Assembly (NCBI GenBank): GCA_012518035.1
Contig: JAAYTL010000057.1
Coordinates: forward strand, 1-33,064
Direction: 5' to 3'
DNA from: Tissierellia bacterium
GTDB taxonomy: Bacteria; Bacillota; Clostridia; Tissierellales; Tissierellaceae
Length of the DNA: 33,064 nt
The notes below the pieces were generated by a model. That model searched no databases. It had not been told where the DNA came from and saw only the letters and a list, made by a program, of their open reading frames with translations. The position numbers and the translations under genes were made by a program. Numbering within the stretch: the stretch's first letter is position 1; every line of letters begins with the position of its first letter. Positions 1 through 33,064 of the stretch are shown here, one piece after another.

Positions 1-755
1 ATAAATTCAAGGGCATCTATTCCACTAGTTATTCCTCCTATTCCTATTACAGGAATATCCACTTCCTTACAAACCTCATATACCATCCTTAAGGCTATGG
101 GTTTTATAGCTGGACCTGAAAGGCCTGCAGTAATATTGTTAAAAATCGGTTTTCTTTTATATACATCTATAGCCAGTGCATTAAAGGTATTCACCAGGGA
201 GAGTCCATCTGCCCCTGCCTCTGCACAGGTTACAGCCATTTCCCTAATATTTTCAGCATTTGGTGAAAGCTTTACTATCATTGGCTTTTCAGCAACTTCC
301 TTACAGGCCTTGACCACCTCATAGGCTGACTCACACTTAATCCCAAAGGCCATACCTCCAGTTTTTACATTAGGACAGGATATATTCAATTCTATGAAAT
401 CAATCCCTGTCCCATTTAATAGCTTAACTCCTTCTACGTATTCCTCGATGGTCCCACCACCTAAGTTTGCCAAGATTACAAGATCCTTATCCTCCATAAA
501 ATCAAGCTCATCATCAATAAATCCCTGGACACCTGGATTCTGCAAACCAATACTATTCATCAAGCCTGCCGGAGTCTCATAAATCCTGATACCCTTATTT
601 CCCTCTCTTTTCTCCAAGGTCAAGCCCTTTGTGGAGATACCTCCCAGCCTTTCTATAGGAAAATACTCATCAAATTCTCTTCCAAAGCCAAAGGTTCCAG
701 ATGCTGCGATAACCGGATTCTTGAATTCAACACCACATATGCTAACCTTAGTCAT
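1..755 (-). CDS. pyrD: Dihydroorotate dehydrogenase, class 1B catalytic subunit (3' end cut by window edge)
   Basis: This is the FMN subunit that oxidises dihydroorotate to orotate in UMP synthesis. Class 1B enzymes work as a heterotetramer with PyrK and pass electrons to NAD+. About 251 N-terminal codons are visible and the frame is open to the window edge. Visible signatures are an N-terminal ASGTFGFG segment, NSIGLQNPG, the active-site loop NISCPN (the Cys is the class 1 catalytic base) and the phosphate-loop approach GIGGI near the edge. The ATG at 753-755 overlaps the end of pyrK by 8 bases, so the two subunits are probably translationally coupled. Symbol and class are supported by the adjacent pyrK. 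The C-terminus and any pyrE beyond it are outside the window. Confidence 0.96.
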
Positions 756-1482
756 TTAAGATAACCTCCTCCCCTAAAAAGACGGGACCTTCCTTACAGA
801 CCTTCTCCAGGCCCCTTATGGTTTCTATTGTACAACCTAGACAGGCTCCTATACCACAAGCCATCCTGTTCTCCATGGATACATATACTTGTGTGTGACC
901 TTTGGATTTCTTTAGCAAGGCCTCCATCATCGGAAGGGGTCCACAAGTATAGATTAAATCATATTTTTCTGGCTCCAGTATATCGATAATGTAGCCCTTG
1001 TGCCCTTTTGAACCATCCTCTGTAGAAACAAATACATTCTCTACAAAGGGAGAAAAAGCATCCAAATAGTAGGTGTTATTTCTAAAGCCCGCATAGAAAT
1101 CTGGTTTAGATTTTAGTACTCTGGCCAAATAGTACATTGGGGCAATGCCTATACCTCCAGATACCAGGGCAATTCTTTTATCCATCTTGTATGGGAAGCC
1201 ATTTCCTAGGGGACCTAGAATGCTTAGTTTATCTCCCCTGGAAAGTTTAGAAACAAGATGGGTCCCCCTGCCCCTTACCTCATATAGAAAGGTTATTTTA
1301 TTATCCTCTAGATTGGCTATACTTAGGGGCCTAGGCAAAAAAGGATCTAAACTATCCCAACCCCTAACCATATAAAACTGACCTGGTTGACCTTGAAAAT
1401 TACCTTCCAGTATAATTTCATATATGTTTGGACTTATCTCTAGATTAGATAGAATTAGTCCATCCTTATATCCATCCTTCAT
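748..1482 (-). CDS. pyrK: Dihydroorotate dehydrogenase electron-transfer subunit
   Basis: PyrK is the iron-sulfur flavoprotein that carries electrons from PyrD's FMN to NAD+. The 244-residue length is normal. The order is an FAD-binding barrel with RPLSIAN near residues 51-57, an NAD-binding domain starting with SGGIGIAP near 110, and a C-terminal [2Fe-2S] cluster with Cys209, Cys214, Cys217 and Cys229 (pattern CGIGACLGC, then a distant Cys). The ATG has a GGGAGG site about 7 bases upstream. It lies 51 bases after pyrF and overlaps pyrD by 8 bases. All four cluster cysteines are present, so it should be functional. Confidence 0.96.
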
Positions 1483-1533
1483 GTACTATCCTCCCTGTTA
1501 TTTAAATAGCCTGATACCTAACAAGACTAAGTC

Positions 1534-2385
1534 CTATCTACTAATATCCTCCTTCATGGTAAGTACAGCCTGTCTAATATAACCTTCAAAATTCTTATAT
1601 CCATGGGGTTTTTTCATATGGGCAGTGATAATTCCCCTTGATGAATTAACTACCCCACCATTTCCATCCCTTAGATAGAGGGCTGCATCGCTTCCCTTGC
1701 CACCTTGGGCCCCATACCCGGGAATTAAGAAAAACATGTTTTTATATCTATCCCTAATCTCTACCGCCTCATCTAGATGGGTCCCTCCTACAACAGCTCC
1801 CAGGGCAGAATAGCCACATGTTCCCATGTATTTGGCCCCCATCTCTTCCAGCTTGTCCCCTACATGATAGTAAACCCGTTTCTTTTTAGCCTCTAAATAC
1901 TCTATATCCTTGGCCCCTGGGTTCGAAGTCCTTAAGAGAACAAATAAGCCCTTATCTCCAGATTCTAAGTATTTCAGATATGGAGTTATGCTATCAAAGC
2001 CCATATAGGGGTTAAGGGTTATGAAATCTGCCTCAAATTCTCCTTCAAGGTGGGCCTTGGCATACATTTCAGCTGTGGATGAAATATCCCCTCTTTTTAC
2101 ATCTCCTATAGACAGAAGACCCTTGGATTTTAAATACTCCATGGTCCTTTTATATGCCATGATGCCCCTAATTCCATTGGCTTCATAAAAGGCAATTTGT
2201 AGCTTATAAATAGCAACAAGATCCTGGGTACAATCTATGATTCTTTTATTAAATTCAAAAATAATATCGTCTATATCCTGGTATCTAACTTTTATTTCCT
2301 CGGGAATATAATCTAGACTTGTATCCAAACCAACACAAACTATTCCCTTATCCTCCACTTCCTTAAAAAGCCTATCTATTATCAA
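1534..2385 (-). CDS. pyrF: Orotidine 5'-phosphate decarboxylase
   Basis: This enzyme decarboxylates OMP to UMP, the last step of the pathway. The 283-residue product has the type 2 PyrF pattern: VCVGLDTS near the N-terminus, the catalytic DVKRGDI loop, and the phosphate loop GYGAQGG. I start it at the TTG at 2383-2385, because AGGAGG lies 7 bases upstream and the resulting MIIDRLF start matches the family. An in-frame ATG ten codons earlier (2413-2415) has no such spacing and would overlap pyrC by 11 bases. With the TTG the gap to pyrC is 19 bases. A weak TTG start inside the operon could lower PyrF output relative to its neighbours; that is inference. Confidence 0.94.
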   Translation of the reverse strand: MIIDRLFKEVEDKGIVCVGLDTSLDYIPEEIKVRYQDIDDIIFEFNKRIIDCTQDLVAIYKLQIAFYEANGIRGIMAYKRTMEYLKSKGLLSIGDVKRGDISSTAEMYAKAHLEGEFEADFITLNPYMGFDSITPYLKYLESGDKGLFVLLRTSNPGAKDIEYLEAKKKRVYYHVGDKLEEMGAKYMGTCGYSALGAVVGGTHLDEAVEIRDRYKNMFFLIPGYGAQGGKGSDAALYLRDGNGGVVNSSRGIITAHMKKPHGYKNFEGYIRQAVLTMKEDISR

Positions 2386-2404
2386 AACAGACCCTCCTCT
2401 TCTA

Positions 2405-3619
2405 TTATCTTCCATCCTTTACCCTTATCCCAAAATTCCTCGAATACATGAGCCTCCCACCCTTAATGGTAGATACAATTTCGCCATACAGCTCCCATCC
2501 AGCAAAAGGCGTATTCTTGCCCTTTGAATAAAACTTAGTAGAATCTACAACTATCCTCTTGTCTAAATCAACTAGCACCAAATCTGCATCAAAACCCTTT
2601 TCAATCTTACCCTTGTTTAAGGAGAGGATTTCTCCACTTTTTCCTGAAAGTAGGCTGGAAAGTTTGCTCAGGTTAATTTTCTTATGCTTAACTAAGTTAG
2701 TGTAGGAAACTGAGAAGGCAGTCTCCAGTCCCACTAAACCTGGGCTTCCCTTTTCCGTATCCTCCTCTGTATGGGGAGCATGGTCAGTTGCTATGGCATC
2801 TACTGTGCCATCCACTATTCCCTTGATAATTTCATCTACATCCTCCTTATCCCTAATGGGCGGGTTAACCCTATAGTAATTATCCCATAAGGATAGATGA
2901 TGGGGAGTTACGTCACAGGTTATGAGCTTATGACCTTCTAGTTTTGCCCGTCTAATCTCCTTAATGGCCTCCCTAGTACTCACATGGGTTAAATGCAGCC
3001 TATTACCTACTAGCCGGGATAGATATATGTCCCTAAAGGTAATGATATTTTCAGACATCCTATAATCTATGGGAGTTAAATCCTCATCTTCTGCATGGGT
3101 CATGATTATTAAATCCTTCTCCTTGGCCTTGACCATGGCCTTATACATGACTAGATTGGATTTAATCCCCATGCCATCGTCAGTGATTATCTTTACCCTC
3201 TTGTCTATGGCATCCAGGTGGTCTAAGGTCTGACCATCAAAATCCTTTGTTATGGATACACATTGGTGAACCCCTATTAGCCCCAGCTCCTCTGCCTTCT
3301 TTAATACATAGTCTACCACTTCCATACTTGAGCATATGGGGTTGGTATTACCCATGAGGTTTACAAAGGTAAACCCACCCTTTAAGGCAGCCATAGAGCC
3401 GGTTTCCAAATCCTCCTTATAGGTATAACCTGGATCACGAAAGTGGGCATGTAGGTCTATAAAGGCTGGCATAAGGGTGAAATTATTTCCTTCAAGCACC
3501 TGGCAATCACGGTCTAAGCCCACACCATAATCTTGAATTAAACCATCTTGAATATATAAGTCACCATGAAAATCCTTGCTTTCATCTACAATCCTGACAT
3601 TTTTTATTAATAGCTCCAC
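2405..3619 (-). CDS. pyrC: Dihydroorotase (class I, zinc amidohydrolase)
   Basis: PyrC cyclises N-carbamoyl-aspartate to dihydroorotate. The 404-residue protein has the amidohydrolase barrel: the metal-binding DLHAHFRDPG segment near residue 56, the MGNTNP substrate loop, a metal-ligand His in THAED and another in THVST, and the catalytic Asp in ATDHAPH. The start chosen is GTG at 3617-3619, preceded by GGGAGG at 5-6 bases. A TTG ten codons upstream would run into pyrI without a ribosome site. Only 2 bases separate it from pyrI, so coupling is likely. Length matches bacterial class I enzymes. Confidence 0.96.
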   Translation of the reverse strand: MELLIKNVRIVDESKDFHGDLYIQDGLIQDYGVGLDRDCQVLEGNNFTLMPAFIDLHAHFRDPGYTYKEDLETGSMAALKGGFTFVNLMGNTNPICSSMEVVDYVLKKAEELGLIGVHQCVSITKDFDGQTLDHLDAIDKRVKIITDDGMGIKSNLVMYKAMVKAKEKDLIIMTHAEDEDLTPIDYRMSENIITFRDIYLSRLVGNRLHLTHVSTREAIKEIRRAKLEGHKLITCDVTPHHLSLWDNYYRVNPPIRDKEDVDEIIKGIVDGTVDAIATDHAPHTEEDTEKGSPGLVGLETAFSVSYTNLVKHKKINLSKLSSLLSGKSGEILSLNKGKIEKGFDADLVLVDLDKRIVVDSTKFYSKGKNTPFAGWELYGEIVSTIKGGRLMYSRNFGIRVKDGR

Positions 3620-3621
3620 TT

Positions 3622-4047
3622 TTACCTCCCTTGATATATATGGTCGCAATACTCACATTTATAGATTGCCTTTTCCTTATCAATTAAAACAAACTTATGG
3701 ACTATTTCCCTTTCTTCAGATGTAATACATCTGGGGTTTTTGCATTCTATTACTCCCTCAATTCTGTCTGGTAGGGATAGGTTTATCTTTTCTTTAATTA
3801 CCTCATCTTCTATGATATTAACTGTGATTTTAGGGTCTATAAATCCCAACATTGCTAAATCTAAGTCTATAACATTTTCTATCTTTATCATGTCCTTGCG
3901 CCCATATTTTCTGCTGATGGCGTTCATGATTAGGGCTACTGTGAAATTTGCATCCTGGAGTTTTAAGTATTCATAAATCTTCATCCCATAGCCTGGCTTA
4001 ATATGGTCAATTACAATACCCTTCCGAATACTATTGATTCTAAGCAT
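3622..4047 (-). CDS. pyrI: Aspartate carbamoyltransferase regulatory chain
   Basis: PyrI is the nucleotide-binding regulatory chain that assembles with PyrB and gives allosteric control by CTP/ATP. At 141 residues it is slightly shorter than the E. coli chain (153). The N-terminal half is the allosteric domain, and the C-terminal half carries the structural zinc site with Cys102, Cys107, Cys131 and Cys134 (CKNPRC and CEYC). Its ATG abuts the pyrB stop with no intervening base. All four zinc cysteines are kept, so a holoenzyme of the E. coli type is expected. This adds enzyme-level control to the transcriptional attenuator in front of pyrB. Confidence 0.96.
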
Positions 4048-4971
4048 CTAATCCACCCCCAACAATTTTATAATCAAGGCCATCCTGACATACATACCAT
4101 TTTTCACTTGCTGAAAATAGTAGGCCCTTTTATCATCATCCACTTCCATTTTTATTTCATTCACTCTAGGTAGGGGATGAAGTATGGCCAAATCCTCCTT
4201 TGCGGGCTCTAGTTTCTTCAGGTCCAGTATATAGCTATCCTTTAAGCGTATATAGTCTGCCTCATTAAAAAATCTTTCCTTCTGAACCCGTGTCATATAA
4301 AGGACATCTAGAATATCTATTACATCTTCCAATTTTTCTACTTCTAAATACTCTATCCCCTTAGATTCTAAAACTTCTATTTTTATATTCTCTGGAACCT
4401 TCAACTCCTTAGGGGATATTAGAACAAGTTTTACATTATCATATCTAGTCATAGCCTTTATCAAGGAGTGAACGGTTCTGCCAAATTTCAGGTCTCCACA
4501 TAGGCCTATGGTTAGGTTGTCAAGTCTTTCCTTCACTTGCAATATGGTATAGATATCAGCCAATGTCTGGGTAGGATGTTGGTGTCCCCCATCTCCTGCA
4601 TTGATTATGGGTACAGGAGAATACATGGCCCCATATCTGGGCGCCCCTTCCTTAGGATGTCTTAAGGCGATAATGTCTGCATAGGTTCCTACCGTCCTGA
4701 GGGTGTCTGGTAAATTTTCTCCCTTGGAAACAGAACTAGAGCCTGGCTCTGAGAAACCAAGTATCTTGCCACCCAATCTCAACATTGCGGCTTCAAAACT
4801 AAATTTGGTTCTAGTGCTAGGCTCATAAAATAAGGTACCAAGGATCTTACCATCACAAATATATGAAAAATCCTTTGGTCTATTGATTATTTCAGTTGTT
4901 AAGTCAAAAATGCTCTTTAGCTCCCTTACTGTTAAATCCTGTGAGTCTATAAGGTGCCTACCTTTTAACAT
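4048..4971 (-). CDS. pyrB: Aspartate carbamoyltransferase catalytic chain
   Basis: PyrB condenses carbamoyl phosphate and aspartate, the committed step of pyrimidine synthesis. The 307-residue protein carries the carbamoyl phosphate loop STRTKFSFE near residues 52-60, HPTQTLAD near 134, and HPLPR near 265. The ATG has AAGGGGG about 8 bases upstream. It is the first gene of the six-gene operon and follows a 130-base leader with a terminator hairpin. No carAB, pyrR or uracil permease gene is visible in the window. Confidence 0.97.
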
Positions 4972-5013
4972 TATTATTCCCCCTTTAGTTTACAAAACTT
5001 CAAGGACAGCATC

Positions 5014-5039
5014 AAAAAGCCTTCCTTAGATAGGAAGGC
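5014..5039 (-). terminator. Attenuator terminator in the pyr leader
   Basis: The hairpin has a 7-bp GCCTTCC/GGAAGGC stem with a 7-base loop and is followed on the minus strand by TTTTTG. It lies after the pyr promoter but before pyrB, so it can only act as a leader attenuator and not as the end of a gene. Confidence 0.85.
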
Positions 5040-5057
5040 ATAGGTATACCCTTATAA

Positions 5058-5095
5058 TGCATCCCTTTCTAATCTCTCGGATCAGTTTAAAGGCA
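5058..5095 (-). promoter_or_regulatory. Probable PyrR-binding anti-antiterminator of the pyr operon
   Basis: On the minus strand a 6-bp stem CTGATC/GATTAG (one G-T pair) closes a CGAGA loop. An internal AAA bulge and a lower CCTTT/AAAGG stem follow. PyrR sites of Bacillus-type pyr operons have the same layout with a UCC-N-GNGAG loop; here the match is UCC followed by GAGAGA, one base shorter than the consensus. The 3' arm can pair partly with the 5' arm of the downstream terminator (ATGCCTTCC), giving the alternative antiterminator. PyrR control is inferred from this geometry and from pyrB lying next. Confidence 0.68.
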
Positions 5096-5108
5096 TTTAT
5101 TTTAGCAT

Positions 5109-5137
5109 AATTTATCATGTTTCATTGTATTTGTCAA
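5109..5137 (-). promoter_or_regulatory. Promoter of the pyrBICFKD operon
   Basis: On the minus strand there is a -35 TTGACA (5132-5137), a 17-base spacer, and a -10 TAAATT (5109-5114). Transcription would start near 5102, just before the PyrR-like hairpin. Confidence 0.82.
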
Positions 5138-5184
5138 ATAATAGTTTTTTGATTATAGTCGAAATTTCTAAAACTGATGAAAAT

Positions 5185-5919
5185 TTACTTTATATTGGCC
5201 TTTCTTATAAATATGAATCCTAATGTGTAGGTTACAATTATTATTAAAACTCCAACCAATACTATATTTGGGTTTGGAATGATATAGTCAATATTAGTCA
5301 TATGATATATTATTCTACTGATAAATCTTCCAATTAGGTTACTAGTCCTTATAATTATTAGAATAAATATTCCAAGACTAATCCAGAATTTGTAGCTATA
5401 TCTATACTGTAATACTCCTATAAGATTAGTAATTGAGACTAAGGTTAGAAAAACAAATGATAAAGTAAGAATAATCTGTAGGATACTATCAGATTTGATA
5501 TTGAACCAGCCAAAGTCCACAATTGGTTTAATAGTAGAATTTGATAGAATCAGGTTTTCTAATTTCAATAAAATGGTCTGTATTGTGGCAAATATAAGTA
5601 CTACGATTATATTATTAATAATTAGATTTTGATAGAACCTCTTTCTAGTACCTCCAAATCCTACAGCTAAAGAAAATTTTTCATAATACATTTCCAGGCT
5701 ATATATGACAAAGAAAATAAAGATTGGAAAGAAGTTACTAGCTACAAAGGAAATTGATCCTTGGTTTATAATCATCGGTCCCTGTATAAAGTCTGAACCT
5801 CTAGAAAGTGAAATCACCATGGGAGCTATATCTACCAATAGCATAATAGTCCAAAAAATTCCAACACCTCGGATTAAATCATAACTTAAAAACCTGAACA
5901 TTCTCTTATTAATTTCCAT
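5185..5919 (-). CDS. ABC transporter membrane subunit (function unknown)
   Basis: The 244-residue integral membrane protein has roughly six hydrophobic segments (near residues 17-35, 58-77, 100-122, 140-165, 178-195 and 215-237). It lies 12 bases after an ABC ATPase gene, has its own AGGTAGG site before the ATG, and is in the operon of a GntR/YtrA-type regulator. This organisation is typical of Firmicute ABC-2 type systems that respond to cell-wall antibiotics or envelope stress. The permease has no motif that would show its substrate. Assignment as the partner of the upstream ATPase rests on operon position. Confidence 0.8.
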   Translation of the reverse strand: MEINKRMFRFLSYDLIRGVGIFWTIMLLVDIAPMVISLSRGSDFIQGPMIINQGSISFVASNFFPIFIFFVIYSLEMYYEKFSLAVGFGGTRKRFYQNLIINNIIVVLIFATIQTILLKLENLILSNSTIKPIVDFGWFNIKSDSILQIILTLSFVFLTLVSITNLIGVLQYRYSYKFWISLGIFILIIIRTSNLIGRFISRIIYHMTNIDYIIPNPNIVLVGVLIIIVTYTLGFIFIRKANIK

Positions 5920-5931
5920 TTAACCTACCTC

Positions 5932-6813
5932 CTACTTAATATTCTCAGTTAGATAGATAAACAACTTTTGGAGAGGTATATTATCTATTTCAATATTATT
6001 GCTTTTGATCTCTCTTATCTCATCTTCAGTTAATTCTCCATATATGCCAACAATTTTTGTACTTCCAAAGTTATCTGTATAGATTACCTTCTTGTTTTTA
6101 ATTACAGAATTGATATTATCTTCACGACCTGTTAGGAAATATGATTTTTCCCTAAGTGAATCCACGTTTTCATGTAAGGCAATTTTCTCATCATTTAGTA
6201 TCAAAATCTCTTCAAATAGATTTGACACTTCATCTATTAGATGGGTTGATATAATAATTGTCCTAGGATTCTCCTCATAATCAGCAAGTAGTAGATTATA
6301 AAATTTATATCTCATCGCTGCATCTAGACCCAATGTTGGTTCGTCAAACATGGTTATTCTTGCTCTAGAAGCTAGCCCAATAATCAAGCCTACTATTGTC
6401 TGATTACCAGTAGATAGTTTAGAAAATTTTGTATTTGAGAAAAAGCTATTCCTTATTCTCAGATTAAACTCCTGTATTAGGTAGTTTTTGTATTCTTCAT
6501 CCCAATCCTTGTATATTATACTAGCTAGACTAAATATATCCTTAACCTTCATTTCTTTAATGGAGTTTGAAAACTCCCTGACCAAGCATAGATTCTCCAT
6601 TGCCTTGTCATTTTCTAAGACATCCAAACCATCTAGTTTTATTTCGCCTGAGTTACGACTTAACTGACCCGATATCATTTTCAATAAGGTAGTTTTCCCA
6701 ACGCCATTTCTCCCAAATAAACCATATATCTTGTTCTCCTCAATAATTAAGTCTATATCAGTCAATACCTTGTGTCTGCCAAAGGATTTGCTTAAGCCTT
6801 TAATTTCAAGCAA
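5932..6813 (-). CDS. ABC transporter ATP-binding subunit
   Basis: The 293-residue ATPase energises the neighbouring permease. It has Walker A GRNGVGKTT (residues 34-42), an ABC signature LSTGNQ near 135 (the usual LSGGQ is degenerate at two positions), Walker B ITMFDEPTLGLD near 155-166, and a switch His in STHLID. The start is TTG at 6811-6813 with AAAGGAGGGG 6 bases upstream. It begins one base after the regulator's stop codon, so it is translationally linked to it. The last 80 residues are an extension after the nucleotide-binding domain, as in YtrB-like proteins. Confidence 0.9.
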   Translation of the reverse strand: MLEIKGLSKSFGRHKVLTDIDLIIEENKIYGLFGRNGVGKTTLLKMISGQLSRNSGEIKLDGLDVLENDKAMENLCLVREFSNSIKEMKVKDIFSLASIIYKDWDEEYKNYLIQEFNLRIRNSFFSNTKFSKLSTGNQTIVGLIIGLASRARITMFDEPTLGLDAAMRYKFYNLLLADYEENPRTIIISTHLIDEVSNLFEEILILNDEKIALHENVDSLREKSYFLTGREDNINSVIKNKKVIYTDNFGSTKIVGIYGELTEDEIREIKSNNIEIDNIPLQKLFIYLTENIK

Positions 6814-6814
6814 T

Positions 6815-7183
6815 TTATTCCCCTCCTTTAATTTCCTTGATACGATCTATAATTTCTTCCAAGGTGATTTCCAATCTATCAGCTTCTTGAATTATCTCGG
6901 GTAGTACTTCTTTATAAAATATAGTCTGACGTTTCTTAATTATCTTTTGGTAGGCACCATCAGCAACAAACATACCAATCCCTCTTTTCTTATAGAGTAT
7001 CCCTTCGTCTACTAATAGATTTAAGCCCTTTCTTGCAGTAGCTGGATTTATATTATAAATCTTTGCAAATTGATTTGTTGAAGGGGCTTGATCCCCTTCA
7101 TTTATATTCCCAAGAAGTATCTCATTTTCAATTATTTCCGCAACCTGAATATAGATTGATTTTTCTGAACTCAAATCCAACAA
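6815..7183 (-). CDS. GntR-family transcriptional regulator, YtrA subfamily
   Basis: The 122-residue repressor has a GntR winged helix at about residues 10-75 (pattern IYIQVAEIIENEI, then PSTNQFAKIYNINPATARKGL and GIGMFV) and only a short helical C-terminal dimerisation tail. This is the YtrA arrangement, with no large effector domain. The start is TTG at 7181-7183, with GGAGG 7 bases upstream. It is the first gene of a three-gene operon with an ABC transporter. A palindrome lies just after the promoter -10, so autoregulation is likely. The inducer is unknown; in related systems it is often a cell-wall antibiotic. Confidence 0.9.
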   Translation of the reverse strand: MLDLSSEKSIYIQVAEIIENEILLGNINEGDQAPSTNQFAKIYNINPATARKGLNLLVDEGILYKKRGIGMFVADGAYQKIIKKRQTIFYKEVLPEIIQEADRLEITLEEIIDRIKEIKGGE

Positions 7184-7220
7184 ATTACCACCTCCATATA
7201 TTCATTGGTTGATTAGTTAG

Positions 7221-7264
7221 TTAGTTGTGTAACTAAGTATATAACATCTAGCTTATTTTGTCAA
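7221..7264 (-). promoter_or_regulatory. Promoter and operator of the GntR-ABC operon
   Basis: On the minus strand there is TTGACA (7259-7264), a 17-base spacer and TATACT (7236-7241), a near-perfect promoter. The perfect palindrome TTAGTTACACAACTAA (7221-7236) touches the -10 and covers the expected start site, which suits repression by the first gene of the operon. The palindrome sits beside three tandem AGTT units on the plus strand. Confidence 0.8.
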
Positions 7265-7306
7265 TAAATTATAAGGAATTCTAATGTCTATTTTGACAAA
7301 TAAAAT

Positions 7307-7336
7307 AGTGGATGAAGATTTATATCTTTATCCACT
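7307..7336 (-). terminator. Terminator of the rtcB operon
   Basis: A 13-bp stem (AGTGGAT-x-AAGAT paired with ATCTT-x-ATCCACT, one G-T pair) has a 4-base loop. On the minus strand it is followed by ATTTTATTT. It lies about 90 bases after the small gene that follows rtcB. The 120 bases from there to the GntR promoter hold no other gene. Confidence 0.7.
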
Positions 7337-7426
7337 AGGCTGTTTAGAAGATGACCCAAGTCTCTGTTTACTTATGCACCAAGAAATCAATGTAGCACTG
7401 GATAGCTTTACACACCAGGCCAAATT

Positions 7427-7705
7427 CTATATCTCTTCTATTTTCGATTTTAGTTCTTCTATCTCAGAATATTTTCCCTTAATTTCTTCACATATAGCTA
7501 TTATCTCACCTTCATTGAGGTCTGCTCTTTCAGAATAGGCATGATAGAAGGCATTACCTATTTTGGTTTTTAGTCTTCTAATTTCATTCTCTAGTCTAGA
7601 TACTTGTAATTTTAGTCTACCGATTTCTACAAGATCTAGGGTTTTTTCGCCTACAACCTTCGCAGTTGTCATAGCCTTGTCACCAAAGTCCTTAATAACA
7701 TCCAT
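7427..7705 (-). CDS. Small coiled-coil protein downstream of rtcB
   Basis: I do not recognise a named family. The 92-residue protein has an amphipathic start (residues 1-30, with several Val/Thr/Lys) and then a long heptad-like stretch, residues about 30-50, rich in Leu, Glu, Arg and Lys (RLKLQVSRLENEIRRLKTKI). A second helix at about 68-92 ends the protein. It has no signal peptide and no cysteines, so it is probably cytosolic and oligomeric. The ATG has AGGAGG 7 bases upstream, and only 20 bases separate it from the rtcB stop, so it is co-transcribed with the RNA ligase. A link to RtcB is inferred from this alone. Confidence 0.82.
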   Translation of the reverse strand: MDVIKDFGDKAMTTAKVVGEKTLDLVEIGRLKLQVSRLENEIRRLKTKIGNAFYHAYSERADLNEGEIIAICEEIKGKYSEIEELKSKIEEI

Positions 7706-7725
7706 ACTAAAACCTCCTACTTATA

Positions 7726-8943
7726 TTATTGGGCCTTAAAATTGTATATGGGCTTAATGATACTATAGATTTCAGCAGTTTCCTCTAAGCTTTCGAGAAT
7801 GTCATCCATGGGTTTATACGCAAATGGAGCCTCATCTAAAGTGGTCTTGGAGATTGAGGTTGAATATATCCCTTCCATACTCTTCTTAAACTCATCCATA
7901 GAGAGTTTTTCTTTGGCGACATTCCTGCTCATTACACGACCTGCCCCATGGGGTGCAGAATAGTTCCAATCTGGATTCCCCTTACCTATTGCTAAGATAG
8001 AGCCATCTCTCATATTTATAGGAATCAGGATTTTTTCACCCTTATAGGCAGAGATCGCCCCTTTGCGTATAATATTATCCTGGAAATTTATATAGTTGTG
8101 TATGGTTTCGAAGTGGTCAAAATCATCTAAGCTTTTGCCTAATAGGGCTTCAAGGATTATCTCTGCCATAACCCTACGGTTCAATGTGGCATACTCCTGA
8201 CATATCTTCATGTCGTGAAGATACCTCTGCCTATATTCTCCCGTCAAGAAGCATAAATCTTTGGGATATTGAGGCCTGAGTCCCTCATATTCCTTGGCCA
8301 AGGCCTTAAGGGCTTTATTGATTTCCTTACGTCTACCTGCCTCCTTATATGTCCTGATTAGCTCATCTTTTCTTTTGAAATACTCTTCCTTACCACTACA
8401 TAAATCTACTGCTAATCTCTGATAGATGTCAGCAACCTGCTTGCCCAGGTTCCTGCTTCCTGAGTGGATTATCAAGTATTTATTATTGTAGTCATCAATA
8501 CCTACCTCAATAAAGTGGTTTCCTCCTCCTAAGGTCCCTATACTCCTCTCTATCCTTTTTGTGTTTTTTAAATCCCTGAGACAGTATAGCTCCCTCAATC
8601 TCTCAAAGTTATATTTTCTTTCATTATGGGTCTTGTTGCCAGAAGGGATTTTATTATAAATTATCTTATCCAGCCTTTCCAAGTCTATATCTATGTCCCC
8701 AAGATCAACTGTAAGCATTCCACAACCTATATCCACACCTACAATGTTTGGTATAACCTTGTCACCCATATCAGCTGTAAAGCCTATAACACAACCCATG
8801 CCCTCGTGGACATCAGGCATGATGCGAACCTTAGAGCCTTCTATAAAATCCTGGTTTAAAAGATTGATAATTTGTTGCTTGGCTCCTTCCTCTATATCCT
8901 TTACGAACACCTTAGCAGAACCATACTTCCCTTGTAGTTCCAT
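7726..8943 (-). CDS. rtcB: RNA-splicing ligase RtcB (3'-phosphate/5'-hydroxyl ligase)
   Basis: RtcB joins RNA 2',3'-cyclic phosphate or 3'-phosphate ends to 5'-hydroxyl ends using GTP and Mn2+. It acts in RNA repair and, in some organisms, tRNA splicing. The 405-residue protein keeps the active-site motifs: PDVHEG (44-48), GVDIGCG with Asp71 and Cys74, GGGNHF with His143, HSGSR with His160, HNYI with His282, and the nucleophile region PHGAGR with His332, which takes the GMP. Length fits the shorter bacterial form. It is the first gene of a two-gene operon. No archease or RtcR regulator is seen nearby, but the 2',3'-cyclic phosphodiesterase ThpR is 5 kb away. Confidence 0.95.
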   Translation of the reverse strand: MELQGKYGSAKVFVKDIEEGAKQQIINLLNQDFIEGSKVRIMPDVHEGMGCVIGFTADMGDKVIPNIVGVDIGCGMLTVDLGDIDIDLERLDKIIYNKIPSGNKTHNERKYNFERLRELYCLRDLKNTKRIERSIGTLGGGNHFIEVGIDDYNNKYLIIHSGSRNLGKQVADIYQRLAVDLCSGKEEYFKRKDELIRTYKEAGRRKEINKALKALAKEYEGLRPQYPKDLCFLTGEYRQRYLHDMKICQEYATLNRRVMAEIILEALLGKSLDDFDHFETIHNYINFQDNIIRKGAISAYKGEKILIPINMRDGSILAIGKGNPDWNYSAPHGAGRVMSRNVAKEKLSMDEFKKSMEGIYSTSISKTTLDEAPFAYKPMDDILESLEETAEIYSIIKPIYNFKAQ

Positions 8944-9044
8944 ATAATCACCCTTTCCAAATCCTCCGTCATCGATTCGCTAAATTGTGTTAATCATTAC
9001 ATTTATACCCTATTTATGTCTACCATAAGCCATGAAAACTATGA

Positions 9045-9746
9045 TTAAGAGTCAAGTTCATCATCAGGATTAAGCGAAAAATAATGTTCTAACCCAGTTA
9101 CTATGGAGTCCACCAGTCTTTTCTGATAATCCTCTGTTAAAAGCAGTTTCTCCTCATTTTCATTGGAAATAAAACCACATTCGATTAAGATAGCTGGCAT
9201 TTTTGTTCTATTTAAAACCATTAAATCATTTCTTACTATTGTACCCATATTTTTTGCCCCTGTTCCTTCAATCATGAAATTAAGGATTATTTCTGCCAAT
9301 TGACTACTATCTAAATCCCCAATTGTACTTTCCCTGTGGGGGCGATATAAGACCTGGATTCCCTTTACGCTAGCCTTATCCTTGATGGCGTTTCCATGTA
9401 TACTTATAAATACCCTGGCCCTCTTCTTATTAGCCAGGTCAGCCCTTAAGCTATTGTCTATGTATTCGTCCTTATCCCTAGTCAGTATCACCTTGTATCC
9501 TTTAGATTTTAAGGCCTCAAAAAGCTTCTTTGAGATCTCTAAGTTTATATCCTTTTCATAGCTCCCACTAAAACCAATTGCTCCAGGATCACGGCCTCCG
9601 TGGCCAGGGTCTATGACAATAACCTTCTCGGAAGATTTAAACTCCTTATCTATAATGGAAGACCTCTTAATAAAAATTAGTGAAATAGTAATAACTATAA
9701 TCAATACTAGGATAATAACCACCAGCCTAAATCTTTTAATAGACAT
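9045..9746 (-). CDS. N-acetylmuramoyl-L-alanine amidase (Amidase_3)
   Basis: This zinc amidase cleaves the bond between MurNAc and the peptide stem. The 233-residue protein has an N-terminal membrane anchor (residues 7-26) and then one Amidase_3 domain. Zinc ligands His49 (DPGHGG), Glu64 and His117 (SIHGNA) and the catalytic Glu189 (LIECGF) are all present. There is no cell-wall-binding repeat. The ATG has AAGGGGGA about 6 bases upstream. It resembles CwlD-type sporulation amidases in size, but the sequence does not prove a spore role. It is transcribed from its own extended -10 promoter. Confidence 0.93.
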   Translation of the reverse strand: MSIKRFRLVVIILVLIIVITISLIFIKRSSIIDKEFKSSEKVIVIDPGHGGRDPGAIGFSGSYEKDINLEISKKLFEALKSKGYKVILTRDKDEYIDNSLRADLANKKRARVFISIHGNAIKDKASVKGIQVLYRPHRESTIGDLDSSQLAEIILNFMIEGTGAKNMGTIVRNDLMVLNRTKMPAILIECGFISNENEEKLLLTEDYQKRLVDSIVTGLEHYFSLNPDDELDS

Positions 9747-9821
9747 ATGTCTCCCCCTTAGTTAGTATGCTAGACAAATAAAGATGTGCTTGTATGAATG
9801 GATCTAGGTATTACTGCTGTA

Positions 9822-9830
9822 ATTATATCA
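9822..9830 (-). promoter_or_regulatory. Extended -10 promoter of the amidase gene
   Basis: The minus strand reads TGATATAAT, a TGn extension with a perfect TATAAT. No good -35 is found 17 bases upstream, where the sequence is the arm of the neighbouring terminator. Confidence 0.55.
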
Positions 9831-9839
9831 CAAGAAGAA

Positions 9840-9869
9840 AAAAACTTGACAGTTTCCTATCAAGTTTTT
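9840..9869 (-). terminator. Terminator after the EamA transporter gene
   Basis: A perfect 10-bp stem AAAAACTTGA/TCAAGTTTTT with a 10-base loop is followed on the minus strand by more T residues. It lies 60 bases after the stop of the EamA gene and ends that three-gene operon. Confidence 0.85.
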
Positions 9870-9931
9870 CCAGCTTTTATATTATTTTTGATTTCCATAC
9901 ATAATGTCACAAAAGATAGTATGAGGCTATC

Positions 9932-10855
9932 TTATCTAGTGGATTCCTGGCTTATCTTATTCAATGCTTTCAGGTTAAAGTTATCTGCCTGGGAAAGCAT
10001 CATACCTGCCAGCATAAGAAGGCATCCTAAAATTCCCCTTGCTGGTAACTTTTCTCCCAAGATTAAGATTCCTCCAATAGCAGCAAATACAGATTCCATA
10101 CTCATAGCTATAGCCGCATGGGAGGCCTTAGCATGCTTCTGGGCTACTACCTGTAATGTATAGGCGATACCTACTGACATAAGCCCTCCATAAAGGATTG
10201 GAGCTGCTGCACTTATAATACCTTCTAATTGGATATCTTCGAAGATAAGGGCACATATAAGACTAAGTAGGGAACAGGTCCCAAACTGAAGAGATGACAG
10301 TTTCAGGGAGTTAACCCTCTTAGTAAAAAATCCTATTGCAATTATATGCATAGCCCAGAAAAAGGCCCCAATTAGTTGTAGTAAATCACCGTAAGCTATG
10401 GTAAAGTTTTCGTTGATACTCAAAAAATATAGACCTAGAGTGGCTACAATAGCTCCAACCCAGACATTGATACTTGTCTTCTGCTTTAGGAAGAGACCCA
10501 ATATAGGTACAAGTACTATATATAGGGTTGTGATAAAACCAGCCTTAGCGGCTGTAGTGTATACTATACCTACCTGTTGTAAGGAGGCTGCTATGAAAAG
10601 AATGCTCCCAGCTATAACCCCATATTTGATTAGGTAGGCATTATTCTCTTGAATATTCTTTTCTTTATCATCTTCACTTGGTTTTGCAAAAAACTTTATA
10701 ACTGGTAGGAGGGATAGACTACCTAGTCCAAACCTTAATCCATTATATGTAAAGGCTCCTAAATAATCCATTCCGACCCTCTGTGCTACAAAAGCAAGGC
10801 CCCAAATCATTGCTGTTATTAGCAACAATAAACTGGAGCGTAATTCTTTATTCAT
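9932..10855 (-). CDS. EamA/DMT-family transporter
   Basis: The 307-residue protein has ten predicted membrane segments in two EamA halves. The first half starts LLLITAMIWGLAFVAQR (residues about 10-26) and the second has GAFFWAMHIIAIGFF near 165. Family members usually export amino acids or other small metabolites. Related residues cannot fix the substrate. The ATG has GGAGG 6 bases upstream. It is the last gene of the operon SLC13 carrier / chorismate mutase / EamA, 28 bases after the mutase. That context makes an aromatic or carboxylic compound a reasonable guess, but only a guess. Confidence 0.9.
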   Translation of the reverse strand: MNKELRSSLLLLITAMIWGLAFVAQRVGMDYLGAFTYNGLRFGLGSLSLLPVIKFFAKPSEDDKEKNIQENNAYLIKYGVIAGSILFIAASLQQVGIVYTTAAKAGFITTLYIVLVPILGLFLKQKTSINVWVGAIVATLGLYFLSINENFTIAYGDLLQLIGAFFWAMHIIAIGFFTKRVNSLKLSSLQFGTCSLLSLICALIFEDIQLEGIISAAAPILYGGLMSVGIAYTLQVVAQKHAKASHAAIAMSMESVFAAIGGILILGEKLPARGILGCLLMLAGMMLSQADNFNLKALNKISQESTR

Positions 10856-10883
10856 AATATTCCTCCGTCATACTATTCTAGCT

Positions 10884-11150
10884 CTACAATCTTTTTCTTT
10901 GCTCTTCCTTACTCAAATCCATCATATATAAAAGGAACTTTTCCAAGGATTCAGCGAAATCTTGATTCTTTAATCTGCTGGTGTTTCTTGCTATTACCTC
11001 TTTTTCCCTGGACGCGTTATAAACAGGAAGTTTGTTAGCCTTTTTATAGGCAGCTATCTTTAATACAATCTCCATTCGCTCTTCAAATAGCGCTACTAAT
11101 TCTGCATCTATCTTATCAATCTTATCCCTATATACTTTTAAATCATCCAT
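10884..11150 (-). CDS. Chorismate mutase, AroQ type (monofunctional)
   Basis: It rearranges chorismate to prephenate, the entry to Phe/Tyr. The 88-residue all-helical protein is the minimal AroQ domain with no dehydratase or dehydrogenase fused. By alignment to the E. coli enzyme the active-site residues are Arg8, Arg25, Lys36, Arg48, Glu49, Ser80 and Gln84. The equivalent of Asp48 is Asn45. The ATG has AGGAGG about 6 bases upstream. It is unusual in lying between two transporter genes rather than in an aromatic amino acid operon: 34 bases after the SLC13 carrier and 28 before EamA. Confidence 0.92.
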   Translation of the reverse strand: MDDLKVYRDKIDKIDAELVALFEERMEIVLKIAAYKKANKLPVYNASREKEVIARNTSRLKNQDFAESLEKFLLYMMDLSKEEQRKRL

Positions 11151-11184
11151 AATCTTTCCTCCTAAATCTGTAAATAGATTTGAT

Positions 11185-12663
11185 TTAATACCCCATTAGG
11201 AAAACTCCTAATGGATATCCGATAACAACTGTAATAGCCACAGTAACAAACATGATGGCCAAACCATATCTCATCATTTGCCCGGCAGTAGTCCAACCAG
11301 AAGCACTAGCCAAGGCTACATTAGGATGGGCAGGGGGTGTGGCAAAGGCATAAGCCCCCATCATACCTATGATGGATGCAACTGCTGGTGTACTAATGAG
11401 TCCATCTGAGGCTATGCAGATTGGAATAGCCACAGCACAAACTACGGTTATAGTTACCATGTTTGATGATAGGTTGGTTTGAAGTGCTGCCCAAAGAGTA
11501 AATATCAAGACAAGGATTAAAGGACTTAAGTCTGATATCATAGGGGCTATATTGGCTGTCAACCAGTCTGTCAGCCCTATATCTGCGTTGGTCATTGCTG
11601 AACCTAAGGCTAGAGTAGAGGCTGTCATAATTAGACTAGCCCATGAAACCCCCTTGCTCATGGCATCATGGAAGTTCAACAATGGCTTACCTTCCACAGT
11701 GATTATTAACATAGCAACAGCCCCTAAAAGTGGTGGAAAGGCAGTTCCAAAACCATTTAAATAATCAGCTAAATCTGGAAGTACTGGTTTAATAAATTCT
11801 GGGACTACCCATAGGGCGATGACTAGGAAGAAAATAGCCAGTATTAGTCTCTCCTTCTTCTCCATAGGTTGTATATCTTTCTTTAAACTGTCCATATCAA
11901 TAGTGTCAAACTTGGACATGTCTGGTTTTAAAAATAGTCTAAATATAAGAATCATGACGACAAAACTGATTATACCAACAGGAATAGCAAAACCCATATA
12001 GGCTGCATAACCAATGGTATTACCAGTTGCCACCTCATAGAATCCCATTGCCATAATTGCAAATACATGGGCTATGGGTGTCATGCCTGAAGAAAGGGCA
12101 CAGGCTATGGTTTGCCCCATTACTAGCCCATTTGCCAGCCTATCATCCTTCTCTAGCCTTAGAACATGGCATATTTCATCCAAGATAGGAAGGTAGATTA
12201 CAAATAGAACTGTAGGAGACATGACCAAGCCTATTATTAAAACCGAGGCACAATAGGATATTAGGAACCACCAAGGTCCTCGTTTGGCTAGTTTACTGGT
12301 TATAAACCATATTGCACACCTTCTGATAAAGGATGTTTGCGATATTGCATAAGTACACATAAAGGTAAACAATAGAAATGAAAAAGTAGATCCCCCAATG
12401 GAACCTGCTAACATGCTATTGAAGTTGATTTCAGGCACAAAAGCTAAGGCAGCTAGGCACAAGAGGCTAGGCCAGTCTATGGATATTGTCAACCAGAGTA
12501 GCAGTACTCCTAGGAATATGCCCAAAACCTGCATTGCCGATTGAGACAGTCCCTCTGGCCCTGGAATGTATTTAAAAAATAATATGAATAATAAGGAAGT
12601 AAAAATCAAGATATTCCTCTTGGTGAATAAGCTATCACCCTGTGTATTTTTTTGGTTTGTCAT
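11185..12663 (-). CDS. SLC13/DASS-type anion transporter
   Basis: The 492-residue membrane carrier has about 11-12 hydrophobic segments. The two halves each have a Ser/Asn-rich pair typical of the divalent-anion sodium symporters. The C-terminal half contains TNLSSN (near residue 410) and AFATPPAHPNVALA (near 455), a family-like substrate and sodium loop. The family usually takes up dicarboxylates, citrate or sulfate. The start is ATG 12661-12663, with GAAGGGCGG upstream. A TTG/ATG pair 30-33 bases earlier has no ribosome site. It leads the operon with chorismate mutase and EamA. Confidence 0.9.
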   Translation of the reverse strand: MTNQKNTQGDSLFTKRNILIFTSLLFILFFKYIPGPEGLSQSAMQVLGIFLGVLLLWLTISIDWPSLLCLAALAFVPEINFNSMLAGSIGGSTFSFLLFTFMCTYAISQTSFIRRCAIWFITSKLAKRGPWWFLISYCASVLIIGLVMSPTVLFVIYLPILDEICHVLRLEKDDRLANGLVMGQTIACALSSGMTPIAHVFAIMAMGFYEVATGNTIGYAAYMGFAIPVGIISFVVMILIFRLFLKPDMSKFDTIDMDSLKKDIQPMEKKERLILAIFFLVIALWVVPEFIKPVLPDLADYLNGFGTAFPPLLGAVAMLIITVEGKPLLNFHDAMSKGVSWASLIMTASTLALGSAMTNADIGLTDWLTANIAPMISDLSPLILVLIFTLWAALQTNLSSNMVTITVVCAVAIPICIASDGLISTPAVASIIGMMGAYAFATPPAHPNVALASASGWTTAGQMMRYGLAIMFVTVAITVVIGYPLGVFLMGY

Positions 12664-12789
12664 AGATGTTTCCGCCCTTCTATTATTGTACATCAATATA
12701 GTATACCACTAATCCAAAGGATTTTGAATAAATTCTTAGGAAAACTCATTACCATATAGCCTAATTCCCCTAAAAAAGAAGGATTTGTC

Positions 12790-13974
12790 CTACTCAATTT
12801 CCCTTACAATACCCCTCTCATCGATTTCTATGTTAATAGAAATATCCTCCAACAAGGAAAAGATACGCTCCTTTTCAGATTCCTCGGTTACTATTTGAGT
12901 TCTAGTATTGGATTGGATTGCAGGAATAATCTCTAACTCAATAGATTCTTCTGTATCATCCCCGTAAAAATGGATATTCAAAAGTATGGTATCTATGTCC
13001 TTATTATTGAACCAGTAGTTACCTAGGCTATATACTATAGGCTTTCCGTTATAATATTCAATCCCTTGTAGGATATGGGGATGAGCACCTATAATAATAT
13101 CCGCTCCTGCATCAAGGTACTCCCTACCGGTACTTAGTTGGACTTCCTCCAATTCATAGGAATACTCAGTTCCCCAATGAACATATGCAATTACATAATC
13201 TGCATTTATTTTGGCTTCTTTAATGGTTTCAACAAATAACTCAGTGTCATAGCATCTTAAAATACCTGGCGAATCCATAGTGGCTTGGGGAGTCATCTTA
13301 TTCTTCTCAGCCCTTGAGGCTGCAACATATGCAATGGTCTTGCCATCAACTTCAAAATAGGCTGGTTCCATTGCCTCATCAATGTTGTGACCAGCTCCAA
13401 CATAGGATATACCAGCCTCCTTCAAGGTGGCCATGGTGTCTATCAATGATTGTGGTCCATAATCGTAGGCATGGTTATTGGCCAGGCTTACTATATCCAC
13501 CCCCATCTCCTTTAATATTTCAACCCTAGAGGGATGGGCCCTAAAGGTATAGGCCTTACCTTTTAAAGGGGTTCCTCCTGTACTATATGTAAATTCATTG
13601 TTTAAGCACATTATATCTGCTTCCTTCATCAGCTCTATTAATTCAGGAGATATGCAATCATATATGCCATTTTCAGCAGTATTGTAGTACTTCATAGTTG
13701 CCCAATTTTCATCAAAGTTTATGTCCCCTGCAAAGGAAAGTACAAAGTCAAAGGGGTTTAGGTCCTCTTCTATTATTTCTTCTCCTCCAGTTTGGTTAGA
13801 AGGTTCTTTATCTTCATTTAAGTCCCCATTGTCAATAGGGGCCTCAGGAGTCTCCGGACCTTCAGACCCATTTAGATATTGGCATCCTGCAATATTAAAA
13901 ACCAATACGAAAGAAATCAATAATATCAGTATTTTTAGGCTTTTAGTTATAATCAGAAAGTTATCTCTCTTCAT
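12790..13974 (-). CDS. CapA-like lipoprotein (PGA_cap metallophosphatase fold)
   Basis: The 394-residue exported protein has a lipoprotein signal peptide with lipobox IAGC (Cys31) and then an acidic, Pro-rich linker to about residue 70. A CapA/PGA_cap domain follows: SFAGDINF near 80, SLANNHAYDYG near 163, YVHWGTEYS near 266, GAHPHILQG near 298, and YSLGNYWFN near 316. Family members include poly-gamma-glutamate synthesis proteins, but many are of unknown role. No capBC neighbours are present, so PGA synthesis cannot be claimed. The ATG has GGAAGGAG about 9 bases upstream. Confidence 0.9.
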   Translation of the reverse strand: MKRDNFLIITKSLKILILLISFVLVFNIAGCQYLNGSEGPETPEAPIDNGDLNEDKEPSNQTGGEEIIEEDLNPFDFVLSFAGDINFDENWATMKYYNTAENGIYDCISPELIELMKEADIMCLNNEFTYSTGGTPLKGKAYTFRAHPSRVEILKEMGVDIVSLANNHAYDYGPQSLIDTMATLKEAGISYVGAGHNIDEAMEPAYFEVDGKTIAYVAASRAEKNKMTPQATMDSPGILRCYDTELFVETIKEAKINADYVIAYVHWGTEYSYELEEVQLSTGREYLDAGADIIIGAHPHILQGIEYYNGKPIVYSLGNYWFNNKDIDTILLNIHFYGDDTEESIELEIIPAIQSNTRTQIVTEESEKERIFSLLEDISINIEIDERGIVREIE

Positions 13975-14130
13975 CTTGTTCTACTCCTTCCATACTTGTA
14001 ATTTATCCTAGATTTGGTGCTAGTAATCTAATCTGTCATATTTAACCTGATTTAAGATAATGATATTGCTATTATATCATATGGATACGAATCATTATAG
14101 GACTATTCAAACCCATCTAAAAGGCTTAAA

Positions 14131-14157
14131 GGCTTAAGACAAGCAATATCTTAAGCC
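14131..14157 (-). terminator. Hairpin, probable terminator after thpR
   Basis: A perfect 9-bp stem GGCTTAAGA/TCTTAAGCC with a 9-base loop. The best T-run (CTTTTT) is on the plus strand; the minus strand has GCCTTTAAGCCTTTT. It is about 100 bases after thpR. The 280 bases between thpR and the CapA gene hold nothing else that I can support. Confidence 0.55.
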
Positions 14158-14256
14158 CTTTTTATCTATAAGATTTAATTAAATCATAATCCTTAGAAAA
14201 AGATAATCACATAATTTAACATAATTCCCAAATATGTAGTAGTCCAGCACCCTACC

Positions 14257-14793
14257 TTAACTTAGATGTTTTGAGTAAATCTCATTGTAAATTAGTTTAC
14301 CAGCAATATTTGTACTTTCCATTAAGCTAATTGAGTCAACCTTGAAACTAATTTTGCTAATATCTTCGTTAATTCCATCTATGTCTAGGTTATCTTTTAG
14401 CTTGACCCTTCTCCCTATGGTAATATGGGGTTTATATTCTCTCTTATCTAATTTAAAACCTTTATCCAGGAGCTGCAAATGGAGCTTGTTTTGTAGGTTA
14501 ATTAAGTCCTTATTATCAAGAAGGCCCAGCCAATAGATATGGCCTTCCCTACCTTTAAAATAACCTAGCCTTGATAAGGTTATGTTAAATGGGTTAGCAT
14601 TTATATCCTTCATAACTGATTTAATATCCTCAAGTCTATCTTCGGATATTTCACCAAGGAACTCCAAGGTCAAGTGTAAATGCTCATCTCTTACAAATCT
14701 ACCTTGCTTGGAGTGTAGTTTAAGCCTCTCCCTAATCTTACTTATATTCTTTATCACCCTGTCATCAAAGTTGATTGCAATAAATAATCTCAT
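14257..14793 (-). CDS. thpR: RNA 2',3'-cyclic phosphodiesterase
   Basis: ThpR (LigT family) hydrolyses 2',3'-cyclic phosphates to 2'-phosphates and can ligate tRNA halves in vitro. The 178-residue two-lobed protein has both catalytic motifs, HLTL (His40) and HITI (His123). The start is ATG 14791-14793, giving the family's usual MRLFIAI, with GAGGG 8 bases upstream. The GTG three codons earlier overlaps that ribosome site and is rejected. It is separated from the encapsulin operon by a terminator, so it needs its own promoter. The nearby RtcB acts on the same kind of RNA end, which may be coincidence. Confidence 0.93.
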   Translation of the reverse strand: MRLFIAINFDDRVIKNISKIRERLKLHSKQGRFVRDEHLHLTLEFLGEISEDRLEDIKSVMKDINANPFNITLSRLGYFKGREGHIYWLGLLDNKDLINLQNKLHLQLLDKGFKLDKREYKPHITIGRRVKLKDNLDIDGINEDISKISFKVDSISLMESTNIAGKLIYNEIYSKHLS

Positions 14794-14828
14794 ACTTATC
14801 ACCCTCTATATTATACCCAATAAATAGA

Positions 14829-14860
14829 AACACTGATTCCCTTATAAAAGAATCAGTGTT
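14829..14860 (-). terminator. Terminator of the encapsulin operon
   Basis: A perfect 11-bp stem AACACTGATTC/GAATCAGTGTT has a 10-base loop. On the minus strand it continues TTTCTATTT. It lies 18 bases after the encapsulin stop. Confidence 0.8.
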
Positions 14861-14878
14861 TTATTAAAGAAGATTGGA

Positions 14879-15658
14879 CTATAGTTTAAATTTGATAACC
14901 AAATCTGGATTTAAGACCCTAAAGGTAAAGGATTCAATTCCGAAGAATTTAACCTTTTCATCAGTATGGGACTCATAACCTATCGAAAAATCCTTTCCTA
15001 TAGTCATAGCTAAATCATCATGATTATGTGGTAATAAATAGGCCCCATCTACAACATGACTTAAAATTATCTTACCACCAATTAATTCTTTAATCCTCTT
15101 GTCTAATGGATATGCCGTTTCTTTGGACAAGATTCTGGTATAGGCTTCTTCATTTACCACTAGGGTAAAGGGGCCTGCTTCAAAGGCCTTTCTTAATTCA
15201 ATTAAGCCCTTGCTTATGGCTGCAACAATGTCAGAAGGATTATTCCCAAATGGGATTTCTTCTTTAGCATATGATTTTAAACCCTTTATGGAAGCACCCA
15301 AGCCATTATAGATGGCATTTTCTTCAAACAAAGCTAGGTCCTTCATTGCCTCTTCTAAGGGCTCATAATCTACATCCTTGGCTCCTCTTAGGATATTATC
15401 TAGCTCTCTTCTATCTAATTCGAATTCTATCCTTGCTTCTGTTAATGGCTGGACCATATAGGTTCCGTAGCTAACCTTTCCTGAACTATCTAGGCCCTCA
15501 AGCCTTCCTATAGGTAAAGTATTGAAATCCAATCCCTTTGGACCATGCACTGAAACCACTCTTCTGGCTGATAGATATGATAATATTACTTCAGTTGCCC
15601 TAGCATCTATCTCTTCCCATGCCAATTTAGATATAGGTGCCTTGTCTCTATTTAACAT
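14879..15658 (-). CDS. Encapsulin shell protein (family 1, linocin M18-like)
   Basis: This HK97-fold protein self-assembles into a nanocompartment. The 259-residue length and the N-terminal MLNRDKAPISKLAWEEID pattern are typical, as are RRVVSVHGPKG (near 32), the E-loop region GLDSSGKVSYGTYMVQPLTE and a C-terminal sheet with GYESH near 233. The start is ATG 15656-15658 with GGGGG 8 bases upstream. A GTG three codons earlier falls on that site and is rejected. It follows the ferritin-like cargo gene by 12 bases, so shell and cargo are co-expressed. The compartment probably stores iron. Confidence 0.95.
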   Translation of the reverse strand: MLNRDKAPISKLAWEEIDARATEVILSYLSARRVVSVHGPKGLDFNTLPIGRLEGLDSSGKVSYGTYMVQPLTEARIEFELDRRELDNILRGAKDVDYEPLEEAMKDLALFEENAIYNGLGASIKGLKSYAKEEIPFGNNPSDIVAAISKGLIELRKAFEAGPFTLVVNEEAYTRILSKETAYPLDKRIKELIGGKIILSHVVDGAYLLPHNHDDLAMTIGKDFSIGYESHTDEKVKFFGIESFTFRVLNPDLVIKFKL

Positions 15659-15670
15659 ATGTTCCACCCC

Positions 15671-16027
15671 CTATTTTAAATCTCCGATATTTAAACCATT
15701 ATCCTGAGCATTTTCGCCCTCTGAGCCTTCTCCTTCAGCTCCTTCTTCTATTGATGTTATATCTCCGTCTGTAAATAAGTAAGTTCTTAGCTCTTCATCC
15801 CATTTGTCCATGTTCCTTCTTAGCCATTCAATAGACATGACAGCATGCTCAATTTCCTCATCCCTATTATGCTCTAAGATCCTCCTTAATGTCTCGTCCT
15901 TTGTAGCAGCTACCCTTTGGTTATACCAGTCTACCGCTTCAATCTCTTCCTTCAGACTGTTTAATGCCCTTGATATGTCCCTGGTCTTTTCATCTAATGA
16001 TTCTACTGGTTCATGATATTGTGACAT
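15671..16027 (-). CDS. Encapsulated ferritin-like cargo protein (EncFtn)
   Basis: EncFtn is a half-ferritin whose dimers form the iron-oxidising site. It is packaged inside encapsulin. The 118 residues comprise two helices with Glu28, Glu58 and His61, equal to Glu32/Glu62/His65 of the Rhodospirillum protein, plus the WYNQR and EHNRDEEIEH motifs. An acidic linker (about 93-109) leads to the C-terminal targeting peptide GLNIGDLK (111-118), which docks the cargo to the shell. The ATG has GGGGGG 8 bases upstream. It is the first gene of the two-gene operon and needs peroxide- or oxygen-driven iron oxidation to act. Confidence 0.95.
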   Translation of the reverse strand: MSQYHEPVESLDEKTRDISRALNSLKEEIEAVDWYNQRVAATKDETLRRILEHNRDEEIEHAVMSIEWLRRNMDKWDEELRTYLFTDGDITSIEEGAEGEGSEGENAQDNGLNIGDLK

Positions 16028-16085
16028 TACTAATCCCCCCTGTTCTTAATGATTTCTCAATTAGTTAATTACCCTAATTCAGACA

Positions 16086-16091
16086 ATTATA
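16086..16091 (-). promoter_or_regulatory. Probable -10 of the encapsulin operon promoter
   Basis: A perfect TATAAT on the minus strand lies about 60 bases before the EncFtn start. The sequence 17-18 bases upstream (CTTAAA) is a weak -35. No iron box (Fur-type inverted repeat) was recognised. Confidence 0.5.
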
Positions 16092-16101
16092 ACAATTTTG
16101 T

Positions 16102-16203
16102 CTATACTTTTAAGATTATTACATACACTAACAAATAGGCTACCAGCCCAACTAAAAAGCTAAAGGGTATACTATATAAGGTCTTCTTGATGGTGAATCT
16201 CAT
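16102..16203 (-). CDS. Possible 33-residue membrane peptide upstream of the encapsulin operon
   Basis: The reading frame starts at ATG 16201-16203 and ends at TAG 16102-16104. It encodes a basic N-terminus (RFTIKK, residues 2-7) and one strongly hydrophobic segment of about 19 residues with a Pro and two Gly near its start. The composition is that of a single-pass membrane peptide, and the TAG lies 11 bases before the encapsulin -10. Against it: the ribosome site is poor (TTTTTGGT), and it begins right after a terminator, so it would need its own promoter or read-through. Low confidence. Confidence 0.3.
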   Translation of the reverse strand: MRFTIKKTLYSIPFSFLVGLVAYLLVYVIILKV

Positions 16204-16206
16204 ACC

Positions 16207-16232
16207 AAAAAGCTGCTTTTAATCAAGCAGCT
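16207..16232 (-). terminator. Terminator wrapped around the stop codon of the small lipoprotein gene
   Basis: On the minus strand, stem AGCTGCTT/AAGCAGCT has a 6-base loop GATTAA and a T-run TTTT beyond the last pair. The stop TAA of the lipoprotein gene (16219-16221) is in the loop, so the last codons are part of the hairpin. Confidence 0.8.
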
Positions 16233-16521
16233 CTACGTATATGGTCTTGATGCCAAGAGGATACTTTTCCATGACTGACCCATCATATCCAACTTTTACT
16301 CTATCTCCAACCTTGAATTCTGTATCCTTATTCTTAGAAAGGTCTACTTCTACTAAATCACCTGAACGCCTGATGTTTTCTCCTTCATCTACTGTGACGA
16401 TTGCTTGGCTTCCATTGATTTCTTTTATTGTTCCTTTAAACTCATCTTTTGCCTTATTACCACAGGCGATGAGTATAAGAATAGATAGGATAATTAACAG
16501 TGAAAGATATAATTTCTTCAT
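16219..16521 (-). CDS. Small lipoprotein, DUF3221-like
   Basis: The 100-residue protein has a lipoprotein signal peptide (MKKLYLSL, hydrophobic stretch, lipobox LIAC with Cys20) and then a small beta-rich domain. The pattern VGDRVKVGYDG followed by YPLGIKTIYVELLD at the C-terminus resembles DUF3221 lipoproteins of Firmicutes, which have no known function. The ATG has AGGAG 8 bases upstream. It seems to be a single-gene unit. The region before it (16522-16645) holds an imperfect palindrome around TTAGTA/TACTAA (16566-16583), a possible operator that I cannot assign. Confidence 0.8.
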   Translation of the reverse strand: MKKLYLSLLIILSILILIACGNKAKDEFKGTIKEINGSQAIVTVDEGENIRRSGDLVEVDLSKNKDTEFKVGDRVKVGYDGSVMEKYPLGIKTIYVELLD

Positions 16522-16645
16522 AATTTCAACTCCTATTATGTATTGTCCATGTTTACTAATCTTCTATTAGTATAATATTACTAACTTATTATAATATACC
16601 CTTGCCACAGGATGTTAAACCCAAAAGCCTTCTTTAATCCATAAG

Positions 16646-17254
16646 TTAGGCAGTTTTACTAACTAGGGCAGAAGCTAATTCTTCGAAGTATTTACTCAAA
16701 TGAGGCGGACTCCATTCAGGACTTCTACACATAAATACATAATCAAACTCCATATTAAATATGGATTCAATCTCTGTAGTATGATTGAAAGGAAATTCAC
16801 CTTCTAGACAAGTGGTTTGAGAATCCTCCCTCCTTATCCATAAAACTTTTGTATCTGGTCTTTTCTCCATTAGTCTTCTTAACCAATTACCACAATTCAG
16901 TGGATTATCCCCTGTATAAAAGTGATAATAATCATGGTGAAAATCAATATTAACCAATTGGATTTTTTCATTCCAAGGTATAGAGACTAAGACCTTTTTT
17001 ATATCCTTATGAGAATCAGATTTGCAAAATTTATCCTTACTTACATCAAATAAGCTGATAAACATCTTAAGCTTATAATAATCATCTATCAGCCCTACTT
17101 CTCTTAGTCTAGGATATCTTAAATACCTCTCCTTCCACATGAACCTAAGCTTGTCCCTTGGTATTTCATCACTGCCCCTTGGAAAATATGTATCTCTGTC
17201 CTTTGAGGTTGCATCGATAAAATAGTCAAAATCTATACTAAGTACCTTAACCAT
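16646..17254 (-). CDS. UPF0489-like protein (possible arginase-fold)
   Basis: The 202-residue cytosolic protein has motifs of the UPF0489 group: SIDFDYF at residues 6-12, NIDFHHDYYHFY near 104-115 (an Asp-x-His-x-x-Asp-like metal cluster), CGNWL near 122, and MCRSPEWSPPHL near 176. The arrangement recalls arginase/deacetylase-type metal sites, but no activity is known to me for it. The start is ATG 17252-17254 with AGGAGG 7 bases upstream. An earlier ATG nine codons away lies before that site. It follows peptidase T by 68 bases and could be transcribed with it. Confidence 0.62.
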   Translation of the reverse strand: MVKVLSIDFDYFIDATSKDRDTYFPRGSDEIPRDKLRFMWKERYLRYPRLREVGLIDDYYKLKMFISLFDVSKDKFCKSDSHKDIKKVLVSIPWNEKIQLVNIDFHHDYYHFYTGDNPLNCGNWLRRLMEKRPDTKVLWIRREDSQTTCLEGEFPFNHTTEIESIFNMEFDYVFMCRSPEWSPPHLSKYFEELASALVSKTA

Positions 17255-17322
17255 ATCATCGCCTCCTAAGCAAATATACATATTGTATGGGAATAAATGT
17301 TCAAAAAGGAAGTTTATAGGAC

Positions 17323-18537
17323 TTACTTTTTGGCATTATTCTCGATTATCTTTACTATCAATTGAGAAGCTTTTTTCATAGATTCTAAGGGAATGAATTC
17401 AAATCTCCCATGATAATTATATCCACCAGTAAATAGGTTTGGACATGGTAGCCCCATATAGGAAAGCCGAGCCCCATCTGTCCCTCCCCTAATAGGACGA
17501 ATAAGTGGTTCTATTCCTATTTCCATCATTGATTCTTTAGCTAACTCAATAATTTCCATATGGGGTTCTATTTTTTCTTTCATATTATAGTAACTATCCT
17601 TGATTTCAATTGTGATGATTTCACCATATTTTTGGTTTAGGAAGTCTACCACATTCCTTATATAATCTTTCTTTGCTTCAAACTTAGCCCTGGAATGATC
17701 CCTAATTATATAATTCATTTCACTGGAATCTACAGTCCCTGTAAATCTAGTCAATAGATAGAAACCTTCATAGCCTTCTGTATACTCTGGCTTTTCATTC
17801 CTAGGAAGCATAGCCTCTATATCCATGGCAACAAGTTGTGAGTTAATCATTATATTTTTAGCTGTGCCTGGGTGTACATTCTTGCCCTGGATTTGTATTT
17901 TAACACTTGCAGCATTAAAGTTTTCATATTCTAACTCACCCAAGGGCCCACCGTCTAAGGTGTAGGCAAAGTCTGCACCAAAACCTTCAACATCAAATAA
18001 GTCTGCCCCTCTACCTATCTCCTCATCAGGTGTAAAGGCAATTCTTATATCTCCATGTTTTATTTCCGGATGCTGAATTAAGTATTCCATAGCATCTATT
18101 ATTTCTGCAATACCAGCCTTGTCATCAGCACCCAAGAGGGTTGTTCCATCTGTTACCATGAGTTCTTTCCCAACCAAATCCTTTAGAAAAGGAAACTCTT
18201 CTACTGTCATGGTATACTGGTCATTTAGCTTTATATCTCCACCCTGGTATTTTATTATCTGTGGGTTTGTACATTTACCATCTAGGTCAGGGCTAGTATC
18301 CAGGTGGGCAATAAATCCTATTGTAGGAACCTTCCTTTCCATATTAGATTCAAGACTTGCATATACATATCCACTTTCATCCTGCCTAGCATCAGTAAGG
18401 CCTATTTCCTTTAACTCTTCCACCAGGAGGGCACCTAACTCTAATTGGCCTGGGGTACTGGGACAGGTCTTGCTAGTTTCGTCTGATCTTGTACCAACAG
18501 CTATATACCTTTTAAACCTTTCAACAATCTTTTCCAC
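17323..18537 (-). CDS. pepT: Peptidase T (tripeptide aminopeptidase)
   Basis: PepT is a dizinc M20B exopeptidase that removes the N-terminal residue from tripeptides. The 404-residue length is usual. Visible metal and catalytic residues are His78 and Asp80 (IAHLDTS), Asp139 (LLGADDKAG), the Glu pair 172-173 (PDEEIG), and a C-terminal His in NYHGRFE near residue 380. The start is GTG with AAAGGA 7 bases upstream. It is served by an extended -10 promoter about 55 bases before the start. Confidence 0.95.
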   Translation of the reverse strand: MEKIVERFKRYIAVGTRSDETSKTCPSTPGQLELGALLVEELKEIGLTDARQDESGYVYASLESNMERKVPTIGFIAHLDTSPDLDGKCTNPQIIKYQGGDIKLNDQYTMTVEEFPFLKDLVGKELMVTDGTTLLGADDKAGIAEIIDAMEYLIQHPEIKHGDIRIAFTPDEEIGRGADLFDVEGFGADFAYTLDGGPLGELEYENFNAASVKIQIQGKNVHPGTAKNIMINSQLVAMDIEAMLPRNEKPEYTEGYEGFYLLTRFTGTVDSSEMNYIIRDHSRAKFEAKKDYIRNVVDFLNQKYGEIITIEIKDSYYNMKEKIEPHMEIIELAKESMMEIGIEPLIRPIRGGTDGARLSYMGLPCPNLFTGGYNYHGRFEFIPLESMKKASQLIVKIIENNAKK

Positions 18538-18589
18538 TTAATCATCCTTTCACACTTTATGTCAAATCTACAAAACTACCTACAAGACT

Positions 18590-18598
18590 ATTATAGCA
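18590..18598 (-). promoter_or_regulatory. Extended -10 promoter of pepT
   Basis: The minus strand reads TGCTATAAT (TGn plus perfect TATAAT) about 55 bases before the pepT start. No convincing -35 is seen 17 bases upstream. The rest of the 290 bases between pepT and the tRNA gene has only the tRNA promoter. Confidence 0.55.
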
Positions 18599-18780
18599 AA
18601 AATCCATAACTAATTATGTCTTAGAAAAGAAAACCTTTATGCCTTACTTTTCTTATCCCTTATAAGCCCGTGATATCTTTCTTCAATTGATGAAATATTG
18701 CAAATATTTCTGTTGAGATTATTATATAAGCTAAACTTTTCTCTGTCAAAAGTTTCTTGCATAGATTATGTCAATTCTAC

Positions 18781-18809
18781 TTGACCAAAAGTAAAAAAAA
18801 TAGTATTAT
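18781..18809 (+). promoter_or_regulatory. Promoter of tRNA-Ala
   Basis: TTGACC (18781-18786), a 17-base spacer and TATTAT (18804-18809) place the start about 15 bases before the tRNA. Confidence 0.75.
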
Positions 18810-18830
18810 GTATAAGGATGAAAAATTCAT

Positions 18831-18906
18831 GGGGATATAGTTCAGCTGGGAGAACGCTTGACTGGCAGTCAAGAGGTCAGGGGTTCAAGTCCCCTTATCT
18901 CCACCA
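18831..18906 (+). tRNA. tRNA-Ala (anticodon GGC), CCA encoded
   Basis: The cloverleaf folds completely. The acceptor stem GGGGATA/TATCTCC has the G3:U70 pair that identifies alanine tRNA. The D-stem is GTTC/GAAC, the anticodon stem CTTGA/TCAAG has loop CTGGCAG (anticodon GGC at 18864-18866), and the T-stem AGGGG/CCCCT has loop TTCAAGT. The discriminator is A, followed by a genome-encoded CCA (18904-18906). A single tRNA unit with its own promoter and terminator. Confidence 0.96.
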
Positions 18907-18909
18907 AAC

Positions 18910-18942
18910 AAAACCTTGTAATCTCAACGATTACAAGGTTTT
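18910..18942 (+). terminator. Terminator of tRNA-Ala
   Basis: A perfect 14-bp stem AAAACCTTGTAATC/GATTACAAGGTTTT with a 5-base loop begins a few bases after the CCA. Its symmetric A/T ends could also stop transcription from the other side. Confidence 0.88.
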
Positions 18943-18996
18943 ATCTTTTCTAGCAATTCCTTTATATTATTATAGACTAATACCTGAAGTTAACTA

Positions 18997-20189
18997 TTAT
19001 ATATTCCCATCAGCTGTGAGCTCTTTTTCTATCATGTTTTTGCTCATATGCTTTGCCCGATATAATAATTTATCAGCCTTTTTTAATAGGCTTGTCAAGT
19101 CATTATTTCCAGCCTCTATGACACCACCACTAATAGTAACCTTTAAGTCACCTTCCCATTCTAACTCTTGGATCATCCTGCGAATACGTTCCATCATGGC
19201 ATATCCTTCGCTACCAGTGGTGTTTCTTAGAATGATTAAAAACTCATCGCCTCCATAGCGCCCCACTATATCTGATTGCCTTAGGTTGCTTTTTATGGTA
19301 CTAACTACCCTTTTCAGTACATAATCACCATATAGGTGACCGTAGCTATCATTGATCATCTTAAAGTTATCAATATCAACCATGGCCACTGTTAACTCTT
19401 TCTGCTGTAGGTCGGAAGATTCCATTTCATCCTTTAAACAAGATGTGATAAACCTCCGATTAAAAGCCCCTGTTAAGTAATCAGTTATGGATAGCTCTTC
19501 TAACTTCTGCTTCTCTTCATTCAGGAGCTTGTTAAGTTTTTCTTCTTTTTCCTTTGCCCTCATAAACTCAGCATTACTTTTTTCCAACATCCTGTTCTTG
19601 GCTTCTATCACCTTGTTCTTTTCCTCAAGTCTTGCCAGGTATAATTTTGATTTTCTGAGCTCCTCCATGTAGCTATCTATTAGGACTGCAATCAAAACCG
19701 CAATAGATAATAAGCAAATAAACAACCCGAAGGATATATCTATGTATCGTTCTAATGGTGATCCATATTCGAATACCAAGTCAGGTATCTTATACTCAAT
19801 AATCATTAAGGTCCCTACGAATAGGGTGAAAAGAAAAAGGACTATCTTTCTCTTCAATCCAACAAGTAATAGGGTTATTATCCCAGCGTTAACAATAATA
19901 TAATAGGGAATGCTAGTGTAGGTCCCCCCAGCAAATAGCCACATGATTGGGAAAAAACAAAGCTCAAAAATACTACAACTATTAATGACAAGACTTCATA
20001 GTTTCTAGTTTTTCTAAATGCTACATATAAGCCTACAGTAATTATGCCACAAAGTGCAGTCAATACGGTTGGTAGTAGTCCTAAACCCAGAAGCCAATTA
20101 ATCAAACTGCAAGAAAATGACATGCATATACCAACTAGGAAAACTGCATTAAAAATACGGTGCCTTAAGGAGATATTCCCTTCCTTCAT
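18997..20189 (-). pseudogene. Membrane diguanylate cyclase (GGDEF), single-base frameshift
   Basis: It would make cyclic di-GMP. The N-terminal part (start ATG 20187-20189, GAGGG upstream) encodes two to three membrane segments and reads into a stop at 19878. The rest continues one frame over as FPIMWLFAGG, further membrane segments, a coiled coil (near 19550-19700) and a GGDEF domain with RYGGDEF and the inhibitory I-site RQSD five residues before it. The frames join if one T is added to a T6 run on the minus strand (19952-19957). The joined protein is about 395 residues and otherwise intact. It could be a true pseudogene, a sequencing error, or rarely slippage. No ribosome site is seen for independent translation of the second part. 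Confidence 0.85.
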
Positions 20190-20477
20190 TTGTAACCCTC
20201 CAATAAATCACCTATCGGTTCACAGTATTATCTTTATTCAAAGAATTAAATTTATGGTTTACCTCGTGGAGTACGTCATATTATGCACTATCAAATCCTT
20301 TTAATAAGTAAGATTGGTTCTAATAATTCCTAACCATATTAAACTTGTCTGAATTTTCATATTACATTATATACTTATTTGAAACAAATTTCCATAGTAC
20401 TTGGTAGATGATTTGATAAATTTTCTTAGAGTTATTTCCTTACCTCTTCCGCAAAATTAAAGTTTGCTATTAGATCT

Positions 20478-21344
20478 CTAATATATGAGGTTCCTGTAAA
20501 AGGCCTCAATTTTTTCTTTCATCAAGCTATTGCTAGGATAAACAAAGTATAAGGGTCTGGTAATGGAATAATCCCTTATGCTTAGATAGCATAATTCTCC
20601 CCTCTCAACTTCCTGTCTTGCTACCTCTTCATACATAAATGAAATTGCATCAGTATTCTTGAGAACACTTTTCAAAGTCCCAAAACTACTGAACTCATAA
20701 ATCTTAGAGTAGGATAGGATAGAATCATTATTCTCATATAGGTAATTCTTAAAAATCTCTCTAGTTCCTGACCCCTTCTCTCTTAAAATCAAGGGGTACT
20801 TATGGGTTTCCGAAAGGCTTACCTCTTTACCTTCTAAGGGATGCCCCTTCCTGGCTACTGGAATAAATCTAGTGTTACAAAATTCTCTATAATGAAAAAG
20901 TGATTTATCAAATATCCCCTCAATAAATGCACAATAGAGTTCATTATTCAATAGCATTTCTATTATGGTCTCTGTATTTCTTACTGTAACAGAGATTAAC
21001 CCATCATGATGGTTCAGATATGCACTTAGATAATTCGGCAAATAATAATCGGCTATAGAAAGAGTAGCTCCTATCTTGATTGGTGTAGCCACCTTCTTCA
21101 TTTGATAGATCAGTTGCTCTTCATTTGCTTTTTGAAAATTAGCATAGTTATAAAGTAGCTTTCCTTGCTCAGTTAATTCAACTGATTTCCCATCAATTTT
21201 AATCAAGCTACAGTCGTAGTATTCCTCCAGTTTTTTTATATGCTGGGATACTGCCGGCTGAGTTAGGTTTAACTCAGCTGCTGCCCTAGTATAATTCTTA
21301 AATTGGGCAACCTTTAAAAAAGTTAGTATTTTAATATCTAGCAT
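20478..21344 (-). CDS. LysR-family transcriptional regulator
   Basis: The 288-residue protein has a LysR winged helix at residues 1-60 (FLKVAQFKNYTRAAAELNLTQPAVSQHIKKLEE) and a periplasmic-binding-like effector domain. The ATG has GGGGGAG 7 bases upstream. It is transcribed divergently from a YeiH-type exporter gene, and a palindrome lies between them, so it most likely controls that exporter. The effector is unknown. Related CysB/CbbR/YeiE-like members respond to anions, but no residue here settles it. Confidence 0.93.
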   Translation of the reverse strand: MLDIKILTFLKVAQFKNYTRAAAELNLTQPAVSQHIKKLEEYYDCSLIKIDGKSVELTEQGKLLYNYANFQKANEEQLIYQMKKVATPIKIGATLSIADYYLPNYLSAYLNHHDGLISVTVRNTETIIEMLLNNELYCAFIEGIFDKSLFHYREFCNTRFIPVARKGHPLEGKEVSLSETHKYPLILREKGSGTREIFKNYLYENNDSILSYSKIYEFSSFGTLKSVLKNTDAISFMYEEVARQEVERGELCYLSIRDYSITRPLYFVYPSNSLMKEKIEAFYRNLIY

Positions 21345-21388
21345 AATTACTCCCCCATCAAGTATTCTTACTTATTAGTATAACATAT

Positions 21389-21443
21389 ACTTATTGATTA
21401 TAAGTAATCATAATTGGATTTTATGGTTCTTTTGATATAGAAT
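21389..21443 (+). promoter_or_regulatory. LysR operator and promoter of the YeiH-type gene
   Basis: The palindrome TACTTAT-N5-ATAAGTA (21389-21407) has perfect 7-bp arms and fits the T-N11-A form of LysR sites. Just downstream are TTGGAT (21415-21420), a 17-base spacer and TAGAAT (21438-21443), which would start transcription near 21450. Operator upstream of -35 suits activation. Confidence 0.65.
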
Positions 21444-21469
21444 TATACATGACACAAAGGAGGGTTCTT

Positions 21470-22489
21470 ATGAAAAAAGTATTATCATATTTTCCAGGTT
21501 TCATTATGGCTATTTTTGTAGCCTTCTTAGCACGATATATAGAGTCATTATTACCACTACCTTTTATTGGTGCTTCAGTTATTGCATTATTTATTGGAAT
21601 AGGTCTCAACTATATCAAAAAACCTAGTCCAATGATTGAGGTAGGTTTGCAATTTACTTCTAAGAGGGTATTAAAGTTCTCTATTGTTTTGCTGGGTGCA
21701 TCATTAAGTATTGGTACAATTCTAAATGTTGGTCGTTTATCATTGACGGTGATGTTTTTTACTCTTCTCACATGTTTTGGTGGGGGACATTTTGTTGGTA
21801 AGTGGCTTGGATTAGATTGGAAACTTTCCAATATGATTTCTGCTGGTACAGGTATTTGTGGAGGATCTGCCATAGCAGCTATGGCTCCAGTTATAGATGC
21901 AGAAGATAAAGATGTGGCTTATGCAATGTCTGCTACCTTTATATTTGATATGGCAATGATAATATTATTCCCTATAATGGGTAGAGCATTAGGATTAAGT
22001 GATATGGCCTATGGATTATGGACAGGTACAGCTGTTAATGATACTTCTAGTGTAGTTGCTGCAGGGTATGCATTTAGTGAAGCTGCAGGGGATTTTGCTA
22101 CCATGGTAAAATTAACCCGTACATTGTCTATTATACCTACAGTGCTGGTCTTTTCAGTTATTAATGCCAAGCTAAATAGCCAGAAAGCAAATGTAAACTC
22201 ATCAAACCAAGAAAAAGTTAAGATTACATCCTTGTTTCCATGGTTTATATTAGCCTTTGTTGGCATGGCTATAATTAATAGTTTGGGAGTAATACCTGCT
22301 ACAGTTTCAAGTACCATGAAGTCCGTGAGTAGATTTTTAATGGTTGCAGCATTGGCAGCAATTGGTATGAATACAGATTTTCGTGAAATGAAAAAGTCTG
22401 GTATAAACCCAATGATCCACGGCTTTATTATATCAGCTCTTGTTGTTATAGTAGCCCTAGCCGTAGAATATGCTATGGGAATAATCTAA
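21470..22489 (+). CDS. YeiH-family (UPF0324) putative sulfate/anion exporter
   Basis: The 339-residue membrane protein has about ten segments and the family's pattern: LPFIGASVIALFIGIG near residue 35, the glycine-rich ISAGTGICGGSAIAAMAP near 122-139, and GTAVNDTSSVVAAGY near 186. Members are predicted anion exporters (YeiH is linked to sulfate or sulfite export) but few are proven. The start is ATG 21470-21472 with AAAGGAGGG 5 bases upstream. The ATG seven codons earlier precedes that site. Divergent LysR control is typical for this family. Confidence 0.88.
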   Translation: MKKVLSYFPGFIMAIFVAFLARYIESLLPLPFIGASVIALFIGIGLNYIKKPSPMIEVGLQFTSKRVLKFSIVLLGASLSIGTILNVGRLSLTVMFFTLLTCFGGGHFVGKWLGLDWKLSNMISAGTGICGGSAIAAMAPVIDAEDKDVAYAMSATFIFDMAMIILFPIMGRALGLSDMAYGLWTGTAVNDTSSVVAAGYAFSEAAGDFATMVKLTRTLSIIPTVLVFSVINAKLNSQKANVNSSNQEKVKITSLFPWFILAFVGMAIINSLGVIPATVSSTMKSVSRFLMVAALAAIGMNTDFREMKKSGINPMIHGFIISALVVIVALAVEYAMGII

Positions 22490-22505
22490 TTATATATGAT
22501 AAATA

Positions 22506-22535
22506 AACAGTAGGTCCTAGATAGGGCCTACTGTT
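22506..22535 (+). terminator. Terminator of the YeiH-type gene
   Basis: A 12-bp stem AACAGTAGGTCC/GGGCCTACTGTT (one G-T pair) with a 6-base loop is followed by TTCTC. The next 220 bases hold only the hemerythrin promoter. Confidence 0.85.
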
Positions 22536-22759
22536 TTCTCATTACAACAATCCTATATAAGGGTTATGAGCAAGAAATTCATCTTTGACTAAAGTTTCAA
22601 TATTTATTACTAGCTATGGCCTATCTATTTCCACCCAAGTTTAGTAGCTACTATCCCCTATAGATTTATCAAAATACGTAAATCATAAGACTTGGTCTTG
22701 GATAGATTATCATTTATGGTTGTAAGTTGGACAAAATTTGCTATAAATATGGAAATATA

Positions 22760-22788
22760 TTGAATTTTCCAAACAAATAATATAGAAT
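22760..22788 (+). promoter_or_regulatory. Probable promoter of the hemerythrin gene
   Basis: TTGAAT (22760-22765), a 17-base spacer and TAGAAT (22783-22788) lie about 30 bases before the start. The same TAGAAT -10 appears before the YeiH-type gene. Confidence 0.5.
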
Positions 22789-22820
22789 TTATGTAACTAA
22801 TAATCTTAAGGAGGGTTTAA

Positions 22821-23225
22821 ATGTCAATACAATGGACTCCTAACTTGTCAGTAGGTGTAGAACATATTGATGATCAACACAAGGTTTGGTTCGAAAAGGC
22901 TAATGGACTATTTGAAGCTGGAAAAGAGAGAAAGGCTAAGGAATATATCAATACTATGATTGATTTCCTAGATGAGTATACCAAACAGCATTTTAAAGAC
23001 GAAGAAGCCTATATGGAAGAAATAGCTTATCCCGAGCTTGAGGCTCAGAAGAGGGCACATGCAAGCTTTATCAAGGACCTTACAAAATTAAAAAATGATT
23101 ATAACGAATCCGGTGGAAATATTTTAGTTATTATTAATGCTAATAAAATGGTTATAGACTGGCTTACTAATCACATAAAGAATATGGACAAAAAAATAGG
23201 TGAATATGTAAAAACCCTAGACTAG
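22821..23225 (+). CDS. Bacteriohemerythrin
   Basis: The 134-residue four-helix protein binds a di-iron centre that reacts with oxygen, so it may serve oxygen sensing, storage or detoxification in an anaerobe. Ligand positions seen are His20, His57, Glu61, His80, His118 and Asp123. The usual His of the H-x3-H pair before His80 is Gln76 here, so only four of the five canonical histidines are present. The ATG has AAGGAGGG about 7 bases upstream. It is a single-gene unit between terminators. Confidence 0.93.
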   Translation: MSIQWTPNLSVGVEHIDDQHKVWFEKANGLFEAGKERKAKEYINTMIDFLDEYTKQHFKDEEAYMEEIAYPELEAQKRAHASFIKDLTKLKNDYNESGGNILVIINANKMVIDWLTNHIKNMDKKIGEYVKTLD

Positions 23226-23228
23226 TAT

Positions 23229-23268
23229 ATATTAAAACTGCCACCCTATGAGGTGGCAGTTTTAATAT
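23229..23268 (+). terminator. Terminator shared by hemerythrin and the convergent ABC operon
   Basis: A perfect 17-bp stem with loop CTATGA; each arm holds AAAACTGCCACC or its complement. It stands between the hemerythrin stop and the stop of the convergent ABC permease gene (23271), so it can serve both. Confidence 0.9.
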
Positions 23269-23270
23269 GC

Positions 23271-24887
23271 TTAAGAGCCTTCAACCATATCACGATTTTT
23301 GTATCCGATATATCCCATAACAATCATCCCTATACTAATAGCTGTAATTGTAAAGAATATTGTCCCGTCGAAGTTTTCCATGGGCATACGGGGTATCCAG
23401 CTTTTTATGGCAGTCTTTATAAACCAATTTGGTAAATCAAGAATCCCAGAAAAATAGTTTAGTACAAATGAATAGGTGAGATAAACATATACAGTTTTCC
23501 CTAGCCCTGGTAACCAACCTAAGGCCAAGGCAGCAAGGCCAATAAAGAATAGTATTGCAGGTAAGAAATTCAGACCAGCTGCAAAAAAGTCCAAAATCTC
23601 CATCCTAGAGCTATCTGACATTACGGATATGGCTGTCCCTCCAAGGCCAATCGCTACAGCAAAGATTCCTAATAAACCACTAAGAACTGCTAAACCTATA
23701 TTTACCCAATAGAATTGACCACGTGTTACTTTTGTCGCATGAAGCTGACTGATATAGAGTCTACTTTCAACATTATAAAGCTTATTTACAATAATGATTG
23801 GTAGAATACATACCAAGCCCATCATCACCATCATTATAGTGCTAGTGAAGGATTCCTCTATGGAAAATCCTGCAAAGTTAAACATTTGTTGCACTATCTC
23901 GCTACTATTTAGGAAGGTTTCCATATCACCATAAATAGACCCATAGGTTACACTTAATACTAGATATCCAACCAACCATGCAATAATTACTCCCCTATTA
24001 ATTCTTATGAATAAACCCGGAATCGATAATAATGATTGCTTTGCATGGGCCCTACCTTCCCTCTCAGGTAAGTAGCCTGCCCCCATATCACGATTACCTT
24101 CTAGGGCAAAGGCAAGGACAACCAAAACTATAGATAAAATAAAGGCAAATAAAAGAGGTAGCCAATTGTCCTCAGTAAAAGGATAGGTCAAATAAGTCCA
24201 ACTTAAAGGATTTATCATGGATAACTTTATATTTGAAACATCAGTAGCTGCCCGAATAATATATAAGAGACCTATAATACCAAGGGTAGAACCAGTTGCG
24301 CTAGATGAAGAAGACATGATTTGTGACATCACTAAGGCAAGAGCTCCTCCAAGTATACCTGCCATCCCAATAGATGCCCCAAATAAAAATGCTCCCTCTA
24401 GGCTGATGGTTTCTGCATTGAAACTATACATAAGTCCACCAATAAAAATAGTGATTAAGATATTTATTATGGATATCTCCTTCAATGCTGCTAGGGAGTT
24501 TGCCTGACGCCCTATATGAAATGAGCGTACTAATTCTAAAATACCCAGGTCTTCTTCCTTGCGAGTGTGGCCAACTATATGCAAGGCGGACATAATCATG
24601 GAAAACAAACCGCAGAATAAAAGCATTGTATGAGAATACATGGCTCCTAGAGTATAATCTGTCGCTGTATCAATAGGTGTAGGTCCAATTATTGAAGTCA
24701 TGGCAGGATTTTGTAAGGTTTGATACATACCTATTAAGGCCTTATTATCTTTAGTAATTTCTATAAAGGCAGGAACATAACCTGCAGAGAATATTCCAAT
24801 TCCTAATACCCATATCAGTATCTTCTTCCAATCACGCTTAAAATACTGAAACAACAAGGTATCCCATCGCATAAATATCTCTTTCAT
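23271..24887 (-). CDS. ABC exporter membrane subunit, TnrB3-like
   Basis: The 538-residue permease has about twelve membrane segments in two similar halves. The opening pattern of an amphipathic FQYFKRDWKK, then a first membrane segment and a long extracellular loop with IDTATDYTLGAMY (about residues 70-82), resembles exporters annotated for polyketide antibiotics (TnrB3 group). The start is ATG 24885-24887 with AGGGG 8 bases upstream; a GTG three codons earlier lies in that site. It follows the ATPase gene by 24 bases. With TetR control, export of a toxic compound is likely, but the substrate is unknown. Confidence 0.88.
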   Translation of the reverse strand: MKEIFMRWDTLLFQYFKRDWKKILIWVLGIGIFSAGYVPAFIEITKDNKALIGMYQTLQNPAMTSIIGPTPIDTATDYTLGAMYSHTMLLFCGLFSMIMSALHIVGHTRKEEDLGILELVRSFHIGRQANSLAALKEISIINILITIFIGGLMYSFNAETISLEGAFLFGASIGMAGILGGALALVMSQIMSSSSSATGSTLGIIGLLYIIRAATDVSNIKLSMINPLSWTYLTYPFTEDNWLPLLFAFILSIVLVVLAFALEGNRDMGAGYLPEREGRAHAKQSLLSIPGLFIRINRGVIIAWLVGYLVLSVTYGSIYGDMETFLNSSEIVQQMFNFAGFSIEESFTSTIMMVMMGLVCILPIIIVNKLYNVESRLYISQLHATKVTRGQFYWVNIGLAVLSGLLGIFAVAIGLGGTAISVMSDSSRMEILDFFAAGLNFLPAILFFIGLAALALGWLPGLGKTVYVYLTYSFVLNYFSGILDLPNWFIKTAIKSWIPRMPMENFDGTIFFTITAISIGMIVMGYIGYKNRDMVEGS

Positions 24888-24911
24888 CTTTCTCACCCCT
24901 ATCTTAAGTGA

Positions 24912-25799
24912 TTATTCTTCATAATACCGCATAAACAAGTCTTCCAAAGTTGGAGGCACTGCTTCAAACTGTTTAACTCCTAATTTAGTTGCTTCTTGTA
25001 GAATTGTATTAATGTATTTATTGTCTACTGAGAATCTAGCCTCATTACCTTCTTGTATAAAATCGTGTACTCCCTTTAAAGAAGCAATCTTATTAACATC
25101 TTCTTCTGTTGCTAAAGTTACAGTGGTTCGAGTCAAATGTCGCAGTTCATCCAGGGTACCAGTTTCTACAATTTCTCCCTGACGAATAATTACAACCTTA
25201 TCTGCTAGCCTTTCAACCTCGCTTAAAATGTGAGATGATAAAAGCACTGACTTCCCTTCCTTTTTTAGGTTTGCAACCTCATCTTGAAAGACATATTCCA
25301 TGAGAGGGTCAAGACCAGAAGTAGGCTCATCGAAGATGTATAAATCTGAATTAACAGATAGGGCTGCGATTAAGCCTACTTTTTGCCTATTACCTTTTGA
25401 ATAAGTTTTGGCCTTCTTCTTTGGATCTAATTCAAAACGCTCTATTAAATAATCCCTTTTCTTCTTATCTCTCCCACCGTGAAGTTTAAGGAATAGATCT
25501 ATTATTCCACCACCGGTCAGGTTCTTCCAAAGAACAACCTCTCCAGGTACATAGGAAATTCGCTTATGAATTGCTAAACTTTCCTTCCAGACATCTTTGC
25601 CAAATATCTTGGCTTCTCCACCACTTCTTTGGAGTATTCCTAAAAGTATTCGGATGGTTGTAGATTTACCAGCTCCATTTGGTCCAATAAAACCCACAAC
25701 TTGTTCCTCGTCTACTGTAAAAGTAACATCTTTTAAAGCTTGGAACTTGCCGAAATTCTTTTGAACACCTTGAAGTTTTACAATCTCAGTCATATCCAT
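24912..25799 (-). CDS. ABC exporter ATP-binding subunit
   Basis: The 295-residue ATPase powers the neighbouring permease. It has Walker A GPNGAGKST near residue 43, signature YSKGNRQKVG near 143 (LSGGQ-like), Walker B LYIFDEPTSGLDP near 162 and switch His in SSHIL, followed by a C-terminal domain ending LEDLFMRYYEE typical of drug-export ATPases. The start is ATG 25797-25799 with AAAGGAG 5 bases upstream; a TTG nine codons earlier is not needed. It is the first gene of the exporter operon, under a promoter with an adjacent palindrome. Confidence 0.93.
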   Translation of the reverse strand: MDMTEIVKLQGVQKNFGKFQALKDVTFTVDEEQVVGFIGPNGAGKSTTIRILLGILQRSGGEAKIFGKDVWKESLAIHKRISYVPGEVVLWKNLTGGGIIDLFLKLHGGRDKKKRDYLIERFELDPKKKAKTYSKGNRQKVGLIAALSVNSDLYIFDEPTSGLDPLMEYVFQDEVANLKKEGKSVLLSSHILSEVERLADKVVIIRQGEIVETGTLDELRHLTRTTVTLATEEDVNKIASLKGVHDFIQEGNEARFSVDNKYINTILQEATKLGVKQFEAVPPTLEDLFMRYYEE

Positions 25800-25883
25800 A
25801 TACACTCCTTTACAAGATTTTATCAAGTACTTAAACCATTACAGTACTAATTATTCAAATCAAATAATACCCGCTATAATTTT

Positions 25884-25938
25884 GAACTAATTTGTGTTCA
25901 TTAGTTCTAATATTAGCATTTTTTATAATCTTTGTCAA
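25884..25938 (-). promoter_or_regulatory. ABC-exporter promoter with TetR operator
   Basis: On the minus strand there is TTGACA (25933-25938), 17 bases, and TAATAT (25910-25915). The perfect palindrome GAACTAAT-N8-ATTAGTTC (25884-25907) covers the expected start site, so a bound repressor would block the exporter. The palindrome lies between the two divergent genes. Confidence 0.82.
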
Positions 25939-25958
25939 TAAAATAATCTAACTAGGTC

Positions 25959-25987
25959 TTGATAGTTCATATTTTTTCGTATATAAT
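25959..25987 (+). promoter_or_regulatory. Promoter of the TetR gene
   Basis: TTGATA (25959-25964), 17 bases, and TATAAT (25982-25987). Transcription would start near 25994, only about 5 bases before the ATG. Confidence 0.75.
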
Positions 25988-25998
25988 AAGATAAAACT

Positions 25999-26616
25999 AT
26001 GAAAAAGAAAGTAGGTTTAACCTTGAACGGATTCGAAAGAAGGACTCAGGAGAATAAAAAAAGGGTTCTGAAGGCAGCCTTTGAATTGATGAATGTTAGT
26101 GAAGATGGTAATGTAACCGTTGATGAGATAGCCAAACATTCAAAAGTTGGCAAGACGACTATTTTCAACTATTTCGGTAGCAAGGACAATCTTGTCCGTG
26201 AGGTCTATAAGTTCTTTCTGAGCGAAGCATTTAGTACAGCTAAAGAAATACTGGATGAGAATAAATCCTTTGAAGATACCTTGACTGAGCTGACTCAAAA
26301 TAAGATTAGAAACTTGAGTAAAATAAACGACACCTTTTATAAGAGGATGATGGAGTACATCACTGAAAAAGGGGATGATGGTTTATCCCTGATGATGAGG
26401 ACATATGCTCAGGATAATTACTCTATAATGTTAGACTTCTTCCATAGGGGAAGGAAAGAAGGAAAAATAGATTTAAAGTACTCTGATGAATTTTTACTCC
26501 TATTCTTTCATGCCCTAGTAGAAGGTTTGTCTCACCCAGACATATACGAGAAGGCTATTAATTATATAGAGGAATGGTCAGAGGTAGTAATAAAGGGGAT
26601 AGCACCCAATAAATAG
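25999..26616 (+). CDS. TetR-family regulator, probable repressor of the ABC exporter
   Basis: The 205-residue protein has a TetR helix-turn-helix at residues about 18-65 (KKRVLKAAFELM, then VTVDEIAKHSKVGKTTIFNYFGSKDNLVREV) and an all-helical ligand domain. It is divergent from the ABC exporter, and an 8-8-8 palindrome lies over the exporter's start site. The ATG at 25999 has no ribosome site, and the mRNA would have a very short leader. Alternatively, translation could start at a TTG eight codons in (26023), after AAAGTAGG. The helix-turn-helix is intact either way. The operator is positioned to repress the exporter. Confidence 0.93.
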   Translation: MKKKVGLTLNGFERRTQENKKRVLKAAFELMNVSEDGNVTVDEIAKHSKVGKTTIFNYFGSKDNLVREVYKFFLSEAFSTAKEILDENKSFEDTLTELTQNKIRNLSKINDTFYKRMMEYITEKGDDGLSLMMRTYAQDNYSIMLDFFHRGRKEGKIDLKYSDEFLLLFFHALVEGLSHPDIYEKAINYIEEWSEVVIKGIAPNK

Positions 26617-26744
26617 GCGTAATAATTATAACCGGTATGAGCACTCATACCGGTTATATCATTATTTAAAACAATACTTGAATGCACTAGACCTATTAAG
26701 CAAACAAGTGCCATAATGTCAATGATATAGGTGGCAATATACAT
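26562..26744 (-). CDS. Possible 60-residue membrane protein, or N-terminal fragment of a lost gene
   Basis: The ATG at 26742-26744 has GGAGG 9 bases upstream. The first 28 residues form one hydrophobic segment (IIDIMALVCLIGLVHSSIVL). Residues 29-60 are read through the TetR terminator and then antisense to the last 55 bases of the TetR gene, so that half is doubtful. The N-terminal pattern recalls the start of some membrane GGDEF or sensor proteins, so a truncated gene is possible. Low confidence. Confidence 0.25.
   Translation of the reverse strand: MYIATYIIDIMALVCLIGLVHSSIVLNNDITGMSAHTGYNYYAYLLGAIPFITTSDHSSI
26627..26658 (+). terminator. Terminator of the TetR gene
   Basis: The perfect inverted repeat TATAACCGGTATGAG/CTCATACCGGTTATA is separated by 2 bases. 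In RNA the inner pairs would open to a loop. It is followed by TCATTATTT, a weak T-run. Confidence 0.7.
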
Positions 26745-26985
26745 AAAATTTATCCTCCGTACAAATCATTATGATTTTTTCATTTATATAATTCTTACTG
26801 CAAGCTTCTATTTTAGCCTCCCTTTCAAGTAGTTAAATATATATTATCAACTACCTTTTAATAAGCTTCTCTTTATATAAAGTAAGTATATTATACACCC
26901 GTTGGAGGAAGTTTTGATACAAAAATTTAAATAAAAACTGATATGAGATATCCATACCAGTTTTTATGATTATGTTATATACTGT
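26659..26985. other. Intergenic stretch between TetR and the DUF2680-like gene
   Basis: The stretch holds the ribosome site and hydrophobic start of the doubtful 60-residue frame, and an imperfect inverted repeat with arms near AGTAGTT and AACTACCT (26829-26859). It also has a TATAAT on the minus strand near 26892 without a good -35. The terminator of the neighbouring gene is at 26931-26967. I see no RNA gene or other coding region. Confidence 0.5.
26931..26967 (-). terminator. Terminator of the DUF2680-like gene
   Basis: A 15-base stem ATAAAAACTGATATG paired with CATACCAGTTTTTAT has one mismatch and a 7-base loop. It lies 19 bases after the stop of the secreted protein gene. Confidence 0.78.
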
Positions 26986-27315
26986 TTATCTATTCCAACC
27001 ATGGGTCCTCATCATACCGCGTCTCATACCCTTTCTATAACCGTGGCAGCCACCTGGCATGAACCCATTTTCATCATGGAAGTCTTCCATATAATCAAAG
27101 TGTTCATTCCAAGTCCTAGCTTGATCTTCATTGATTATACCATCATCTAGAGCTTCATCAATTCGTTTTCTTTTCCAATCTATCTTTTCTTGGTGCCAAT
27201 CTTCCCTTACTTCTACATTTAAACCTGGCCTAGTATCCTGCTCATTTGCATAAGAGAAGCTTATGGATAATACTAAGACCAATAATAGGGATAAAATAAG
27301 TATTATTTTCTTCAT
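26986..27315 (-). CDS. Secreted Met/His-rich protein, DUF2680-like
   Basis: The 109-residue protein has a Sec signal peptide (MKKIILIL, hydrophobic to about residue 20, cleavage likely after SYA). The mature part has an alpha-helical DUF2680-like stretch with IDEALDDGIINEDQARTW near 52-69, and the Asp/His-rich EHFDYMEDFHDENGF. Its tail is rich in Gly, Met, Arg and His, including GMRRGMMRTH (residues 96-105) and the only Cys (Cys90). The tail pattern recurs in the sensor domain of the adjacent histidine kinase. The ATG has AAGGAG about 8 bases upstream. Metal (for example copper) binding is inferred; no function of DUF2680 is known to me. Confidence 0.8.
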   Translation of the reverse strand: MKKIILILSLLLVLVLSISFSYANEQDTRPGLNVEVREDWHQEKIDWKRKRIDEALDDGIINEDQARTWNEHFDYMEDFHDENGFMPGGCHGYRKGMRRGMMRTHGWNR

Positions 27316-27345
27316 CTAATCATCTCCTTAAATTATTCTAAACTA

Positions 27346-27379
27346 ATTATAGATATAGATTATGAAGATATTATGAAGA
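27346..27379 (-). promoter_or_regulatory. Direct-repeat box and -10 upstream of the DUF2680-like gene
   Basis: TTATGAAGA occurs at 27360-27368 and again at 27371-27379, an 11-base offset typical of OmpR/PhoB-type response regulators. On the minus strand a TATAAT (27346-27351) sits so that the -35 position (27369-27374) has no consensus and falls inside the repeats. This is the layout of a promoter activated by the regulator encoded next door. The same boxes are 86 bases before the response regulator start. Confidence 0.62.
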
Positions 27380-27465
27380 ATAATTCTTTCTCCATCTTAT
27401 TTTCACAATTGCTGTCTATAATATGGATAAGTAAGGTATATATTATTTGAGGGGGCATAGGGAAC

Positions 27466-28158
27466 ATGATCAACATATTAGTTGTAGAAGATGAAAAAAA
27501 TATACGTGACGTTATCAAGGCCTATTTAAGTAAAGAAGGCTATAAGGTCTTTACTGCTCAAGATGGTGAACGGGCATTAGAGGTCTTTGAGGACCAAGAC
27601 ATACATTTGGTAATACTAGACCTAATGCTTCCTAAATTATCTGGAGAAGAAGTCTGCACCTACCTACGGGCTAAATCAGATGTACCAATTATAATGCTGA
27701 CTGCTAAGGTGGATGAAGACGCTAAGATTGAAGGACTAGCTATAGGGGCAGACGATTATGTTACTAAACCATTTAGTCCTAGGGTTTTAGTTAGTAGGGT
27801 TAAGGCCTTGCTGAGAAGGAGCTACAGGGATTCCAATCCCCTGGCTGAGAAGTTCATATTCAATAATGGAGACCTGGTAGTGGATGCAGATAAAATGCTA
27901 GTAATGAAAAATGGTCAAAATGTAGATATGACTGCTAGTGAATTTAAGGTATTAATGGTGCTTTTATCAAACCCTGGACAAGTTTTTTCCAGAGAGCAAT
28001 TAATTCAATCTGCATTTGGGCATGATTATGATGGATTTGATAGAACCATAGATACCTATATTAAAAATATAAGACGGAAGATAGAAGAGAATCCTAAAAG
28101 GCCAAAATATATCTTAACTATTTATGGTATTGGATATAAATATGGAGGTAGTAAATGA
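27466..28158 (+). CDS. OmpR-family response regulator
   Basis: The 230-residue regulator has a receiver domain with acidic pocket Glu8-Asp9, phosphorylation site Asp52 (VILDLMLP), Thr near 79 (MLTAK) and Lys near 101 (TKPF). A C-terminal winged helix follows (VDMTASEFKVLMVLL and RTIDTYIKNIRRKI). The ATG lies about 10 bases after GAGGGGG. It is coupled to the kinase by a 4-base ATGA overlap. It probably binds the TTATGAAGA repeats in the divergent intergenic region. Confidence 0.95.
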   Translation: MINILVVEDEKNIRDVIKAYLSKEGYKVFTAQDGERALEVFEDQDIHLVILDLMLPKLSGEEVCTYLRAKSDVPIIMLTAKVDEDAKIEGLAIGADDYVTKPFSPRVLVSRVKALLRRSYRDSNPLAEKFIFNNGDLVVDADKMLVMKNGQNVDMTASEFKVLMVLLSNPGQVFSREQLIQSAFGHDYDGFDRTIDTYIKNIRRKIEENPKRPKYILTIYGIGYKYGGSK

Positions 28159-29546
28159 CCTTATCCAAGAAATTAATGATTTATTTTATAATTACTATAA
28201 CGATTTCAATATTAGTTACAAGTTTCATGTCTAATTCAATGATTAATAAAAGATTTGATTCTTATTTAATTGAAGAACAGAATGTAAAATTTGAAAGAGT
28301 TAGAGATGAAATTAATGATCTATTAATCGAAAAGGGCTCCTCTATATCAGCTGAGGATATATCAAGCTTGGCCTCTTCTGAAGGTATTTATATATCCGTC
28401 CTTGATACAAATAATAATCTACTATGTCATTCTAATAATAGAGATTTGCTTCATAGAGGTATGAGGGGTGGAATGATGAGACACCATACGAGAATGCACT
28501 CAAGTGGTAACTATGTTGAAAGGACCTACGAGTTATCAGAAGGAAACAAGGTTATTGGTAATTTGCTTATTGGATATATAGATAACTCTCATTTGACAGA
28601 ATCTGCCCTCATTTTTAAGGACACCCTTTCAACAGCTTTTATAGTGTCTGGAATTATTGCTATTATATTCGGTATTTTCGCTTCTATATTTCTTTCTAAA
28701 GGCTTAACTAGACCATTGGCCCATATAGCAAGTACAGCCAATAGAATACGCATTGGACAATTAAAATCACGTTCTAAGGTGGAAACAAATACTATTGAGG
28801 TAAAGGAGCTGTCAGACTCCATAAACTTTCTTGCTGAGACTTTGGAAAGACAGGATGATTTAAGGAGGAAATATGCATCTGATATTGAACATGAGTTACG
28901 TACACCTTTAACTACAATAAAGTCCTATGTTGAAGCCATTATTGATGATGTGTGGGAACCTAGTGATGATAATCTTTCTATCCTTATGGAAGAGATAAAT
29001 AGATTAACCAAACTAGTGGAAGACCTCAGGTATACTTTTGAATCCAAAGATACTAATCAAGTCTTGAACAAAAGAAATTTTAATCTTTCTCAGGAGTTGG
29101 AGAATATTATTTCCACCTTCAAGCCTATATACAAGTCCAAGAATTATTACTTGGAATTAGCAGTAGAAAAAGACATTGAAATTGTTATGGACAGGGATAA
29201 ATTAAAACAAATTATGTTCAATCTGCTTTCAAATTCCATGAGATACTTAAGAAGAGATGGAACAGTTATTGTGGGCTTAAGTAAAGAAAAACATCATATA
29301 AAAATAACTGTAGAAGATAATGGTATAGGAATCAAGGATGAGGATATACCCTATATCTTTGAAAGATTTTATAGGGTTGATAGTTCTAGGAATAAGGAGA
29401 CTGGCGGAACAGGTCTTGGCCTATCTATAGTAAGGAATCTAGTAGAAGCCCATGGGGGAGTTATTTATGTGGAAAGTGAAATTGGTAAAGGCACTAAGTT
29501 TACACTCCTATTCCCTTTAGATAATCTAGATAACCATTTAAAATAA
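28155..29546 (+). CDS. Sensor histidine kinase with Met/His-rich extracellular loop
   Basis: The 463-residue kinase has a first membrane segment at residues 7-24, an extracytoplasmic sensor at about 25-157, a second membrane segment at 159-181 and HAMP at about 181-235. The HisKA domain has His246 in HELRTPL, and the ATPase domain has NLLSNS, DNGIGI and GGTGLGLSI. The sensor loop has GMRGGMMRHHTRMH (residues 102-115), a Met/His-rich patch like that of the divergently encoded secreted protein. The ATG overlaps the regulator's stop by 4 bases, after GGAGG. All kinase boxes are intact. A metal signal such as copper is inferred from the patch alone. Confidence 0.93.
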   Translation: MTLSKKLMIYFIITITISILVTSFMSNSMINKRFDSYLIEEQNVKFERVRDEINDLLIEKGSSISAEDISSLASSEGIYISVLDTNNNLLCHSNNRDLLHRGMRGGMMRHHTRMHSSGNYVERTYELSEGNKVIGNLLIGYIDNSHLTESALIFKDTLSTAFIVSGIIAIIFGIFASIFLSKGLTRPLAHIASTANRIRIGQLKSRSKVETNTIEVKELSDSINFLAETLERQDDLRRKYASDIEHELRTPLTTIKSYVEAIIDDVWEPSDDNLSILMEEINRLTKLVEDLRYTFESKDTNQVLNKRNFNLSQELENIISTFKPIYKSKNYYLELAVEKDIEIVMDRDKLKQIMFNLLSNSMRYLRRDGTVIVGLSKEKHHIKITVEDNGIGIKDEDIPYIFERFYRVDSSRNKETGGTGLGLSIVRNLVEAHGGVIYVESEIGKGTKFTLLFPLDNLDNHLK

Positions 29547-29606
29547 ATACATTATCTCAGCTGCAGAATACTATATTATGGAAATAGTTTAAAAGGGGTG
29601 TGAAGA

Positions 29607-29948
29607 ATGAACCACTATGATAATTATAGTAACTGTAGACAGGCACACAACCACGAGATTATAGGAAGTACTAGAATGGCTGAAAGAGGTGAAGATCGGC
29701 ATAACCACCGGTTCGCAGCTGTATCAGGAAGGGCTATTCCAGTACCAGATAGAAACCACGTTCACGAGTTATTTACTAATACAGACTTTTTCTTGGATCA
29801 CTATCATCAAATCGAGGGAACATCGGGGCCTGGTATTCCAGTAGGAGAAGGCAAACATATTCATTTTGTATCTGCAAGAACTTCCGTTGATGATAGGCAT
29901 AGTCATACTTTTGTATTTGCTTCATTAATAGAAGATCCTTCAGCATAA
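29607..29948 (+). CDS. YmaF-family His-rich protein
   Basis: The 113-residue protein, without a signal peptide, has six His-x-His motifs at residues 14-16, 32-34, 51-53, 65-67, 84-86 and 98-100. HxH recurs every 33 residues in two series, 32/65/98 and 51/84. Each unit contains a central IPV before the next HxH (RAIPVPDRNHVH and PGIPVGEGKHIH), so it is an internal tandem repeat. YmaF family members are uncharacterised; the His pairs suggest metal binding. The ATG has AAAAGGGGTG about 7 bases upstream. It lies 60 bases after the kinase gene and may be transcribed with it. Confidence 0.82.
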   Translation: MNHYDNYSNCRQAHNHEIIGSTRMAERGEDRHNHRFAAVSGRAIPVPDRNHVHELFTNTDFFLDHYHQIEGTSGPGIPVGEGKHIHFVSARTSVDDRHSHTFVFASLIEDPSA

Positions 29949-30046
29949 TATAAAAAAATTATCCCTAAAAAATATGTATTGGGATAGGTTTTCTATTGGT
30001 TTTGACACTTGTGTTCTCCGGCTTTAATGGTCAATCTATAAAATGT

Positions 30047-30075
30047 AAAGGGTAAGATAAATCATCTTACCCTTT
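30047..30075 (-). terminator. Terminator overlapping the yjbQ stop codon
   Basis: A perfect 12-bp stem AAAGGGTAAGAT/ATCTTACCCTTT with a 5-base loop. The yjbQ stop TAA (30067-30069) lies in one arm, so the last codon is part of the hairpin. The symmetric stem may also serve the YmaF gene. Confidence 0.72.
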
Positions 30076-30459
30076 TATAATCTTTATGTAAAAACCTCGA
30101 TCTCTAGGTCCGTCAAATTCGCAAAAATAAATCCCTTGCCAGGTACCCAATAATGGTTTTCCATCCTGGATTATGACAGCACAGGAAGAACCCATGAGAG
30201 AAGCCTTAATATGGGCATGAGAATTTCCTTCAAAGTGAAGGTAGTCCCCGTATACATGATAAGTTTTGTCCAAAGCAGTGATCATGTCTCTGACAACATC
30301 TGGGTCAGCATTCTCGTTTATTGTAATACCAGCTGTTGTATGGGGTACATGTATGATTGCGATACCATCCTCTACTTTGCTTTTTTTGATTTCTTCTATA
30401 ACCTTCCTGGTTATGTCTATAAACTGCTGTGGCTTTGTTGTCTTAATCCTATGATACAT
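30067..30459 (-). CDS. YjbQ-family (UPF0047) protein
   Basis: The 130-residue beta-sandwich protein has the family hallmarks IHVPHTTAGITINENADPDV, GNSHAHIKASLMGSS and a C-terminal GTWQGIYFCEFDGPRDRGFY. These carry the His residues that form the putative metal site. YjbQ of some bacteria has weak thiamine phosphate synthase activity, and the true role is uncertain. The start is ATG 30457-30459, with GGAGG 8 bases upstream. An ATG nine codons earlier precedes that site. Confidence 0.92.
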   Translation of the reverse strand: MYHRIKTTKPQQFIDITRKVIEEIKKSKVEDGIAIIHVPHTTAGITINENADPDVVRDMITALDKTYHVYGDYLHFEGNSHAHIKASLMGSSCAVIIQDGKPLLGTWQGIYFCEFDGPRDRGFYIKIIKG

Positions 30460-30519
30460 AAAGAAATCCTCCTCTCTCAGATTCATCAGTTAAAATAATC
30501 TAGCTCACTACTAATCCCC

Positions 30520-30726
30520 CTACTTTTTCTTTGCAATATAGAATACATAGCTGTAATAATCCTTAAAACGATTATACATGTCTGCTTCGATTTTAACCTC
30601 CTCGATAAAATCTATTACATTATCTGTATGATTATATTTGTAAAGAAAGGCATCCGCATATTTGCTCCCTGGTCCCTGACGTTCCTTATCCTTGTGATAC
30701 TCTATGATTAAATCTAACAAGTCCAT
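30520..30726 (-). pseudogene. SAM-dependent methyltransferase remnant with internal deletion
   Basis: The 68-residue product starts at ATG 30724-30726, with GGTGAGGAG 6 bases upstream. Its first part, LLDLIIEYHKDKERQGPGS, matches from memory the N-terminus of clostridial class I methyltransferases, where RQGPGS is followed by the Rossmann core. Here it runs straight into FLYKYNHTDNVIDFIEE and DYYSYVFYIAKKK, which resembles the C-terminus of the same family. The SAM-binding motifs (GxGxG and acidic loop) are absent. An internal in-frame deletion of roughly 170 codons explains this. The product is unlikely to be an active enzyme. No similarity search could be run. Confidence 0.55.
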
Positions 30727-30766
30727 TTCCTTCTCCTCACCTATAATACTGGATAGTCTAGTCATT

Positions 30767-30794
30767 ATAATTGGCGGGAAAATTCCCCAATTAT
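30767..30794 (-). repeat. Hairpin between the HEAT gene and the methyltransferase remnant
   Basis: The near-perfect inverted repeat ATAATTGG/CCAATTAT with an inner GGGAA/TTCCC has a two-base bulge. No T-run follows on the minus strand, so termination is doubtful. It may be an mRNA processing or folding site. Confidence 0.4.
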
Positions 30795-31217
30795 CAATCT
30801 ATCAAGTTTAAGAGTTCCTCTACATCTTTCTTGATTAAGGGAGACATGCTTTCCTTATGTCTTGAAAAGTCAATTGCTCCTAGCTCGGCCTTTATTGCTT
30901 CCCTCAATTCTGACCTGTATAATACAACTTCATGCAAAGCTGCAAGGCACTGCCTTACCACTATTGGTTTATCATCATGCAACAAGGCAAGCATGGTTGG
31001 GAGTGCTTTTTGTAGTTTCCCGCCTTCATCCCATCTCGCTTGGGCGCAACATAAAACAAATCCCCTTGTCCTTACATATGAGCTTTTTGTATTCAATAGC
31101 CCCAAAATTTCATCAAAAGTATTCATCTGATGCAGCCGATCTTGCTCTAACCTCCTTAAACAAAGCATATGCTTTTTTATCATCTTTGTCTTGTATGGCT
31201 TTTACTACATTGTTCAT
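30794..31217 (-). pseudogene. HEAT-repeat (SufBD-like annotated) protein, single-base frameshift
   Basis: The N-terminal part starts at ATG 31215-31217 (MNNVVKAIQDKDDKKAYALF) and ends early at a TGA just after ASDEYF. The next frame continues as FDEILGLL, YVRTRGFVLCCAQARWD, DKPIVVRQCLAALHEVV and a helical tail (MSPLIKKDVEELL). Removing one T from the T4 run (31115-31118) joins them into a protein of about 140 residues. The whole resembles clostridial alpha-helical HEAT-like proteins often labelled SufBD, of unknown function. A true pseudogene and a sequencing error are equally possible. Confidence 0.7.
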
Positions 31218-31608
31218 ATAATTTCCCCATCTCCTTATTATACACATATGTAATAAAGCTTTTTCAACATAATTCCCATGCTAAATCAATAAAACTATGA
31301 TATTAATCATCTGGATATATCAAAACACGATTTAGCTTAATTCAATTATATATGTAAATGTCTTAGTTTTCCATATACTTTGCTATTAGCTAGAATAAGA
31401 AAGTCCAGTTAGAATTATAAATTTTGCATTCCAACTGACAGCTATGAAAGCGTCAAAAATTGATTATATCTATTATCAAGTTTATGTGAGGAATATTCTT
31501 CAATAACAAAAGATATAGTCACACATCAACTATATCTTTAGAATTCTTATCTTTGAGAGATTAATTTGTGGGTATATGTATTATATTATAATATGGGAGT
31601 TGCATTTT
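31218..31608. other. AT-rich intergenic stretch with an orphan hairpin
   Basis: No gene is supported here. The stretch contains the inverted repeat listed separately at 31509-31539. At its right end a weak promoter (TTGTGG at 31566-31571 with TAATAT 17 bases on) may serve the next plus-strand gene. Confidence 0.5.
31509..31539. repeat. Orphan inverted repeat, terminator-like
   Basis: A perfect 11-bp stem AAAGATATAGT/ACTATATCTTT has a 9-base loop. No gene on either strand ends near enough to need it. It could be a terminator of an unseen RNA or the remains of a lost gene. Confidence 0.5.
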
Positions 31609-31878
31609 ATGGATAGGTTAATTCTATTTTTATTTATACTATTTTTTATTGGTTTCTTTTATAGTTTTATTGTTCAAAGATTCACTAAATCAAGAATAAT
31701 AATGCTAATACCTACCATCCTGGGAATTATATTGATCATATATAATTCAACTACTTCTAATCCAAGTGAGTCATCAGGGCTTGAAGCTTTGAATATCTTT
31801 ATTAAAGAATTGATTATCACTACTATTATTATTGGAAATATATCAGGACTTATATTTTTTATTCTACACAGAAAATAA
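31609..31878 (+). CDS. Small membrane protein (possibly YesK-like)
   Basis: The 89-residue protein has three hydrophobic segments at about residues 4-21, 30-45 and 65-84. A basic RFTKSR patch follows segment 1 and a polar Ser/Asn/Pro loop (TTSNPSESSG) follows segment 2. Length and three-segment layout recall YesK-like proteins, but I do not see a diagnostic motif. The start is ATG 31609-31611, with GGGAG about 9 bases upstream; an ATG 11 codons earlier has no such site. It is a single gene. Confidence 0.65.
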   Translation: MDRLILFLFILFFIGFFYSFIVQRFTKSRIIMLIPTILGIILIIYNSTTSNPSESSGLEALNIFIKELIITTIIIGNISGLIFFILHRK

Positions 31879-31932
31879 ATTTATAGTGCCACAAGTGGAT
31901 GCCCCAGATGTATATGTGCTATTCTGGTTAAC

Positions 31933-32357
31933 TTATTCTTTATGCTGATAGATTGATGGTATTGTTAGAACAACATCATTATAAATCTTAAATCCCATTT
32001 TTTCATAGAAACCTGCAATATGCTTTTCTGTTTGAACCAGCCATTCGGAATCAGGAAAATATGTAATGCACCTTCTCACCAGTTCTTTCCCATTCCCTTG
32101 TTTTGGTACCCAGGATCAACTACGAGATCATAAATTACTGAACGGATTGCTTTATCGCTCAATACTCTTATAGCTCCTACCAGACGTTTACCATCCCATG
32201 CAGAGATCACCAAAGTTGAGTTAATAAAAGGAGTATTGAAATTTTTTAACATATCTGAATCCGGGGAACTTTCCGGACCCGTCCACCCTGCTAAGTAAAA
32301 CAGGCGGTATAATTGGTCCACGGGCAAATCTTTTTTTGATTCGTTATATGTAATCAT
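31933..32357 (-). pseudogene. GNAT-family N-acetyltransferase, single-base frameshift
   Basis: The first frame has an ATG with GGAGG 6 bases upstream and encodes SAWDGKRLVGAIRVLSD, YDLVVDPGYQNKGMGK and then a stop. The acetyl-CoA loop (Q-N-K-G-M-G) is visible. The next frame continues as ELVRRC and IAGFYEKMGFKIYNDVVLTIP, the normal C-terminal strand and helix, to a TAA at 31933. Adding one A to a short A3 run (minus strand, 32086-32088) restores about 141 residues. Function unknown beyond acetyl transfer. Possible pseudogene or read error. Confidence 0.78.
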
Positions 32358-32446
32358 AACTGACCTCCGATGATAACAAAGTCCGCTGGTTTCCTATAAT
32401 AAAGTCCTACTTTTTCACCATCCTCAAGCCTTGATTGCTTATTCAA
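32354..32446 (-). pseudogene. Possible C-terminal gene remnant before the GNAT gene
   Basis: An open frame of 30 codons from a TTG encodes NKQSRLEDGEKVGLYYRKP and ADFVIIGGQL, ending at a TGA that overlaps the GNAT ATG by 3 bases. The composition is that of a folded protein end rather than random sequence. No ribosome site precedes the TTG and no family is recognised. It may be the tail of a deleted gene once coupled to the acetyltransferase. The rest of 32447-32607 shows nothing I can support. Confidence 0.3.
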
Positions 32447-32607
32447 AAATTATTATTAAATCCTGACTATTCCCTTCTTTTTTCATTTCCAGTTCGCAAA
32501 TTCAGCAAAATCCAAGTCAAAACTATTTTAATTTAGGACACGTTCCTTGTGAGAAGAGTTACCACTTAGCCGTAGCTTGTTGGCAATCACAAATTACTTA
32601 GATACGT

Positions 32608-32913
<306 letters not shown>

Positions 32914-32928
32914 TCAAAACAGATAAAC

Positions 32929-33064
32929 TGGAAAGGCAACCCTTTTTTAGACAAAATTACTCCGAACAAGAATATACCTTCTAAATACTGCCTAAGCTGC
33001 TAATTTAAAGCTATCTTTATTTCTATATTCAATTGGTGATATGTATCCTAAGGATCCATGAATC
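32929..33064 (-). mobile_element. IS3-family (IS150-like) insertion sequence, right end
   Basis: The end TGGAAAGGCAACCC (32929 onward) with TTTTTTAGACAAAATTA resembles IS3/IS150-group terminal repeats (TGGA...TAGACAAAA). The transposase gene ends 63 bases inside, as usual for this group. The left end and the rest of the element are beyond the window, so the second terminal repeat and any target duplication cannot be checked. Confidence 0.7.
32992..33064 (-). CDS. IS3-family transposase (OrfB) C-terminus, partial
   Basis: The last 23 codons are visible (IHGSLGYISPIEYRNKDSFK then LAA and TAG). The HGSLGYISPIEY motif is the usual end of IS3-family rve integrases. The catalytic DDE residues lie outside the window. 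Confidence 0.85.
   Translation of the reverse strand, partial: IHGSLGYISPIEYRNKDSFKLAA

Follow-up and report, generated by a model that had tools for sequence, protein, structure and literature searches.

A monofunctional AroQ chorismate mutase in a Tissierellaceae genome without detected chorismate synthase and its possible role in providing prephenate for RNA hydroxylation

The carrier, mutase and permease genes and their conservation

The window, i.e. the whole stretch of 33,064 nucleotides that was analyzed, stems from a Tissierellaceae genome (G000 in the following) and harbors three adjacent genes encoding an anion carrier, a chorismate mutase (CM) and an EamA permease (Table 1). Reading frames, strands and coordinates were as given in the original prediction, and so were the spacers of 34 bases between carrier and CM (11151-11184) and of 28 bases between CM and EamA (10856-10883).

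Table 1. Features of the carrier-CM-EamA region (window coordinates)
Feature	Position	Strand	Properties
SLC13/DASS-type anion carrier	11185..12663	minus	492 aa; PF00939, profile match to LaINDY 5uld
Monofunctional AroQ chorismate mutase (CM)	10884..11150	minus	88 aa; PF01817 and TIGR01805 above cut-offs
EamA/DMT-family permease	9932..10855	minus	307 aa; PF00892
Intrinsic-terminator-like hairpin 3' of EamA	9838..9871	minus	15-pair stem and T run
Possible extended -10 promoter 5' of carrier gene	12700..12728	minus	9/12 consensus bases, TG ahead of second hexamer

The hairpin at 9871-9838 lies about 60 bases past the EamA stop codon and has the longest stem in the terminator scan of the region, which detected no terminator-like site inside the 34- and 28-base gaps. 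Five terminator-like sites were found in the region as compared to 3.4 (sd 1.8) expected, so that the count itself is no evidence. Promoter-like sites were as frequent as expected by chance (15 found, 16.0 expected), which makes the promoter listed in Table 1 a weak candidate. Carrier, CM and EamA are plausibly expressed as one transcript in G000. The proposal that they form one operon is thus supported in the window by the tight gaps and by a hairpin at the end with none in between, while the two genus-mates described below show that the gene order is not a lasting one.

The carrier was assigned to the Na_sulph_symp family (PF00939, E 6e-25) but failed to reach the threshold of TIGR00785, the model for the DASS subfamily (109.3 versus 198.6 bits). 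A profile match to LaINDY (5uld, E 2e-6) covered positions 42-472. Its SNT-type substrate motifs read SPT (first) and SNM (second), as they do in genus-mate G001 and in the relative G041. The substrate may lie outside the usual DASS range, and the protein probably transports di- or tricarboxylates in general. EamA was identified by PF00892 (E 3.7e-36); a search of the PDB with the carrier or EamA alone as query gave no match.

Two further regions of the window were noted. A Family 1 encapsulin shell gene follows an encapsulated-ferritin (EncFtn) gene at 14879-16027, the EncFtn C-terminus NGLNIGDLK resembling a cargo-loading tail, and a run of minus-strand genes at 1-4971 resembles a pyrimidine synthesis operon by eye.

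To what extent the trio is conserved was analyzed in a panel of 60 related genomes, G000 included, many of which are draft assemblies. The order SLC13-CM-EamA is kept in one of the two genus-mates (G001) and was found nowhere else; in the other one, G002, CM occurs together with a broken EamA gene, and a close carrier is missing. Longer flanks were available for 40 CM loci, 20 of them on contigs of named genomes and 20 in relatives (the G026 locus being in both sets); of these 40, one contained the carrier and two contained EamA, all within the two genus-mates. A gene order restricted to this genome had been named as a finding that would refute the proposed function, and with a single further genome, G001, this outcome is nearly reached. 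The operon of the window has thus not been maintained as a unit. CM of G001 is directly followed by a strong terminator-like hairpin with a T run, about 280 bases ahead of the EamA start, and in G002 CM is flanked by hairpins before and after. The G002 EamA gene (L047:5427-6350) carries an in-frame TGA near its start and represents either a pseudogene or a sequencing error. Since a hairpin parts CM and EamA in G001 and a stop interrupts EamA in G002, EamA is probably a neighbor of CM without a functional tie to it.

These observations bear on the function originally predicted for the trio, namely that an organic anion is taken up and converted to a prephenate-derived compound which is then exported by EamA. 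The tight spacing and the single end terminator in the window would fit such a pathway, but no prephenate-acting enzyme is encoded in the cluster, EamA is set apart in G001 and broken in G002, and none of the loci examined outside the genus contains the trio. We regard this function as extremely improbable. A secondary-metabolite operon was rejected as well, as the cluster lacks a prephenate-using enzyme and its order does not last.

AroQ mutases were found next to other genes in other genomes. The mutase gene adjoins the chorismate synthase gene (aroC) in 13 of the 24 genomes having AroQ, and a free-standing AroQ is part of a shikimate-type operon in Sarcina ventriculi and in an Acholeplasmatales genome (DTU056, locus L010; gene names by eye). 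A glutaredoxin-like gene, again by eye, adjoins AroQ in G015 and G021.

The AroQ chorismate mutase of the window

CM consists of a single Pfam domain over its 88 aa (CM_2, PF01817, E 2.7e-21) without a fused partner domain, and it reached 87.6 bits with TIGR01805 (CM_mono_grmpos), the curated cut-off of which is 71.2. A PF01817 search of G000 revealed no CM_2 domain other than that of the window. Its active-site residues are R8, R25, K36, N45, R48, E49, S80 and Q84, which we take to correspond to R11, R28, K39, D48, R51, E52, S84 and Q88 of E. coli PheA (E. coli numbering; residues up to 57 are backed by matches to 1ecm and 5vht, the serine and glutamine by the family alignment). Seven of the eight positions match the E. 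coli residues, the exception being Asn for Asp48. All eight positions are filled, so that the predicted intact active site, with this one exception, was confirmed.

CM was aligned with 43 homologues, and half of the 44 rows are fused and half free-standing proteins (22 each). That a lone AroQ domain is unusual was thus not confirmed. R8, R25, K36, R48, E49 and Q84 are identical in all 44 rows and S80 in 43, and the N45 column (E. coli Asp48 position) has D in most rows (32), followed by N (10) and by a single H and a single Q. The idea that Asn at this position alters catalysis was rejected because it occurs in 5/22 fused and 5/22 free-standing homologues. By its sequence CM is an ordinary monofunctional Gram-positive AroQ and looks able to catalyze.

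Within the genus, CM has accumulated few amino-acid changes as compared to saturated synonymous ones; dN/dS was dropped as a test of selection because of this saturation. By dN (0.204 and 0.184, versus 0.164), the CM branch of G000 exceeds those of G001 and G002 only slightly.

Chorismate synthesis and mutase types in the window genome and its relatives

The occurrence of chorismate mutases and shikimate genes was determined across the 60 genomes. AroQ homologues were detected in 24 genomes with the window protein as query, PF01817 being run on G000 alone, and the AroH mutase (PF07736) in 33. AroQ and AroH have unrelated folds. A mutase of either type is present in 55 genomes, and both types occur together in just two, G034 (partial AroH match) and G050 (AroH with 4 stops). 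The AroH remnant of G050 (G050:C8:68129-68335) belongs to a genome with AroQ beside aroC and looks like a replacement in progress.

Chorismate synthase was found in 52/60 genomes and DHQ synthase in 40/60, although PF01761 gave no hit in 3 of 14 control genomes, which means that a missing DHQ synthase is no proof of a missing early pathway. With the exception of G006, which is 55% complete, all genomes with aroC have AroQ or AroH (51/52), and of the 8 genomes without aroC, 4 are also devoid of any CM (Fisher p 0.0007, not corrected for kinship). When AroQ and AroH are mapped on a U32 protein tree, at least 7 switches between them are required, and aroC and CM are jointly missing at three places (G007, G024/G027 and G030). 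Since the mutase is kept with aroC while AroQ and AroH repeatedly replace each other, selection seems to act on the mutase activity and not on one gene, and either form will do. What appears to last is this activity, tied to chorismate synthase and not to the transporters.

Enzymes using chorismate or prephenate were much rarer. Prephenate dehydratase (PDT) was detected in 11/60 genomes, Chorismate_bind enzymes in 12/60, and prephenate dehydrogenase (PDH) was above the cut-off in 12/60 and clear in 11/60 (E <1e-20; G050 was dropped for a partial match of 28 bits, and 24 more genomes below the cut-off were left uncounted). PDT and clear PDH are both absent in 40 of the 51 genomes having aroC and a mutase, and 35 of these 51 lack PDT, clear PDH and Chorismate_bind (34 if the G050 PDH is counted), the search having covered these three families. 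Chorismate could also serve menaquinone synthesis via the futalosine route, but this use was discarded: PF02621 was not detected in G000, and the weak matches in 24/60 genomes (best 43 bits, cut-off 26) may well be solute-binding proteins.

Profile searches of G000 itself revealed no aroC, DHQ synthase, PDT (PF00800), PDH (PF02153) or Chorismate_bind, nor was an aromatic amino acid operon with another mutase found, which had been named as a finding that would make the window CM a chance neighbor. In G001 and G002, aroC sits between a DUF896-like gene and ogt. In G000, a stretch of 111 bases within a single contig separates the corresponding DUF896 and ogt genes, and it contains no trace of aroC, so that the loss of aroC at the syntenic place is real. 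An aroC gene located elsewhere in the organism and missing from the assembly is improbable: the genome is in 131 contigs, but it is 99.72% complete, the syntenic place is bridged by a single contig, and DHQ synthase is missing, too.

With aroC lost, CM of G000 is a mutase without a known home-made substrate. Either chorismate or a related acid is taken up from outside, or CM is a relic that has not yet decayed after chorismate ceased to be made. The missing aroC and DHQ synthase, the empty place between DUF896 and ogt and the joint disappearance of aroC and CM at three other places of the tree speak for a relic. Against a relic stand the filled catalytic positions, the dN close to that of the genus-mates as given above, and the single-contig genome G041, which likewise keeps a mutase (AroH) without aroC. 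A relic is a possible but unlikely explanation. In total four genomes (G000, G029, G041 and G045) have a mutase without aroC, which runs counter to a simple rule linking the two.

Uptake could involve the carrier itself, which would import chorismate, prephenate or shikimate for processing by CM and thereby salvage prephenate. The carrier adjoins CM in G000 and G001, and close carriers (>=57% identity) were found in three of the 60 genomes (G000, G001 and G041), all of which are without DHQ synthase and two of which have a mutase without aroC (Fisher p 0.03 and 0.01, tests selected post hoc and with n = 3). Moreover, prephenate added to E. coli cells reached the reaction in which it is needed (PMC6599085). 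However, G041 shows no mutase near its carrier, G001 still has aroC, the other two of the four genomes with a mutase and without aroC have no close carrier, and titles and abstract openings in the literature mentioned no DASS carrier of such acids. Salvage by this carrier is therefore considered very improbable.

U32 oxidases as possible users of prephenate

In E. coli, hydroxylation of tRNA U34 by the U32 hydroxylase TrhP needs prephenate, and TrhP-dependent hydroxylation is restored in cells by a mutase-only PheA or by added prephenate (PMC6599085). In Gram-positives TrmR methylates the hydroxylated U34, and Clostridia were described to have PepU32#1 and trmR and no trhO (PMC6599085). The cysteine motif C-x6-C-x15-C-x3-C marks U32 oxidases, and in the related hydroxylation of ubiquinone the oxygen stems from prephenate (PMC11574389).

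U32 proteins were detected in all 60 genomes, including 5 without any mutase. In 59/59 genomes trmR lies directly beside a gene for a U32 protein of TrhP length, the spacing ranging between an overlap of 50 bases and a gap of 135 bases and mostly being a few bases (G046, having no U32 protein of TrhP length, was left out of the count, and the ORFs of G002 and G006 were shortened). The essential Glu (E163) and the cysteines of the motif C-x6-C-x15-C-x3-C (C171, C178, C194 and C198) are invariant in 59/59 U32 proteins. The protein of G000 (G000:C114) contains PF01136 and PF16325 (U32_C) and has its best match in NCBIfam TrhP, but at 407 bits it is under the equivalog cut-off of 534 and was classed as a protein that may work like TrhP, not as TrhP. 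No mutase gene was seen to adjoin trmR or a gene for a U32 protein.

We propose that the AroQ CM would turn chorismate into prephenate not for the synthesis of Phe or Tyr but for Fe-S U32 oxidases, by which RNA would be hydroxylated in an oxygen-independent manner. The U34 of tRNA would be converted to ho5U by the TrhP-like product of the gene next to trmR and then methylated to mo5U, and a longer, RlhA-like U32 protein is probably a second user of prephenate. The shikimate pathway, or its late part, would accordingly be kept in most genomes of the order mainly for prephenate, and CM of the window genome would work on chorismate from neighbors or be a recent leftover. Flux, RNA modification and the reason for keeping the gene are what we infer here from the presence, absence and order of genes and from the intact catalytic positions. 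That CM supplies prephenate for U32-type RNA hydroxylation, with uptake or a leftover CM in the aroC-less window genome, has in our judgment an even chance of being correct. Against it stands that U32 proteins are universal and also present in the 5 mutase-less genomes, which must import prephenate or do without, so that co-presence fails to single out the tie and U32 presence was discarded as an uninformative test of prephenate use (60/60). Against it stand also the state of G000, shared by G029, G041 and G045, in which aroC is lacking, and the lack of a mutase gene adjoining trmR or a U32 gene. The far-reaching version is highly improbable. According to it, an order of anaerobic Firmicutes has lost the shikimate branches to amino acids, folate and quinones and keeps the pathway for prephenate alone as the oxygen donor of Fe-S U32 RNA hydroxylases, and in the window lineage, where chorismate synthesis is gone as well, the divergent SLC13 carrier feeds CM with community chorismate. 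Among the titles and abstract openings searched, largely from outside subscription journals, none described Phe/Tyr auxotrophs that retain the shikimate pathway in order to hydroxylate RNA.

Textbooks present chorismate mutase as the first step towards Phe and Tyr. If most genomes of an entire order indeed keep it, in two unrelated forms, without a Phe/Tyr pathway, prephenate would be worth keeping for itself. Such bacteria would lend themselves to testing whether prephenate donates the oxygen in U32 enzymes, and many 'incomplete' shikimate pathways in auxotrophic anaerobes would be explained.

When compared to known systems, the carrier aligns by profile with DASS/SLC13 proteins of the LaINDY type over the positions given above and differs from them in its SPT and SNM motifs and in scoring below TIGR00785. 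CM resembles AroQ proteins of TIGR01805 in length, domain, score and filled catalytic positions, and its Asn at the Asp48 position is common to 9/43 other aligned homologues; it differs in that its gene has two transporter genes as neighbors and that no chorismate synthase was detected in its genome. AroH (PF07736) stands in for AroQ in 31/60 relatives, and in the two loci inspected its gene precedes a cmk-like and a plsC-like gene (names by eye). With respect to TrhP and TrmR of E. coli and B. subtilis (PMC6599085), G000 differs by a U32 protein below the NCBIfam TrhP cut-off and by the missing Phe/Tyr branch, and is alike in having a PF16325 U32 protein with conserved cysteines beside a TrmR-like methyltransferase; the clostridial U32 protein was placed in PepU32#1, inferred to be a functional analogue of TrhP (PMC6599085).
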